Made by a program: the position numbers and the translations under genes. DNA of 64,000 nt from Scytonema tolypothrichoides VB-61278. Its GTDB lineage: Bacteria; Cyanobacteriota; Cyanobacteriia; Cyanobacteriales; Nostocaceae. The stretch covers positions 215,254-279,253 of the forward strand of contig NZ_JXCA02000022.1 of NCBI RefSeq assembly GCF_000828085.3. Reading direction: 5' to 3'. Below the pieces are notes generated by a model. It ran no database searches, was not told the DNA's origin, and saw nothing but the letters and a program-made list of their open reading frames with translations. Below are positions 1 through 64,000 of the stretch, one piece after another. Numbering within the stretch: position 1 is the stretch's first letter; every line of letters starts with the position of its first letter.

Positions 1-528
1 ATAGAGGTTTGGAGTATGGATGAGCATCGTTTGGGCCTTCATCCAATTCTGCGTCGAGTTTGGATACCAGAAGCAGAACAACCGTTCGCTTCAGTACAGC
101 AAACGTATAAATGGATGTGGCTGTATGGGTTTGTACATCCAGAATCCGGAGAAACATATTGGTGGATTCTGCCCAGTGTGAATACTCAATTATTTAATCG
201 AGTTTTAGCTGATTTTGCTCAAGAGTATGGTCTTGGAAATCAAAAACGAGTCCTCCTGGCTGTTGACCAAGCAGGTTGGCATACAAGTAATGATTTAAAC
301 CTGCCAGAAGGTATTGATTTAATGTACTTACCCGCGTACTCACCTGAATTACAACCTGCTGAACGATTATGGCCCCTGACAAATGAAATCGTCGCGAATT
401 CTTCACCATCGTCTTTGGACGAAATGGAAGAGCTCTTGGTTTATCGCTGCCAACAACTAATGAAACAGCACGATTTAATCTCTGGACTAACTTGCTACTA
501 CTGGTGGCCCAGAACCAGGGCGGCTTAA
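1..528 (+). CDS. IS630-family transposase, C-terminal part (5' end outside window)
   Basis: The reading frame is open to the first base of the window, so the gene is 5'-truncated by the window edge and the ATG at 16 is internal. The visible part is the DDE catalytic half of an IS630/Tc1-type transposase: first Asp in MDEHRLGL, second Asp in LLAVDQAGWH, and the final Glu in the LQPAERLW block about 34 residues later. Such enzymes cut and paste the element at TA dinucleotides. The tail after the last Glu is intact to the stop. The terminal repeat follows directly. The element sits 22 bp beyond the stop codon of the convergent ABC ATPase gene, so it did not interrupt that gene. Activity cannot be judged without the missing N-terminal helix-turn-helix. 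Confidence 0.9.
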   Translation: MEVWSMDEHRLGLHPILRRVWIPEAEQPFASVQQTYKWMWLYGFVHPESGETYWWILPSVNTQLFNRVLADFAQEYGLGNQKRVLLAVDQAGWHTSNDLNLPEGIDLMYLPAYSPELQPAERLWPLTNEIVANSSPSSLDEMEELLVYRCQQLMKQHDLISGLTCYYWWPRTRAA

Positions 529-554
529 TTATAAGTATTCATCCGGACATGATA
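529..554 (+). repeat. Right terminal repeat of the IS630-type element
   Basis: The 26-bp end runs from TTATAAGTATTC to CCGGACATGATA and finishes with TA, the usual IS630 target dinucleotide. The same end, with two mismatches, closes a non-autonomous element at 54246-54271. The left end lies outside the window. Confidence 0.65.
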
Positions 555-576
555 TTACACCCCTAATTCTTGACAG

Positions 577-1896
577 CTAATTTGGAAATATTGCCAGTTC
601 CGTTTCCGGGTCGAAAAAGTGCAGTTTTTCTGGCGTTAGAGATAACCACAGTTCCTCGCCACAAGACACAAAACGTTCTGGAGGAACTCGCACTTGCACT
701 TCCTTTGTCCCAAAGGTTGATTTTTGAAAACCTGGTTGAACAAGTCTTGTGGAAAGATATGTATCATTTCCCAGATTTTCTACTAATTCCACTTGCACCT
801 GTAGATTTTTATTTGCAGGTACGCTCAAAATTAAATGTTCTGGGCGAATTCCTAAAATAAGGGTTTTTCCATCATATTTTTGCAAAGCTTCACCGCAAAC
901 TGCTGGTAAAGTGAAGCGAAAATCACCATTGGTAATCAATTGGGGAGCATGGAATTTTACAGGGATAAAATTCATCGGTGGTGAGCCAATAAATTCTGCA
1001 ACAAAGCGGTTGGCTGGACGATTATAAAGTTCCAAGGGGGATGCAACTTGTTGGAGTTGACCATGATTAAGAATAGCAATGCGATCGCCCATCGTCATAG
1101 CTTCAGTTTGATCATGAGTCACATAAATTGTCGTGACGCCCAACTGACGCTGTAGTTTGACAATTTGGGCGCGGGTTTCGGCGCGGAGTTTTGCATCCAA
1201 GTTAGAAAGCGGTTCATCCATCAAAAATACTTGGGGATTACGTGCGATCGCCCTTCCCAAAGCAACCCTTTGCCTTTGTCCACCAGACAGTTGCTTGGGT
1301 AAACGATTTAACAGTGCTTCAATTTGCAACAGTTGAGCCACTGTACGCACCTGCTCATGCACAGCCCGTTCTCTATCAGAAATATATCTCAGTCCCTTGG
1401 GAAGCGTCCTTGTCATTCCTACCAACGCATTTTCTGCCCAGTTGGAAATTCTTGCTTCCTCTGCTTCCCCTGCTCCCAAAGCTTCCCCACCTCGCAGAGG
1501 ACGGCGTCGTAGCCCAAAAGCAATGTTGTCATACACGGTCATATGGGGATAGAGGGCGTAATTTTGAAACACCATTGCGATGTCGCGTTCCTTGGGGGGT
1601 AAATCATTGATCAGGCGATCGCCCACCCAAATATTACCGCCTGTCATCACTTCCAAGCCAGCAATTAACCGCAGAAGGGTGCTTTTTCCACAACCGGAAG
1701 GTCCCACTAGCACCATAAATTCACCATCTGCGATCGTTAGGTTAATCCGCCGCAGGACGTTGAGGCTTTCTCCACGGTGAACAACTGTATCGCCTTCCTT
1801 CCCAGAGGTAACAGACGGTTGTGTTTGGGATACAACACCTTCCCCTCTTCGAGGGGGAAAACTTTTATAAACGTTTTCTAAAACAACTTGCGCCAC
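577..1896 (-). CDS. ABC transporter ATP-binding protein, MalK/UgpC type
   Basis: Cytoplasmic ATPase subunit of a carbohydrate-type ABC importer. Walker A GPSGCGKST is at residues 65-73, the Q-loop Gln at 111, signature LSGGQ at 203-207, Walker B VFLMDEP at 223-229, and an H-loop in YVTHD. The C-terminal third is the OB-like regulatory domain of the MalK/UgpC family. At 439 residues it is longer than the usual 360-370. The extra length is an N-terminal insert (about 18-45) and a Gly/Ala/Glu-rich insert between the Q-loop and signature (about 132-182). The start is GTG, supported by the MAQVVLENVYKSF opening typical of the family. No permease or binding-protein genes are adjacent, which is common for shared ATPases in cyanobacteria. 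Substrate unknown. Confidence 0.92.
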   Translation of the reverse strand: MAQVVLENVYKSFPPRRGEGVVSQTQPSVTSGKEGDTVVHRGESLNVLRRINLTIADGEFMVLVGPSGCGKSTLLRLIAGLEVMTGGNIWVGDRLINDLPPKERDIAMVFQNYALYPHMTVYDNIAFGLRRRPLRGGEALGAGEAEEARISNWAENALVGMTRTLPKGLRYISDRERAVHEQVRTVAQLLQIEALLNRLPKQLSGGQRQRVALGRAIARNPQVFLMDEPLSNLDAKLRAETRAQIVKLQRQLGVTTIYVTHDQTEAMTMGDRIAILNHGQLQQVASPLELYNRPANRFVAEFIGSPPMNFIPVKFHAPQLITNGDFRFTLPAVCGEALQKYDGKTLILGIRPEHLILSVPANKNLQVQVELVENLGNDTYLSTRLVQPGFQKSTFGTKEVQVRVPPERFVSCGEELWLSLTPEKLHFFDPETELAIFPN

Positions 1897-2203
1897 GAGA
1901 ATTTAAGGTAACTGTAATAATCACTAGTCATTCGTCATTAGTTATAAATTACTAAAGACAAAGGACTAACGACAGATAACGAAGGTTTAGCGCTGATCAT
2001 ACACGCTAGAAGAGAATACGAAAAGTAAAAACGTGACCTAAGCGTCAAGTTAATCGCTTTTGGCATTTTCCCAGTTCATGTCAAGATAAATTTCTAAGTT
2101 TTTATTTTTGTTGTGTTCATTATTACAAATGACCAATGATTCATTAAGAGTTTTTTATGGTACAATTATACTAATAAAGTGTCAAAATCAATGCTTTTTT
2201 CAG
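1897..2203. other. Intergenic gap between ABC ATPase and the ssb leader
   Basis: AT-rich stretch with no convincing gene. It contains short repeats of the form AGTCATT/GACTAAC near 1920-1970. Together with 2204-2456 it forms the space between two divergently transcribed genes. Confidence 0.5.
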
Positions 2204-2419
2204 TCAGGCGGAGGTTGTAAACAGGGTATTCCTCACTGTTTGCGACAGTTGCTTGGCTTTTATGCTAGAAATGACTGAAAACTGAGCTTTTTCAAATAAA
2301 TTTGTCAAAAAGCCAGATATTTTCATTATTGTTCGATCTTCAAAAGCGTTTATGCGAATCCCTTCATCCACTCTTTCCGACATTTTATCAATCAGCAAGG
2401 GCGCTACATCTTTTTCCAC
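2204..2419 (-). CDS. Possible small hypothetical protein (weak)
   Basis: A 71-codon frame starting at GTG and divergent from ssb. Its composition (charged N-terminal half, MSERVDEGIRINAFEDR, then a mixed tail) reads like real protein, but I recognise no family, see no clear Shine-Dalgarno site, and it lies fully in the ssb upstream region. It could be a decayed gene or chance. Confidence 0.25.
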   Translation of the reverse strand: MEKDVAPLLIDKMSERVDEGIRINAFEDRTIMKISGFLTNLFEKAQFSVISSIKAKQLSQTVRNTLFTTSA

Positions 2420-2456
2420 GAATTAGGAGTTATTTTCATAAGGAGGATTTGATTTC

Positions 2457-3104
2457 ATGAATAGTTGCATATTGTTAGCAGAAATAATTCAAGAACCACA
2501 ACTGCGTTTTACAGCAGATAACCTGGAAGTGACTGAAATGCTGGTGCAGTTTCCTTCAGTCCGAGAGGGAGAACCTCCAGCAACCTTAAAAGTGGTAGGC
2601 TGGGGAAGTTTAGCAAAAGAGATTCAGCAAAACTATCACCAAGGCGATCACGTTCTTCTGGAAGGACGTCTAGCAATGAATACCATCGAACGTCCAGAAG
2701 GGTTTAAAGAAAAACGTGCTGAATTGACAGTGCAAAAGATTCACTCTCTCTTAACAGCGATTAATACTAGCTCATCACCAGCAGCTGTCAACACACAATT
2801 AGCGCCTGTAGCATCTGTTCCAAAAACGACTCCTACTCAGGAGTCGCCCCTCCCCACACCAACTCCAGTCACAAGCAAGGTTGGTGTTTTTCCCCAAGAC
2901 GACAGACCACAACAGGGCAGATCCCAAAGCACAAATATTGAGCGCAATACTTATGAAGTCACACCAACCGAAGAACCCGATCCAGACGATATTCCGTTTG
3001 TGCGATCTGTTTACTCCCGAACCAGTTGGGCACATGAACTCTGTGACTCTTATGAGTTAGAAGCTAATGCTTACTCAAAAACAGTAGAGCAAATTAAACC
3101 CTAA
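2457..3104 (+). CDS. ssb: Single-stranded DNA-binding protein (SSB family)
   Basis: OB-fold SSB of 215 residues that coats single-stranded DNA in replication, recombination and repair. The OB domain covers about residues 1-100 (SCILLAEI start, VVGWGSLAKEI, GDHVLLEGRLAM). It is followed by a Pro/Thr/Gln-rich linker. The acidic DDIPF motif that normally ends SSB and binds partner proteins is present at 177-181, but is followed by 34 more residues. The start is well supported by an AAGGAGG site nine bases upstream of the ATG. It may be a specialised cyanobacterial paralogue rather than the housekeeping SSB. Confidence 0.88.
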   Translation: MNSCILLAEIIQEPQLRFTADNLEVTEMLVQFPSVREGEPPATLKVVGWGSLAKEIQQNYHQGDHVLLEGRLAMNTIERPEGFKEKRAELTVQKIHSLLTAINTSSSPAAVNTQLAPVASVPKTTPTQESPLPTPTPVTSKVGVFPQDDRPQQGRSQSTNIERNTYEVTPTEEPDPDDIPFVRSVYSRTSWAHELCDSYELEANAYSKTVEQIKP

Positions 3105-3287
3105 AAAAGTTGAACTTGCTTAACAGGGTGATGGTAGTGTGAAATTTCACCCCTGTGAGTTTCGCAGTCACAGAACGTACCACACCCTGAGATTGATTAT
3201 CAAAAGATGCATGGAAATCTATACTGTGAGAGTATTTTCTTGCGATAATTCCCAAGGGGTAAACGGAGATTTTATGGAGCAAAATAA

Positions 3288-4940
3288 ATGACTCTCAAAC
3301 GGTTGGGTTTAATCATACTAACGCTGGTTGCAACACTGCTTGCAGGCTCGGCTTTGTTGGGTAGTTGGCAGGAACCTCAGTTCCAAAGTCGTTTGGAACT
3401 CTACCAAACAAATATTGTGCTGCAAGCTGCTTCTTGGGAACCGCCAAATGACAACAGCAATTTCAAGCCATTGCAGGATGCACTCCTTGGCGTCAAACCT
3501 GTTGAAAGCGCTACAGAACAATATCAACAGACGCGCCAATCAGCTCAAACTAATTTAGAAAAAGCGAAAAAGCAACTAGCACAGCTTCAGTCTCAACCGG
3601 TTACGACTCCTACAACCCCAAAATCGCAATCGGAATATCCTCCTGTGCTTCAGTTTCAACCCGCTACGACTCCTACAACCCCAAAATCGCAATCGGAATA
3701 TCCTCCTGTTACTAACACCTCTAGTGAATTACAGCAACAACAATTGCAGCAATCGCTCAAAGGACTGCAAAAATTGATTGCTGAATTAGACTTGCGACTG
3801 GGAATTTTACAAGCGAATCAAGGAAAGATAGATGCAGCTTTGAAAACTTGGAGTCAATTGCAGCAACGATCAGACATTAATCCTGAATTTGATAAAGCTG
3901 CTGCTGTGTTGGCTGGGCTTTGGAGTGATCCCCCGCGTATTTTGCCAAATGCTGAACGACTGATTCAAAATAATTTAGAAGGTTGGTTTCGCTATACTGC
4001 TGTTGATCAGCTATACCGACTTCAACAACGTCAAGATGCTTTAGCAGATCTTGAAACCATTCAACAAAAAACTGCTGAACAAGCTATTTTGAAATTAGCA
4101 GTTATTGGTACTATTCCTGCCTTAACAGCATTTTTTGGTGTTGGGCTGGTGATATTTCTGATAGGTCAGCGCCTTATCAAAGGGAAAACATCTCTATTGG
4201 CTGAAAATTCAGATGTGCGTTGGTCAACACCTTGGGATGGTGAAACAATTTTACAAGTTTTTGTCATAGGCTTTTTCTTGATCGGACAAATCACCGGACA
4301 AATCATAGTGCCCCTAACAATCGAACTGCTTCCCATCCCACGTCCTACGCAGAATGTCAAAATACAAGCATTATATGTCTTGATAAGTTACCTGTTAGTG
4401 GCATTTGGTGCCCTATCAGTGCTGTATTTATCTATCAAACGCTTTTTTCCTCTACCAGAGAACTGGTTTCGTTTTCGGTTACAGGGTAGCTGGTTTTTAT
4501 GGGGGCTGGGTGGCTATTGCGTAGCATTGCCCATAGTAGTGGTTGTGTCTTTAATCAATCAACAGCTATGGCAAGGACAAGGTGGTAGCAATCCTCTGTT
4601 ACAACTGGCGTTAGAAAGCCAAGATACTGTGGCGCTTGCTATATTCTTCTCTACCGCTGCTATTGCTGCCCCAATTTTTGAAGAAGTTTTGTTTCGCGGC
4701 TTTTTGTTACCCTCCCTTACCCGTTACTTATCTGTATGGGGATCAATTCTTGCAAGTGCTTTTCTGTTTGCAGTTGCTCATCTGAGCTTATCTGAAATTT
4801 TACCGCTCTTCGCCCTCGGTATTGTCTTGGGTGTTGTTTACACGCGATCGCGCAACCTCCTTGCTCCCATGCTTCTTCACAGCCTTTGGAATAGCGGCAC
4901 TTTGTTAAGCTTGTTTGTCTTAGGTAGCAGTGGTCAATAA
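3288..4940 (+). CDS. CPBP-family intramembrane glutamic endopeptidase
   Basis: Membrane protein of 550 residues. One N-terminal membrane segment (about 5-25) is followed by a long soluble coiled-coil/TPR-like region rich in Gln and Ala (about 60-270), then about eight membrane segments. The C-terminal CPBP (CAAX protease/Abi) domain has the expected motifs: EEVLFRG near 464-470, FAVAH near 493-497 and LLHSLWN near 529-535. These provide the catalytic Glu and His residues. Family members cleave prenylated or other membrane proteins; many bacterial ones have unknown substrates. A 21-residue segment is duplicated in tandem in the linker. ATG follows a GGAGCAAAATAA context. Confidence 0.85.
   Translation: MTLKRLGLIILTLVATLLAGSALLGSWQEPQFQSRLELYQTNIVLQAASWEPPNDNSNFKPLQDALLGVKPVESATEQYQQTRQSAQTNLEKAKKQLAQLQSQPVTTPTTPKSQSEYPPVLQFQPATTPTTPKSQSEYPPVTNTSSELQQQQLQQSLKGLQKLIAELDLRLGILQANQGKIDAALKTWSQLQQRSDINPEFDKAAAVLAGLWSDPPRILPNAERLIQNNLEGWFRYTAVDQLYRLQQRQDALADLETIQQKTAEQAILKLAVIGTIPALTAFFGVGLVIFLIGQRLIKGKTSLLAENSDVRWSTPWDGETILQVFVIGFFLIGQITGQIIVPLTIELLPIPRPTQNVKIQALYVLISYLLVAFGALSVLYLSIKRFFPLPENWFRFRLQGSWFLWGLGGYCVALPIVVVVSLINQQLWQGQGGSNPLLQLALESQDTVALAIFFSTAAIAAPIFEEVLFRGFLLPSLTRYLSVWGSILASAFLFAVAHLSLSEILPLFALGIVLGVVYTRSRNLLAPMLLHSLWNSGTLLSLFVLGSSGQ
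3585..3710 (+). repeat. Two tandem 63-bp units inside the CPBP protease gene
   Basis: Units 3585-3647 and 3648-3710 are near-identical and keep the frame. Each encodes a 21-residue Pro/Thr/Gln-rich linker ending in QSEYPPV. This looks like a recent slippage or unequal-crossover duplication. Confidence 0.9.
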
Positions 4941-5643
4941 TACTTTGTGTTTGCCGAAAACAATACTTAGAAAATTTACGTGATTTTTACAAAACTTTAC
5001 AAAATCATTCTTGGTATTTAGTGCACATTAGTGCTATTTTTAATGCACAGATATTGTCAAGGGTAAAACTTACTACAATATTTTGTAAGTATAAAAGTCT
5101 AAACCCTTCATAAGGTGAAATAAAAAACTAGCAACTCCACTTTTGATGAATCGTCAAGATTCTTATAACGTGGAGTGCAAGAATTTATCTGATTGTAGAG
5201 GGCAGTTAAGCGCTTAAAAACATACTAGTATGTCAATGAAAATAAAAAAATTCCGGAAATAACAATCCTTAAATTGTAAAAAGTAAGTGGCATCACCGTA
5301 GCTTTGCGTAAATGGTCAAGAATTCTTTTTGGAGTTCTTTTCTGGCATGAAATTTCGTCGCAAAACAGCTGTATTGGAATTTCTCGTTAAAGTAAAGAAA
5401 CAGGGGTTATTGAGAAGTGCAGTTTCAGATGCTGCCTGAAAACTTCCTCAATCCTAAACTGTAGTGTCCTTTGTAAACGAGTGGCATGCCATTTTTGTAT
5501 GTTGGTTTTTGTGTTTCGGTCGTATTTCCACTGAAAGACAAAAAAGCATGAAGATCAAGTAAGCAGACAAACAAAACTTATTTGAGAAAAATATACAGCC
5601 TTAATTTTATACATCACATAGAAAGTGCAGGAGCTTGATACAT
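4941..5643. other. Intergenic region with a nested hairpin
   Basis: About 700 bp without a gene I can support. It holds a nested inverted repeat at about 5127-5170: outer arms ACTCCAC/GTGGAGT and inner arms GAATC/GATTC. This could be an RNA hairpin or mobile-element remnant. Confidence 0.45.
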
Positions 5644-5919
5644 ATGGCAAATCTTACCCCCAGTCACGCCACCAAACAACTTTTGGCTGGATACTGCGGC
5701 ATTATTTTTGGAGGTTTTGGTGTTCATAAATTTATTCTTGGGTATGCACCAGAAGGATTGATAATGCTGGTCATTTCTTTAATCGGTGGTTATTTTACCT
5801 ACGGATTGACATTGTTAATTATGCAGCTTGTGGGTTTAGTTGAAGGGATGATTTATTTGAACAAATCCCATAATGAATTTGTTGATACTTACTTCCTTAA
5901 AAAGCAGGGGTGGTTTTAG
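5644..5919 (+). CDS. TM2 domain-containing membrane protein
   Basis: A 91-residue protein with two membrane segments: LLAGYCGIIFGGFGVHKFILG and a second around LIMLVISLIGGYFTYGLTLL. The pattern GxFGxHKFxLG is the TM2 domain signature; function in bacteria is unknown. I place the start at ATG 5644 because AGGAG (5629-5633) lies ten bases upstream. An in-frame TTG nine bases earlier would overlap that site. Confidence 0.85.
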   Translation: MANLTPSHATKQLLAGYCGIIFGGFGVHKFILGYAPEGLIMLVISLIGGYFTYGLTLLIMQLVGLVEGMIYLNKSHNEFVDTYFLKKQGWF

Positions 5920-6415
5920 AAATCTTTATCTTAGTATTGAATCTCTTTTTTAGATTTCTATTCTCAGTACATAAAGTTATAATTTGACAGCAGTAGGATG
6001 GCCACTGCCTATCCTATAGATGAAGATGAAATACTTATGGCTATTTGCAGCAGATAGCTACTATTCCTTATTCCTTGCCCATGTGTCACAAACCGGAAAA
6101 TTCAATCTCTTTTTGATTCATTCACCTTTGAGTAAAGATGTTTCTGTATTGATCACAATAGTCTTGGGCAAAACGCAGAAGCTGGAATGTTTCCAAAAGA
6201 TTTTGACGCTTACTTTGTAACTATGGCAAGTCATCCAGTCATAGAGAATGACTGCTGGAGGGCGCACCATGTCCTCCGGACATATTGCGACGAACGATTC
6301 TGAGTTCTTCTTGCTTCAGTATCAATTCATTATTAATACTAAGAAATCAGAAGTCTACTACTGATTACCAACAGACTTTTTGTTGACTCGCAAATATTTT
6401 ATTGATTCTACGAAT
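5920..6415. other. Intergenic region, no supported gene
   Basis: A 66-codon frame around 6020-6220 lacks a ribosome site and family resemblance. A short inverted repeat (GTCCTCCGGAC) lies near 6271-6281. Nothing else stands out. Confidence 0.4.
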
Positions 6416-6595
6416 ATGCTAACGCTTAAACGTAAAAATATAACCTGGACTATACTCAGCTTATTAGGATTCGTGTATTTCTGTACCATGTCTAATATGG
6501 CAATAAATCCTTTCTGGAGAAGCGAGGTGACTTTGATCTCACTACAAGCTGTTGCAGTGATATCTGTCACTTATTTTCGTTTGAGTCGTCGGTGA
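6416..6595 (+). CDS. Possible small membrane protein
   Basis: A 59-codon frame from ATG with two hydrophobic stretches (WTILSLLGFVYFCTM and LISLQAVAVISVTYF) separated by a short polar loop, ending in basic residues. The topology is coherent for a two-helix membrane protein, but there is no strong Shine-Dalgarno site and no recognised family. Treat as tentative. Confidence 0.3.
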   Translation: MLTLKRKNITWTILSLLGFVYFCTMSNMAINPFWRSEVTLISLQAVAVISVTYFRLSRR

Positions 6596-6816
6596 TAATA
6601 TTACTTTTTAGTGAAAATGTTACGGAAAATCAATTAGAAATTCAAAACCCAAAATGTTTTTCCATAACATATACACAATTAAACCCCAACAAAATCATAA
6701 ATTAACAAAAATTAACAATTATGACAATCAGTCAAAGTTTTGGATTTGGCCTACGCTCAAATTAAAGACGCTTTTAGAAAGGCGTTAAAATTTCTTAGCA
6801 AATCTAAAAACTTTCC

Positions 6817-9273
6817 ATGCACATTGTCTCAAAAACTAACCTTTCCCCAGAAACAGCCTTGACGACAGAGAAAATTACTTTGGATGTCACAGGTATGAAG
6901 TGTGCTGGTTGTGTAAGGGCAGTAGAACGTCATCTGACTCAGTATCCTGGAGTCAAAAATGCCTGTGTGAACCTGGCGACAGAAGTAGCTGTTGCAGAGT
7001 TGGAAGCTGGTGCGGTAGATGTGGATGCACTAGCTAAGCACTTGACAGCAGCTGGGTTCCCAACTCAACCTCGGAAACTTGGTGGAAAAGTAGCAGGTGA
7101 GACACAATTCATACAAGATCCAGTCGAACGACAGCGACAAGAAATGCAAACTGTCAAACGGCAATTCGCTATTGCTGTCGTTCTGCTTGTTTTATCGTTT
7201 ATTGGTCATGTTGCCAGCATTAGCGGTTACGTAATACCAGTTTTGCATAACATCTGGTTTCACTGTGGATTGGCAACAGTAGCGCTTCTGTTTCCTGGGC
7301 GTCCAATTTTAGTGGATGGCTGGGTGGGTTTACGGCACAATGCACCAAACATGAACACCTTGGTGGGATTGGGAACACTCACAGCTTACAGCGCTAGTTT
7401 GGTTGCACTGCTCTTTCCGCACCTTGGTTGGGAGTGCTTCTTTGATGAGCCAGTGATGATGTTGGGCTTTATTTTACTTGGACGGACACTAGAAAAACAA
7501 GCTAGAACTCGGGCTGCAGCAGCATTTAAGGAATTACTTGCGCTTGCGCCGCAGCTAGCGCGGTTAATTGCCAAGCCTAAGACAACTGAAGCAACTTTCT
7601 CATTCTCGAACAGTGCAGGGGTCGTAGAAATTCCAGCTGAGTTGGTGCGTATTGGTGAATGGTTACAGGTTTTGCCAGGAGAGAAAATCCCAGTTGATGG
7701 TGAGGTGCTCCAAGGACAAACAACAGTCGATGAGTCCATGCTGACTGGAGAAGCAGTACCAGTGACAAAGCAACCAGGAGATTTGGTGACGGCAGGGACA
7801 CTTAATCAATCGGGGGCGATCGCCATTCAAGCAATTCGTGTTGGAAGTGATACAACCCTAGCTCAAATCATCGCCTTAGTGGAAACCGCACAAACTCGTA
7901 AAGCACCTGTACAAAAATTAGCAGATACAGTAGCTGGATATTTCACTTACGGTGTTTTGGCAGCGTCTTTGTTGACATTTGTTTTTTGGTACTTTTTCGG
8001 TACTCACATTTGGCATCATGCCGTGATGGCGTATGCCATGCAAATCTCTCACCACTCTTTATTTGGCACATCTCACACTCTACACCTGACAATCTATACA
8101 CCACTGTTAGTGAGTTTAAAGCTAGCAATTGCTGTCATGGTAGTTGCTTGTCCCTGTGCTTTAGGACTTGCCACACCAACAGCGATTCTAGTCGGAACAG
8201 CTGTTGGTGCGGAACGGGGTTTATTAATAAAAGGCGGTGACATTTTAGAAAAAGTTCACCAGTTAGACACGGTGGTGTTTGATAAAACTGGTACTTTGAC
8301 CACTGGTCGTCCAGCAGTGACAGATTGCCTACCTTGTCAAGCAGAAGAAGAAAATGCTTACCTTACCCCTGTTGCTCTTCTTCAACTGGCTGCAGCAGTA
8401 GAAAGCGGTACAATTCATCCTTTAGCAACAGCAATTCAACAAGAGGCGCAACGGCAAGAATTATCTATCCCAGATGCTGTAGACTTTCGCACAGAACCGG
8501 GACTTGGCGTTTCTGCTGTCGTAGAACAGACTTTGGTGCTTTTAGGGAACTGCGATTGGTTGCAATGGCATGGAATTTCTATTAGTGAAACTGCCCAAAA
8601 ACAGGCTCAAGAGTTAGCGACAGATGGAAAAACAATAGTTTTTGTCGCAGTTGGAGATAAAGTAGCCGGACTCATTGCCGTTCAAGATACTCTAAGACCA
8701 GATGCGAAAGCTACAATAGAGAAATTACGCCAAATGGGTTTACGGGTAATGCTGCTCAGTGGAGATACGCAAGACGCCGCAAGTGCAACAGCAAAACAAC
8801 TAGGACTCAATACCGGTTATATTATGGCAGGTGTACCTCCTGTAAAGAAAGCTGCTGCCATAGAAGAATTACAAGCACGAGGAACAAAAGGAAGTACTCG
8901 GCCCTCTGTTGTCGCCATGGTAGGAGATGGTATTAATGATGCTCCAGCGCTATCTCAAGCCGATGTGGGGATTGCTTTACACTCTGGCACCGATATCGCA
9001 ATGGAAACGGCTGAAATTGTCTTAATGCGGGATAAATTAAGTGATGTCGTCGCATCAATACAACTGAGTCGTGCAACTTTAAGCAAAATCCGTCAGAATT
9101 TATTTTGGGCTTTTGCGTATAACACTCTTGGTATTCCTCTAGCTGCTGGTGTTTTATTGCCAAGTTTCGGTTTTGTCTTAAATCCATCGGGTGCAGCTGC
9201 ACTCATGGCTTTTAGCTCTGTTAGTGTCGTGACTAATTCCCTTTTATTACGACGTTTTGCTTATCGCTCTTAA
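6817..9273 (+). CDS. Copper-type P1B heavy-metal translocating ATPase (CtaA/PacS-like)
   Basis: Membrane ATPase of 818 residues that moves a soft metal ion, most likely Cu(I). An N-terminal HMA domain carries GMKCAGC (Cys29, Cys32). Eight membrane segments follow. The intramembrane CPC motif is at 445-447, phosphorylation motif DKTGT at 489-493, and hinge motif GDGINDAP at 703-710. CPC points to Cu(I)/Ag(I). The loop before the CPC helix is unusually long and His-rich (about 395-430: HIWHH, MQISHHS), which may aid metal handling. Cyanobacteria carry CtaA (plasma membrane) and PacS (thylakoid) versions; I cannot separate them from sequence alone. No chaperone or regulator gene is adjacent. Confidence 0.93.
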
Positions 9274-9407
9274 CTTCCTGTTTTCGAGGTATTATTTGTG
9301 AGCAGAAATATTTGATTTTGCCACTCTCAGGTTCAACTAGGTTGATAGATAGTTCTTTAGAGACGCACAAAATCTGTTAAAACTGCTACAACATCTATAG
9401 TAGTTAA

Positions 9408-9434
9408 AAGAGTAGAACATATTGTTCTACTCTT
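9408..9434 (+). terminator. Perfect 12-bp hairpin downstream of the P-type ATPase
   Basis: Arms AAGAGTAGAACA and TGTTCTACTCTT flank a 3-base loop. The stem is perfect, and lies between the ATPase stop and the FHA gene. The U-tract is poor, so termination is likely but not certain. Confidence 0.6.
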
Positions 9435-9495
9435 ATGTGCAACTAAGAAATTTAAATGCATATAAGATAATTATCATAGACTTTTGCTAAAAAAA

Positions 9496-10038
9496 ATGGC
9501 AGCAAACAATACTAAAGAAATTTTGATTAATAACAGTCCAACTCACGCATTTAACAACGATGTGTCAATGGCAGCACAAACAAATGAAAGCCATGTACTG
9601 ATAATAGAACATGATCAAGAACGCAGAGAGTTAATTCTTGATCGCCCTGTTTACTCCATTGGTAGAGATTCTTGCTGCGACATCTGTTTCATAAACTCGC
9701 TGTTTGTCTCGCGCCGTCATGCCACACTCATTAGGATACCGCGCGATGATAAGAAGCATAGCTATTATTATCGAATTGTCGATGGTGATGCTGAAGGCAA
9801 ACCCAGTTCCAATGGTTTGATGATTAACGGGCGAAAAATACTAGATGGTCTGATGATTAACGGGAAAAGAATACCAGCTCATGACCTGAAAAATGAGGAC
9901 GAAATCGTTTTTGGTGCTCAAGTACGTGCCATTTATTACCTACGGCGAAATAGTATGCCCACAGGAGAAGAAACAGATTCCAGTTACGATGACATTACAC
10001 TAATAGACCCCAGAATGACCAATGATATTGAGGACTAA
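9496..10038 (+). CDS. FHA-domain protein
   Basis: About 180 residues with one forkhead-associated domain (roughly 40-150): YSIGRDSCCDI, then SLFVSRRHATLI, then SSNG and NG loops. FHA domains bind phosphothreonine peptides and often act with Ser/Thr kinases. The segment NGLMINGRKIL/DGLMINGKRIP is an 11-residue tandem duplication in the loop that normally holds a single SNG...NG stretch, so the binding face may be altered. I prefer the ATG at 9496; an in-frame TTG lies 12 bases upstream. Neither has a clear ribosome site. Confidence 0.85.
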   Translation: MAANNTKEILINNSPTHAFNNDVSMAAQTNESHVLIIEHDQERRELILDRPVYSIGRDSCCDICFINSLFVSRRHATLIRIPRDDKKHSYYYRIVDGDAEGKPSSNGLMINGRKILDGLMINGKRIPAHDLKNEDEIVFGAQVRAIYYLRRNSMPTGEETDSSYDDITLIDPRMTNDIED

Positions 10039-10592
10039 AGGCATATTCATTCTCGAATGAGCTGTTAGCTATAAAGAATGTACTTTTATTCATCAGGGAA
10101 GCTAACACTAAACAGTCAAAAGTCCAGAAAAACTCAAGAGTGTTGATCTTTGACTCTTGAGCGGGTTAAGGGCAAAAAATGTATCAGAATTTTCGTAAAA
10201 GAGTAATTACACCAGTTGACGGTAGTTTAGACACGCCAGGAAAACCACGCACTCGTGCTACAATAAAAGACTTTGAGGTATGTTTTGAGCATAAGAGGCA
10301 GGGAGGGAAGACCCTCCTGCAAGTATATGTTATATCCTATGCCTACAGCACGTGGCTTGGGCGTTAAAAGTAGCGTCTCCTCCGGAGATACAGGCACGCT
10401 ACTTTTAACGGACATGCTCTTGTCGCACAGCAACACACTTTGCAATCAGCACCAGTCCCCAAAGCGCACCGAAATGTCGGTGGATAGCACACTTACTTCC
10501 CAAGGGCGCACAACCGTGCATGCACCACAGTCGCTTAGCTTCTAGTACCCTCGGTGCATAGCGCTGACTGTTTTTGACGAACACCAAGCGTA
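10039..10592. other. Intergenic region with two strong hairpins
   Basis: No supported gene. Contains a 9-bp inverted repeat CTCAAGAGT/ACTCTTGAG (10133-10161) and a longer hairpin at 10362-10410. The rest is GC-richer than the neighbouring intergenic DNA and looks repeat-derived. Confidence 0.5.
10362..10410. repeat. Long hairpin with perfect 15-bp arms
   Basis: CGTTAAAAGTAGCGT pairs with ACGCTACTTTTAACG across a 19-base loop that itself contains TCTCC/GGAGA. It lies between convergent genes (FHA gene and a minus-strand hypothetical), so it could serve as a bidirectional terminator or be a small mobile palindrome. Confidence 0.7.
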
Positions 10593-10940
10593 CTAGCCTG
10601 CTATGCTCTCAATAAGATGCCAATAGCGGCAATGTTCAATAGCCTGCTTAACATATTCAAATATTTGTCGGCAGTGATTATCTCTTTGAAGTGGTAGTTC
10701 CTCGTTTTTAATCACAATACTCATCCGGGTTTCTGTGTCATTAGGTCTAGTTTTATCAATCAATATTTCCACGGTTACTAACTTGGAAATGGGTACAGAA
10801 CCAAGAAATTCCCGTGCCAGAATGTAATCAGATGTATAGTATTGAACATCCAAATGACAATCTTGGAGAAGTTCTATAAGTGAAGCTTGAAGTTGGTCAG
10901 TAGGAACAGAAAGAATAAATGAACACGTATAGCGAGCCAT
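10593..10940 (-). CDS. Conserved hypothetical protein, 115 aa
   Basis: Soluble alpha/beta protein of 115 residues (MARYTCSFILSVPTDQLQ opening, His/Cys-containing tail EHCRYWHLIE). I do not recognise the family. The length, codon use and clean ATG suggest a real gene. It is divergent from the epimerase-like gene, with about 200 bp between the starts. Confidence 0.6.
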   Translation of the reverse strand: MARYTCSFILSVPTDQLQASLIELLQDCHLDVQYYTSDYILAREFLGSVPISKLVTVEILIDKTRPNDTETRMSIVIKNEELPLQRDNHCRQIFEYVKQAIEHCRYWHLIESIAG

Positions 10941-11139
10941 AATAGCCCCACGCCTTGCAACAATCCGTCCATCCTATAATATCGAACCATCTAAGTCATT
11001 ATAGATTCATTAAAGAATCAAAATTGAGTTTGCACAAAAGCAACACACTGCACACAAACAAATTTTTGACTTAAAACTGCAGTAGCGAAACCAAAAGTTT
11101 GATAGAAACTTTAAAATAACGGTCTGGGGGAGAATGATC

Positions 11140-12060
11140 ATGAAAATAGCAATTGCTGGTGCAACAGGATTTGTTGGTAGTCGTTTGGTAGAACGATTAC
11201 ACGGAGAAGGTATGGAAGTGGTCGTGTTAACTCGTAACACAACCTATGCCCAAAAGGTTTTTCCATCTACGGCTTTTCCAAATGTAGAAATTATTGCCTA
11301 CACACCGAATACATCCGGTTCTTGGCAAAGTGTCATCTCTAGCTGTGATGGGGTTGTTAATTTAGCAGGTGAACCCATTGGTGAAGGACGTTGGACACCT
11401 GAACGCAAACAGGAAATTTTAAACAGCCGCAAGTTCGTTACGCAAAACATTGTAGACCCAATAATCAATGCAAACTCTAAGCCAAGTGTCTTAGTTAACG
11501 CTTCGGCGATTGGCTACTACGGTACGAGTGAAACGGCTATTTATGATGAAACCAGCTTACCAGGTAACGATTTTCTCGCCCAAGTCTGCCAAGCTTGGGA
11601 AGCAGAAGCGAGTAAGGTAAAAGATGCTGGTGTACGACTCGTCATTTTGCGATTCGGTATTGTTCTTGGTCTGGCTGGTGCCTTGGGTAAAATGATTACA
11701 CCATTCAAACTTTTTGCTGGTGGTCCCATAGGGAGTGGTCGGCAATGGTTTTCCTGGATTCACGTTGATGATGTTGTTAACTTGATTTTGCAAGCTCTCA
11801 TGAAACCAGAAATACAAGGAGTCTATAATGCTACTGCCCCGCATCCTGTGCGAATGGCTCAATTGAGCCAAGCAATGGGAAAAGTCATGAATCGTCCTTC
11901 CTGGTTACCTGTTCCAGCTTTTGCTATTGAGGCCCTTTTAGGGGACGGGGCAATGGTCGTTTTGGAAGGTCAACAAGTTCTTCCCAAGCGCACTTTAGAA
12001 AGTGGCTTTGAGTACAAATATCCTAATTTGGAACCTGCACTGGCAGAGATTTTGAAATAG
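11140..12060 (+). CDS. TIGR01777-type NAD(P)-binding epimerase-like protein (YfcH/SulA-homologue family)
   Basis: A 306-residue extended short-chain dehydrogenase fold. The N-terminus MKIAIAGATGFVGSRL carries the GxxGxxG nucleotide-binding motif. GYYGTSE supplies the Tyr region, and the C-terminal DUF1731-like part (RPSWLPVPAFAIEALLG) is characteristic of this family. The substrate is unknown. An earlier in-frame ATG at 11134 abuts the purine-rich GGGGGAGA site. The ATG at 11140 has a normal seven-base spacing, so I choose it. Confidence 0.88.
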   Translation: MKIAIAGATGFVGSRLVERLHGEGMEVVVLTRNTTYAQKVFPSTAFPNVEIIAYTPNTSGSWQSVISSCDGVVNLAGEPIGEGRWTPERKQEILNSRKFVTQNIVDPIINANSKPSVLVNASAIGYYGTSETAIYDETSLPGNDFLAQVCQAWEAEASKVKDAGVRLVILRFGIVLGLAGALGKMITPFKLFAGGPIGSGRQWFSWIHVDDVVNLILQALMKPEIQGVYNATAPHPVRMAQLSQAMGKVMNRPSWLPVPAFAIEALLGDGAMVVLEGQQVLPKRTLESGFEYKYPNLEPALAEILK

Positions 12061-12152
12061 AAAATTAGAGAATCGGCGCTGTTCTCGACACTGGAAAGAC
12101 AAATGAAGTAGGGTGCGTAATCAAAAGCCTTTACTCACCCCACTAAAAAAAA

Positions 12153-12404
12153 TTACCCATTGTCAGTTTTGATTAATTTTTGGGAAACCCAATTAATGAT
12201 GCCACTCATGATGGCACCAGCCATAAGGATGCCAATAGCAGGGTTAAATACAGGTTGCCAAAGGCTGTGCCACAAATCTAAGCCCAGCGGAACTCCAACT
12301 GTTTTACCAATAACTGCAACTGCAAACCACCCAAAACCAAACAAGACTAGGAACACATCTGCCATTAAAACCAAGTTTAGCCAGTGTAAAAATTTTTCTT
12401 TCAT
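12153..12404 (-). CDS. Small conserved membrane protein, 83 aa
   Basis: Two hydrophobic helices (LNLVLMADVFLVLFGFGWF and NPAIGILMAGAIMSGIINWV) with charged ends; conserved-looking but of unknown function. It lies downstream of the TPR gene on the same strand, 68 bp apart, and may be cotranscribed. Confidence 0.7.
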   Translation of the reverse strand: MKEKFLHWLNLVLMADVFLVLFGFGWFAVAVIGKTVGVPLGLDLWHSLWQPVFNPAIGILMAGAIMSGIINWVSQKLIKTDNG

Positions 12405-12472
12405 ATCTATTGGTTATGAATAACCAGTTAATACTTCACAACTATTAACTGGTCATTTGGATTGTTGAGCTG

Positions 12473-12898
12473 TTATTCCTCTGGAAAAAGCCAGCCTCTG
12501 ACTTTTGCCAAACTTTGCCAGTCTGGTTTTCTGCCCAAACCGTCTTCAATACTCTTTTTGATTTCCTCTCGCCAGTCTGGGTTGACAAAAATCAACTGCT
12601 GTGTAAAGTCTACATGTTGTCGCAAACCTTTTTGACCTGTTTCCAGCATTGCAACGGCAAGGTTTACCCGTGCTTGTGGATCTTGTGGATTAAGTTTTAC
12701 AGCTTTTTGTGCAGCTTTGTGAGCAAGATTAGGATTGTTATCCAATAGATACAACCATGCCAAACAAGTCCAGGCAGCACTACTTTTGGGAGTGCGATCG
12801 CAAATTTCTTTAAAAACAGGGATTAAATCCGCTACTGGTTCTCCTGCTTTATAACGTTCTAAACCTGTATCAAATAGAGATTCAACTGTGTTAGTCAT
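12473..12898 (-). CDS. Tetratricopeptide-repeat protein, 141 aa
   Basis: Helical protein with TPR-like repeats: AAWTCLAWLYLLDNNPNLAH and DPQARVNLAVAMLETGQKG match the W/L-G-Y-A-x-A pattern. TPRs mediate protein-protein contacts; the partner is unknown. The ATG itself lies within the first unit of a heptanucleotide tandem repeat that continues into the leader, so repeat number could change the upstream untranslated region. Confidence 0.8.
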   Translation of the reverse strand: MTNTVESLFDTGLERYKAGEPVADLIPVFKEICDRTPKSSAAWTCLAWLYLLDNNPNLAHKAAQKAVKLNPQDPQARVNLAVAMLETGQKGLRQHVDFTQQLIFVNPDWREEIKKSIEDGLGRKPDWQSLAKVRGWLFPEE

Positions 12899-12940
12899 TA
12901 GTTATTAGTCATTAGTCATTAGTCATTAGTCATTAGTCAC
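12892..12940 (+). repeat. Heptanucleotide tandem repeat (TAGTCAT x7)
   Basis: Seven 7-bp units, two of them degenerate (TAGTTAT, TAGTCAC). The first unit overlaps the start codon of the minus-strand TPR gene. Such STRRs are typical of heterocystous cyanobacteria. Confidence 0.9.
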
Positions 12941-12949
12941 TACTCGTTC

Positions 12950-13120
12950 GGGGGCAGTGCGTCCTTGTGGAGAATGACAAAGGACTCAATAGAGATCCCT
13001 AGTGGGTACGGCCACGCCTTAAGGCTATAGGGTGAGGCAGTTCCTGGGGATAACCCTCTCTTTTGCACTGCCTCGCCAGTCGCCGCCCTGTTCGTTTCTA
13101 ACGGAGCTGCGCTGGCTCAC
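12950..13120. repeat. Interspersed palindromic repeat cluster
   Basis: GC-rich imperfect inverted repeats with the recurring words GCACTGCCTC, GCCAGTCGC and GCGCTGGCTC, shared with repeats elsewhere in this window. It fills the gap between the TPR and Fe-S carrier genes. Confidence 0.65.
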
Positions 13121-13131
13121 AAATAACTATA

Positions 13132-13488
13132 TTACACTCCAAATGATTTGCCACAACCACAAGTTTGAGTGGCGTTGGGGTTAGTGAATTGAAAACCGCC
13201 CCCAATCATAGAATTGCTGTAATCTAGCATCAAACCATAGAGATATAATAAACTTTTGCGATCGCAAACAATTTTGAAGCCATCATAATCAAAAACTTCA
13301 TCTTGAGGTGTAATCTTGCTGGGGTCTTCAAAATCCATCATGTAAGACATTCCAGAGCAGCCACCTTGACGCACTCCAACCCGTAAGCATAGGTCTTGAC
13401 CTTGCTTATCTCGCAAGAATTTCACCTGCTCCAATGCTGCTTCGCTCAACTGAATTCCCCGTTGTAAAGACTGAGTTGCTTGTGTCAT
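13132..13488 (-). CDS. A-type iron-sulfur cluster carrier (HesB/IscA/SufA family)
   Basis: A 118-residue scaffold/carrier that binds and passes on Fe-S clusters in the cytoplasm. The three conserved cysteines are present: Cys44 in [10 protein letters not shown] and Cys110/Cys112 in the C-terminal TCGCGKSF. The N-terminus [18 protein letters not shown] is normal for the family. No suf or nif genes are adjacent, so the specific partner pathway is not shown here. Confidence 0.93.
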
Positions 13489-13840
13489 CTGCTGTTTATA
13501 CTCCTTAGCTGGTCTGAGCTTGACTTTGTAGCGGCAAGCTCTTTGGTTGAAACTCGAAGCTCACCGCAAAGGTAGCGGCAAAAGTTTTTGTATCCATTCT
13601 AGCGATATTCATGTACTAGGAATGCAAATTGTAAATACTCTGTCAAAAGCATGCAAAGATTTTTATTCTAGAATTGAGAGATTCAATGTATTTTGAGATT
13701 CGATATTTTATTCGTCCAAACCACAGTGGTAGCTACCAGCAGTAACTACTTGTTCACAAGCAGCCAAAGAGTTTTTATCTGAGGCTAGCACCAAACCAAA
13801 AGTTTAATTCCATATTGCTTGTTTTGATTAACTTACCTGT
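13489..13840. other. Intergenic region, no supported gene
   Basis: Divergent promoter region between the Fe-S carrier and a large conserved gene. AT-rich, with no clear repeat or RNA. Confidence 0.4.
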
Positions 13841-15490
13841 ATGACAAGTTTTAATCGCTCTACCAGTCGTCGGTTGAAGAAATTAACCCAAATTCCTTCT
13901 GTGTGGGAGGGCGATCGCCGTCCATTGTCGTCATCACAAACCCAGAACTCAGATTCAGATGTCAAAGGCGAATGTATTCTTTGGGTGGATGGCTCACAAG
14001 GTATTGTCCGGGGTATGGACGTAGTCGCACCAGACACTGGTCCAGAAGCAATTGTTCGTACGTTGATGCGAGCGATGGAGCATCCTCACAATCCCGCAAA
14101 ACCTGCTCGTCCTCAAAGAATTGTGGTGAAAGACCGCGAAATCCAATTTTACCTGCGCGGAGTGCTACAGGATTTGGACATTGCGATTGACTATACGCCA
14201 GATCTCCCTTTAATTGATGAACTGTTTCGTGGATTTACTGAAATATTAGATAGCCAAGTTCCCGATTTACCTCCACAATATGCACAAGCGCTGCGAGAAA
14301 AAGCATTTGCAATTTGGCAAGCAGCACCTTGGGAATTCTTGGAAGAACAGCAAATCTTGTCCATAGAAATCAATAAATGGGACGTTGGTACAATCTATGC
14401 CAGTGTTATGGGGATGCTGGGGATGGAATATGGGATTTTGTTGTATCGTTCAGAAGACTCTTTAAAGCGTTTCCGCACAAGTGTTTTAAAAGATGACGAA
14501 TCGCAAGGGCATTTAGAAGAAGCTTTTTTAAAACAAGATTGTCTATTTCTGACCTTTGAAAATGCTAACGATACCGAGGAAGATGAGGATGAGTTCGATG
14601 ATTTGACAGATTTGCCTCTATCAGAAATTGAACCCACTTTCGGTAATATCCATCCTTTAGAAGGACTGCGTTCTGTTTTGTATGACGAAGAAGCGCTTGT
14701 GGTATTTGTGGCAATAGAAAGTCTTTGCCGCTTTATCCGTGATTACCGTAATCAGCTTAGTGGCGATACCTTCCCCCCCCTGAATCGTCGGTATCGCATC
14801 TCGTTACCTGAGTCGTCAAATGAACCAACCAAATCAGTGTCTATTGCTGTCTCTTCCATGCCACAGTTAGCAAGCGAGTTAGAAGAAATAGCAGGTTTTG
14901 ACACCTTAGAAGACGAAAGCGAATCACCAGCATCAGCCTTTGAGTCATTACGAGATGATTTGATCCCAGAAGACTCATTTCTCAGTTTAGGAGTTGTGTC
15001 ATGGGAAATGTTGGATTACTTGCGTCAGAGTGGAACATATCACACAACAGGGGAAATCCCACAAGCAGGGGATGGTTTGCCAGTGATTTTAATTCAAACT
15101 TCCCGTCCCAAGGCAAAAACTGTAATTTCAAATGTTGAACAAGCAGGAGGGCTCAAGGCAATTTGTTTTAATCCAGGTGCTGACCCCTTTGATGGGACAC
15201 GCTACGATTTAGGTTTATTACAAACCGAAAACGGCGAATTATTTCTGTTTGGTGAGTTTGAAGATGACGATCCAATACACGTAGAAGCTCGCAAAAAATG
15301 GAATCAACGATGTAAAAATACCAATGGGTACTGTGGCTTGATTATTGCTAAAGGATTGACAGGGGCTTCTCGTGGTAATCCCCAGTTACGAGATATGATG
15401 GCTTTGTTTGAAGCACAGTTCCTCTCGCCCAAGGATTTGGGTCTCGGGACTCTTCAACTTATGCCTCAACTTCAATTTGAAGAAACGTGA
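13841..15490 (+). CDS. Conserved cyanobacterial protein of unknown function, 549 aa
   Basis: Soluble acidic protein of 549 residues without membrane segments. I do not recognise a catalytic motif. The N-terminal third has a compact alpha/beta pattern (GECILWVDGSQGIVRGMDV, PQRIVVKDREIQFYLRG). An acidic linker (DTEEDEDEFDDL, near 245-258) precedes the middle domain. The C-terminal part includes GLKAICFNPGADPFDGTRYD and HVEARKKWNQRCK. The full-length uninterrupted frame and codon use support a real gene. The downstream DNA is a graveyard of broken mobile genes, but this frame is intact. Confidence 0.75.
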   Translation: MTSFNRSTSRRLKKLTQIPSVWEGDRRPLSSSQTQNSDSDVKGECILWVDGSQGIVRGMDVVAPDTGPEAIVRTLMRAMEHPHNPAKPARPQRIVVKDREIQFYLRGVLQDLDIAIDYTPDLPLIDELFRGFTEILDSQVPDLPPQYAQALREKAFAIWQAAPWEFLEEQQILSIEINKWDVGTIYASVMGMLGMEYGILLYRSEDSLKRFRTSVLKDDESQGHLEEAFLKQDCLFLTFENANDTEEDEDEFDDLTDLPLSEIEPTFGNIHPLEGLRSVLYDEEALVVFVAIESLCRFIRDYRNQLSGDTFPPLNRRYRISLPESSNEPTKSVSIAVSSMPQLASELEEIAGFDTLEDESESPASAFESLRDDLIPEDSFLSLGVVSWEMLDYLRQSGTYHTTGEIPQAGDGLPVILIQTSRPKAKTVISNVEQAGGLKAICFNPGADPFDGTRYDLGLLQTENGELFLFGEFEDDDPIHVEARKKWNQRCKNTNGYCGLIIAKGLTGASRGNPQLRDMMALFEAQFLSPKDLGLGTLQLMPQLQFEET

Positions 15491-15504
15491 TCTGCACGAA
15501 TTTA

Positions 15505-15618
15505 GTATTCAGATTCTTCTTTGTTAAAGAGATGTTCTGGGCATATTGGGCATTTCCAGTCCTGATTTTTGGCGACTCGATAGCAGGGCTGTTTCATTCC
15601 ACAACAGAGAAGAGTTTG
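15505..15618 (-). pseudogene. Fragment of a maturase-type HNH domain (group II intron protein-like)
   Basis: Reading the minus strand gives CCGMKQPCYRVAKNQDWKCP followed by ICPEHLFNKEESEY and a stop. This resembles the zinc-binding start of the HNH domain at the C-terminus of group II intron maturases (KCPxCxxxLFNxE). The His-His part and the rest of the protein are missing. Family call rests on this short stretch only. Confidence 0.45.
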
Positions 15619-15754
15619 TCAAAAACTATATCCTTAAAAGGCAGTCGCCTCAAGTCGGGGAACCCGCCCACAGCGCTGCCTCTTCCCCAATGAAGGGGAT
15701 TTTCAATGGAACATTGTCCGCGAATACCACGAGCAAAATCAACTGCTAAACGTA

Positions 15755-16041
15755 AAAAACTACTGAACCTTGGATATCCAATGCCGCAATCAAGTTTTGA
15801 ACCGTACTAATCTCGCTACCACCCTTATTCTCTAATTTGTCCATGCTGAAAACGAGTCCTCTTCTTCCAGCAAACACAAAAGACTTTACTTACAAAATTT
15901 TGATACTCGCTTTTATAGTCTTGCACTGTTCCTTTTGAACCTTACCATCAATTCCACACCACTCCCATGTTTCTAAATGAACGCAGTTTTGTGCCCACTG
16001 ATTAAAGGTTGCGGCAAGTGTGTCAAAATCGACTCCCATCA
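15755..16041 (-). pseudogene. Decayed ISAs1-family transposase fragment
   Basis: Minus-strand translation in shifting frames gives VDFDTLAATFNQWAQNCVHL, then EWCGIDGKVQKE, then (frame +1) VQDYKSEYQNFVS, then (another frame) GLVFSMDKLENKGGSEISTV and QNLIAALDIQGSV. This order matches the N-terminal/catalytic part of ISAs1 (H-repeat) transposases. At least two frameshifts break it, and both ends are missing. Confidence 0.7.
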
Positions 16042-16187
16042 ATATTCGTCGTTCTGAACGTCAACAAAAAGAATTAACAGAACAAGAAGCTGAATCGCAA
16101 CGTCAGCAAAAAAAATTAGCACTGAGTAAAGCTGAAAGATTAGCTGCGAAATTGCGAGAATTAAACATTGACCCTGATACAATTTAG
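16041..16187 (+). pseudogene. 3' fragment of a Uma2-family (DUF820) nuclease gene
   Basis: The frame ending in TAG at 16185-16187 encodes a Gln/Glu-rich coiled coil (SERQQKELTEQEAESQRQQ) finishing with AERLAAKLRELNIDPDTI. This tail is characteristic of the very common cyanobacterial Uma2 proteins. The nuclease domain is absent: the fragment is joined at 16040/16041 to the ISAs1 remnant. Confidence 0.7.
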
Positions 16188-16234
16188 AGCATTTTCAATT
16201 AACATTTATCAGTTATCAGTTACCAGTTAAGCGA

Positions 16235-16873
16235 ATGCGTCTTTCAAGCATAGTTTTAGCGGGTGGAAAAAGTTCTCGCATGGGACGGGATAAAGCATTG
16301 ATTTCCATTCAAGGCGTACCCCTGTTGCAGTTGGTTTGTCGAATTGCCGCAAGTTGTGCTGATACAGTTTACGTAGTCACACCCTGGCAAGAACGCTATC
16401 AACATTTGTTACCATCTACAGTCCAGTTTATCAAAGAAGTGCCTTTGTCTGGTGAAACTGACAGTGAACAACTAGGACACGGACCAATTATTGGATTTGC
16501 TCAAGCACTGGCGTATGTGCAAACAGATTGGGTGTTGCTGCTGGCTTGCGATTTACCCAAGTTGCGCGTTGAGGTGTTGCAAGAATGGGCGACTGCATTG
16601 GATAGTGTGGAGGATGAGGCGATCTGCGCGCAGCGCAGCAGCGAAGCTATCGCTGCTTTAGTTCCCCAAGCTAAAGGATGGGAACCACTGTGCGGTTTTT
16701 ATCGCCGTCGCTGTTTACCAAGTCTGGTGGAGTATATTAATCGAGGGGGACGATCATTTCAGGAGTGGTTGAAGCAACATCCCGTACAAGCTTTGTCTTT
16801 ACCAGACCCAGAAATGCTTTTTAACTGTAATACACAAGAGGATTTATTTCGATTCCAATCTCAGGTACAATAA
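16235..16873 (+). CDS. mobA: Molybdenum cofactor guanylyltransferase
   Basis: Cytoplasmic nucleotidyltransferase of 212 residues that adds GMP to molybdopterin. The N-terminal LAGGKSSRMGRDKAL is the GTP-binding signature; LLACDLPKL is the metal-binding Asp motif. The C-terminal GFYRRRCLPSL and FNCNTQEDLF match the family. Residues about 129-139 (EAICAQRSSEAIA) are encoded by a 35-bp interspersed palindromic repeat inserted in frame, so the protein carries an extra loop before LVPQAKGWEPL. No moe or moa genes are adjacent. Confidence 0.88.
   Translation: MRLSSIVLAGGKSSRMGRDKALISIQGVPLLQLVCRIAASCADTVYVVTPWQERYQHLLPSTVQFIKEVPLSGETDSEQLGHGPIIGFAQALAYVQTDWVLLLACDLPKLRVEVLQEWATALDSVEDEAICAQRSSEAIAALVPQAKGWEPLCGFYRRRCLPSLVEYINRGGRSFQEWLKQHPVQALSLPDPEMLFNCNTQEDLFRFQSQVQ
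16619..16653 (+). repeat. 35-bp HIP-like palindromic repeat inside mobA
   Basis: Begins GCGATCTGCGCGCAGCGCAG and ends AGCGAAGCTATCGC. A copy differing at one base is found downstream of ilvN at 17610-17644. It keeps the mobA frame. Confidence 0.85.
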
Positions 16874-17083
16874 GGGATTACAATTGCAATCTTGTGCAAT
16901 AGTGTGTGTAGCGCGGCTACATAAGCTTAAGTAGGTCAACATTGAAAAACGTAGAATAGAGTCTTTGGGATTACTTCGCTTCACTGCGTTGCGCTCGTAA
17001 TGACATTTCACGTTTGATTGGGTTGAGCGACTTAATTTCTCTGTTATTAATAACTTACTTCCTCTAGCCTAATGTTGGCGACG

Positions 17084-17605
17084 ATGAAACACACCTTATC
17101 AGTACTTGTCGAAGATGAAGCGGGAGTTCTTTCCCGTATTTCTAGCTTATTTGCCCGTCGTGGGTTCAACATAGAAAGCCTTGCGGTTGGTCCTGCTGAG
17201 CAATCAGGTATTTCTCGGATTACAATGGTAGTTCCTGGTGATGACCGCGTGATTGAACAACTCACCAAGCAACTATACAAACTCATTAACGTTTTGAAAG
17301 TCCAAGACATTACAGAAACTCCATGCGTTGAACGAGAATTGATGTTGCTCAAGGTGAATGCAACAAGCAGCACCCGTTCAGAAATTGTCGAACTATCTCA
17401 AATTTTCCGGGCGAGAGTTGTAGACGTGGCAGAAGATTCTCTTACCCTCGAAGTTGTGGGAGATCCAGGTAAAATGGTGGCAATTGTACAAGTGCTGCAA
17501 AAATTTGGCTTGAGAGAAATAGCCCGCACAGGCAAAATTGCTTTAACTCGCGAGTCTGGTGTAAATACTGAATTGCTGAAGTCTTTGGAAGCAAAAGCTT
17601 CGTAA
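17084..17605 (+). CDS. ilvN: Acetolactate synthase small (regulatory) subunit
   Basis: A 173-residue regulatory subunit of acetohydroxyacid synthase, the first step of branched-chain amino-acid synthesis. It confers valine feedback inhibition on the IlvB subunit. The N-terminal ACT domain ([30 protein letters not shown]) and C-terminal IlvN domain ([19 protein letters not shown]) are complete. I start at ATG 17084 because the family begins [10 protein letters not shown]; an in-frame ATG four codons upstream is possible. ilvB is not in the window, usual for cyanobacteria. Confidence 0.95.
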
Positions 17606-17609
17606 GAAG

Positions 17610-17644
17610 GCGATGTGCGCGCAGCGCAGCAGCGAAGCTATCGC
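17610..17644 (+). repeat. 35-bp HIP-like palindromic repeat downstream of ilvN
   Basis: One mismatch from the copy inside mobA. It starts five bases after the ilvN stop and is followed by another GC-rich palindromic repeat (about 17690-17770, with the words GCCAGTGCGTTGCGG and GTCGCCACG). Confidence 0.85.
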
Positions 17645-17800
17645 CTATTTTGCGTTGCCGTGTTCTTCGCGCAACAGGCTGCCCCAGTGAAACTGTTGTA
17701 TAGCTAAGCCAGTGCGTTGCGGAGGTTGCCTCCGTTGAAGCAATTGGCGCGCGACTTCTAGTCGCCACGTTAACAACAATGTATACAAATCAATTTGCTA

Positions 17801-18808
17801 TCATTTATCTTCTACTAGCAAAACAATTTTACCTGTCACAGAACCCGTTTCAAGCAAATGATGAGCAGATCGTGCTTTTTCTAGCGAAAAAGTATGACTA
17901 ACTTGGATCTGTAATTTACCTGCATCAATCCATTTCGCACACTGTTCTAGAATTTCTGCTTGATGCTGTTGCGCTTCTACAATTCCTTGCAACATTGGTA
18001 TTAGCATGAATTCTAAACCAATGCGGAGATTACGTTGTCTAGCAGATTTCCAAACGGTATTGGCATCTGGTTCTAGTATTGTGACTATATCGCCATAAAC
18101 TCGCACTACTGGGAAAGTTTTATAAAAAGTCTCTCCACCTACGGTGTCAAAAGCTAAGTCTACACCTTCGCCGTTTGTCCAATCGAGTGCGGCTTGCACA
18201 AAGTCTGTTTCTTTGTAAAAAATAACATGGTCAGCACCGAGTTTCTGAACAAAATCTGCTTTCTCTTGAGTACTTACAGTCGTGCTGACATCAGCACCTT
18301 TGAGCTTCGCCAGTTGAATTGCTACATGTCCGACACCACCAGCGCCTGCATGAATTAATACCCGTTCTCCAGGTTCCAAGTGTCCCCGTTCGTATAAAGC
18401 TTCCCAAGCGGTGATGAGGACTAACGGCGCTGCAGCAGCTTCTACAAAGGATATAGAAGCAGGTTTACGGGCAACAAATCGCTCATCAACAGTCGTATAT
18501 TCAGCATAATTGCCTTGATGTCCACCTAAGCCACCGTTACAAAAATAGACTTCATCGCCTACGCGAAATTTCTGAACACTAGCACCCACAGCCTCGACAA
18601 CACCTGCACCATCGCATCCTAAAATAGCGGGCATTTTATCGGGGTAAAAAGTGCCACGTTTACGAAGTTTGGTGTCAATAGGGTTGACACCGGCTGCTCG
18701 TAAGTGTACCAGAAGTTCAGTTTCACCCAAAGGAACGGCAGGGTTTTGCACATCCTGCACTTGCAGAACTTCGGGATTACCAGCTGCTGTCATTAAAACT
18801 GCTTTCAT
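17801..18808 (-). CDS. Zinc-independent quinone oxidoreductase/alcohol dehydrogenase-like (MDR family)
   Basis: A 335-residue medium-chain dehydrogenase/reductase of the NADPH:quinone reductase (zeta-crystallin-like) type. N-terminal GroES-like domain (MKAVLMTAAGNPEVLQVQD) and Rossmann domain with HAGAGGVGHVAIQLAKLKGA. The zinc-site cysteines of true alcohol dehydrogenases are not evident. I start at the ATG at 18806-18808, which has GAGG ten bases upstream and matches the family start. A longer form of 15 extra residues is possible. Substrate unknown. Confidence 0.88.
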   Translation of the reverse strand: MKAVLMTAAGNPEVLQVQDVQNPAVPLGETELLVHLRAAGVNPIDTKLRKRGTFYPDKMPAILGCDGAGVVEAVGASVQKFRVGDEVYFCNGGLGGHQGNYAEYTTVDERFVARKPASISFVEAAAAPLVLITAWEALYERGHLEPGERVLIHAGAGGVGHVAIQLAKLKGADVSTTVSTQEKADFVQKLGADHVIFYKETDFVQAALDWTNGEGVDLAFDTVGGETFYKTFPVVRVYGDIVTILEPDANTVWKSARQRNLRIGLEFMLIPMLQGIVEAQQHQAEILEQCAKWIDAGKLQIQVSHTFSLEKARSAHHLLETGSVTGKIVLLVEDK

Positions 18809-19204
18809 TGCTTCGCTTCCTCTTTCTGTGCTAAAGCTACTTGCATTTGACAATTTAGCGCAAAGAGGAGGGCATTATGAGCAATTCAAAATTTAATGTA
18901 TGCCCTACGAGTACGCTTATTCGACAAAATAATTTGATGATTTTATACCTAAGAAAAATCTTTATTACGGTGATGGCTTAATATACAGTACTGAAGCAGA
19001 ATTTAGGGACTGCTTGACATCTTTATATTTCCGAGAAGAAAACATATTCGTAAACCTCTGCAAGGGAACAACAAAAATTTACACTAGTTAACTCTAAATC
19101 TTGGTTTATTCTATAGCTGTAAAGCACCCATTAACACCAAAGAAAGAAAAAGGTGTATGTAACTGAGCGAAAATCAAATAGGAGTATCATAGTAACATAA
19201 AAAA
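18809..19204. other. Intergenic region, no supported gene
   Basis: AT-rich divergent promoter space between the oxidoreductase and a hypothetical gene. No strong hairpin or family remnant found. Confidence 0.4.
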
Positions 19205-19696
19205 ATGGCTAGAATTATTTACGAAACTGAAAATTCCTTAGAAATTACAGAACTCAGAGCAGAAGTTTTGTCAAAACGTAAGTGTGGAGAGGTTTTGTTT
19301 GAAATCCAAAAAATAATATCAGAAGAAACTCTTGAAAGCTCTAAAAATATGACTGAAATTCTTGATTTATTTGTAAGTCAATTAGGATATTCCAGTCTAG
19401 GGTTGCTCTGGAAAGAAGTTAATCAAGAAGAGGCGCAAAAAATCCTAAGTTTTGTTATGACGAAAGATTTGGCTTACTCTGTGCCATTAATGAGCTTAGA
19501 AGAAGCAGAAAACATTATTGTTAAATTATTTGATTTTTTTCCAGGTTATTGCAAATTTTTCACAAATGCGTTATTTCGGAACAATTACTCTGGCATTAGT
19601 GCATGGGATTCAATTACAAAAGCCACATTCGATACAGGTATTATTGTTGTCAGTCATAAACGAATTGGTATCCTCTGGGTGAAAGACGAGGATTAA
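19205..19696 (+). CDS. Hypothetical protein, 163 aa
   Basis: Soluble acidic protein with no signal peptide or membrane segment. The C-terminus has a beta-rich pattern (TKATFDTGIIVVSHKRIGIL, then WVKDED), and the middle is helical. I recognise no family. Size, acidity and position beside a secreted RNase would fit an immunity-like protein, but that is speculation: the next gene is separated by 214 bp and encodes a separately exported protein. Confidence 0.6.
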   Translation: MARIIYETENSLEITELRAEVLSKRKCGEVLFEIQKIISEETLESSKNMTEILDLFVSQLGYSSLGLLWKEVNQEEAQKILSFVMTKDLAYSVPLMSLEEAENIIVKLFDFFPGYCKFFTNALFRNNYSGISAWDSITKATFDTGIIVVSHKRIGILWVKDED

Positions 19697-19910
19697 GCAG
19701 AAGTCAGCGAAAAAGCGGAGGAGCACCCGAGCAAGGGGCAGGGGAAGGATAGTATACTTCGATTGAAATCATAAATTCCTGGAAAACTTAGCATTTCAAT
19801 GGTTAACAGCTTGTTAATAAATACTTAATCGAAAAATAAGTAATTGATAACGTTATAACTATCAATTCCTATTTCAATGAGTAATGAGTTAAGCATTAAC
19901 CCTGTTAAAT

Positions 19911-21182
19911 ATGTCTAAGTTAGCATTACCATTGAAGATAGCAGGAGGAGCCATCTTACTGCTTTCCTTTTTTTCATCTAGAGTAAATAGTGTCACAATT
20001 TCAGAGGGATTTGAGAACGGTACCAAAGGCAGTTATGCAGCAGCTGACGTCACCCTGAGTACAGGCGTTTGGAATTTTAATGATGCTTTAATTGGTAATC
20101 TTTCAACGGATGTTAAGAGCGGGACGCAATCTGCTCGCATTCGCAATAACGGCAAAGTGACGATGAAATTTGATCGTACGGGTGCTGGTACAGTTACTAT
20201 CAAACATGCTAAGTTTGGTTCTGATGCTAGTACTACTTGGGAGTTGTGGTGTTCAACCAATAGCGGATCTTCATGGTCAAAAATAGGTTCAACAATTACG
20301 ACAAGCTCTACATCACTTCAAACAGCAACTTTCACTCCTAATCTCTCTGGGACAGTTCGGTGTGAAGTCCGCAAGACTGATGGAACTTCAAACAGAACCA
20401 ATATTGATGACATTGAAATTACTGATTATGGCTCCTCTGGTTCTTCTTCCTCCTTACCTCCCGGTTCTGTACCATTCTTTGACAATATCAACAACCCTGT
20501 CTCTGGTTTAGCTTACGGTAGCCCAGCCGATGTTACACCTCCCGCGCCAGTACCAAACAACTTTGACACAGCAGTGACTAATCTTTGTGGAGCACCTGGT
20601 ACAGTTGTCAGTCGTGCTGGTTTCCAGTCTATGATGCAGAACAATCCTACTGTCTTGGCAAATATCAAGCAATATGTGGGAGGGTCTCTGGAACCAGGTC
20701 GCACCACAGATGCAGCTTTCTTAGAGGACTTGACTGATGTCTGGTTTAATGCACAGGCTTTTGATCATATTTTTTGCGGGGAACCAGTTCAAGGCGGTTC
20801 GATTGGGGGATTGCACTTTGTCGCTCGTTATGTAGAACTTCAGGAAAAGGGTTTAGCCGGACGACTAGACAACAATACATCCAGAGAAGAGGTTGTTCCC
20901 GGTACAATTTACACTATGGGCGTTGTGATGAAAGTTGGTAGTGGTACTGCTCAGTCTTCTATCAAAGGTTATCCCTACACCCTCAACGCTGAAGAGATTC
21001 TATCGAAAGCATCTCTAGGTTACAAGAACAACCCAAATACTACCTCGACTAACACGGTTTGTAATTTGAGCGTAACTGACGAGGGGAAAACATTTACAGC
21101 TGTGTTTGTGAGGAGAGATGGCGGGATTCGCACTTTCTATCCTGATGCTACCCCCAGTGGTAACCCCAATTGTACGCAGTAA
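19911..21182 (+). CDS. Secreted EndoU-like endoribonuclease with N-terminal beta-sandwich
   Basis: A 423-residue exported protein. An N-terminal hydrophobic segment (about 6-26) ending near NSVTIS is a likely signal peptide. Residues 30-172 form a beta-sandwich of the kind attached to extracellular nucleases and adhesins (GTVTIKHAKFGSD, WELWCSTNSGSSWSKIG). After a Ser/Pro-rich linker (175-215), residues 225-423 resemble bacterial EndoU: FDHIFCGE (His286), GGSIGGLHFVARY (His302), then a Lys/Thr-containing strand (VVMKVGSGT) and FTAVFVRRDGGIRTFYP. EndoU enzymes cleave RNA at uridines through two His and a Lys. Cysteines are paired in number, consistent with export. Assignment is by motif memory, not search. 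Confidence 0.72.
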   Translation: MSKLALPLKIAGGAILLLSFFSSRVNSVTISEGFENGTKGSYAAADVTLSTGVWNFNDALIGNLSTDVKSGTQSARIRNNGKVTMKFDRTGAGTVTIKHAKFGSDASTTWELWCSTNSGSSWSKIGSTITTSSTSLQTATFTPNLSGTVRCEVRKTDGTSNRTNIDDIEITDYGSSGSSSSLPPGSVPFFDNINNPVSGLAYGSPADVTPPAPVPNNFDTAVTNLCGAPGTVVSRAGFQSMMQNNPTVLANIKQYVGGSLEPGRTTDAAFLEDLTDVWFNAQAFDHIFCGEPVQGGSIGGLHFVARYVELQEKGLAGRLDNNTSREEVVPGTIYTMGVVMKVGSGTAQSSIKGYPYTLNAEEILSKASLGYKNNPNTTSTNTVCNLSVTDEGKTFTAVFVRRDGGIRTFYPDATPSGNPNCTQ

Positions 21183-21239
21183 TTGTGAAGTCCGGTTAAT
21201 AATCGGCTATCTATAAATTCCTACTCCTGCATCCATTCC

Positions 21240-21305
21240 AAAAAAAATAAAAGCCGTGGAACATTCAGTTTCACGGCTCTTAATGTGGTGTGAGGAGCTA
21301 AACTT
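21240..21305 (-). ncRNA. Putative small RNA, Yfr1-like core plus terminator (copy 1)
   Basis: On the minus strand a possible -10 box TATGAT (21317-21312) is followed by an unpaired-looking stretch holding CTCCTCACAC (21297-21288), ten of eleven bases of the ultraconserved Yfr1 motif. Next comes a hairpin AGCCGTG/CACGGCT (21278-21252) and a long T-run (21251-21240), a textbook rho-independent terminator. A 5' stem-loop as in classical Yfr1 is not obvious. Yfr1 normally lies near trxA/guaB, which are not here. Confidence 0.55.
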
Positions 21306-21460
21306 TATATCATCATAATGGTAACTGAAGAGCATAAACACGCTCGTAACGATTTTGGTAACAAAAATTTTTCCGCCGGTATTCACAACCTTTCTCGTCT
21401 CTGGGAACTAATACCCCTGCGTATCATCCTCACATTGGGTGAGTTTCTGTTTACATTCCA

Positions 21461-21532
21461 TAAAAAAATAAATAACCGTGGAAGCACCAGATGAATCCAC
21501 GGCTATAAATGTGGTGTGAGGAGACTTAACTT
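21461..21532 (-). ncRNA. Putative small RNA, Yfr1-like core plus terminator (copy 2)
   Basis: Same design as copy 1, 226 bp away: TATGAT (21544-21539), CTCCTCACAC (21523-21514), hairpin CCGTGGA/TCCACGG (21502-21476) and T-run (21475-21461). The loop and upstream sequence differ, but core, stem and spacing are kept. The upstream words GTTACCAAAA and GTTACGAGCG are shared with copy 1, so promoter DNA was duplicated too. Confidence 0.55.
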
Positions 21533-21654
21533 AGGATCATCATAAACTTATTCGAGTCTTGGTAAGGCGCTCGTAACAGTTTTGGTAACGAGATTATTTT
21601 GAAGCTGCACAAATCAGTTGCTCAAGCCTTTCCCAGACAATCATGCAAGCAATT

Positions 21655-22641
21655 TCACACCAAAGCGCCACCACAGCTAGAACCAGTACCAGCTGTACAG
21701 CCATAACAATAAGCTGCTGTTTGTACTTCATCTATCAAGTCCAAAGAACCAGCTTCTAACAACTTGGCGACTGTCAGGTTTTCCCCGTCGCGAGTTTTTG
21801 CAGGTAAATTCATCATTTGGTTGAAGTCGCAGTCATACACATTACCCAGATAATCAATGGAAATTTCATCGAGACACATCAGATGTTCAACTGTACCAGC
21901 ATTGAAGTGAGATTCTAAAAACTGCAAATAAGGAGCATAAAGTTTCTTTCTTTCTAAAGACAGTTTTGTTCTCCCAACTGGTAAGTTGGTAATCGTAAAT
22001 AGATTGTTAAAACTAATACCAAAATGTTCTTGCAAATATTGCTTGTAATCTCTTTCCAGCTTTGTTTGGTCTGGAGTTAGGGAAAATTTCTCATCTTTCG
22101 GTAATTGTGGATTGTAAACTAAATCCACGATTAAATCTGCTTCTTTCCCATAATCTAGTTGGTTCAGCCATTGCAGTGCTTTAATGGAACCATCATACAC
22201 GCCAGCACCGCGCATTTTATCCACATTATCTGACAAATAGCAGGGCAGAGAAGCAACAACTCTAACTTTGTGTTTAGCAAAATATTCTGGCAAATCATCA
22301 AATCCATCTTCAAAAAAGATGGTCAAATTAGAACGGACAATGACTTGTTTTCCTGTTGTTCTTGCTGCTTCTACCAGTGGTTTGAACCCATAATTCATTT
22401 CTGGTGCACCTCCAGTCAAATCAACAATTTTAATTTGAGAAAATTTATGAATTATCTCAATTAATTGTTGGCAGATTTCAGGAGAAAGTTCTTCTGTGCG
22501 TTTTGGTCCTGCTTCTACATGACAATGGTTACAAGCAAGGTTGCAGCGCTTACCTAGGTTAATTTGTAAAACAGTGATTTCTTTTTTAGTTAAAGGAGAG
22601 GTGAGTTTTTGTTTGAAAGGTGTGATTGCTGTTTGAATCAT
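21655..22641 (-). CDS. arsS: Arsenosugar biosynthesis radical SAM protein
   Basis: A 328-residue radical SAM enzyme that transfers a deoxyadenosyl group to dimethylarsenite in arsenosugar synthesis. The [4Fe-4S]/SAM motif CNLACNHC (Cys33, Cys37, Cys40) is intact. The C-terminus is Cys-rich (YDCDFNQMMN, AAYCYGCTAGTGSSCGG), as in the ArsS (radical SAM/Cys-rich) family. I start at ATG 22639-22641 (MIQTAITPFKQKL); the frame is open 28 codons further up, through repeat DNA. It lies 186 bp downstream of arsM on the same strand, so the two probably form one unit. Confidence 0.9.
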   Translation of the reverse strand: MIQTAITPFKQKLTSPLTKKEITVLQINLGKRCNLACNHCHVEAGPKRTEELSPEICQQLIEIIHKFSQIKIVDLTGGAPEMNYGFKPLVEAARTTGKQVIVRSNLTIFFEDGFDDLPEYFAKHKVRVVASLPCYLSDNVDKMRGAGVYDGSIKALQWLNQLDYGKEADLIVDLVYNPQLPKDEKFSLTPDQTKLERDYKQYLQEHFGISFNNLFTITNLPVGRTKLSLERKKLYAPYLQFLESHFNAGTVEHLMCLDEISIDYLGNVYDCDFNQMMNLPAKTRDGENLTVAKLLEAGSLDLIDEVQTAAYCYGCTAGTGSSCGGALV

Positions 22642-22827
22642 TGTCTCATTTATATAGATGCAAAATAAAAGATGTGTCTTTTTTAGATTTCTCTCGTTCC
22701 CATGCAGAGAATGGAAATGCCTCATTTGAGGCTCTGCCTCTCAATGATTATATTGAAGCAGCAGCCCACAGTTATGCATTCCTTGCCTGAGGCAAAGAAC
22801 GAGGAACGAGAAATTTGGTTGAACGAC
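22642..22827. repeat. arsM-arsS spacer with palindromic repeat
   Basis: Contains a compact inverted repeat around 22680-22745 (GTTCCCATGCAGAGAATGG, then GAGGCTCTGCCTC). It separates two genes expected to work together; whether it ends transcription is not clear. Confidence 0.5.
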
Positions 22828-23796
22828 TTAACAACATCCGCCGCCGTTATAATGCCAAGTTGAATCAGTCATCATTATTTGCTCTGGCATTAAAGCTGCA
22901 AGTTTTGCGGCAGTTTTATCACACACTGATGCTGGAATTCCACGCTGAAGAATATGACCAGCATCATCATCAAAAAATGGTTCATAACCAGTATAAATTG
23001 CGGTTTTTCCTGTGAACACACAAGCCCCATCTTCAGGAATGATAACTTTGAAAGCCACAGAATCTAAACTTTCTAAAAGAAGATTCTCTTCTATGTCATA
23101 AGTTTGGGTATCTAACAGGCGATAGGGGCGACGGGCGCGAATTTCTACTTGCCCAAAACCAACATTTATAATACGCTGAATATACTGTTCATAAGTGAGT
23201 GCGCCTGATAAACACATTGCTCGCAGCTGCTCATCTTTTTGCAGATGTTGTGGAATGGGACGAGTCGCAATTGGGTCACTCATCTGCAATTTTCCACCTG
23301 GTTTTAACACCCGGTATGCTTCTTGCAAAGCACGGGTTAAATCTTCTGGTTCAAAGATATTGAAAAGGCAATTTTGCGCTACGATATCAACAGAATCATC
23401 ACCAACAGGTAAGTTAAAGGCATCGCCTTCGCCAATTTCTACAAAACTGGTGTCAAACCAGGGGTTTTCTTGAGCAGCAATTTCCAAGTTGCGTGCTGCT
23501 GCTTGACGCATTTCTGGTACTGGATCAACAGCAATAACAGCACCAGAACGCTGAGAAAAATAGGCAAATTGCAAAGCTTCTAAACCACCACCAACTCCAA
23601 CATACAGTACTGTGGGTTGATTTCCAAGTTCGGTGGGATGAACAGTCGTCCCGCAACCATAGTTCATTTCCTGCATTTTCCGAGGAATTTTCAACCCTGG
23701 TAATTGCAAGGGTGTGCTTTGCACACAACACAGTCCGACTTGCGGTGTTTGGGCGACTTCACTATAAAACTGCGCCGCTGTCTCAAGATAACTCAT
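22828..23796 (-). CDS. arsM: Arsenite S-adenosylmethionine methyltransferase (arsenosugar type)
   Basis: A 322-residue SAM-dependent methyltransferase. The Rossmann motif VLYVGVGGGLEALQFA binds SAM. Conserved arsenic-binding cysteines are likely Cys23/Cys24 (VGLCCVQS) and Cys48 (MNYGCGTTV), and the protein ends in a Cys-Cys pair (GGGCC). This Cys-Cys tail and the neighbouring arsS identify the arsenosugar-biosynthesis subgroup. It methylates arsenite, supplying the ArsS substrate. No arsR, arsB or arsC is seen nearby. Confidence 0.9.
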   Translation of the reverse strand: MSYLETAAQFYSEVAQTPQVGLCCVQSTPLQLPGLKIPRKMQEMNYGCGTTVHPTELGNQPTVLYVGVGGGLEALQFAYFSQRSGAVIAVDPVPEMRQAAARNLEIAAQENPWFDTSFVEIGEGDAFNLPVGDDSVDIVAQNCLFNIFEPEDLTRALQEAYRVLKPGGKLQMSDPIATRPIPQHLQKDEQLRAMCLSGALTYEQYIQRIINVGFGQVEIRARRPYRLLDTQTYDIEENLLLESLDSVAFKVIIPEDGACVFTGKTAIYTGYEPFFDDDAGHILQRGIPASVCDKTAAKLAALMPEQIMMTDSTWHYNGGGCC

Positions 23797-23908
23797 TGCA
23801 CTGGCTGATGTTGACTACCGTTCTTAAGTGTAGCGGTAAGTAAATCAGTGAATTCATATCAAATGGGTCATTTAATTATCTAACAAATGCAGTATTGGGC
23901 CGTTCAGA

Positions 23909-24583
23909 TTATTCTCGCAGTGCGTAACCTACTCCACGTACAGTTTGAATGAGACGCTTTTCCTCATTCGCCTCCAATTTCAGGCGCAAGTAGCGAATGT
24001 AAACCTCAATGATGTTGGAGTCGCCCATAAAGTCGTAACCCCAGACTTCTTCGAGAATGCGATCGCGCGTAATAACCTGTCGTGGATGGATGAGTAAATA
24101 CTCCAGTAAATCAAACTCTTTGGCGGTTAACTCAACTAAGCGCGTCCCCCGAAAAACTTCCCGCGTGCGACGGTTTAAACTCAAGTTTCCAAATTGCAAG
24201 ATATCGGTGTTGGCTTCTTGCGTTCGTCGCAAGTGTGCGCGGACTCTGGCTAACAACTCTTCGACGCTAAAAGGTTTCACAACATAATCATCCGCACCAG
24301 CGTCTAAACCAGCAACGCGATCGCTCACCTCATCTTTTGCCGTTAACAATATAATGGGTACCATGACCCCAGTGCTTCGTAAACGTCGGCAAATTTCTAA
24401 CCCAGATAAACCAGGTAACATCCAGTCCAATATCACTAAATCTGGATGAGACTCTCGTGCAGTCGTCAGTCCTGTTAACCCATCGTGTGCAACACTAACT
24501 TTATAACCCTCATAACTCAGTTCCAATTCTACAAATCGAGCGAGTTTAACTTCATCTTCAACAAGTAAAATATGCGCTGTCAT
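23909..24583 (-). CDS. OmpR/PhoB-family response regulator
   Basis: A 224-residue two-domain transcription factor. The receiver domain has acidic pocket Glu9-Asp10, phospho-acceptor Asp53 in [10 protein letters not shown], Thr81 and Lys103 in VVKPF. The C-terminal winged helix (about 130-222) includes [13 protein letters not shown] and [11 protein letters not shown]. Target genes unknown. No kinase is directly adjacent on the same strand; a HAMP-type kinase of the usual partner class lies 3 kb away, and a GAF kinase is divergent across 205 bp. Confidence 0.93.
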
Positions 24584-24788
24584 GAATATTTAAGAACAGA
24601 TCTAAGTTACTTTTATTTATATCTACTTACTACAAAACCTGATAATTTTGTATTCATATTATACAGAAACTGAATGGAAAAGCCTGATAAGAATTGTTGC
24701 AGTTTTTGACAACTCGATTTGACAACAGAATTCATCACCCTCATTTGTATATGAATATACTATTGTTTCATCAAGCAAAGAGCATTGT

Positions 24789-26039
24789 ATGTCCTTGAGA
24801 TCACATAACTGGCACCAAGAAAGACGCACACTAGAAATTTTATCTTCACTCAGTTATCGCAGAGGTGAACTCCAGAGTTACTTGCGACAAATCACGTATG
24901 GTGTTTGTGAATTGCTAGAACTAGATTGGTCTGTCGTGACTCTTTGCCAAAATGGTTATGAGAAAGTGCTAGCGAGTAGTATAGACTTGGGAGATGATAA
25001 TGATCAAGTTTATTTACTGCATGGTAGCTTAACTGGGACAGTTGTGGAAACTGGACACAGCCTAGTGGTACCAGACGCCAAAATTTGTAACGATTATGGT
25101 GAAGCACCAGAAGGATATCAAGCTTATTTGGGAGTTCCTTTGTGCACTCCTGAAGGAAAGATTGTTGGAACGATTTGTTCGTTTCACAAAACGCCGCGCC
25201 AGTTTTGTGCTGATGAAGTTCGCATAGCTGAGTTATTTGCTGAACGTGCGGCGACAGCGATTGACAATTATTTTCTCTTCCAGCAACAACGACAATTCAA
25301 TCAAATCCTAGAAGCTGAGGTAGCGCGAAGAACCGAAGAATTAAGGACGGCTCAAGCTAAACTTGTAGAACAAGAACGTTTAGCAGCAATAGGCGAATTC
25401 GCTGCTTGTATTATCCACGAAATTCGCAACCCTTTCACAACCATGAAAATGGGGTTAAACTTTTTTCAAAAACTTGATTTATCTGCGCCAGCAAAAGAGC
25501 GATTATTTTTGGCACTGGACGAAGCTAATAGATTAGAAAGGTTGTTAAAAGAAATCTTGCTATATGCAAAACCGCAGATGTTGCGGTTAGAAAAAATAGA
25601 TATTAATGAATTCATTCCCGAAATTTTGCCCTCGCTGCAAAATATGTCAGAAGCTGTAGGACGGGAAGTTGATTTTTATCCCGCAATGAATGAGATGAAA
25701 GTAGAAGGAGATAAAGATAAACTCAAACAAGTCTTTATTAATCTTGTGCGGAACGCATTTGAAGCAATTCCCAAAGGAGAGACTGTGAAATTGCAAATTG
25801 AGAGTAACAGCAATCGAAATCAAGTCTGTATTCATGTCCACAATGGCGGTGAACCTATTTCTCCAGAAATTTTACCCAAGCTAACCCAGCCATTTTACTC
25901 TACAAAATCTTCTGGAACTGGGTTAGGACTTGCCATTACCAAACGCATTGTGGAAGTTCATAGTGGAGAGCTTTTGATGAAATCAAATCTTGCGGAAGGT
26001 ACCACGGTCAGTGTGCGATTACCTATAGTTACTGCATGA
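24789..26039 (+). CDS. GAF-domain sensor histidine kinase
   Basis: Soluble kinase of 416 residues. An N-terminal GAF domain (about 15-165; SLTGTVVETGHSLVVPD, YLGVPLCTPEGKIVGTICSF) lacks a bilin-type Cys context. A coiled coil (EAEVARRTEELRTAQAKLVE) leads to the DHp helix with phospho-acceptor His210 in ACIIHEIRNPF. The ATPase domain has N-box LVRNAFEA, an HNGGEPI box in place of the usual DNG, and G-box SSGTGLGLAI. The signal is unknown. It is divergent from the OmpR-type regulator, which could be its partner. Confidence 0.9.
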   Translation: MSLRSHNWHQERRTLEILSSLSYRRGELQSYLRQITYGVCELLELDWSVVTLCQNGYEKVLASSIDLGDDNDQVYLLHGSLTGTVVETGHSLVVPDAKICNDYGEAPEGYQAYLGVPLCTPEGKIVGTICSFHKTPRQFCADEVRIAELFAERAATAIDNYFLFQQQRQFNQILEAEVARRTEELRTAQAKLVEQERLAAIGEFAACIIHEIRNPFTTMKMGLNFFQKLDLSAPAKERLFLALDEANRLERLLKEILLYAKPQMLRLEKIDINEFIPEILPSLQNMSEAVGREVDFYPAMNEMKVEGDKDKLKQVFINLVRNAFEAIPKGETVKLQIESNSNRNQVCIHVHNGGEPISPEILPKLTQPFYSTKSSGTGLGLAITKRIVEVHSGELLMKSNLAEGTTVSVRLPIVTA

Positions 26040-26059
26040 TATCACTACCAGACATGCTA

Positions 26060-26347
26060 TTAGCAATAGGCTGTAACGTCTTCACCACATTCATCAGCAA
26101 GATAACACAAAGCTTTGAAACGTAACGTCACCACTTCTTCATAGAGAGGATTTAGCTTACACATAGGTGGAATGTGAAATAGCTTGCGACCAAATAGTGT
26201 AATGTCACGTTCAAAGGGACATTGAGCAGGGATCAATTTGCACAGAGAATGAGCTAATTTGGCATTATGAATTTCTATTGAATCAAACCATTGACGAACA
26301 GGTTGCAGCAGGTCGTTTTGTGGACCCAGTTGAGTAAAGCTAGTCAT
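26060..26347 (-). CDS. Mo-dependent nitrogenase C-terminal-like protein (Mo-nitro_C family)
   Basis: A 95-residue protein matching the small cyanobacterial family related to a nitrogenase C-terminal segment: WFDSIEIHNAKLAHSLCKLI, PAQCPFERDITLFGR, FHIPPMCKLNPLYEEVV, and CYLADECGEDVTAYC. Four or more conserved Cys could bind metal. Biochemical role unknown. Not linked to nif genes here; convergent with the GAF kinase. Confidence 0.85.
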   Translation of the reverse strand: MTSFTQLGPQNDLLQPVRQWFDSIEIHNAKLAHSLCKLIPAQCPFERDITLFGRKLFHIPPMCKLNPLYEEVVTLRFKALCYLADECGEDVTAYC

Positions 26348-26574
26348 AATGATTTACCTTGTCTTGATAATTGCAAAGTTGGTCTTGTTTGTTGGGTTTG
26401 AACCCTTTCCTATATATCTATAGGGAGCAGTTGGTTGTCTTATGCAGTTGCTTTTTGTTCTCTTTTTTGGGAACACTCATTACTACAAAGTCCAGTTCCA
26501 GTGTTCCGGACGATTTCCCCGATATTTTTGTTGCACATAGAATTTTTCTACTAAAAGGGTATAAACACGCTTGA

Positions 26575-26925
26575 GGGGCGTTTTTGCATCATCGCCCCTA
26601 CGTGATATCTTGCACCCTCCGGGTTCGCCAGTCGCTCATGGGGGAAACCACGCCAGGTCGCACAACGGGGGGAACCCCCGCAAGCGACTGGCTCCCCAAG
26701 ACCGCGCTGGCTCACCATTCTCAATAACTGTAGGGTGGGCACTGGTCACAACGTAAGAATAAGGTTTTGAGCGAACTCTAGGCAGTGCCCAACGCCAGAT
26801 GCTAAGAAAGCGGGAAGCCGCCTCCGGCGTCTAAGCCTGTGAAACCCGGACGCCAGAACAAGCGTGAGGGAGACCCTCATCAAGTACTGGCTCTCCAACG
26901 CACTGGCTCCCTTACAAAAATTGCA
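26575..26925. repeat. Cluster of interspersed palindromic repeats
   Basis: GC-rich repeat DNA with imperfect inverted arms: GGGGCGTT/TCGCCCC, GCCAGTCGCTCATGGGGGAA, GCGACTGGCTCCCC, CCGCGCTGGCTCACC, then AACGCACTGGCTCCC. The words match repeats near 13.0, 40.4, 50.5 and 63.1 kb. No coding sequence is credible here. Confidence 0.75.
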
Positions 26926-26929
26926 ATAA

Positions 26930-27139
26930 CGCAACTGGTGCAAGATGTGAGCTACCCTTGGTTTTCACTCTTCGATTGGTTTGGGCTAGCGCCGTAAGTC
27001 TGGACTCTGACTAAACCAAAGGGGATGTCTGTGGTTAGCCCGACGCTTCTACCGTAAACTGGGTAAACTCAGATCTTGCACCTTTCCGTCTAGGTTGTTT
27101 TCCAAGATTTAGAATATTTATTGCTGCGTTCACAGCTTT
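26930..27139 (-). pseudogene. TnpB (IS200/IS605-type) C-terminal remnant with right-end DNA
   Basis: Minus-strand codons 27139-27035 read KAVNAAINILNLGKQPRRKG, then a short tail and stop. The NAAINILNLG block is the extreme C-terminus of TnpB-type RNA-guided nucleases, after the last catalytic Asp. A TAG just upstream and the missing body show it is dead. The following about 105 bp (27034-26930) contain inverted segments such as GGGCTAACC/TAGCCC and correspond in position to the element's right end, where TnpB loci encode their guide RNA. Confidence 0.6.
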
Positions 27140-27199
27140 CTACAGTTTTTGTCTATCGGTTAAATGACAAGGGAGAATACCCAGCCAAGTGCTTACTAA

Positions 27200-27364
27200 T
27201 CATTTTATTAGTTCCAGCCCTCGAATAAGTTCCCGAACCACATCTGTCGCAGGTCTCCCTGTTTGGTCACAATACTTTTGAAGTTTTTCAGCTTCGGTTG
27301 ATGCCAAATTTAAAGTAATTCTCTTGACTGCCCATTTTTTATTGATAATCATTTCTTGTGTCAT
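27200..27364 (-). CDS. Ribbon-helix-helix (CopG-like) protein, 54 aa
   Basis: Short intact frame: KKWAVKRITLNLASTEAEKL forms a beta strand and start of helix A, followed by QKYCDQTGRPATDVVRELIR (helix A end, turn, helix B). This is the pattern of MetJ/Arc/CopG-type DNA-binding dimers. Starts at ATG and ends in TGA. No toxin gene is next to it; the flanking DNA is a TnpB remnant downstream and empty sequence upstream. It could be a free-standing regulator or an orphan antitoxin. Confidence 0.75.
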   Translation of the reverse strand: MTQEMIINKKWAVKRITLNLASTEAEKLQKYCDQTGRPATDVVRELIRGLELIK

Positions 27365-27690
27365 CTGTCAATCCAATAATTATTACTACTAATTGAAGTT
27401 GAAGGACTAGTCATGCACCTAGAAAATCGAAATTAAGTGGGAGAAATGAATAGACATTGATTTCTAACCTTTTTGAATTCTAATTATCTTGTCGAGCCCA
27501 AAGTATCCTCCTTTTGAAGGAATCTATCTTAAAATTTATGTATAGTCCTATACTCGTAATCTGTTTTGTAGTTGGATATGCTACTAGAGGACGAAGTATG
27601 CAACTAAGCTAAATCTGTCATTTTGTCAGGCAATGGAAACATCGTTACAGTGAGACCACTAATCCTCCGACCTCCAAACAATAATTGCAC
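27365..27690. other. Intergenic region, no supported gene
   Basis: AT-rich; no repeat or RNA recognised. Contains the promoter region of the ribbon-helix-helix gene and the 3' flank of the kinase gene. Confidence 0.4.
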
Positions 27691-29109
27691 CTAAATAGGT
27701 AATATTACTGTAAACACGCTTCCCTCTCCTAATTTTGAGTGCACTGTTACACTACCCCCCATCCCTTCAACAAGAGTCTTGACTATCGATAAACCCAAAC
27801 CACTACCACCAGTGGCATGGTTACGAGCTTCATCAACGCGGTAAAATCGCTCAAAAATACGGGATTGGTGTTGCAGAGGTATACCATAACCCCGGTCACA
27901 AAGTTGAATAGTTGCTTGATTTCCTTGCTGATTTAATTTTAAAATTATAGATGTATCAGGTTGAGAATACTTAATAGCATTATCAATTAAATTGAGTAAC
28001 ACTTGTTTGAGGCGATTGTAGTCTACTTTGGCTTTCACAAAACAAGCTTTATCCTCAATTTGAATTGTTCTTTCACTATACTTATTCGCCATCCCGACGA
28101 CTTCTGCCACTAAATCATTCAGAATACAAGATTCTATCTGAAAATGCAAGTAGCCACTATCTGCCCGTGCTAAATCAAGTAGATCTTCCAAAAGGCTGAT
28201 AGTCTGTTCTGCTTCTGATGCAGCAGTTTCTAAAGCTTCTATTTGTATTTCTGTTAAATTATTTTGTCTACGCAATACGCTTTGCAAATAACCATGTACA
28301 ATCGTCAAAGGAGTGCGTAATTCATGAGAAACATTACTCACAAACTGTCGCTCTTGCTCCCAAGATTGAGAGAGACGAGATAACAGCATATTAAAAGTTT
28401 GAGCTAATTCTTTAACTTCACTCGGTGCGTTATCAAGATGTAGCTGTGCTTGTGCTAAATCTTTTGCAGAAATGACCTCCGTCATTTGGTTGAGTTGACG
28501 CAAGGGTTGAAGAGAACGCCTAACGTAATATGCAATGACAGCTGTGATCACAATAATCACTAAAATACTGGCAATCCATAAAGTCTGTATCATTGCCAAA
28601 AACATTATCTGTTCACTGGTAATATCTTGCACTATGAACAGCTTTCCTATTAGCTTCCCCTCTACTTGCAAAGAACCACTATATAAAATAAAGTAGCGTT
28701 GTCCAATCTTGTACACCTCGGGTTTAATCGGCATTTCAGTCTTAGCCATTAACTCAGCGACTGTAGAATCGGATAGAGAATGCCATTTGGTAGATTTTGC
28801 TATTATTTGACGATTCAGTTTTTGTACCCAGAGAAATGAGTTGGTGTTTGTCAAGTTATTAATTGCTTTTTGCAACCCAGTTTCTAATTGCATCATTTCG
28901 CTATAAAGTTTCACATCATAAGGTAAGCGTGCAGCAATTTGCTCAACATGACTTTTATGGCTATCAACCAGAATTTGCTGCATTCTCCAACTCATCCAAA
29001 TAGCAATACCGCCATTACCTAACGCGGAAACTATAGCAATTCCAATTGTTAAGCGCAAACGTAATGAACAGAAATCAATTTTTTTCCACAATACCTTGAT
29101 TTGATTCAC
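27691..29109 (-). CDS. HAMP-domain sensor histidine kinase
   Basis: Membrane kinase of 472 residues. TM1 about 18-40, periplasmic sensor 41-170, TM2 about 173-197 (LWIASILVIIVITAVIAYYV). The HAMP domain follows (RRSLQPLRQLNQMTEVI). DHp phospho-acceptor is His262 in NVSHELRTPLT; ATPase motifs are LIDNAIKYS (N), CDRGYGIP (G1), FERFYRVDEAR (F) and GGSGLGLSIV (G2). This EnvZ/PhoR-like class normally pairs with OmpR-type regulators, such as that encoded at 24 kb, but the genes are 3.1 kb apart. Confidence 0.92.
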   Translation of the reverse strand: MNQIKVLWKKIDFCSLRLRLTIGIAIVSALGNGGIAIWMSWRMQQILVDSHKSHVEQIAARLPYDVKLYSEMMQLETGLQKAINNLTNTNSFLWVQKLNRQIIAKSTKWHSLSDSTVAELMAKTEMPIKPEVYKIGQRYFILYSGSLQVEGKLIGKLFIVQDITSEQIMFLAMIQTLWIASILVIIVITAVIAYYVRRSLQPLRQLNQMTEVISAKDLAQAQLHLDNAPSEVKELAQTFNMLLSRLSQSWEQERQFVSNVSHELRTPLTIVHGYLQSVLRRQNNLTEIQIEALETAASEAEQTISLLEDLLDLARADSGYLHFQIESCILNDLVAEVVGMANKYSERTIQIEDKACFVKAKVDYNRLKQVLLNLIDNAIKYSQPDTSIILKLNQQGNQATIQLCDRGYGIPLQHQSRIFERFYRVDEARNHATGGSGLGLSIVKTLVEGMGGSVTVHSKLGEGSVFTVILPI

Positions 29110-29205
29110 CTGTGACTTGACTTAAGTGAGGAGCAAAAAAATAATAAAGAGTTAAGAGTGAAAACTTCTTTCGATCTTAACTCATAACTCGTCATTCATA
29201 AATCT

Positions 29206-29922
29206 TTATTTAGGTTGAGGATTGGGAGTCGGGCAAGTTTTCTTGACAAAATCACACTGATAAACGTAAGGTTCTTGCCAACTCAGAGGAATTTCTAGTA
29301 AATCACGTGTTCCTGTCATTCCCTCTCCAATAAATAGTAATAAAGCAATGCAGTTTAAAATTGTGTGGGCGATGCGCCAACGATTCGATCTATCTTTATA
29401 GATATCTGGAACAATTGCTAGAGAAAAAATCATCAGCAAAGCTGCGGTAATGCCAAAATAGTAATGAGACACATACCACTCATTTGTACGACGATATACT
29501 CCATCCTGACAGCCGAGAATCACTAAACCTGCACCAGTTAAAGTGGCAAAAATTCCTCGCCACAGAACTGGTTTAGCTCGATAAAGTAATACTAGAGAAG
29601 CGATAGTAGCAGCAAACATGAGAAGAAGAAAAACCACTTGAAAAAAATTTTTATTCCACAATTGATGTTTGATGATATTCTTACAAATTGAGTAAGCTAA
29701 CCCTAATAAAACTAATCCTACAACTGCACCCGTTAGCCAATTTCCTAATCGCCTGTGTTCTACCCCTACGACAGGAGGAATTTTACTTTTACCAGAATTT
29801 ACAGTTTGCAAGCGACGCTGTCGTGTAGCCCACGCAAAATTAACCACAATTCCAATCAGGGGAAAAACGAAAAAGACCGCAATAGCTGGATGGATAAGAC
29901 TAATAAAATCTGCTAGTTCCAT
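29206..29922 (-). CDS. DUF4079-like multi-pass membrane protein
   Basis: About 238 residues with seven hydrophobic segments: first in FISLIHPAIAVFFVFPLIGI, others spaced evenly to the C-terminus. The HP(A/x)xA opening and repeated His (HRRLGNW, VSHYYFGI, WRIAHTILN) suggest a cytochrome b561-like fold, as proposed for DUF4079 proteins of cyanobacteria and plastids. I start at ATG 29920-29922, five bases after AGGTG; the frame is open 12 codons further. Function unknown. Confidence 0.75.
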   Translation of the reverse strand: MELADFISLIHPAIAVFFVFPLIGIVVNFAWATRQRRLQTVNSGKSKIPPVVGVEHRRLGNWLTGAVVGLVLLGLAYSICKNIIKHQLWNKNFFQVVFLLLMFAATIASLVLLYRAKPVLWRGIFATLTGAGLVILGCQDGVYRRTNEWYVSHYYFGITAALLMIFSLAIVPDIYKDRSNRWRIAHTILNCIALLLFIGEGMTGTRDLLEIPLSWQEPYVYQCDFVKKTCPTPNPQPK

Positions 29923-30396
29923 AAAACACCTATTTGTATAAACCTGCTTTGACTCCAAGAAATTCTGCGTTTACAAAGAAAAAAAGTACGTAATATTACT
30001 ACTTGTTCAGTAGCTTTTAGTGCTCATGACAAGATACCTACAGATTTCAATTCTGCTAGTTTCACATTTTCAGGTACGGTATAGCGTTGAATCTTACTCG
30101 TCAAACACTTCAGTCTCATAGGTTTATAGTCCTCAAATCTATCTTTAAGGACAATGTAAACCGTGTTTATAGAAGAGAAATGAATTTCGGCTGAGAATTT
30201 CTGAAAACTAGCGCTTCTTTCTAAAACCAAATTTTTAATCGAATTCTAATCTTGCAAGCACAATTTGCTCTTAACCTTAATTTAAAAGACTAACCACTTA
30301 GATAAAATTATCACATTTTTATCTAGATATAATGTTGTTTTTTTAATTATGCAACTTTTTAGTCTCAAGCAACATAGCCAATAGTTAAAAATTATC
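29923..30396. other. Intergenic region, no supported gene
   Basis: AT-rich divergent space. A 68-codon minus-strand frame (30024-30230, TTG start) has no recognised family and is not called. Confidence 0.4.
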
Positions 30397-31449
30397 ATGC
30401 AGATGCTGAGCACAATATTCAATTTTATCAACAGAAATATCTCGAAATTTTCTCTATGGCTAGCTATTCTTATCTTCGGTGCTGCCAATGCAATTACACG
30501 TAAGCTCACAGAACTAGGTTCTCAAAATTTAATTAACGGTGTCAATCCGATTTCCTTTTGCAATGTTTTATTTGTGGGAAATATTTGTGCCTTGGTTATG
30601 CTGATTCTTCTTTATCATCGACAATTAAACATTTCTAATCTCAAACAAGTATCTTGGCAAAATTGGATTAGTTTAAGCGCTGCAGCAATTCTTTCAGGAG
30701 CACTTGCACCTAGTTTAATTTTCAGTGCTCTTTCTCACACTATGGTGACAAATGTTATTTTAATAGGACGTCTTGAAACTCCCTTAACTCTTGCTCTCTC
30801 TTTTTTATTACTAAAAGAAGAAGTTAATCTTTGGATAATTTTTGGTGCTATTGTCTCACTTATAGGAGTCGCCCTCACAATCTTCCTACAAAGTTTATGG
30901 GAAAACATGATGAGTTCCAGTGTTTTTCTCACTGTGGGGATAGGAGAAATAATGGTAGCAGGAGGAGCTATTGCAATAGCTCTTGCAACAATTATTAGTA
31001 AAACTCGTCTACAGCAAGTTCCTCTAGGAATTTTTAGTGTATTCCGTACAACTTTAGCAACAGTTGTCTTTTTCTGTATTGTTTTATATGTCTATGGAAG
31101 TCAACACTTTGTAGATGTCTTCTCGCCTTTTTTATGGCAATGGATGCTCATTTACAGTGCAGTTATAGTTGTATTTGGTCAGTTATGTTGGTTGACTGGT
31201 TTAAAAAATTCTTCGACATCTGAAGTTTCATTAGCGAGTTCTTTTACTCCTATAGCAGGCATCTTAGCAGCTTACGTGTTTTTGGGTGAAGTGCCTACTG
31301 CTGCTCAGTATATTGGCGGAACTATTATTTTGTTTGGTATTTTTCTGAGTCAAATAGGAATTTGGCGTCAAACTGCTTCTAGCATGATTGCTAACAGAGG
31401 CATTTCTGCTGAAAAAATAGATGATCACTGTGGTTTTAAAGGAGTGTAG
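30397..31449 (+). CDS. EamA/DMT-superfamily transporter
   Basis: A 350-residue protein with ten predicted membrane segments arranged as two EamA repeats: LAILIFGAANAITRK in the first, and GEIMVAGGAIAIALATIISK opening the second. The repeat ends EVSLASSFTPIAGILAAYVFLGE and RLETPLTLALSFLLLKEE are hallmark DMT helix-4 motifs. Likely a metabolite exporter of the inner membrane; the substrate cannot be inferred. Confidence 0.88.
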   Translation: MQMLSTIFNFINRNISKFSLWLAILIFGAANAITRKLTELGSQNLINGVNPISFCNVLFVGNICALVMLILLYHRQLNISNLKQVSWQNWISLSAAAILSGALAPSLIFSALSHTMVTNVILIGRLETPLTLALSFLLLKEEVNLWIIFGAIVSLIGVALTIFLQSLWENMMSSSVFLTVGIGEIMVAGGAIAIALATIISKTRLQQVPLGIFSVFRTTLATVVFFCIVLYVYGSQHFVDVFSPFLWQWMLIYSAVIVVFGQLCWLTGLKNSSTSEVSLASSFTPIAGILAAYVFLGEVPTAAQYIGGTIILFGIFLSQIGIWRQTASSMIANRGISAEKIDDHCGFKGV

Positions 31450-31495
31450 AAATGGCAATGACACAGATAAGTCAGTAGCTATGATTGTGTCATTT

Positions 31496-33106
31496 TTATG
31501 TAGATTTATTACCAGTTGAAAGTTTGGCTAATTTCCAGAGTGAATAATATTTGTCACTATAAACTCTATTAATCTTAGACTGATATTTCTTTTCCATTCC
31601 CTGACGCAAAGTACTTGAAGGATTGAGTAAAAACACATCAGTGAAACCCTTGGGAATTTTGGTAATATTTTTATCCTTCATCAACAAAAATCGTACTTTT
31701 GGCTCTACAAGATAACTCAGAGAAAAAATCTTTCCAGGAGTCATCCCCAAAGAATCACTTATCAAAAGTGGACGAGAAGGCTGATTGATAATTTTGGCGA
31801 TTTGTGGATTCCCAGAACTAACACCCTTACTCAACCAAGTTTCTGCTTGAGAACTGACACCACAAGAAAGTACACCACAGACAAGAACTACTACAAATAT
31901 TATTTGCCAAATCCTCCGGAGTGCAAGAATTCCATCATAGAGCTGATAAGCAAAGAAGTAAGCAACCGCTAGTTGAATTCCCAAATAAGAAGGTATTAAA
32001 TACTCATATGCTGTTGTCCGCGTTCCTCCAAAAAATAAATCTGGAAGCATTAAAGGTAGTGCTGGTACAGCAATCAATAACACGAGAAATAACCAGATTT
32101 TTGGGTGAGTTGTACGACAAAGAAAATAAATTGAATATCCCACTATAATTAAAACAATATAGATTGTTGAATAGCTGAAGGGATTTTCTAAGCCAAAATT
32201 GAAATCAAAAAACATCTGGCTTAACTTCAGTAGCCAAGATTGAATGACAGTAAATGGTGACAATTTACCTGTTGTTTCTGCTATTCCACGATGAAATTGC
32301 AACAGGTTAGTTAGAATAACTAAAATCCAAGGTGTAAAAGCTAAAAACCCCAAAAGTGATGCTGTTGTATAAAGTCTGGTTGTTGTAGTCCAGCGAAATT
32401 TTGTCATTGTCATGACATAAATTCCATGAGCAACCACTACGAATCCACTCAGCAAAGATGTATAAAGACTAAGTGCTAAAGCGAGTGTATAGATTCCCCA
32501 TGTTACGTTGAAATCTGGTATTTGTCGTTTTGATTCTAATCGTAAAGCTCTGAGCAAAGAAGCATTAGAGACTAATATTGTGACAACCCAAAGAATATAT
32601 TCTTGTCCTTCTTGAGCGTAGATGAGATGAATTGGGGAGATTGCTATGAGTGCGATCGCCAAAAAAGGTACAGAAAAAGGTACATTAAATAATTCTCGAC
32701 ACAGCCAATAAACACAGGGAAATACCAACAAGCTAATAATGACAGATAAACTTCTGATAGCTGTCACCGAAGTGCCAAAGATTTGTGCCCACAATCGTGC
32801 TATGACATAATAAAGGGGAGGATGCTGAGGGTCTTCTGTTGCTAAAGACTTGAGTGTATCACCTAAATTTTTTTCAGGATTAATACGCTGGAACGAGAGC
32901 AACGCTTCTTTGTTAACGACACGACCATTAAAAATTTGCTGTCTGATTTCTGTCTTTGTATATCCAGAAATTCGCAATGAGGTGTAAGTTTCATCGTGTC
33001 CGTAAACTTTGCCGTCAAGATTGAAGAAGCGAAAAAACACACCCACCACCAACACCACGACAATTAGAAACCGCAACCAATTTGGAGCGAGTTTGATATG
33101 GCGCAT
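31496..33106 (-). CDS. Membrane glycosyltransferase, GT39/ArnT-like
   Basis: A 536-residue multi-pass protein. After TM1, the first extracytoplasmic loop has YGHDETYTSLRISGY, including the acidic DE motif conserved in PMT/ArnT-type GT-C enzymes, and DPQHPPLYYVIARLWAQIFG, typical of GT39 proteins. About ten further TMs are visible. GT-C enzymes transfer a sugar from a lipid-phosphate donor on the outer face of the membrane. Acceptor unknown; no cell-envelope cluster adjoins. Confidence 0.8.
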   Translation of the reverse strand: MRHIKLAPNWLRFLIVVVLVVGVFFRFFNLDGKVYGHDETYTSLRISGYTKTEIRQQIFNGRVVNKEALLSFQRINPEKNLGDTLKSLATEDPQHPPLYYVIARLWAQIFGTSVTAIRSLSVIISLLVFPCVYWLCRELFNVPFSVPFLAIALIAISPIHLIYAQEGQEYILWVVTILVSNASLLRALRLESKRQIPDFNVTWGIYTLALALSLYTSLLSGFVVVAHGIYVMTMTKFRWTTTTRLYTTASLLGFLAFTPWILVILTNLLQFHRGIAETTGKLSPFTVIQSWLLKLSQMFFDFNFGLENPFSYSTIYIVLIIVGYSIYFLCRTTHPKIWLFLVLLIAVPALPLMLPDLFFGGTRTTAYEYLIPSYLGIQLAVAYFFAYQLYDGILALRRIWQIIFVVVLVCGVLSCGVSSQAETWLSKGVSSGNPQIAKIINQPSRPLLISDSLGMTPGKIFSLSYLVEPKVRFLLMKDKNITKIPKGFTDVFLLNPSSTLRQGMEKKYQSKINRVYSDKYYSLWKLAKLSTGNKST

Positions 33107-33571
33107 AATTTGGTTTCTGTTTTATAAGGAACCACAGAGGACACAGAGGTAATACTATTTCACGAAAATAGTGAAACATATCAAAAACCCCTCCCAACCT
33201 CCCCTTGGTAAGGGGAGGTGCCAAAGGCAGTGGGGTGCATTTGTTTTAAGCATTTAGTGAATTTGTATAAGAGAACTAAGAAAATTGAGCGCTAAGGCGC
33301 ATGCTTCGCGTTGGCGGAGCCTGTCCGCAGGACTTACACAACTCAATTAGGATTACTATAGCTGGGTGAAGTTGTGCATGACTTAGCAATGAACACTTTA
33401 CTATTATCTAGCCTGGAGAGAATTTAGCAAAGTTTTATTGATTATTTGACTAATGCTTGTTGAATTGTAAATTTGGTAACTGACAACTATAACAGCTTTC
33501 TGTAACTAGAAGGAAAAGACATTGCTATTACAGGTAAAATTTCCTCTGTGAACGTTTAGCCCTAGCATACT
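33107..33571. other. Intergenic region with short palindromic repeats
   Basis: Contains a hairpin CCTCCCC/GGGGAGG (about 33200-33220) and a GC-rich repeat around 33290-33340 (GCATGCTTCGCGTTGGCGGAG, shortened form GCTTCGCG). No gene supported. Confidence 0.5.
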
Positions 33572-33969
33572 ATGCCAGTCATGCGCACTTTTTCCGGTAC
33601 CTCTTGGGAATCACAGGTAGGTTACTGTCAGCAATAAAAGTCGGAAACCAAATTTATGTTTCTGGTACAACACCAATTGATGAAGCGGGAGGAGTCTTTG
33701 CTCCTGGCGATGCATACGCGCAAGCAAAGCGTTGTTTTGAAATTATCCAGAAAGCTTTGCGAGACTTAGGAGCAGACGTAAGCGATGTTGTCCGGACGCC
33801 AATGTTTGTCACCGATATTAGCCGTTGGGCTGAATTTGGACAAGCGCATCAAGAATTTTTTCTAGAATACCCCCCTGCTTCAACAATGATAGAAGTAAAA
33901 TCGTTAATAAATCCAGCAATGTTGATAGAAGTAGAGGTGGATGCTGTTTATGTGAATGATGGGTGTTGA
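33572..33969 (+). pseudogene. RidA-family protein gene with a frameshift near its 5' end
   Basis: RidA proteins hydrolyse reactive enamine/imine intermediates. From ATG 33572 the frame gives MPVMRTFSGTSWESQVGYC, the normal family start, but hits TAA at 33635. The rest (AIKVGNQIYVSGTTPIDEAG to VEVDAVYVNDGC) continues in another frame from about 33630. One missing base at about 33628-33632 restores a complete protein of about 132 residues, including the family Arg (DVVRTPMF) and Glu (STMIEV). Either a true mutation or a sequencing error. A truncated product from TTG 33604 is the alternative. Confidence 0.75.
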
Positions 33970-33980
33970 ACTACAAACAA

Positions 33981-33998
33981 AGCCTGCACAAGCAGGCT
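33981..33998 (-). terminator. Terminator downstream of nadK
   Basis: AGCCTGC/GCAGGCT stem with loop ACAA; on the minus strand it is followed by TTTGTTT. It lies between convergent ridA and nadK and probably serves nadK, maybe both. Confidence 0.75.
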
Positions 33999-34049
33999 TC
34001 GTCTGGTAGTTGAGATCAAAAGCTCTATTGAGAAACTAGAAAACAACTC

Positions 34050-34973
34050 TTAATTAGCATGACTCGCACTACTGTAGCGAATTCTTGTTCCTGCCCATAG
34101 CAACTTCTCTCGCAGCGTCTGATAATACGAGTTGTTCTCCCGTAAAATTATAAACTTAGCCCGACAATCTGCCATCCGCACGTCAACACGGTGTCCGGGC
34201 CAAATCGAAGTTGCTAACACCCCATCAGTCCACAATTTGGTACTTAAATCGTAATCACCCAAGGGCCAAATGCTGACGACAGAACCAGGGGGTAACACGA
34301 GGGGACGACTGGAAAGACTCATGGGACAGATGGGAGTGACGGTAATAGCTTCCATACCGTCATGTATAATCGGACCATTCGCAGAAACGGTGTAACCCGT
34401 AGAACCAGTGGGAGTAGAAATCACTAACCCGTCCCCTTGGTATTGATCGACGACCTCACCATCAATTTCCATCTCTAGAATTGAGGTAATCATCCGGTCA
34501 GCGGAAGCGGGTTTAACACACATTTCATTTAAAGCGAGGTAGCGTTCAGACACTGGTTCCAAATGTGTCCTATCTCCCTCAAAGACTGAGGCTTGCAACA
34601 TCATCCGTCGCTGCACAGCGTAACGGTCTTCTAAGAGTCGATCCCAAACTCGTTCGGTGTCTTGAAATTCGTCTACAGACTCGGTTAAAAACCCCAGATG
34701 ACCTCCCACGTTCACTGCTAGTATTGGGACGCCAGCCGGGGCTAGATGTCTTGCACCAGTTAAAACAGTACCATCACCGCCAAGTACCACAGCCAAGTCA
34801 ATGGGTTGTCCAGCTGAAGCCAAAAATACCGGATATGGGTTATCTTTCGGTCCACTTGGTCCCATCAAAACCTGGCATTGGCGATGTTCTAGTTGCTTTG
34901 CACAGATTTCTGCCCAGCGTTTACTTTGGGAATCTCGTGCTTTATAAGCAATAATGACCTGCTTGAGCTCCAC
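34050..34973 (-). CDS. nadK: NAD kinase
   Basis: A 307-residue ATP-dependent NAD kinase producing NADP. GGDGT in LAVVLGGDGTVL is the catalytic/nucleotide motif; NVGGHLGFLTE and STPTGSTGYTVSANGP are the other family signatures. It lies four bases downstream of ndhE on the same strand, so it is probably cotranscribed with the ndh operon, linking NADP supply with NDH-1. Cyanobacteria have two NAD kinases; I cannot tell which this is beyond family. Confidence 0.95.
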   Translation of the reverse strand: MELKQVIIAYKARDSQSKRWAEICAKQLEHRQCQVLMGPSGPKDNPYPVFLASAGQPIDLAVVLGGDGTVLTGARHLAPAGVPILAVNVGGHLGFLTESVDEFQDTERVWDRLLEDRYAVQRRMMLQASVFEGDRTHLEPVSERYLALNEMCVKPASADRMITSILEMEIDGEVVDQYQGDGLVISTPTGSTGYTVSANGPIIHDGMEAITVTPICPMSLSSRPLVLPPGSVVSIWPLGDYDLSTKLWTDGVLATSIWPGHRVDVRMADCRAKFIILRENNSYYQTLREKLLWAGTRIRYSSASHAN

Positions 34974-34977
34974 AGAA

Positions 34978-35283
34978 TTACCACTTCAGGAGATTAAACT
35001 GCTCCATATCAACAGTGTCGCGGTTACGATAAATGGCAAGCACGATCGCTAAACCTACCGCCGCCTCAGCTGCTGCTACGGTAATGACAAATACGGTAAA
35101 TACCTGACCCTTTATTGCTACTGAGTCTAGGTAATTGGAAAACGCCATTAAGTTCAGATTAACGGCATTGAGCAGCAACTCAATCGACATCAGTACTCTG
35201 ACAGCATTACGGCTAGTAATTAAGCCATAAATACCGATGCAGAACAAAGCTGCTGCAAGTAATAAAAAGTACTGGATTTGCAT
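34978..35283 (-). CDS. ndhE: NAD(P)H-quinone oxidoreductase subunit 4L
   Basis: A 101-residue NuoK/NdhE membrane subunit of NDH-1 with three TMs; [20 protein letters not shown] includes the conserved membrane Glu. I start at ATG 35281-35283 ([15 protein letters not shown]), the normal NdhE start, rather than 11 codons earlier. Last ndh gene of the operon. Confidence 0.95.
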
Positions 35284-35299
35284 AAACTTTGGTGTCCCC

Positions 35300-35337
35300 C
35301 CATTATCAGTTATCAATTATCAGTTATCAGTTATCAC
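35300..35337. repeat. Heptanucleotide-type repeat (CAGTTAT) in ndhG-ndhE spacer
   Basis: Units of the form ATTATCAGTTATCA repeated about four times. Part of a set of short tandem repeats filling the ndh spacers. Confidence 0.75.
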
Positions 35338-35363
35338 TTCGCGCTGGACTCACTAATAACTGT

Positions 35364-35975
35364 TTACTGAATATTGCGGCTCGATTCACCGATTGAGACC
35401 AATTCTCTGGGACGTTCTGGTAACGTCAAAACTTGCTGTTGTTCTGGAGAAATGCTCTGTTCAGGCAGATACTCGCGACGTGCTAGAATTATCGCGCCTA
35501 CCATTGCTATCAACAGCAAAACGGAAGCAAGTTCAAAAGGCAGTAAAAAATCAGTGAAGAAATGTTGACCTATTAAAACAATAGTGTTGCCTGGAGGTGT
35601 AGCAGTAGACAATGACCAAGGAGTTGCCAACACCATCGTACTTAAAAGTGCAAACAATCCTAAACTGACTACACCTGTGAGTGCTTTGCGTACCCAAGCA
35701 GTAGGGAAGGGCGCAAAAGCTTGCCGCTTGTTTACCAGCATAATAGCAAACAAAATCAACACGTTCACTGCGCCAACATAAATTAGCAATTGCGCTGCTG
35801 CTACAAAGTCAGCATTTAGCAATAGGTATAGCCCAGCAATGCTAACAAATACGCCTCCTAACAGAAAGGCAGAATAGACGACGTTGTCAAACAGCACTAC
35901 ACCCAGCGCTGTCCCAATCAACAGCACCGCCAGTATGCCAAAAGAAACAATCTGTACTCCTTCCGCTAAATTCAC
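35364..35975 (-). CDS. ndhG: NAD(P)H-quinone oxidoreductase subunit 6
   Basis: A 203-residue NuoJ/NdhG subunit with five TMs (VQIVSFGILAVLLIGTALGV first). The AAQLLIYVGAVNVLILFAIM helix is the family signature. Part of the NDH-1 membrane arm, in thylakoids, working in respiration and cyclic electron flow. Confidence 0.95.
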   Translation of the reverse strand: MNLAEGVQIVSFGILAVLLIGTALGVVLFDNVVYSAFLLGGVFVSIAGLYLLLNADFVAAAQLLIYVGAVNVLILFAIMLVNKRQAFAPFPTAWVRKALTGVVSLGLFALLSTMVLATPWSLSTATPPGNTIVLIGQHFFTDFLLPFELASVLLLIAMVGAIILARREYLPEQSISPEQQQVLTLPERPRELVSIGESSRNIQ

Positions 35976-35984
35976 TGTTTTTTA

Positions 35985-36060
35985 TCCTCTGTCCTTTGTC
36001 CTTTGTCATTTGTCTTTTGTCCTTTGCCATTGACTAATGACCAATGACAAAAGACAATTA
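35985..36060. repeat. Heptanucleotide-type repeat (TCCTTTG) in ndhI-ndhG spacer
   Basis: TCCTTTG/TCATTTG/TCTTTTG units in tandem, then ACTAATGACCAATGACAAA. Confidence 0.75.
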
Positions 36061-36064
36061 ATAT

Positions 36065-36646
36065 TTACTTTTCCTGTTCCACAAGGTCTTCTGGACGCGC
36101 ACCAGGGCGAGGTGCATCAGCAGGTAAACCGTGGGGATCCATAACACCCTTGGGTAAATAAACAAGTTCACGCAAAGGTGTGACCATTGGGTCTAAAGTG
36201 ACCTTGTAGGGCAAACGACCAAGCGCCACGTTGTCATAGTTTAATTCATGGCGATCATAAGTAGAAAGTTCATAATCTTCTGTCATTGACAAACAGTTGG
36301 TGGGACAAAATTCCACGCAGTTACCACAGAAGATACAAACTCCAAAGTCGATGCTATAGTGTTTGAGCTTTTTCTTTTTGGTTGCCTTATCGAAATCCCA
36401 ATCCACGACTGGCAGGTTGATCGGACAAACCCGAACACAAACTTCGCAGGCAATGCACTTATCAAACTCAAAGTGAATCCTACCGCGAAATCGTTCGCTA
36501 GGAATCAGTTTTTCGTAAGGGTACTGCACGGTGACTGGACGACGCCGCATATGATCAAAGGTAACAGACAGACCCTGACCTATATAACGACCAGCTTGCA
36601 CCGCTTCTTTGGCGTAATCACCAACTTGCTTGAGGAACTTCAACAT
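36065..36646 (-). CDS. ndhI: NAD(P)H-quinone oxidoreductase subunit I
   Basis: A 193-residue peripheral subunit with two [4Fe-4S] ferredoxin motifs: [12 protein letters not shown] and [12 protein letters not shown]. It transfers electrons toward quinone, and in cyanobacteria takes them from ferredoxin. C-terminal extension rich in Pro and charged residues is usual for the family. Confidence 0.96.
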
Positions 36647-36688
36647 ATTGTGTCTCTCTCTTTTTAAGCTATCAGCGTCAACCGAAAT

Positions 36689-36787
36689 CAGTTATCAGTT
36701 ACCAGTTACCAGTTACCAGTTATCAGTTATCAAGTACCACTCGTATCAGTTATTCACTGTTCACTGTTCACTGTTCACTGTTCAATG
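36689..36787. repeat. Two adjacent heptanucleotide tandem repeats before ndhI
   Basis: CAGTTAT/CAGTTAC units (36689-36730, six in row) then TTCACTG units (36753-36780, four in row, plus TTCAATG). The second series abuts the ndhA stop codon. Confidence 0.9.
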
Positions 36788-36788
36788 A

Positions 36789-37907
36789 CTAACCACCAAA
36801 GGCAAAGGGAAAGGCAAGTTTCAGGGCTGCAGTGAGTAGCAAGTTAACCAAACCAACAGGCAGCAAGAACTTCCATCCTAAATCTAGCAATTGGTCAATA
36901 CGAACGCGTGGTACTGTCCAGCGCAATAGGATTGCCAGAAAGACCAGGAAGTATGCTTTCAGTACAGTCATGGTGATTCCCAAGGAAGCAGTTACAACCT
37001 GCAACACGGGATTTGTTTCACTGACTCCCAAAGTGCTTGCTATCAGGTTAATGGGAATCGGAAAATCCCAACCACCCAGATACAACACTGATACTAGCAG
37101 GGCAGAAAGGACTAGGTTAACGTAGGAACTCAGGTAGAAAAGAGCGAATTTCATACCAGAGTATTCAGTCTGATAACCAGCAACCAATTCTTCTTCCGCT
37201 TCAGGTAAGTCGAAGGGTAATCGTTCGCATTCGGCTAGGGCTGCTATCCAAAAGATGATAAACCCGGCTGGTTGACGCCATACGTTCCAGCCAAGAATGC
37301 CATAACCAGATTGCTGTTCCACAATGTCGATGGTGCTGAGGCTATTGGACATCATGGCGATCGCCAGCACCGCAAGTGCCAACGGAATTTCATAGCTAAT
37401 TGACTGCGCTGCTGCCCGCAACCCTCCCAGGAGAGAGTATTTGTTGTTGGATGCATAACCAGCCATCAACAAGCCAATAGGCTGAATGCTAGACAAAGCA
37501 ATCCACAAGAACACACCCATTCCAACGTCTGTTATCACCAGATTCTGTCCAAACGGCACAATCAGATAGGACAGAAACACTGGCAGAACAACGATGATTG
37601 GACCAAGGGTAAACAGTAAGGCGTCAGACTTCGCTGGCACCACATCTTCTTTGAAAACAAGCTTGAGACCATCCGCTACGGGAGCTAGCAAACCTAAAGG
37701 ACCAATATATTCAGGACCAATCCGCTGCTGTGCGGCGGCGGAAATTTTCCGCTCTAACCAAACGCAGGTTAGCACACCGACTGTAGCACCAATAATCATT
37801 AGTATCATCGGCACTGGCATCCAAATTGACTTGGCTGCACCAGCGCTTAGTCCCAAATCCATGAGGGATTTTATAAAAGTTCCTTGCAGATCAATTCCTG
37901 AATTCAT
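36789..37907 (-). CDS. ndhA: NAD(P)H-quinone oxidoreductase subunit 1
   Basis: A 372-residue NuoH/NdhA subunit with eight or nine TMs. Family motifs present: [58 protein letters not shown], and [16 protein letters not shown]. It contacts the quinone site. First gene of ndhA-I-G-E. Upstream 530 bp are intergenic and repeat-rich. Confidence 0.96.
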
Positions 37908-38439
37908 GTCTTTTGCTCTTCAAGTCCTTTAGATCATTGTCCTTTACAACTATCCACACTTGTTAATAACTGTAAATTCGCTCATTAAGATTTCTGCCTA
38001 AATCATGCAAAATTTAAGATTTTTTGCAATTCCCATGCCTAGTATATCGTTGGATGGTTTTCGCCCCTTTACCCACACGAGAATTTCTACTTATGGTTAA
38101 GATTGAGATTTATGAAGAAAACCCCTAGTCGTGGGTAGAGAGCGTTTGCGCAGCGCCCCCTCCGGGGCTAGCGAGTATCGGGGGAGCAAGGGGAGATCAG
38201 AATTTCTCTTTTGCAGCGAATGCGTGAATTGTCTTATCCCCTCATCCAATACGGTTCGGATAAGAAATTTGCTCCTCTTGGCTTGCAGGGGGGCAACAGG
38301 AGCCCAGGAGCAGGGGAGAAAAGAGTTAACGCCCATTGATTCTTCTTCTCCTCTGCCCCCCAGCCCCTCTGCTCCCCTGCTGCCTCAACTCAAAGATGTC
38401 TTAACCGAACGATATTGTGCCCTCATCCCCCTGATCACT
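37908..38439. repeat. Repeat-rich intergenic region between ndhA and citrate synthase
   Basis: No gene supported. Contains GC-rich repeat words at 38130-38200 (GCAGCGCCCCCTCCGGGGC) and a pyrimidine-rich series at 38280-38395 (CCCCTCTGCTCCCCTGC), a low-complexity type seen around several genes here. Confidence 0.6.
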
Positions 38440-39576
38440 CTACCGCTGGTCGATGGGGATATAAGAAACGTCGTGCTTACCGTCGTAAACCTGGGTTGGA
38501 CGGAAAATCCGGTTTTCTTCTAGCTGTTCTTTCCAATGTGCCAACCAACCAGCTACACGGGCGATCGCAAATATTGGCGTAAACAGATCTGTAGGAATTC
38601 CCAACTTTCTATACACCAAACCGGAATAAAAGTCAACATTGGGATAAATTCCTTTGTGACCGAGTTTTTCCTCGACCACCCTTTCCATTTCTACGGCAAT
38701 GTCATAATACTTGTCATGCCCAAACTTGGTAAACAGCTGTTCTGCCAAGTTCTGTAAAATGGTGGCGCGTGGATCTTTCACTTTGTACACACGATGTCCA
38801 AAGCCCATAATTTTGGCTTTGCGTTCCAGACGATCCTCTATGTAGGGACGTACATTTTCTACAGAGCCAATGTCTTCCAACATCTCAACGACTTCTTCAT
38901 TCGCTCCACCATGTAGCGGTCCTCCTAACGTTCCCACCGCACTAGCTACCACTGCGTATGGATCAGTTAGAGTAGACGCTGTTACCCTTGCACTAAAGGT
39001 GGAGGCGTTCATCGTGTGTTCAGCATGAAGTATCAAACAGATATCAAAAATCCGCGCCGCCAATGGATCAGGTTGTTTCTCATTGAGCATGTATAGAAAG
39101 TTAGCAGAATAGTCCAAGTCTTCATGCGGACGTATTGCATCATTTCCATTTCGCATTAATTGGAACGCCGCCACCATTGTTGGAATCTTTGCTATGAGGC
39201 GAACGACAGCATCCCGAATGTAAACAGGATTATTCAAGTCACGACGCGAATAAAACAATCCTAATGCTGCAGCAGAGGCTTGAAGCGCATCCATAGGATG
39301 ACCGCTTTCTGGAAAGCATTTCATCATATCGCAAATGTGATATTTAATTCGCCTGTGAGAGCGAACTTCATCCTCAAATGCTGCCAGTTCTTTCGATGTG
39401 GGCAACTCACCCCAAATTAGCAGATAAGCAGTTTCCAAAAATGTACTTTTCTCTGCTAGTTCCTCAATCCGGATGCCACGATATTCTAGTATTCCCTTTT
39501 GCCCGTCAACATTGCTAATACTGGATTGGGCGGCGGGAATGCCATCCAAACCAGGCTTATATTCGCACACCATCAT
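38440..39576 (-). CDS. gltA: Citrate synthase
   Basis: A 378-residue enzyme joining acetyl-CoA and oxaloacetate. Catalytic His residues lie in LHAEHTMNASTFSARV and GGPLHGGANEEV, and the active Asp region in YPNVDFYSGLVYRKLGI; MGFGHRVYKVKDPRA is also a family block. Short bacterial type. Initiates at one of two adjacent ATGs. Same strand as the ndh operon but separated by 530 bp, so probably its own unit. Confidence 0.95.
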   Translation of the reverse strand: MMVCEYKPGLDGIPAAQSSISNVDGQKGILEYRGIRIEELAEKSTFLETAYLLIWGELPTSKELAAFEDEVRSHRRIKYHICDMMKCFPESGHPMDALQASAAALGLFYSRRDLNNPVYIRDAVVRLIAKIPTMVAAFQLMRNGNDAIRPHEDLDYSANFLYMLNEKQPDPLAARIFDICLILHAEHTMNASTFSARVTASTLTDPYAVVASAVGTLGGPLHGGANEEVVEMLEDIGSVENVRPYIEDRLERKAKIMGFGHRVYKVKDPRATILQNLAEQLFTKFGHDKYYDIAVEMERVVEEKLGHKGIYPNVDFYSGLVYRKLGIPTDLFTPIFAIARVAGWLAHWKEQLEENRIFRPTQVYDGKHDVSYIPIDQR

Positions 39577-39691
39577 GGCAACACCATCTGCTTTTTTTTG
39601 AAAGATTTTTTCAGGCTAACTTACCAGAAATTGTTATCACCATAACAGTATCCGTTCTCCTAAAAATTCTTTCAGAAACGTTACTCTACTG

Positions 39692-40186
39692 TTAGAGCAA
39701 GTACTTGGGTGGCGTCAACCAAAACATCTGACTACGACCCAGAGGGGAGCCTTTTTCTGGTAGTTTTACCCCAATCATACCCGCTTTTTTCAAAACTAAC
39801 CTTGCTTTTGCTTGTCCCCACAAAAGAATTTCTGCCCAAGCGCTCAAAGAAGGTTCATGTCCAACCAAAGCAAGTTGCGTTTGGGGTGAATAATTTTTTG
39901 GACTCAACCAGTCCACAACCCAACTTTCAATACCACCATCTGGCGCAAGATAGGAACATTCCTCTACCTTGGAACTCAGTCCTGCTGCTATAAGAATTTC
40001 TGCTGTTTGGCGAGCTCGTATTAAGGGACTGGTTGCAATCAAATCAAAATGCAAGCCCAGCTTTCGGAATCGCTGGGCTACTTTCTCCGTTTTTTCCCGA
40101 CCTTCTTTTGTCAGTGAGCGTTCCTCGTCTTTGAGATCTGGTCGCCTTTCTTCAGCAATACCATGACGGATTAAATACAGTTCCAC
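39692..40186 (-). CDS. sixA: Phosphohistidine phosphatase SixA
   Basis: A 164-residue histidine phosphatase. The N-terminal LYLIRHGIAEERRPD carries the catalytic RHG; SPLIRARQTAEIL and ALVGHEPSLSAWAE hold the other Arg and His of the active site. SixA removes phosphate from histidine phosphotransfer domains; targets here are unknown. Confidence 0.92.
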   Translation of the reverse strand: MELYLIRHGIAEERRPDLKDEERSLTKEGREKTEKVAQRFRKLGLHFDLIATSPLIRARQTAEILIAAGLSSKVEECSYLAPDGGIESWVVDWLSPKNYSPQTQLALVGHEPSLSAWAEILLWGQAKARLVLKKAGMIGVKLPEKGSPLGRSQMFWLTPPKYLL

Positions 40187-40340
40187 GGCGAAATATCCTT
40201 TGTGAGCGTAAGCTCTTTGGAGGGAGCGAGTGCTAAGAAAGCGCTCGTCGATGCAAGTATTATTTTACCGACAGATTGGAGGAAATACTTTAGAGATTTT
40301 TAGTCCTTAGTCCTTTGTCTTTGGTAACTAAGGACTAAGG

Positions 40341-40432
40341 AACGGCAGGTGCTCATGGGGAGCCAGTGCGTTGCGCGGGTTCCCCCGACGGTGCGACCTG
40401 GCGTGGAAACCCCCAAGACCGCACTGCCTCCT
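40341..40432. repeat. 92-bp palindromic interspersed repeat (copy A)
   Basis: Starts AACGGCAGGTGCTCATGGGG and ends ACCGCACTGCCTCCT. Nearly identical in sequence and length to 50525-50616. Internal arms GCCAG/CTGGC and GGGTT/ACCCC-like blocks can form a branched hairpin. Confidence 0.9.
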
Positions 40433-40439
40433 GATGATT

Positions 40440-41723
40440 CTACTCCGACTGTATTGGATTATCTTTCGGATTCACTAATCTTAGGAGCTTCTGCTTAATC
40501 TGAGAATCGAAAACTTCCCATTTCATCTTCGCATAAGCAGAATTTTCATTACCTCCAGATAAGAAACCCATCGGAATTTCAAACCCACCTGCGCTTGTCC
40601 GTCCACCACCAAAAAAGCGTCCGCTGCTATCTTGACCGAAGGCTTCTTTAATAAACTCATCGGGGTCCAGGGTTAGTTTGGTTGTTCTTAGGGAACCAAT
40701 CACCACCTCTAGTTCTTCATCTTCATCGTGAACAATACCGTACACCAAAGCTGTGTGGACGTTTTCTTCTGTCACAATAAAATCTGCCGCTTGGGGAATC
40801 GCATCGCGGTCATCGTAGCGTAAGTAACCAACACCAGCAATAGAAAAGTTATTTTGCACGATGCGGTTTTTGAGCGATCGCTCTATAACATCCATCACTC
40901 GCTTAGAACGATTCGCCTGTAGAATTGCGTTCAGCAACTGGGCGTCATAAAATTTGCTCAAATACGCTGCTGCCATAAAATCTTCTTCCTGTGCTTGCAT
41001 CAGTCTATTAGTATCCGATCGCAAGCCATGCATCAAGGCAGTGGCACATTTTACGTGTTGATTTATGCTGCTATCTAGAGTCAGTAGCCCGTACTGTAGG
41101 TATTGAGTGAAAATCGTTGCTGTTGCTCGTACAGAGGGACGAACATCAAAAAATTCTGATTTGATGTCACTTTGTAAACTGTGGTGGTCAATAACCGCCA
41201 CTATTGGTATCCCTACCTCTTGCACAATGGGTACTAACTGAGAAGTCGTTCCTTGGTTATCTATGAGGACAAAACCTTGGTAGGAAGATAAGTCCTTGCT
41301 TTTGAGTGTTTGTACTGTCCAACGCTGCGCGGGTAACCCTGTCAGCTTGACCAAAGCAATATTTTCTTGGTGGCTCAAAGCACCAGCGTAAATGATGTCA
41401 CATTTTATGTCGTATTGCTGAGCTATGAGCTGGTAAGCCCAAGCACACGATAAAGCATCAGGATCAGGAAAATCTTGAAGAATAACTAACTGACGTTCTT
41501 GTTTATGTGCAAGAAACGTGTTGTGCAGCTCTTCTGATTTCTGATTTACCAATGAATTGTTACGCAGACCCAGAAAATGACCCTCGCCTGCCAATGCTGT
41601 ACCTGAGTGCCTAGTGAGTGGAACTTCTACTAAATCTTTGCTGTCTATTTCAAAATCATCTGGAGTAGGATCACCCGTCAATGGCAAACTCGAAATCTGA
41701 GTCACAGAAGAATTAAAGTGCAT
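40440..41723 (-). CDS. DHH-family phosphoesterase
   Basis: About 427 residues with an N-terminal DHH domain (LVILQDFPDPDALSCAWAYQ, VLIDNQGTTSQ, AVIDHHSLQSD) and C-terminal DHHA1 region ending FFGGGRTSAGGFEIPMG. DHH enzymes cleave nanoRNA or pAp (NrnA-like) using two metals. The first 35 residues are a cyanobacterial extension. Start uncertain: the frame opens with TTG/ATG at 41765/41762, but no ribosome site precedes them, so I use ATG at 41721-41723. Confidence 0.85.
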   Translation of the reverse strand: MHFNSSVTQISSLPLTGDPTPDDFEIDSKDLVEVPLTRHSGTALAGEGHFLGLRNNSLVNQKSEELHNTFLAHKQERQLVILQDFPDPDALSCAWAYQLIAQQYDIKCDIIYAGALSHQENIALVKLTGLPAQRWTVQTLKSKDLSSYQGFVLIDNQGTTSQLVPIVQEVGIPIVAVIDHHSLQSDIKSEFFDVRPSVRATATIFTQYLQYGLLTLDSSINQHVKCATALMHGLRSDTNRLMQAQEEDFMAAAYLSKFYDAQLLNAILQANRSKRVMDVIERSLKNRIVQNNFSIAGVGYLRYDDRDAIPQAADFIVTEENVHTALVYGIVHDEDEELEVVIGSLRTTKLTLDPDEFIKEAFGQDSSGRFFGGGRTSAGGFEIPMGFLSGGNENSAYAKMKWEVFDSQIKQKLLRLVNPKDNPIQSE

Positions 41724-42138
41724 ACGAAACGTTTTTATAAGTGTGAGGCTCCTTTTTTTCATCAAGAGATACTACAGTTTGTATTTCAACACTTCAGCCA
41801 CACATTACGATCTTTGCAAAAATATCAGAGCATGACATATTATCTCTGAGCCTCTTTTTTTGTCAAGAACTTATTGTTGCTAATTTGCCAGGAAAACGCC
41901 TTTAGTACCTACCCCTGATCTTTTGGTAGATTTAGAAGGCACCCTGTTGTTTTTGGCGTTAGTATGTGTTATACTAGCAAAAGTGCTCTCGATGGATACG
42001 CAGAATGGCTGTCTCCTCCATCAGCTTTTTCGGTTGTTGAAATCCATAAAGAGCCGTGAAGAAGCTAAAATTATCAAGCAAAGGCAAAAAAGCGAAAAAC
42101 TGACCACAGCCTGCCTTGTTCAGATTCAGCAGAAGGTG

Positions 42139-42636
42139 TCAGAGTCCAATTACGTATTTTTGCCATTCTTGGTGAGTGCCACTTTTCAAGTGTTTGGTCA
42201 CCTCAAAGTAGAGACTACTATAAGGTCGGCGTGGATTATGACGTAAGTTCATATGAGCTTCGTTGGGCGTACGATTACCCTTTTTGACATTGCAGCGGAC
42301 GCATGCTGTAACAATGTTTTCCCAGGTATCGCCGCCCCCACGCGATCGCGGAAAGACATGATCCAAAGTTAAATCATCCCCAGTGTAACCGCAATACTGA
42401 CAAGTGTGACCGTCGCGGTGTAGTATGTTCCGACGAGTCAAAGGAATTTCCTTATAGGGAACACGCACATAATGGCGTAACCTAATAACCGTCGGAAGTG
42501 GAAAGCCTAAGTAGAGTTGCTTGTTATTAAACTCAACTCTCTCTGCTTTGCCTTTAATCAGTAACACGACAGCTCGCCGCCAGCTCGTGATATTGAGCGG
42601 TTCGTAAGAGGCGTTTAGAACTAAAACCTTCCCCAT
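42139..42636 (-). CDS. HNH endonuclease, cyanobacterial conserved type
   Basis: A 165-residue protein: MGKVLVLNASYEPLNITSWR opening and HNH core CQYCGYTGDDLTLDHVFP to CVRCNVKKGNRTP, with two CxxC zinc pairs and His in LDHV. This single-copy-type gene is widespread in cyanobacteria with intact motif; the role is unknown, possibly DNA repair. Not associated with a restriction system here. Confidence 0.92.
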   Translation of the reverse strand: MGKVLVLNASYEPLNITSWRRAVVLLIKGKAERVEFNNKQLYLGFPLPTVIRLRHYVRVPYKEIPLTRRNILHRDGHTCQYCGYTGDDLTLDHVFPRSRGGGDTWENIVTACVRCNVKKGNRTPNEAHMNLRHNPRRPYSSLYFEVTKHLKSGTHQEWQKYVIGL

Positions 42637-42972
42637 TGATTAGCGCTCAAGCTATTATTTTTACATATATTAACACAATTCTATTCTGCTTTGGTGATGA
42701 AAAAAAATTATACTATTCCAGTTCTTAAAATTAAGAATTGTAAAAAGTCAAGGCTTAAAAGTGAGCCAGTGCGGTGGACGGGTTCCCCGGCATAAAGCAA
42801 CTGGCGAACCCGTAAGGGTCAAGATCTAAAAATTATTCTGCAATCTTTCCCACTCTTTGTTCATAATCTTGTTCTAATTCCAAAATCAATTGATCATGAT
42901 TAGGCTTATAGCAGAAAGTAATAATCTAAATAATTTAGAAGCCAAACAGTGGTGTGATAGGAGTCATTGAAA
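42637..42972. repeat. Intergenic region with a palindromic repeat
   Basis: Contains a GC-rich repeat at about 42761-42824 (GTGAGCCAGTGCGGTGGACG to GGCGAACCCGTAAGGG). AGGAG at 42959-42963 is the alr ribosome site. No other feature. Confidence 0.6.
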
Positions 42973-44160
42973 ATGTTGAGTCATGAGCCAAAAAGCAGTG
43001 TAACCTCTGATCAGCAGTGGGATACTTACCCTTGGTTGTCCCAACGTGCCTGGGTGGAAATTAATTTGTCAGCATTGTCATACAACGTCAAGCAGCTTTT
43101 AAGGATACTATCACCGCACACCCAACTCATGGCGGTGGTAAAAGCAGATGCTTATGGACATGGAGCAGTTACAGTCGCCCAAACTGTGTTAGAATCGGGA
43201 GCCAGCTGGTTAGGAGTCGCTACAGTTCCCGAAGGAATTCAATTGCGAGAAGCAGGAATTAAAGCTCCAATTTTGATACTAGGTGCAACCCATACCCCAG
43301 AGCAAATTCATGCGATCGTTCAATGGAAACTTCAACCAACACTAATATCTGCCAAACAAGCTTTAGTCTTTTCCAATACTCTAGAAGCCATCAATTGTAA
43401 GACTCCACTCCCTGTACACGTTAAATTAGATACGGGAATGTCCAGATTAGGAACAAATTGGCAGGAGGCAGCTGAGTTTGTTCAGCTTGTGCAGGGGTTA
43501 CCTCATGTGACTATCGCTAGTATATATTCTCACTTAGCAACGGCAGATAGTCTTGATCCTACAACAATGAAACAACAGCAACAACGATTTGAGCAAGTCA
43601 TTGCGGAACTAAGAACAATAGGGATAGAACCGCCTTGTCTACATCTAGCAAATTCAGCTGCTACCTTGAGCGACAAAGCATTGCACTACGATATTGTGCG
43701 TGTGGGTTTAGCTGTATACGGACTCTACCCAGCTAATCATTTACGCTTAAACATAGACTTGAAACCGGTTTTACAAGTCTATGCACGAGTGACGCAAGTC
43801 AAAACCATTCCTCCTGGAACTGGCGTCAGCTACAGTCATCAATTTATAGCCTCAAATGAACTCCGCCTTGCTGTGGTAGGAATTGGTTACGCAGATGGAG
43901 TTCCTCGCAATCTTTCCAACAAAATGCAAGTGTTGATTCGCGGTCAACGGGTGCCGCAGATTGGCACAATTACAATGGATCAGTTGATGCTAGATGTGAG
44001 TGCATTGCCAGATGTGCAAGAAGGCGAAGTCGTCACCCTACTTGGAACAGAGGGAAAAGAACAAATTACTGCTGAAGATTGGGCAAATCAATTAAATACA
44101 ATTTCTTGGGAAATTCTCTGCGGGTTTAAGCACCGTTTACCTCGTGTTGCGGTGGCTTAG
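42973..44160 (+). CDS. alr: Alanine racemase
   Basis: A 395-residue PLP enzyme making D-alanine for peptidoglycan. PLP-binding Lys57 in AVVKADAYGHGAV; catalytic Tyr in GVSYSHQF; LDTGMSRLG and MDQLMLDVS are family blocks. Start ATG 42973, nine bases after AGGAG; a TTG two codons earlier is too close to that site. Transcribed toward the tRNA gene. Confidence 0.95.
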   Translation: MLSHEPKSSVTSDQQWDTYPWLSQRAWVEINLSALSYNVKQLLRILSPHTQLMAVVKADAYGHGAVTVAQTVLESGASWLGVATVPEGIQLREAGIKAPILILGATHTPEQIHAIVQWKLQPTLISAKQALVFSNTLEAINCKTPLPVHVKLDTGMSRLGTNWQEAAEFVQLVQGLPHVTIASIYSHLATADSLDPTTMKQQQQRFEQVIAELRTIGIEPPCLHLANSAATLSDKALHYDIVRVGLAVYGLYPANHLRLNIDLKPVLQVYARVTQVKTIPPGTGVSYSHQFIASNELRLAVVGIGYADGVPRNLSNKMQVLIRGQRVPQIGTITMDQLMLDVSALPDVQEGEVVTLLGTEGKEQITAEDWANQLNTISWEILCGFKHRLPRVAVA

Positions 44161-44245
44161 TCAAAGCTGATTATTGGTTCGTGGCTAGTGCTAAGTAGGT
44201 ACTCAAACAACTAACGATGAACCACTAATAACTAACCGTTAGATA

Positions 44246-44275
44246 TTGCAAGACATAATTCCGTTATGATATAAT
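44246..44275 (+). promoter_or_regulatory. Promoter of the tRNA-Leu gene
   Basis: TTGCAA, 18-bp spacer, TATAAT. The -10 box ends 11 bases before the mature tRNA start. Confidence 0.7.
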
Positions 44276-44286
44276 CATCTACTAAT

Positions 44287-44368
44287 GCGGATGTGGCGGA
44301 ATTGGCAGACGCGCTAGATTTAGGTTCTAGTGCCGCAAGGCGTGAAGGTTCAAGTCCTTTCATCCGCA
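44287..44368 (+). tRNA. trnL-UAG: tRNA-Leu (UAG)
   Basis: Acceptor arms GCGGATG/CATCCGC pair perfectly; D-loop GGCGGAATTGGCAGACGC, anticodon arm CTAGA-TTTAGGT-TCTAG with anticodon TAG, a long class II variable arm (TGCCGCAAGGCG), and T-arm GGTTCAAGTCC. The 82-nt length fits class II tRNA. CCA is not encoded. Confidence 0.95.
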
Positions 44369-45423
44369 CTATTAAAGAATAGTCATTAAGTGGTTATGTT
44401 GGCAGGTCTTTTTTGTCACCTGTGTAACGTGTGACTGTTAATTTTCCAACGCCCCTGATCAATTCAAAATTGATCAGGGGCATGGTTTTGTCGTTTTAAG
44501 GCTTGGCGAACGTAAGCCAAACCACGGTATCTTGTGGAGGAGATACATACAGTATTTGCCTCTATACACAAGGAATTTGTCCAAAAAGTGGGAAATGTGT
44601 AGACGGCTAACAGAGAATCATTAATTTATAAAAGTATAAAAATATGTAGTAGAAACAAAAGGTAGCAGAAGTTTTTTTTAGCTCTTTGTTTGAATACTAC
44701 AATTTTTCTTTAAAAAGTACTCGTCTAAAATGTATCTATTTGTCCTATCCAAAAAAGTTTTTCAGTAAAAATGGCTACAATGACACTTGAGACAACACAC
44801 TATATGCAACAGTCATTACAATTCTTTTCTCATTCTTAGTGTTAAGTTTTATCTCGTATTAATTAAAACTCTATAACTTTCAAAATCGTATTAATAATTT
44901 GATTGGCATATTTAACTTTTGGGGTATATAACAGACATTGGCACTATTCTGTCAGCCGGATACTTTATGTTAACTTTATACAGTGAACAAGTAAAAACAC
45001 TGTGGTTTTAGCAAAATTTACCTGAGATTTATCTCGCTTCCAAAAACCGTATTATACTTAAGTACGAGTACTAAAGATAGCAGGGTTCCTGTGGCAAGAA
45101 AAAGCAGTATTATCTCGGTTGCCATTAAACAAGGCTTACTTTGAGGTTATTTGCTTCATCTAGTCTTTACATTCTTTTTACTTGTTGTGTAAAGATGTCT
45201 GCTAATCTCAGTATAAGTTAGTAAATTTCACTGCAATTTGCGAGTTATCTGAGGTTTTTTCTATCTTAATAGAAGGGTGCTGCTGCTGAGTTTTCTCACA
45301 AATCTTAAGGCAAAACTTTTGTACTTTTCATAACAAAAGCTATGAACCGTTTCAACGGACTTGTGGAAAACCCTGCATAAATTTAGCTCACACTAGCAAG
45401 AATTTAGCCTGAGTAAAAGCAAA
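44369..45423. other. Long leader region upstream of the chemotaxis operon
   Basis: About 1 kb without a supported gene. It has a strong hairpin at 44451-44481 and a 22-codon frame from 44771. AT-rich sequence with T-runs suggests promoter DNA. The length fits a regulated operon with distant promoters. Confidence 0.5.
44451..44481 (+). terminator. Perfect 14-bp hairpin downstream of tRNA-Leu
   Basis: GCCCCTGATCAATT/AATTGATCAGGGGC with loop CAA, followed by ATGGTTTTGTCGTTTT. Probably ends the tRNA transcript. Confidence 0.75.
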
Positions 45424-46491
45424 ATGAGCACAACTCCTATAGGTAGCTACAAGTTTTTTCAGAAACTACATCCGCTATCTCTACTAGCACAATTAACAAG
45501 TCGGCGTGCTACAGGCTGCTTACAAGTATTTACAGAGTCAGCTTCTTGGTCAATCTATCTAGAAGACGGTAAACTAGTTTATGCCTCTTCAGATAAAATG
45601 TTTGAACGGCTTGAAAATCTTTTGGGGCGTTTGAGCCAGCAAACACACACTCTCAACAGTACATCTCTTATGCGTGTCAGACTGATATTTGACCAAAACA
45701 AAGATCATCAGTCAACACCGCAACCAGATTATCAGGCTATTTGCTGGTTAGTCAACGAAGAATACATCACTCCTCCTCAAGCTGCAGTCCTGATAAATGA
45801 ATTGGCAACAGAAGTACTGGAGTCATTTCTAATCATAAAACAAGGAAGCTATGAATTTAAGAGTGAAACTCCGTTAAATGAACTACCGAAGTTTTGTCGT
45901 TTGGACTTGCGATTACTTGTAGAAAATTGTCAAAAGCAGTTACGCCATCGCCAACAGACGCAATCAACCGTTGATACGCAGGTTACCTCTGGTTTTGTGT
46001 CTACCACTGAGGTTCCGGCAACGCGGCATCAAGTTACGCCAAGGGAAGAATTGCCAAAACAGAATAATTTTGATACTTCTGATCTTAATAGCAACAAAGA
46101 TTCTCACCAATCTCGTGAAAAAAGTGCATACACAGTTGCCTGTATAGATGACAGTCCAACAGTCTTAAATTCTATCAAGCACTTTTTGGATGAAAGTACA
46201 TTTTCAGTTGTGATGATCAGCGATCCGGTGAAAGCTTTGATGCAAATTCTCCGCAGCAAACCTGACTTAATTTTACTGGATGTAGAAATGCCAAATTTAG
46301 ATGGCTATGAGCTATGTTCTTTGTTGCGGAGGCATTCAGCTTTTAAGAATATCCCGATCATTATGGTGACTGGTAGAACAGGATTGATAGACAGAGCAAA
46401 AGCAAAAATGGTCAGAGCGTCCGGCTATTTGACTAAACCTTTTTCTCAATCAGATTTATTGAAAATGGTGTTTAAACATATTGATAATTGA
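45424..46491 (+). CDS. PatA/PixG/HmpA-type response regulator
   Basis: A 355-residue protein with an N-terminal PATAN (DUF4388-like) domain (about 1-185; LSLLAQLTSRRATGCLQVFT, SIYLEDGKLVYASS). A Gln/Ser-rich linker leads to a C-terminal receiver (about 236-355; VACIDDSPTVLNSIKHFL, phospho-acceptor Asp286 in LILLDVEMPNLDGYEL, Lys in TKPFS). This architecture is that of PatA, PixG and HmpA. Its place as the first gene before CheY-CheW-MCP-CheA indicates a motility/phototaxis regulator rather than heterocyst-pattern PatA. ATG is preceded by no strong ribosome site. Confidence 0.9.
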   Translation: MSTTPIGSYKFFQKLHPLSLLAQLTSRRATGCLQVFTESASWSIYLEDGKLVYASSDKMFERLENLLGRLSQQTHTLNSTSLMRVRLIFDQNKDHQSTPQPDYQAICWLVNEEYITPPQAAVLINELATEVLESFLIIKQGSYEFKSETPLNELPKFCRLDLRLLVENCQKQLRHRQQTQSTVDTQVTSGFVSTTEVPATRHQVTPREELPKQNNFDTSDLNSNKDSHQSREKSAYTVACIDDSPTVLNSIKHFLDESTFSVVMISDPVKALMQILRSKPDLILLDVEMPNLDGYELCSLLRRHSAFKNIPIIMVTGRTGLIDRAKAKMVRASGYLTKPFSQSDLLKMVFKHIDN

Positions 46492-46557
46492 GGTCAACAA
46501 AAAACAACAGTCACAACGTTTTTTAAAAGTCGATGTAGTGAGATAGGAGATGTAGAA

Positions 46558-46935
46558 GTGAGTATTACTTTGCTTGGTACAATTTTGATTGTCGAAGATT
46601 CTCTCAGTGAATTAGAACTGATGAGCCATTATCTCGTAGAAAGTGGTTATAACGTTATACAAGCCACGGGTGCAAAGGAAGCTTTAGAAAAAGCGCAATT
46701 ACAAAACCCAGACGTTATCGTCACCGATGTGGTTATGCCAGGAATGAGCGGTTTTGAGTTGTGTCGTTCTCTTAAGAGAAATCCGGTGACTCAAAAAGTG
46801 CCGATTGTTATTTGCAGTTCTAAAAATCAAGAGATTGACCGATTGTGGGCAATGAGACAAGGCGCTGATGCCTATGTCACAAAACCTTACACTCGGGATC
46901 AGCTCTTACGAGCTATTAAATCAGTGGTCATTTGA
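46558..46935 (+). CDS. CheY-like response regulator (PixH/HmpB type)
   Basis: A 125-residue single receiver domain. EDS acidic pair, phospho-acceptor Asp in VIVTDVVMPGMSG, Ser in VICSSKN, Lys in VTKPYT. GTG start with AGGAG eight bases upstream. Likely phosphorylated by the downstream hybrid CheA; output to type IV pili. Confidence 0.92.
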   Translation: MSITLLGTILIVEDSLSELELMSHYLVESGYNVIQATGAKEALEKAQLQNPDVIVTDVVMPGMSGFELCRSLKRNPVTQKVPIVICSSKNQEIDRLWAMRQGADAYVTKPYTRDQLLRAIKSVVI

Positions 46936-46940
46936 ATCAA

Positions 46941-47438
46941 ATGAATAGTTCTAAATTAGCACTGTCTCTAAAACAAAATCAAAATAGCTTGGGGGATGGC
47001 TATCTTAAGTTTCGTCTAAATAGACATACATCTGCCACCCTACCCATGAGGCACACGCAAGAAGCGGTTGTTGTGCCACCTGAAACCATCTCATCGATGC
47101 CAAATATGCCTGCTTGTATCATAGGATTGATAAACTGGCGCAGTCGCATAGTCTGGGTGATCGATTTGCCAAGGATGTTCAATCTTGAATATCTAGATAA
47201 TCGGCAACGGCAGTATAATGTGATAATTATCCGGGTAGATTCAGTCCTTTTAGGTTTAGTTGTACAAGAGATACAAGGTACAACTAAATTTTTGCCTGAT
47301 GAGATTCGCTCTCCCATGGGACAAGTTGCATCCAGTTTAACCCCCTATCTACGTGGTTGCGTTGTTCAACAAAAAGAAATATTGCTTGTTCTAGATGCAC
47401 AAGCGATTGTACAGTCTTCTATTCTCCGCAGTGATTAG
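46941..47438 (+). CDS. CheW-like adaptor (PixI/HmpC type)
   Basis: About 165 residues. CheW fold with [20 protein letters not shown], the standard hydrophobic core, and [20 protein letters not shown]. It couples receptors to CheA. ATG 46941 follows the CheY stop closely; a TTG overlapping that stop is an alternative. No catalytic residues are expected. Confidence 0.9.
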
Positions 47439-47502
47439 GGTGTACTTCAAAGAAAACACTGATTTTTCCTATGTTCATTCACCACCTCAGGAGAATATCT
47501 TT

Positions 47503-50346
47503 ATGTTTAATAAAACTGATGCAGCTAAGAATATTGATAGTCAAAATGAAATATCTGTTTCTGACTCGGAAGATTTCACTATGGAGAGTAATGGGATAAA
47601 ACGACCTAATGAGGCAAATACTGAAATACGTCGTAAATATACACCAAATCGTGCATCTTTAACTTTGAAGCGGTTAAGTTTAGGTACCAAAGCAACATTA
47701 GTGGCGATCGCTATTGGAACCCTTCCAGTCTTAGCAATTGGAGTTCTTGCCTACTTAGTTGCCAGTAATTCCTTAAGCAATAAAATTTCTCAAATTCAAC
47801 AAGCAGAAGCCAAGGATCTGGCAGACAAAGTCAACCGTTTCATGATAGAACGGTATAACAATATTCAACTTATATCTAGTTTACCAATATTTACAAATTC
47901 TAATTTTAGCAATACTTTTTCTCAAAAAGAAAAACAAGAATTGCTGGATAAGTTTGTAGATACTCACAAAGTAGATACTTACAAAGTCTATGACAGCATT
48001 GCTGTACTGAATTTAAATGGTGATGTGATTGCACAATCTCAGGGAGATTCAATTCCCAATCAAAGTAACAGTCCAGACTTTCAAAAAGTACGTCAAAACA
48101 ACGCTTTTTCCATCAGTCAACCAGAAGTCACAAAAAATACAGGTAATTTAAGCGTCATCATCGCAGCACCAGTAAAACGTAACGCTGGAGAAACTATCGC
48201 GGTCGTCAGAGCTAGAATAGCCGTGAAAGCTCTAGATAATGTCATCAAAAACTCTGTAGAATCAGGACGTAAATACTATGTGACTGATGGTTCTGAAAAA
48301 CTCTTCTTGGCAACGGATAAGAAAGATCTAACTAGAAGTGCCATAGCAACCTTTCCTACATTAGCACAACGGCAAGCACAAAAAAAAGACGATACTTTTA
48401 TCACTGTTAATCAAACTGATAACCAACAGCAACTTGTCAGCTACTCATCCAGAACGCGAGATGGATTGCCCAATTTGAAGTGGCGATTTATTTTAGCGAC
48501 AGATACAGCAACTGCATTTGAGCCTCAAAGACAATTATTACTAACAGTTGCAATCGGGACAGGATTAACAGCATTAATTGTCGCATTGATTGCCGTGTGG
48601 TTAGCGAAACGAACCACAGAACCAATTGCAAAAGCAACCGCAGCCGTGGCAAAACTTGGGTTAGGAGAACTTAATACCCGTTTGGAGGTGAAATCAGAAG
48701 ACGAGATTGGCATTTTGAGTCATAACATCAACCAAATGGCGTCCCAACTCCAAACGTTAATGAAAGACCAAGAACTTGATACTGAAAGGGCAAAGTTACT
48801 TACAGATATTACCCTGCGTACTCGTAGAAGCCTAAAAGTTGAGGACATTTACAAAACAGCTGTCAGAGAAGTTCGTCAAGCAATCAAGACAGACAGGGTT
48901 GTCATCTATAAATTCAATTTAGAAACCTTGGATGGAAATGTCGTCGCTGAATCAGTCACGGCTGGTTTACCAAGAATGTTGGGCGTGCACATCGACGATC
49001 CCTGTTTTCGAGAACGTCATGCAGACAGTTATAAAGATGGTCGAGTGCGGGCAATATTCAACATCTATCAAGATGCGAGTCTGAGCAATGCAGCTTGTTA
49101 CATCAAAATGTTGGAGAAATTTGCAGTTAAGGCAAATTTGGTAGCACCAATTATTATTGCAGGGCAATTGGTAGGCTTGATGATTGCTCATCATTGCGAC
49201 AGTCCCCGGAATTGGCAACAAACTGAGATAGATTTGTTTAGACAACTCGCCACTCAAGTTGGCTATGCTTTAGAGCAAGCACAACTTCTTGAAGAGGTGG
49301 AAAAAGCACGGCAAATAGCAGAAAGAGTATCAGAAGACGAACGCCAACAAAAAGAAACCCTGCAAATGCAACTTTTGGAACTGCTTAGTGAAGTAGAAGG
49401 TGCAGCCAGTGGTGACTTGACGGTGCGTGCTGAAGTGACGCCGGGAGAAATTGGCACAGTTGCTGACTTTTTTAACTCCATCGTTGAAAGTTTGCGCTTA
49501 ATTGTCACATCTGTTCAACAAACCGCTACCCAGGTAAATCAGGCGATCTGGACAAACTCTGGAGCAATCGGTCAACTGGCAGAGGAAGCACTGATTCAAG
49601 CAGAAGAAATCAACCGCACACTCGATGCAGTTGATCACATGAGCCAATCGATTCAACAAGTGGCATATAGCGCCGAACAAGCAGCAACAATAGCCAATAG
49701 CGCCGCCCAAACTGCCAAAAAAAGTGGCATAGCAATGGATATGACAGTGCAAAACATTTTGTATTTGCGTGAAACAGTTGGCGAAACCGCCAAGAAAGTC
49801 AAGCGCCTGGGAGAATCAACGCAACAAATCTCGCGTGTGGTGGCATTAATTAATCAGATTTCCATGCAAACCAACTTGCTCGCCATCAACGCTGGAATTG
49901 AAGCCGCACGTGCAGGAGAGGAAGGTCAAGGTTTTGCGGTTGTGGCAGAGGAAGTCGGGGAATTAGCTGCCCGCAGTGCCGCCGCCACCACAGAAATTGA
50001 ACAAATAGTCGAGAATATCCAACGCGAAACAACCTCAGTTGTGCAAGCGATGGAGATGGGAACCACCACTGTTGTCGAAGGCACACGCATTGTCGAAGAT
50101 GCCAAGCAAAATCTGGCTCAGATTTTGGAGATTTCACATCAGATAGACACGCTCGTGCAGTCGATTTCCCTCGCCACAGCATCACAGGCGCAAACTTCGC
50201 AAACAGTCAGCCAATTGATGAAAGATATTGCTGCTAGCTCACAGCGCACGAGCGATTCTTCTATTCGGGTTTCCCAATCTTTGCACGAAACTGTGGAGAT
50301 TTCTCAGCAATTGCAGGCGAGTGTTGGTACTTTCAAGGTGAATTAG
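47503..50346 (+). CDS. Methyl-accepting chemotaxis protein with cache, HAMP and cyanobacteriochrome-like GAF
   Basis: A 947-residue receptor (PixJ/HmpD type). After a charged N-terminus: TM1 about 65-90, extracytoplasmic cache-like sensor 95-340, TM2 about 347-368, HAMP 370-420, GAF about 436-596, a second HAMP-like segment ([14 protein letters not shown]), then MCP signalling helices with the tip [20 protein letters not shown]. The GAF has DPCF (Cys501) and ACYIKML (Cys532), the positions of the two cysteines of DXCF cyanobacteriochromes. ATG 47503 has AGGAG nine bases upstream; the frame is open 36 codons earlier, inside cheW. The last 813 bases appear identical to the second MCP. Confidence 0.92.
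49531..50343 (+). repeat. 813-bp direct repeat: MCP signalling module, copy 1
   Basis: Matches 59547-60359 without a gap. I compared the lines by eye and saw no difference. Starts at CAGGTAAATCAGGCGATCTG and stops at the last codons of both genes. Confidence 0.9.
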
Positions 50347-50733
50347 TCATCAGTTTTTTATCTTACCCTAGGGAAAGACGCCCTGCACAACCAGCACCAG
50401 GGTGGGGCAGCGCTTTTTGGAAGGTAACCTGAAGATAGGCGACTGTCGTACATAGTTTCACAACTTGAGCAACTGCCGTGGCGTCTATGTCATTTGTATC
50501 TAACTGGTGATCTAATGACTAATGAACGGCAGGTGCTCATGGGGAGCCAGTGCGTTGCGGGGGTTACCCCGACGGTGCGACCTGGCGTGGAAACCCCCAA
50601 GACCGCACTGCCTCCTAATGACCCTTACGGGTATGCCTGCCTTCGCCCAGAGGGCTAACGCCAGTTCCCTGGGCGTGGGAGACCTGCCTGCAGGACTGGA
50701 CTCACTAATGACTAATGACTGATAGCAAATATT
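50347..50733. repeat. MCP-CheA spacer with 92-bp palindromic repeat (copy B)
   Basis: The 92-bp copy is 50525-50616. It is followed by more repeat DNA (GCCTGCCTTCGCCC, GACCTGCCTGCAGGACTGG) and by ACTAATGACTAATGACTGAT just before the cheA start. It separates cheA from the upper operon. Confidence 0.85.
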
Positions 50734-53700
50734 ATGTCACAAGACAAAGAATTAGAAATCCAGATGCAGTTTCTGGAGGAAGCGACTGATTACCTCAATA
50801 CCCTGGAAGGGGTATTGCTGGAACTCAATACCAACAGTCGTATCTCTCTAGAAAAAATCAATGCCGCACTTCGAGCTGCCCACTCAATTAAAGGTGGCGC
50901 AGGCATGATGGGATTTCGTGCCCTGAGTGATTTGGCTCACCGTCTGGAAGATTGCTTTAAAGTTTTAAAAACTAGAAAAAACTCTTTAGAAATTAACACG
51001 GAGTTGCAAAGTTTATTGCTATCTGGAGTAGATTGGCTACGTCAGATAGTGGAATTATTATCAGAAGGCAATGCTATAGATGAGCAGTGGTTATCGACTT
51101 TCTGTTATCCAGTTTTTGAAGAACTGCATGCGCGTTTGGGTGATCCAACCCCAGAGGATGCAGCAACTATGCTGTCTCCAGAGGATGGGCAAGACATCAT
51201 TCCTTTACTGTTTGAAACAGAGGTAGAAGGATGTTTGCAACGCTTAGAATCCGTGTTGGCAGATAGCGAACAGCCCTGTTTAAAAGAAGAAGTTGCGATT
51301 ATGGCAGCTGAGTTAGGTGGTTTGGGTGAAATGCTGCAATTACCAGCTTTTACTCAACTTTGCGAATCAGTGGCAAACCACTTAGAAGCCGCGGCTTCTT
51401 CTGAGATTGAAACTGTTGCGCGTGTTGCATTGGAAGCATGGCGGCGATCGCAAGCGTTGGTGATGACAAATCAACTAGAGACCTTACCAACAGAAATTCA
51501 GCTAGAGGATTTGGCGCCTCTTGCCCCTGCATATACTCAAACAGAACTGCGACAAGTAGAAGTAGCACTACCCCTCTCTCCAGAAACAGAAGTTGCCGAA
51601 ACAGACATTCTGCAACCAGAAGAAACACAAGAAACTTGGTTGGATCGTGAAATCATTAGAGCTGATTTTGAAGCTTTAGAGGCAGCTTTTGCGGATGAGA
51701 GTAACACTCAGGTTCAAGTGCCACCAAATCCAGTCGTTTCTCAAGAAATTCCGACAACAAACTATAAATTTGTTGAACACAAAGCCGAACAAACTGTTAG
51801 TAACAACAATAAGAGTGAACCTCAGGAAAATACTGTTCGAGTTCCTAGCAAGCAACTTGAGCAAATTAATGATTTGTTCGGGGAACTGATTATTCAGCGC
51901 AACGGATTGAATCTACAACTTGAGAGGTTACGCAAACTGATTCGTAATTTGAACCAGCGAGTGCAAATTCTCGGCAGAGAAAATCAGCAATTACGTACAG
52001 CTTACGACAGGATAGCAACTCAGAGTGTGCTGTCATCTAGTGTTCCATTCCTGGCATTGCCCTCACGTCAAAACGTGGAGGATTTCATCGGGTTTGGCGA
52101 TGAGAACCAGACACAAAGCAGGTTTGATTCTTTAGAAATGGATAGCTATAACGAATTAAACTTGCTTTCTCAGGAAGTGATGGAAACTATCGTTCAGGTA
52201 CAAGAAGTCACCAGTGACATTCAACTCAGTGTTGACGATACAGATTTATTTGCTCGCAAACTCACCAAAACATCCAAGCAGTTGCAAAGAAAGCTGACTC
52301 AAGTACGGATGCGTCCGCTATCTGACATTGTTGATCGCTTTCCTAGGGCTTTACGCGACCTATGTGTAGAGTATGGCAAAAACGTCCAACTGAAAATTGA
52401 GGGTGCTGGTGTCTTAATTGAACGTAACATCTTGGAGGCCTTAAATGAGCCTTTGATGCATATGTTGCGAAATGCCTTCGATCATGGTATAGAAGACCCA
52501 GCAACACGCCGCGCCTGTGGTAAGTCAGAACAAGGATTAATTGAGATTAAAGGCACGCATCAAGACAATCGCACAATCATTACTCTTAAAGATGATGGAC
52601 GTGGAATTCCACTAGACAAAATCCGTGCTCGTGCTATAGCTATGGGGTTAGAACCTAGTCTTATAGCCCAAGCTACTGATGAAGAACTGCTATCGCTCAT
52701 TTTTGAACCAGGATTTAGCACCTCTGACCAAGTCACAGCTTTGTCCGGTCGAGGTGTCGGTATGGATGTGGTTCGCAGTAACCTCAAACAAGTACGAGGG
52801 GATGTCAAAGTTGATACTGTAGCAGGAAGGGGAACAACTTATACGATATCAGTGCCGTTTACACTGTCAGTCGCAAGAGTCCTACTGATAGAAAGCAACC
52901 GAATGCTTTTAGCATTTCCCACAGATGCGGTTTCAGAAATATTCTTGCTGAATCACGAGCAAGTGTTCACAATGGCAACCAGCGAAGTCCTTAATTGGCA
53001 AGGAAACATGTTACCGTTGATTCGTCTCGGTCGGCATTTAGAGTTTAATTGCCCCCGCTACGACAACCCGAACCTAGAAACTCCCCCTGCAATTAACGCC
53101 TCTAGCATACTCATTGTCAATCAAGGCAATCAGCTAGTGGCGGTACAAGTAGATCGTTGTTGGGGTGAGCAAGAAGTTGCTATCCGTCGAGTTGAAGGAA
53201 ATATACCTTTACCCAGTGGCTTCAGCAACTGTACTATTCTGGGTGATGGTCGGGTAGTCCCACTGGTCAATACCAACGAGTTATTTTATTGGATTGTTAC
53301 CAATGAACGCATCCCTAGAACGAATCAATTACCATCGCCAAGGTTAAAGACCGCTTTCCTGACGCCAGCCGACGACCAATCACTGCTGCCAAGTAATCAA
53401 AAAGGTACGGTTTTAATTGTAGATGACTCAATTAATGTCCGGCGTTTCTTAGCCCTCACTCTAGAGAAAGGAGGGTATCAAGTAGAACAAGCGAAAGATG
53501 GTCAAGATGCGCTCGAAAAACTTCAGGGTGGTTTGAGAGTTCAGGCTGTTATTTGTGATATTGAAATGCCTCGTGTTGATGGTTATGGCTTTTTAGGTCG
53601 TATCAAATCAAATACTGACTTTAGAGATATACCAGTCGCTATGCTAACCTCTCGCAGTAGTGATAAACATCGTCAATTGGCAATGCAATTAGGTGCTACT

Positions 53701-53793
53701 GCCTACTTCTCTAAACCTTACAATGAGCAAGAATTACTGAAAACTTTGGATGAAATCATTTTTCCTCTGGCAGGAGCTTCTAACGCGACTTAG
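50734..53793 (+). CDS. Hybrid CheA histidine kinase (PixL/HmpE type)
   Basis: A 1019-residue kinase. Hpt domain with phospho-acceptor His50 in RAAHSIKGGAGMMG; a degenerate Hpt-like region around 150-250; acidic/Gln linker; dimerisation helices (about 370-540); ATPase domain with LMHMLRNAFDHGIEDP, DDGRGIP, and GRGVGMDVVRSNL; CheW domain (about 700-860); C-terminal receiver with phospho-acceptor Asp942 in AVICDIEMPRVDG and Lys in FSKPYN. It links MCP signals to CheY-type regulators. No ribosome site is evident at the ATG, and a repeat-filled spacer precedes it. Confidence 0.95.
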   Translation: MSQDKELEIQMQFLEEATDYLNTLEGVLLELNTNSRISLEKINAALRAAHSIKGGAGMMGFRALSDLAHRLEDCFKVLKTRKNSLEINTELQSLLLSGVDWLRQIVELLSEGNAIDEQWLSTFCYPVFEELHARLGDPTPEDAATMLSPEDGQDIIPLLFETEVEGCLQRLESVLADSEQPCLKEEVAIMAAELGGLGEMLQLPAFTQLCESVANHLEAAASSEIETVARVALEAWRRSQALVMTNQLETLPTEIQLEDLAPLAPAYTQTELRQVEVALPLSPETEVAETDILQPEETQETWLDREIIRADFEALEAAFADESNTQVQVPPNPVVSQEIPTTNYKFVEHKAEQTVSNNNKSEPQENTVRVPSKQLEQINDLFGELIIQRNGLNLQLERLRKLIRNLNQRVQILGRENQQLRTAYDRIATQSVLSSSVPFLALPSRQNVEDFIGFGDENQTQSRFDSLEMDSYNELNLLSQEVMETIVQVQEVTSDIQLSVDDTDLFARKLTKTSKQLQRKLTQVRMRPLSDIVDRFPRALRDLCVEYGKNVQLKIEGAGVLIERNILEALNEPLMHMLRNAFDHGIEDPATRRACGKSEQGLIEIKGTHQDNRTIITLKDDGRGIPLDKIRARAIAMGLEPSLIAQATDEELLSLIFEPGFSTSDQVTALSGRGVGMDVVRSNLKQVRGDVKVDTVAGRGTTYTISVPFTLSVARVLLIESNRMLLAFPTDAVSEIFLLNHEQVFTMATSEVLNWQGNMLPLIRLGRHLEFNCPRYDNPNLETPPAINASSILIVNQGNQLVAVQVDRCWGEQEVAIRRVEGNIPLPSGFSNCTILGDGRVVPLVNTNELFYWIVTNERIPRTNQLPSPRLKTAFLTPADDQSLLPSNQKGTVLIVDDSINVRRFLALTLEKGGYQVEQAKDGQDALEKLQGGLRVQAVICDIEMPRVDGYGFLGRIKSNTDFRDIPVAMLTSRSSDKHRQLAMQLGATAYFSKPYNEQELLKTLDEIIFPLAGASNAT

Positions 53794-53958
53794 ACAAAAA
53801 ACACCCAGAAAAAAGGCTAAAATCTATATACAGAGAGACTTTGACATCGTTTTACTTGGTTTGTTGATATATCTGGGTTTGAGCCATGTTTGAGCATTTG
53901 ATGTATTTCCCTTACCCTACATGGGTTTGAGGCTTGTTTTATCCTCAAAAATGTTTAA

Positions 53959-54271
53959 TATCAAGTCCGCTTAATTACTTATAATTCCTGCTTTACCTCA
54001 CCCCAACCCTCTCCTTATAAAGGAGAGCCAGTGCGTTGCCAAGAGTTGTTTGAGCGGAGGTTTCCTCCGTAAGCGCAAGCGCACGCCAAGGGCGTTCACG
54101 CAGTGTGTCCCCTTGGGACTTACGCGCAGCGTCTGGTGGAGGAGACTCAAAGCTATGCCCTACGGGCACGCTACGCGAACGGAGGGTTCCCTCCGAGGGT
54201 GCCATCTGGCGTGAGGGTGCCGTAGGCGGGTGAGGTTCCTCGTTTTTATAAGTGTTTATCCGGACATGATA
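53959..54271. mobile_element. MITE related to the IS630-type element
   Basis: 313-bp non-autonomous element. Left end TATCAAGTCCGC to TTACTTATAA (53959-53984) is an imperfect inverse of the right end TTATAAGTGTTT to CCGGACATGATA (54246-54271). The right end differs from the IS630-type end at 529-554 by two bases. Both ends finish in TA. The interior is not transposase but GC-rich palindromic repeat DNA (GCCAGTGCGTTGCC, GGAGGTTTCCTCCG), so one repeat type sits inside another. Confidence 0.7.
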
Positions 54272-55158
54272 TAAGTCCCACTAACTAGAGAATCATGCTG
54301 AAAGTTATAAATTAAGCTTGTCAAGAGTTCACACGAGACAGTGCGTTGCTAGCAGTTTGTTGGCAGGGGAGCTACTACCAAGAAACTCCTCTGCTGATAT
54401 GTAGCAAGTGGCGTATCAAGCTTAGCAGGTGAGTGCGAGGTTCCATTGATATTGGGGCAACGGTTCCTAACCTCTAATATAGCGTTTATGGAGTTGCATG
54501 CAATACATAGCTCCCCGTGAAAGTGCATGCACTTTCACATTATTATGCGTGGTGGTGTATGTGATTTAAATGAGAACCGCTATATCTCGTGCGACTTTTC
54601 CCTCCAGTAAGAATGACACATTAGAACGCAATTTACTATAAAATTTTTTTGATTTTGGCAGTCGAACAAGCGGATTTTTTTTTGCCACTATAACTGAAAG
54701 ACATGTTTAGTAAGGACTTTGGCAGCTAGTATCGTTCAGCTTTCTTGTAGAGTGAGGCTCTCTCTATCTAAAGGCTGATGGCATTTTTTGATACCAAAAG
54801 ATATAAAACTAGAATGTGACATAAGCAGCAAATATTCAGCAAATATACAGAGCAAGCTTTCAAATGATAAATCTGTGTTGTGGCACTCCAGAACACGGAG
54901 GTTTGCACTGGTATAGTGTTGTGACCTTTTTGCAACACTTTTTTCAAACTCACGCCCGTAATTGGATGTGAAGTTATAGAGTTGGCATTGGTTGTATACT
55001 CAGTGTCACAATTGACGGCAGTTAAATTTATTTAATTAGCACCCATTGACTGAAGAGGAGTGTAGATGGCAATTGATTTAAGAATTATACAAAATAGATG
55101 AAATCATGACTATACAGTTAGTATGTGCTAGATTGTATACCATTTTTGGAAAAACAAA
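54272..55158. repeat. Repeat-rich gap between cheA and a small membrane protein
   Basis: Includes a GC-rich repeat (about 54340-54440), a perfect 22-bp palindrome at 54517-54538, and a possible mini element bounded by TATAGCG (54478) and CGCTATA (to 54584). No gene supported; the 61-codon minus frame near 54.8 kb is unconvincing. Confidence 0.55.
54517..54538. repeat. Perfect 22-bp palindrome
   Basis: GTGAAAGTGCA and its exact inverse with no loop. It lies within the 107-bp TATAGCG/CGCTATA-bounded segment. Could be an operator or the centre of a small MITE. Confidence 0.8.
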
Positions 55159-55515
55159 ATGAATTTGTTCGTCTTGAAAATCCTAGCAATTATATTTTTA
55201 ATTTTAGGAGAAATATTGACAATTTATGCTGAAATGTTGGCAGCTAGACATTTCTCAATTAATTCCAATTTTTTGGGAATATTTTTCAAAGCTTTTTTAA
55301 CAGTTACCTTAGCAGGATTATTTGTAATTTCCGGGTATATGCTTGGATTCAAGGCTTTCAAAAATATTTGGTTGATAACTGCTTTTTCTATAACTTCCAT
55401 TTTGTTAGTCGAGCCTATTCTCGCTTATATAATTTTCCGTCAAATACCAACTAAAGGAGCAACTGTTGGATTATTTTTAGGAACTTTAGGCATGCTAGCT
55501 ACAATTTTGGAATGA
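55159..55515 (+). CDS. Small four-helix membrane protein (DMT/EamA-like half)
   Basis: A 118-residue protein with four hydrophobic helices (LKILAIIFLILGEILTIYAE first; GATVGLFLGTLGMLATILE last). Its size and EPILAYIIFRQIPTKGA motif before the last helix recall small multidrug-resistance/EamA half-transporters, but the SMR Glu is not placed as in EmrE. Codon use is AT-rich. Tentative family. Confidence 0.65.
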   Translation: MNLFVLKILAIIFLILGEILTIYAEMLAARHFSINSNFLGIFFKAFLTVTLAGLFVISGYMLGFKAFKNIWLITAFSITSILLVEPILAYIIFRQIPTKGATVGLFLGTLGMLATILE

Positions 55516-55668
55516 TAATTTATTCACAATTAAGCTATTTTATGAAGTACACACTCTATTCGATAAACTGACTAGTAAATATAGAATAGTGAATAAATTT
55601 AACGCTGTGATAGTGATGGCAAAATTGGTCGATTTATTGACCTTAAGTAGCGGGATATCAAATCTATT

Positions 55669-55824
55669 TTACAACTGCACATCATAAAACTGAGAAAACT
55701 CTACGATCTCAGGATGTTCCTTCAGCACGTTTGTGGAATCGAGAGCGACTACTGCAAACTTACGACCAGAGCTTGAATCCGTGTAAGCTGTTGCGCGTAT
55801 ATATTGGGCTTTTTTTCGTTACGG
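55669..55824 (-). pseudogene. Possible 3' gene fragment, unknown family
   Basis: Minus-strand frame reads YIRATAYTDSSSGRKFAVVA then LDSTNVLKEHPEIVEFSQFY and ends DVQL stop. It reads like real protein but has no start, and the upstream frame is closed. Probably a decayed gene end; family not recognised. Confidence 0.35.
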
Positions 55825-56012
55825 CAAGTCAAAACTCAAGCCGAAAATTTAGCTAGTGCTCGACTACATTTCCACAGCCTACAGGAGCCAGTGCGCCCTT
55901 GTGGAAATGCCCCTTACAAATAAGTATTCAATTTTAAGGCTTACAGCTTATTTATTTTTGTGAGCAGGAATTGGACTGACAATGCAAGCGATAGAGTTAT
56001 TGATGGAGCATA

Positions 56013-57032
56013 ATGATAGCAAAATTATTTGAAATTCAACAAACTCCTTTTCAAGCTAAACCTCCTCTGTATCTGAAAGCAGGGAAGAAGTTTTTCTCCC
56101 TTATAAAAGAGCCTGGAGAAACTGAATTTATTCATCAGATTGACTATATCCGTGTACCCGACAAAACCAATGAGTTTTTAATCTATCGCTCACTAAACGA
56201 CAGTGAAAAAAGACCTGAAATCATAGTACATACAAAGAGTACACTTGCTTCCCAGCATGATGACGCGTCTGAAATATTAGCAAAAAAGATTGGTTTTTGG
56301 AGTTACAAAGATATACTTTCTCCCGAAGCATTAGCTTCAGTTCAGTTACCTTCACCAGAAGTAGCGACCAAAGAACATATTCAAGAGATTCTCGGTTATG
56401 ACAAGGTTACCGAAGGTGATTCACTTCGCTTCTTTAATTATGTTGCCTCAACCTCTGTTGATATGCCAAACGAATTCTGGCCCGTAATGGTGCTATGGCT
56501 TTGCGATGAGATGAATCATCATGCTGGGTTCAAGACAGCATATCATAAACTGTTCGGCGTTGCTCCAGTCATGGAGACTGCACTTGCTGTGGAAGAGTCG
56601 GATTTTGGACAGTTTGACTCGATTATGAAAGAGCCTTTCAAGCTTCTTGTAGCCCTGACCTATGATGAAGCTTCTACTATCAATGGATATAAGCACGACT
56701 TAGCAGTCTATACAAAAATTGGTCAGCCCTTCACTAACTTTTTAAGAAGGGTGAATGCTGATGAGAGCTGGCACTTCTCGAAGTTTGCAAATTTGGCTGC
56801 AAAGTACTTCCCTGAAAGGATAGCTGAAGTCCCCAAGATTTTGGAGGAAGTAAAATCACTCGATGGAAGACCTTATAAGCGCACGTTTTTGTTTGATCAT
56901 GATCCATCTGTAGAAGCTCAATTCACAAAAGCAGCGCAAGATAAAGCTTGTGAGATTGTCTTGAAGGTCTTAACCAGGAAGATGGATTGGTGGAGGTCTC
57001 AACAAAATGGGTGCAGACTTAACAGCTATTGA
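56013..57032 (+). CDS. Ferritin-like non-haem di-iron protein, putative oxygenase
   Basis: A 339-residue helical protein. Two ExxH motifs, CDEMNHH (Glu166, His169) and ADESWHF (Glu251, His254), plus Glu219 in TYDEAST and a possible first ligand near Glu134, fit the four-carboxylate/two-histidine di-iron site of ferritin-like oxygenases and acyl-ACP desaturases. The N-terminal 100 residues are a separate mixed domain. No signal peptide. The partner or substrate is unknown; it is not next to fatty-acid or natural-product genes, but sits between two MCP loci. Confidence 0.7.
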   Translation: MIAKLFEIQQTPFQAKPPLYLKAGKKFFSLIKEPGETEFIHQIDYIRVPDKTNEFLIYRSLNDSEKRPEIIVHTKSTLASQHDDASEILAKKIGFWSYKDILSPEALASVQLPSPEVATKEHIQEILGYDKVTEGDSLRFFNYVASTSVDMPNEFWPVMVLWLCDEMNHHAGFKTAYHKLFGVAPVMETALAVEESDFGQFDSIMKEPFKLLVALTYDEASTINGYKHDLAVYTKIGQPFTNFLRRVNADESWHFSKFANLAAKYFPERIAEVPKILEEVKSLDGRPYKRTFLFDHDPSVEAQFTKAAQDKACEIVLKVLTRKMDWWRSQQNGCRLNSY

Positions 57033-57470
57033 GGCTAAACTCGAAAAGTTAAGTAGCCCAGTACAAATAAAGTTAATCCGTGAAGGCTGTCGTTAGTGAG
57101 CCACTGCGGTGGCTTCTCCTTAGACGACTGATGTCCAGGGTGCCGTAGACAGTTGCACAGCCGCCTCAAGTGGCGTAAGCGCAAAGCGCACCGCACGTTA
57201 CCCGTTAGCGCAAGCCTCCGCAAGACTTACGTTGTAGACGTGCCATAGGCATACCCGGAGGGTCATGACTCATTATAAATGAATCTACGGTGAACATGGC
57301 TTTTCAGTAGATTCACTCATGCGGTTGAGAGATGACAGGTCATTAATTGCTTAGTATATTCATTTATAATAATAGATATTTTTGCTAACATTTCAGTATA
57401 TTTACTAATGCATAATCTAGTCTTCAGGGCGGAATGTAGTAGAAAATATGCAATTTAAGTATAAACTCTC
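57033..57470. repeat. Interspersed repeat upstream of the second MCP
   Basis: GC-rich repeat at about 57095-57265 (GAGCCACTGCGGTGGC, GCGTAAGCGCAAAGCGCACC) followed by AT-rich promoter-like DNA. No gene. Confidence 0.65.
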
Positions 57471-60368
57471 ATGACTAAAAATAATAGGATATCGTACCCA
57501 GTTGCAGAAACAAAGATTACAACTGTTCGAAAAGTTGTTACGTCTTTAAGTCAATGGTTTTACAACCTTCCTATTAGCCGCAAACAGTTGATTGCTTTAA
57601 TTGCCTCTGAATTAGTATCTATTCTGGGAATAGGTATTGGAGCCACCTTAATAATTACGAACGGTTTGCGGACTCAACTGTTTGAACAAGCTAAGTCAGA
57701 AGTTGCAGTTTTAGATACCAATTACAATATTAAAATTAATCAAATGGGCTTTGGGTTTCGGGGACAATCAGATAATACTGCAATTATTAAAGCATCTGTT
57801 ATCTATGATTCAATGAAAACCAGAAGTCCGGATTTAAAAGCAGAAGTGAAGCGGATTCTTGAAAACGAAATCAAAGCTCGCCAAATTGAATATGCTACGT
57901 TAGTAGGTAAAGATTTAAAGATTATTGTCAACGCTAATAGTGACCGTGAAGGTGATGTTTTTAATCCTAACAACTTAGTCAGTGAGGTTTTCAAAAATCC
58001 CAAACAAATTAAAGCCAGTAGAATCGTTAGCTGGTCAGAACTCAATAAAGAATCACCTCATTTACCAAATACTTTCAGCAATCAAGATGCTCTCATTCGT
58101 TATACAGTAACCCCTGTCAGAGATCAAAAAACAAAAGCTGTTGTTGGTGCTTTAATATCTGGGGATATAGTTAATGGAAAACAACCTATTGTTAAGAACA
58201 CTTTAGAAGCTACTGGAGGCGGTTATAGTGCTGTTTACTTACGGAAATCTACGGGAGAGTTTGCCCTAGCTACTTCTGTTGCTCAAGGTGAATCTAAGGA
58301 TTTCAACCAAGCTCTCTCTAATGTAGAATTACCAAAAAAAGAGACGGAATCTCTACTCAAAGAAGCAGCAAGTTCAACCGAAGGAACAGTGGTCACTAGA
58401 CGCATGGTAGTAGGAAATGAAACCTACACTATAGCAGCAAAGGCTGTCCCTAATAAAATAGTTGAAGAAGCTGATGGTCCATCAGCAGTTTTTGACGGAC
58501 AGTCAAGCGCTATTTTAGTGCGGGGAACACCAGAAAAATTTTTAAACCATTTACTGCTACAAAGTTTGGTGGAACAATTCCTCACCATTGTTGTCGCACT
58601 CATCATTATTGCTATCTGGGCAGTTATTCTTAGGCGGACAATTATTAAACCTATCGAAAATCTACAGCAAGCAGCGCAAAAATTTGCTGCTGGCGATCGC
58701 TCTTCTCGGGCTAAGATTTTTGCTACTGATGAAGTTGGTCAATTAGCCATTAATTTTAACATAATGGCAGAAAGAACCTTAGAACAAATCCGATACCAAG
58801 AAGATGAAACGAAACTAGCACTGCAGCTCAATGAAATAACTACGGCTATGCGTGAATCATTAGACACTGAAAAAATCTTGAAAGCAGCAGTTTCTAGCAC
58901 GCGAAAAGCCATACTCGCCGAGCGAGTGCTTTTTTATCGTTTAGACGAAAACTATCAAGGTACAGTTATTGCTAAATCCGTTCATTACGAAGGTTCAGCA
59001 ACTTTAAGAACAAGCATAACTGAACCCTTCCATCCAGAAGAACACTTTCAAAACTATAAGACAAGTGAGGTTAAAGTCGTTGAAAACATTTACGAAGCCG
59101 ATTTGAGCCAGCAATACCTTAAACAGCTAGAATCATTTGCGGTCAAAGCGTATTTACTGGCACCTATTTTCCTCAACAAAAAGCTATATGGTTTATTGAT
59201 AGTGCATGAGTGTTCGGATTACCGAAAGTGGCAAGATATAGAAATTACTTTGTTTAAGCAGGTGGCAATTCAAGTTGGCTATGCTTTAGAACAATCAGAG
59301 CTTCTCCAACATGTAGAACAAAGTTGTCAAATTGCTGAAACAGCTTCAATTCAGGAACGACAACAAAAAGAAGCCCTGCAAATGCAACTTTTGAAACTCC
59401 TTTCTGAAGTAGAAGGTGCAGCCAGAGGTGACTTGACGGTGCGTGCTGAAGTCAAACAAGGGGAAATTGGTACAGTTGCGGACTTTTTCAACTGTATCGT
59501 TGAAAGTTTGCGCTTGATTGTATCGAAAGTGCAGGTATCGGCATTGCAGGTAAATCAGGCGATCTGGACAAACTCTGGAGCAATCGGTCAACTGGCAGAG
59601 GAAGCACTGATTCAAGCAGAAGAAATCAACCGCACACTCGATGCAGTTGATCACATGAGCCAATCGATTCAACAAGTGGCATATAGCGCCGAACAAGCAG
59701 CAACAATAGCCAATAGCGCCGCCCAAACTGCCAAAAAAAGTGGCATAGCAATGGATATGACAGTGCAAAACATTTTGTATTTGCGTGAAACAGTTGGCGA
59801 AACCGCCAAGAAAGTCAAGCGCCTGGGAGAATCAACGCAACAAATCTCGCGTGTGGTGGCATTAATTAATCAGATTTCCATGCAAACCAACTTGCTCGCC
59901 ATCAACGCTGGAATTGAAGCCGCACGTGCAGGAGAGGAAGGTCAAGGTTTTGCGGTTGTGGCAGAGGAAGTCGGGGAATTAGCTGCCCGCAGTGCCGCCG
60001 CCACCACAGAAATTGAACAAATAGTCGAGAATATCCAACGCGAAACAACCTCAGTTGTGCAAGCGATGGAGATGGGAACCACCACTGTTGTCGAAGGCAC
60101 ACGCATTGTCGAAGATGCCAAGCAAAATCTGGCTCAGATTTTGGAGATTTCACATCAGATAGACACGCTCGTGCAGTCGATTTCCCTCGCCACAGCATCA
60201 CAGGCGCAAACTTCGCAAACAGTCAGCCAATTGATGAAAGATATTGCTGCTAGCTCACAGCGCACGAGCGATTCTTCTATTCGGGTTTCCCAATCTTTGC
60301 ACGAAACTGTGGAGATTTCTCAGCAATTGCAGGCGAGTGTTGGTACTTTCAAGGTGAATCTAAATTAA
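57471..60368 (+). CDS. Methyl-accepting chemotaxis protein with cache, HAMP and cysteine-less GAF
   Basis: A 965-residue receptor. TM1 about 42-68 ([20 protein letters not shown]), extracytoplasmic cache 70-360, TM2 about 365-385 ([20 protein letters not shown]), HAMP 388-440, GAF about 455-610, second HAMP-like segment, then the MCP signalling domain. The GAF keeps the fold ([32 protein letters not shown]) but has EPFH and QQYLKQL where bilin-binding cysteines would be, so it is not expected to bind bilin. N-terminal sensor halves of the two MCPs are clearly different; the ends match at DNA level. Confidence 0.92.
59547..60359 (+). repeat. 813-bp direct repeat: MCP signalling module, copy 2
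   Basis: Same length and, by eye, same sequence as 49531-50343, offset 10016 bp. Upstream of it, the two genes diverge within a few codons. Confidence 0.9.
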
Positions 60369-60369
60369 T

Positions 60370-60389
60370 GGGCACAGCATGCCGTGCCC
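60370..60389 (+). terminator. Hairpin after the second MCP gene
   Basis: GGGCAC/GTGCCC arms around AGCATGCC, followed by CAAAAACG; close to the stop codon. Likely terminator, though the T-run is poor. Confidence 0.55.
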
Positions 60390-60975
60390 CAAAAACGCCA
60401 TGTGAAACTTAATGAAAGAAGCTGTCATTCACTACGAACTTGTGCAATCCAGTACTAAGGACGGTCATAACGAGCAGTTTTACAACTCAAATAGGACTGC
60501 TATATATTATGTTAAGAATGATTAGTATATTAAAAATAATTCACAGTTAATGCACTAAACCATTATTGCTTAACCTGCCAAAATTGTACAAATTTTATCT
60601 ATCTGTAGATTGATTATATATAGTTAAGTACAGAAAAAGATTTCAGCCCACAGGACGATTCATCTTTCTGTGTATTCAAAGTAGAAAAAGATTAGGTTGA
60701 ATCTTGATAAAATTGGAATTGAAGCCGCAATCAAGCTTTGAAAGATAGAAGTACAGCTAAATTTTAACACTCTTGTTGGGCTAAATTGAAGTAGGGCTTC
60801 TGTTTGAAAATTAAGATTGCTTTGCAACCACTGCTCAAAAGTATCTCAATGGATACCAAATCAGGTAAACTATAGTCTATCCAAACTTTGTGATAGGCAG
60901 TGTCTAGAATCCTAGCCTGCCAACGTTTAAAACTATCTGTGTGTTTTGGATCACCATTACTTTGGAGGAGTTTCA
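60390..60975. other. Intergenic region, no supported gene
   Basis: AT-rich. A 70-codon minus frame (60764-60976) overlaps the next gene's ribosome site and is not called. Confidence 0.4.
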
Positions 60976-61335
60976 ATGAAGAATATTGGTTTTGGTTTAT
61001 CTGTGTTGCGTCCAGTGCGATTTCTTATTGTGGCGTTCACTTGCGCCTTGTTAATTTTCTCTTACGCTTTTCCCGCTGTTGCAATCGGTACTCAAAGGAG
61101 CAATCTTGAAAAAGGTGAAACGCAGCTACTCGAAACTCAGAAAGAAACTGACAAAGCCACTGCAAAACCACCTCTTGGATTAAAAGAAACAACAGAAAAA
61201 GCAAACGAGGGACTGAACGAGATTCAGGGAGCAGCTGATATTGATAAAATGAATCGTCCTGAGAATTCTCAACAAGCAACTTCGGCGGAAGAACAAGTTG
61301 AGAACTTTTTGGAAAAAATTACAGGTAAAAAGTAA
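60976..61335 (+). CDS. Low-temperature-induced-like exported protein
   Basis: A 119-residue protein. Signal-like N-terminus with hydrophobic core FLIVAFTCALLIFSYAFPAV and AIG after it; the mature part is hydrophilic (GETQLLETQKETDKATAKP, GLKETTEKANEGLNEIQG, EEQVENFLEKITGKK). This resembles the small cyanobacterial family annotated as low-temperature-induced proteins. Start chosen at ATG 60976, right after GGAGGAG; the frame opens ten codons earlier. Role unknown. Confidence 0.75.
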   Translation: MKNIGFGLSVLRPVRFLIVAFTCALLIFSYAFPAVAIGTQRSNLEKGETQLLETQKETDKATAKPPLGLKETTEKANEGLNEIQGAADIDKMNRPENSQQATSAEEQVENFLEKITGKK

Positions 61336-61595
61336 GCAAAGTTTCTTACTTTCCATGCCTTTTCATGAAACCAAGGTGTGGTTTTTAAAATTGGGTGTCA
61401 CAAGTAAATTATTGCTCAATGTTCTAGGGTTTTGAGCAGTTCATTATTGATTTCACTATTGGGTAGACATCTCGAATGAAAAATCGGGATGTCTATTTAT
61501 ATTTAGTTATAAAAAACAATCTTTCCTTAGGTTGATGATGCTAGGGGTTGAATTTGTGAAGGTTAATAAAGAAGTGAGCTAAGGGATTTAAAGTC

Positions 61596-62135
61596 ATGCG
61601 CAAGTTAAACATTGGTTTAACGGACGAGCAACGTCAAGGTGTTATTAATCTGTTGAATCAAGATTTGGCAGATGCCTATGTACTGTTAGTAAAAACGAAA
61701 AAGTTCCACTGGGATGTGGTCGGACCTCAATTCCGCTCTCTGCACCAACTTTGGGAAGAGCATTACCAAACACTGACTGAGAGTATTGATTCTATAGCTG
61801 AGCGAGTTCGTGCTTTGGGTGGTTATCCAGTTGGTACTTTGGAAGGATTTCTCAAGATTGCTACTCTCAAGGAAGAAGCAGGTACCGTTCCCACAGCAAC
61901 TGGTATGGTGGCTCGACTGGTGGAAGACCATGAGCAGATTATTCGTAACTTGCGGGACCACATAGACCAATCCAGCGAAAATTTCCATGATGAGGGAACT
62001 GCTGACTTCCTAACTGGATTGATGGAAGGGCATGAGGAGATGGCTTGGATGTTACGCTCATTCATTGAAGGCGAAGAGCTACAGCCAGATGGTTCACAGG
62101 TGTTAGGACAAACAAAAACTCCTGTAGGCGTGTAA
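61596..62135 (+). CDS. dps: Dps-family DNA-protection ferritin
   Basis: A 179-residue Dps. Dps oxidises iron with H2O2 and stores it in a dodecamer. The inter-subunit ferroxidase residues are visible: KKFHWDVVGPQF (His), and SLHQLWEEHYQTLTESIDSI with E. Tail region EEMAWMLRSFIEGEEL fits. Cyanobacteria have several Dps; subtype not determined. Surrounded by stress-type genes on the same strand. Confidence 0.92.
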   Translation: MRKLNIGLTDEQRQGVINLLNQDLADAYVLLVKTKKFHWDVVGPQFRSLHQLWEEHYQTLTESIDSIAERVRALGGYPVGTLEGFLKIATLKEEAGTVPTATGMVARLVEDHEQIIRNLRDHIDQSSENFHDEGTADFLTGLMEGHEEMAWMLRSFIEGEELQPDGSQVLGQTKTPVGV

Positions 62136-62270
62136 TCTTTGTTGGTAGATTTCGCTTCAAGCATAAAGTCTGAGTTTCATCTGAGTTTAAAACGGCAGAT
62201 TGAGGTATAAGTAAATTTTCCGCATCTACCCCCTCAATCTGCCAACTGGAAAAGCAAAAGGAGTGTTCAA

Positions 62271-63038
62271 GTGGCAGAAGGATATAAAGCAGAACGTACT
62301 ATCTCAGCTGTTTTTAAAGAGCAGAAGCAAGTTGATGCTGCTATTCGGCGTTTACTAGACCGGGGTGTGTCCAGAGACCATATTTCGGTTATGGGCAGAA
62401 ATTTTCAATCAGAAACCCGAATTGCTGGTTTTATTACTAAAAGAGATGTCATTCTGGGAGGCTTGAGAAGCGGGGCAGTCTTTGGTTCCTTGTTTGGTTC
62501 CTTCCTCAGCTTACTCACGGGTGTAGGCGTACTATTTATTCCTTTTGTCGGTCCGATTGTCGCAGCAGGTCCGATTGGTGCTGTATTGCTCGGAGCTGCA
62601 AGTGGTGCGATCGCCGGAAGTGCAGGCGCAGGTTTGGTCTCTGTTTTGACCACATTGGGAATGCCAGAAGACAAAGCAGCAGTTTACCAAACTCGCTTAG
62701 AAGCTGGTGAGTTCTTGGTGATGGCAGAAGTGCCTGGCGATCGCTCTGGAGAATACCAATTGCTGATCGAAAGTGCCGGTGGCGAAGAAGTCCAGACAAT
62801 TGAGAAAGCACTTCCTCGGGCTTGTGCTGGTGGCTGCAACAGTCCAGAGGATTTATCTCCAGAAATTCGCTCTCATCTTTCTGGTGAAGCTCAAGGTAAA
62901 TTCATTGAACGTTATAACACTGTCATAAAAGAGACAAATGATGAAGCAAAAGCTGAACATGCAGCTTGGGAGATGATTCATCAACAATATGATGAAGATG
63001 AGAATGGCGTCTGGTCAAAGGCAAAAACAACTGTTTAG
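62271..63038 (+). CDS. ChaB-domain stress protein with glycine-rich membrane-like region
   Basis: A 255-residue protein. N-terminal general-stress-type domain ([31 protein letters not shown]), central Gly/Ala-rich hydrophobic stretch (about 68-130), and C-terminal ChaB domain ([20 protein letters not shown] then [16 protein letters not shown]). GTG start, seven bases after AAAGGAG. Together with dps 135 bp upstream suggests a stress-responsive group. Biochemical function unknown. Confidence 0.85.
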
Positions 63039-63093
63039 CAAATAGTCATTACTCATTAATCATTAATCAAAAAGTGCTTGACTGTTAACTGTT

Positions 63094-63250
63094 GAACGGC
63101 AGTTGCTACAACGGAGGGAACCCTCCGCAGTCGCCACAACGGGACGGCAGGTGCTCCACTTGGGGAGCCACCCCCGTGGCCAGATCTCCCGCCCGGGGAG
63201 TGGCGTGGAACCTCAGCAAGGCGCTGCTCTGAGCAACGCACTGCCTCCTG
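63094..63250. repeat. Interspersed palindromic repeat
   Basis: Contains GGCAGGTGCTCC, GGGGAGCCA, CCCGGGGAGTGGCGTGGAA and CGCACTGCCTCCT, the same words as the 92-bp copies, but longer and rearranged. Lies between convergent genes. Confidence 0.8.
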
Positions 63251-63295
63251 TTGACTGTTAACTTGTTACCTTCACTCTTGACTCTGACCTACTTT

Positions 63296-63718
63296 TCAAG
63301 GCAATTTATAACTAGTCACTCTTATTGTTAACTGACCTTGGCCCGGATCACGTCTGAAGATAAACGCCCCTTGTTCCTTTTCACCACTAGATAAAAAGTC
63401 AATCTGTATATCCCCGGTTTCTTCCACTTCGCCGTTAATCTGCAACTGAGCCATAACCTGAACAGATTCAGCTGTTTCTCCTCCAGTATTAACTACCTCG
63501 AAGGGAACATAAAACTGTCCATCAGCTTCCCGAATTGTTTTGTTACTAACAGAAAGGACAGGAGGTTGATGGTTTTCATTCAGCCAAATATAACCTACCA
63601 AACTCACAACTAGTGCCAGAATAAATGAAGCAGCACCAAAAGTTAGCCATTCCGCAGGTGTTCTTTTTGGTCGCTCTTGTTCTTTTTTCTCATCAGTAAA
63701 TCCGTTTGTTTGAGTCAT
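63296..63718 (-). CDS. TIGR02588-like membrane-anchored protein
   Basis: A 140-residue protein: cytoplasmic charged N-terminus, one TM (LTFGAASFILALVVSLVGYI), then an extracytoplasmic beta-sandwich (PPVLSVSNKTIREADGQFYV, VNTGGETAESVQVMAQL). ATG overlaps the stop of the upstream gene (ATGA), so translation is coupled. Family assignment by remembered pairing with TIGR02587. Confidence 0.75.
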   Translation of the reverse strand: MTQTNGFTDEKKEQERPKRTPAEWLTFGAASFILALVVSLVGYIWLNENHQPPVLSVSNKTIREADGQFYVPFEVVNTGGETAESVQVMAQLQINGEVEETGDIQIDFLSSGEKEQGAFIFRRDPGQGQLTIRVTSYKLP

Positions 63719-64000
63719 ATTGCTAACCGTCCTGCTGCACCTCCGATAGTTGCAGGTAATCCCAGCAGCAAAGCGTATTCCAGCCAAGTCGTCCAAGGAT
63801 CGCTAAAGCTTAGCTTTTGAAAAAACCACAGCATAAAAACAGCTGCTAATAGCGACACGAAGTATGCCACCATAGTTTCGCTTAATGGTCGTTGAAAAAT
63901 TCCTTGTTGCTGTCTACGTTTGTGTTGATCCGAAAAGCCTGCCTCAAATACAATGCCATAGGAAATGAGTAAAGATGAGGCAAGAATTGCCAAAAGCCAA
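63715..64000 (-). CDS. TIGR02587-like membrane protein, C-terminal part (start outside window)
   Basis: The frame is open to the last base, so the gene is 5'-truncated by the window. At least three TMs are visible (ILASSLLISYGIVFEAGF; TMVAYFVSLLAAVFMLWF; LEYALLLGLPATIGGAAG). Overlaps the TIGR02588-like gene by four bases. Function unknown. Confidence 0.75.
   Translation of the reverse strand, partial: WLLAILASSLLISYGIVFEAGFSDQHKRRQQQGIFQRPLSETMVAYFVSLLAAVFMLWFFQKLSFSDPWTTWLEYALLLGLPATIGGAAGRLAI

Follow-up and report, generated by a model that had tools for sequence, protein, structure and literature searches.

Downstream of arsS, Scytonema tolypothrichoides VB-61278 probably carries two separate trans-acting small RNA genes, units A and B, that use the seed of the cyanobacterial RNA Yfr1 and are buffered by Yfr2, a reading to which we assign a probability of about 0.7. 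It rests on sequence, predicted structure, conservation, synteny and complementarity, from which we infer transcription, target repression, buffering by Yfr2 and regulation. As we picture them, A and B would be separate, paralogous genes, both equipped with a promoter and an intrinsic terminator of their own and each giving an RNA of ~65-72 nt whose unpaired 5' tail would show CUCCUCACACC, the seed of Yfr1. Acting most likely in trans, these RNAs would pair through the seed with GGUGUGAGGAG-like sequences at ribosome-binding sites and would mostly lower translation, as Yfr1 does; they would in turn be bound and neutralised by the genome's own Yfr2 (Cyano-1) RNAs, in which the exact complement of the seed is present. 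A and B would add Yfr1-type activity from other promoters, marked by GTTAC direct repeats.

Coordinates are those of the window, the whole stretch of 64,000 nucleotides that was analysed. As originally predicted, two units with a motif spacing of 226 bp lie on the minus strand downstream of arsS, and in each a TATGAT box comes first, then an unpaired CTCCTCACACCACA tail and finally a GC stem with a T-run behind it; these coordinates were confirmed, and CTCCTCACACCACATT stands between box and stem in both units. Unit A (21461..21532), a predicted small RNA of ~71-72 nt delimited by sequence, fold and A-type conservation, would run from a 5' end near 21532/21531 to the end of its T-run near 21461. 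Its seed CTCCTCACAC occupies 21514..21523 in the unpaired 5' tail (mean unpaired probability 0.949), and the predicted folds place a terminator-like stem at 21472..21506, before a T-run to 21461. The -10-like TATGAT box lies at 21539..21544 and the direct-repeat element GTTACCAAAACTGTTACGAGCG at 21568..21589. Unit B (21240..21305), predicted on the same grounds and B-type conservation to give a small RNA of ~65 nt, would begin near 21305/21304 and end with its T-run near 21240. It bears the same seed at 21288..21297 in its unpaired 5' tail (mean unpaired probability 0.973), a terminator-like stem at 21248..21282 in the predicted folds with a T-run to 21240, a -10-like TATGAT box at 21312..21317 and the direct-repeat element GTTACCAAAATCGTTACGAGCG at 21341..21362. 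All these features are on the minus strand. Pairwise alignment of A and B shows shared stretches with a mean column identity of 78%. A small ORF within the units was set aside by eye, RNA A having no ATG and RNA B a single one, in the loop.

Unit A folds at a predicted -18.1 kcal/mol (z -3.96) and unit B at -18.2 kcal/mol (z -4.67), and none of 200 shuffles equalled either value. The prediction gives A and B a 3' stem only, in line with the 5' stem that had been described as missing, and the motif lies in an open 5' tail. Across the 7.9-Mb host genome there are 17 copies of the seed CTCCTCACAC versus 5 of the reversed pattern. CTCCTCACACCAC has 4 exact occurrences in the whole genome versus 0 for its reversal, these being Yfr1, units A and B and one member of a third class, C. 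Taken together, motif counts above those of the reversed patterns and folds better than shuffles place the units beyond chance. The base preceding the seed is U in A, G or A in B, A in Yfr1 and G in C, the U of A being so by construction because the types were assigned from the two bases preceding the motif. The class C RNA (L002; C2:45434-45446, minus strand) has a hairpin-like 5' part, GCAAACATTCAGTTTG, followed by CTCCTCACACCACAC and a terminator stem. Class C-like units were recognised by eye at at least 12 further loci (e.g., L036, L037, L061, L064 and L103).

A likely partner of these RNAs is Yfr2/Cyano-1 (RF01701), whose motif GTGTGAGGAG is opposite to the seed and exactly complementary to it; Yfr2 is not homologous to A and B, though here, too, two copies stand in tandem. 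Three Cyano-1/Yfr2-like RNAs of the genome contain the exact complement of the 10-nt seed; they score 52.6, 45.2 and 36.7 bits (cut-off 41). The first two stand in tandem, 160 bp apart, on the minus strand at C1:1077415-1077650 (L007), and the third, below the cut-off, lies at C2:668954. Among the 17 exact seed sites genome-wide, only 3 non-sRNA ones precede a start codon. GTGTGAGGAG is found 4 nt ahead of the start codon of an LCP-family transferase (L014), 10 nt ahead of that of an iron uptake porin (L020, NF033921) and 12 nt ahead of that of a glycosyltransferase (L012). With these six partners (3 RNAs and 3 mRNA sites), the 5' tails form predicted duplexes of -19.4 to -24.3 kcal/mol, values reached by 0-5 of 300 partners after single-base shuffling. 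Full-length duplex energies, in which internal stems are ignored, are for most pairs no better than with shuffled partners. According to the part of PMC6974561 that was available, Yfr1 of Nostoc 7120 is bound by Yfr2 and lowered 10 of 11 tested targets via the motif, several of them with cell-wall functions; the available part of PMC6778093 gives two porins as Yfr1 targets in Prochlorococcus. The porin, the LCP transferase and the glycosyltransferase could be targets of Yfr1 too, and every putative target site might serve Yfr1 itself, a point against our reading.

The same complementarity would also suit a role in which A and B act mainly as decoys, titrating Yfr2 from Yfr1 and leaving mRNAs untouched. 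The seed is the exact complement of a sequence in the Cyano-1/Yfr2-like RNAs, the tail energies with these RNAs match those with the mRNA sites, and Yfr2 counteracts Yfr1 according to the portion of PMC6778093 consulted. The ribosome-binding sites, however, fit the same seed equally well, and we regard a mainly decoy function as improbable.

Both types keep a promoter-like box ahead of the motif. TAWNAT precedes it in 56 of 57 A units (0.138 in shuffles) and in 81 of 84 B units (0.145 in shuffles), mostly at a nearly fixed distance of 20-21 nt. The upstream words that the original prediction had noted as shared do recur, as GTTACCAAAAyyGTTACGAGCG at 21589-21568 and 21362-21341. Genome-wide, the 19-mer GTTACCAAAANNGTTACGA is exact only upstream of A and B, with 7 more sites at 2 mismatches, and the direct repeat GTWAC-N7-GWTAC is found upstream of 75/84 B units and 18/57 A units. 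A consensus scan of 21183-21654 gave neither a -35 box nor a promoter of the sigma-70 type, which counts against our reading, and a promoter of that type was discarded for this segment; the same scan did not report the terminators of A and B, both of which have interrupted stems.

Conservation was followed with a covariance model, R1, built from 38 units. Both window units are among these, so that their own scores (77.6 bits for A and 74.0 for B) are by construction; the next match in the genome reaches 25.4 bits. At E<=0.01, R1 matches 182 of the 217 family genomes (175 of the 206 near-complete ones) and is without a match in 35. Elsewhere in the order, 7 genomes reach 44.0-53.4 bits among the matches listed, the only ones outside the family that were trusted; in the 4 inspected (L266-L269), GTTAC[GC]AG is accompanied by a [GC]TTAA stretch and by a CCGTG stem. 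Beyond the order, the highest R1 score among the matches listed is a noise-like 35.3 bits. The genome sets of these R1 surveys overlap with one another. A pattern scan of genome contigs gave at least 80 loci, all of which were used (92 stretches were announced). The pattern fixed AGTTAA and CCACA besides the motif, and conservation of these letters is by construction because the units were found through them. The titles of the 80 loci name Nostoc, Anabaena, Dolichospermum, Calothrix, Fischerella, Scytonema, Tolypothrix, Brasilonema, Mastigocoleus and others, which we take to be all Nostocales. Two or more same-strand R1 units of at least 30 bits stand within 1.25 kb at 44 of the 80 loci, and at 39 of them when at least 44 bits are demanded.

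The anatomy was studied after removal of any unit with the 5' stem word of Yfr1, and 3 of the remaining 144 (L056, L258 and L269) were left out as untyped. The resulting set holds 141 distinct units from 104 loci, 57 of type A and 84 of type B. Of these 141 units, 139 have a nearest neighbour of their own type, a result that, like the synteny, does not follow by construction from the A/B typing. Judged by sequence, A and B are two paralogous, separately conserved orthologous groups. Their duplication looks old, since the A and B units at a single locus resemble each other less (0.541) than do A-A (0.617) or B-B (0.668) pairs from different genomes. In alignment A2, 95.5% of the stem cells keep their pairing and 19 show changes on both sides, and covariation amounts to 0.247 versus 0.174 in shuffles (0/500 as high) and at most 0.141 when the stem is slid. 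The 3 stem pairs with changes on both sides are not unusual (54/500 shuffles as high), nor do the 10 pair types stand out (273/500). A2 omits the L074 unit, through the stem filter, and a degenerate copy (CTTCTCACAT) at L107. Behind arsS on the minus strand at L107, this decayed A-type copy with CTTCTCACATTACC lies alongside an intact B. Three consecutive R1 matches (65.0, 36.2 and 58.6 bits) in a Scytonematopsis contorta MAG (L175:3076-3512) perhaps represent a triplicated array.

The upstream neighbour of A is arsS (21655..22725, minus strand), which encodes an arsenosugar biosynthesis radical SAM protein (TIGR04167, 417.7 bits, cut-off 300), and the locus is indeed, as had been proposed, other than that of Yfr1. 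On the same strand, arsS is preceded by arsM (22828..23796), coding for an arsenosugar-type arsenite methyltransferase (NF038099, 577.9 bits, cut-off 400). An OmpR-type response regulator gene adjoins arsM (23909-24583, minus strand; best NCBIfam NblR at 283.6 bits, below the cut-off of 300); such a gene is found near arsM in many relatives and is a possible candidate regulator. Upstream on the same strand, arsS is found at 35 of the 36 distinct A units having 1.5 kb of upstream DNA and at 32 of the 46 distinct B units with enough flank. Of 35 B units, 10 are followed within 4 kb by a gene like the quinone oxidoreductase of the window, which makes arsM-arsS-A-B-oxidoreductase a possible ancestral order. 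In the window, unit B and the oxidoreductase gene are separated by two plus-strand ORFs (19911-21182 and 19205-19696) that have no NCBIfam match; both are also present in a relative (L068) at 96% and 88% identity.

This linkage, together with the stem and T-run that end both units, is what one would expect if A and B were merely terminators or arsS 3'-UTR ends with no role of their own, and, given a distance of 66-264 bp between arsS and A at the measured loci, A could be just the arsS terminator. Yet a conserved box and seed stand ahead of the stem, and a second unit comes after the first. Moreover, arsS is absent upstream of 14 of the 46 B units, which argues that B is not merely the end of an arsS mRNA. 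Terminators repeated at many unrelated genes, raised in the original prediction as a counter-argument, were not seen either, R1 exceeding 26 bits only at A and B and finding no third copy above that score in the genome. We consider a terminator-only role distinctly improbable.

If A and B are small RNA genes, as we favour, their interest lies in the Yfr1 regulon. Yfr1 is abundant and changes little, and how its regulon is tuned has for this reason been posed as an open question (PMC6974561, in the part available). Separately promoted, conserved RNAs with the Yfr1 seed would be a natural tuning knob for this regulon; the arsS linkage suggests conditions worth testing, and R1 can be used for annotating A/B-type units. 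A broader and, as a whole, rather unlikely picture is that heterocystous cyanobacteria would keep a set of same-seed sRNAs sharing CUCCUCACAC, with a steady Yfr1 and conditional A, B and C (L002), all drained by Yfr2. The base before the seed and the promoter would then set partner and timing, and the arsM-arsS-tied A would couple arsenosugar or arsenic/phosphate status to porin and cell-envelope control.

The original prediction spoke of a duplicated Yfr1-like family. A duplicated family with the Yfr1 motif, in two groups of its own, stood up to analysis; a duplicated Yfr1 did not, the units having no match to RF01116 at gathering and none even at E<=10. A canonical Yfr1, which had been expected near trxA, is found elsewhere in the same genome (RF01116, 62.1 bits), flanked by ORFs that look, on inspection by eye, like guaB and trxA. 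In the accessible part of PMC2190773, Yfr1 has two stem-loops flanking an unpaired stretch of 16-20 nt and lies near guaB or trxA in most strains. A and B share with it the unpaired seed CUCCUCACAC, the 3' terminator stem and the small size, but lack the 5' stem-loop and occur as two copies behind arsS. In place of the ultraconserved ACUCCUCACAC of Yfr1, A has UCUCCUCACAC and B GCUCCUCACAC; the first A is missing from the window units, as had been noted, yet present in 26 of the 84 B-type orthologs. With no RF01116 match, no 5' stem, an incomplete ACUCCUCACAC and a different locus, A and B were rejected as members of Yfr1. That they are true Yfr1 duplicates which lost the 5' stem is very improbable: seed, CCACA and terminator stem are in common, but RF01116 finds no match, a canonical Yfr1 is present, and the two kinds differ in promoter, in 5' end and in stem sequence, with too little shared sequence beyond the seed to settle descent.

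Extra sRNAs with the Yfr1 motif are, as a kind, already published: the portion of PMC6778093 available lists Yfr10, Syr5, Yfr104 and, in Nostoc 7120, TSS 2515196r and 3750139f, with neither synteny nor sequence outside the motif conserved, and describes the motif of Yfr10 as lying in a loop atop a stem. Either of the two Nostoc 7120 RNAs, which carry the Yfr1 motif like A and B, could be orthologous to A or B. From gene numbering, we estimate that TSS 3750139f may lie near alr3095. An arsM qPCR primer printed in PMC5258700 (source seen in part), used as a pattern, matched 4 of the 217 genomes (L246, L247, L251 and L253), and neither arsM nor arsS of the kind present in the window turned up in the 9-kb flanks in L251 and L253. 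In the literature searched, which covers few subscription papers, no description of an arsS-linked pair of such RNAs was found. As predicted small RNAs with the CUCCUCACAC core in a genome whose Yfr1 lies elsewhere, A and B fit the term Yfr10-like in a loose sense; in the strict Prochlorococcus sense they do not, their motif lying in an open 5' tail instead of a loop on a stem. Whereas Yfr10 and its kin have no conserved synteny in the available part of PMC6778093, A keeps its place behind arsS, and A and B are paired. The conservation of A and B in many heterocyst-forming cyanobacteria hints at a group of regulators that use a common seed.
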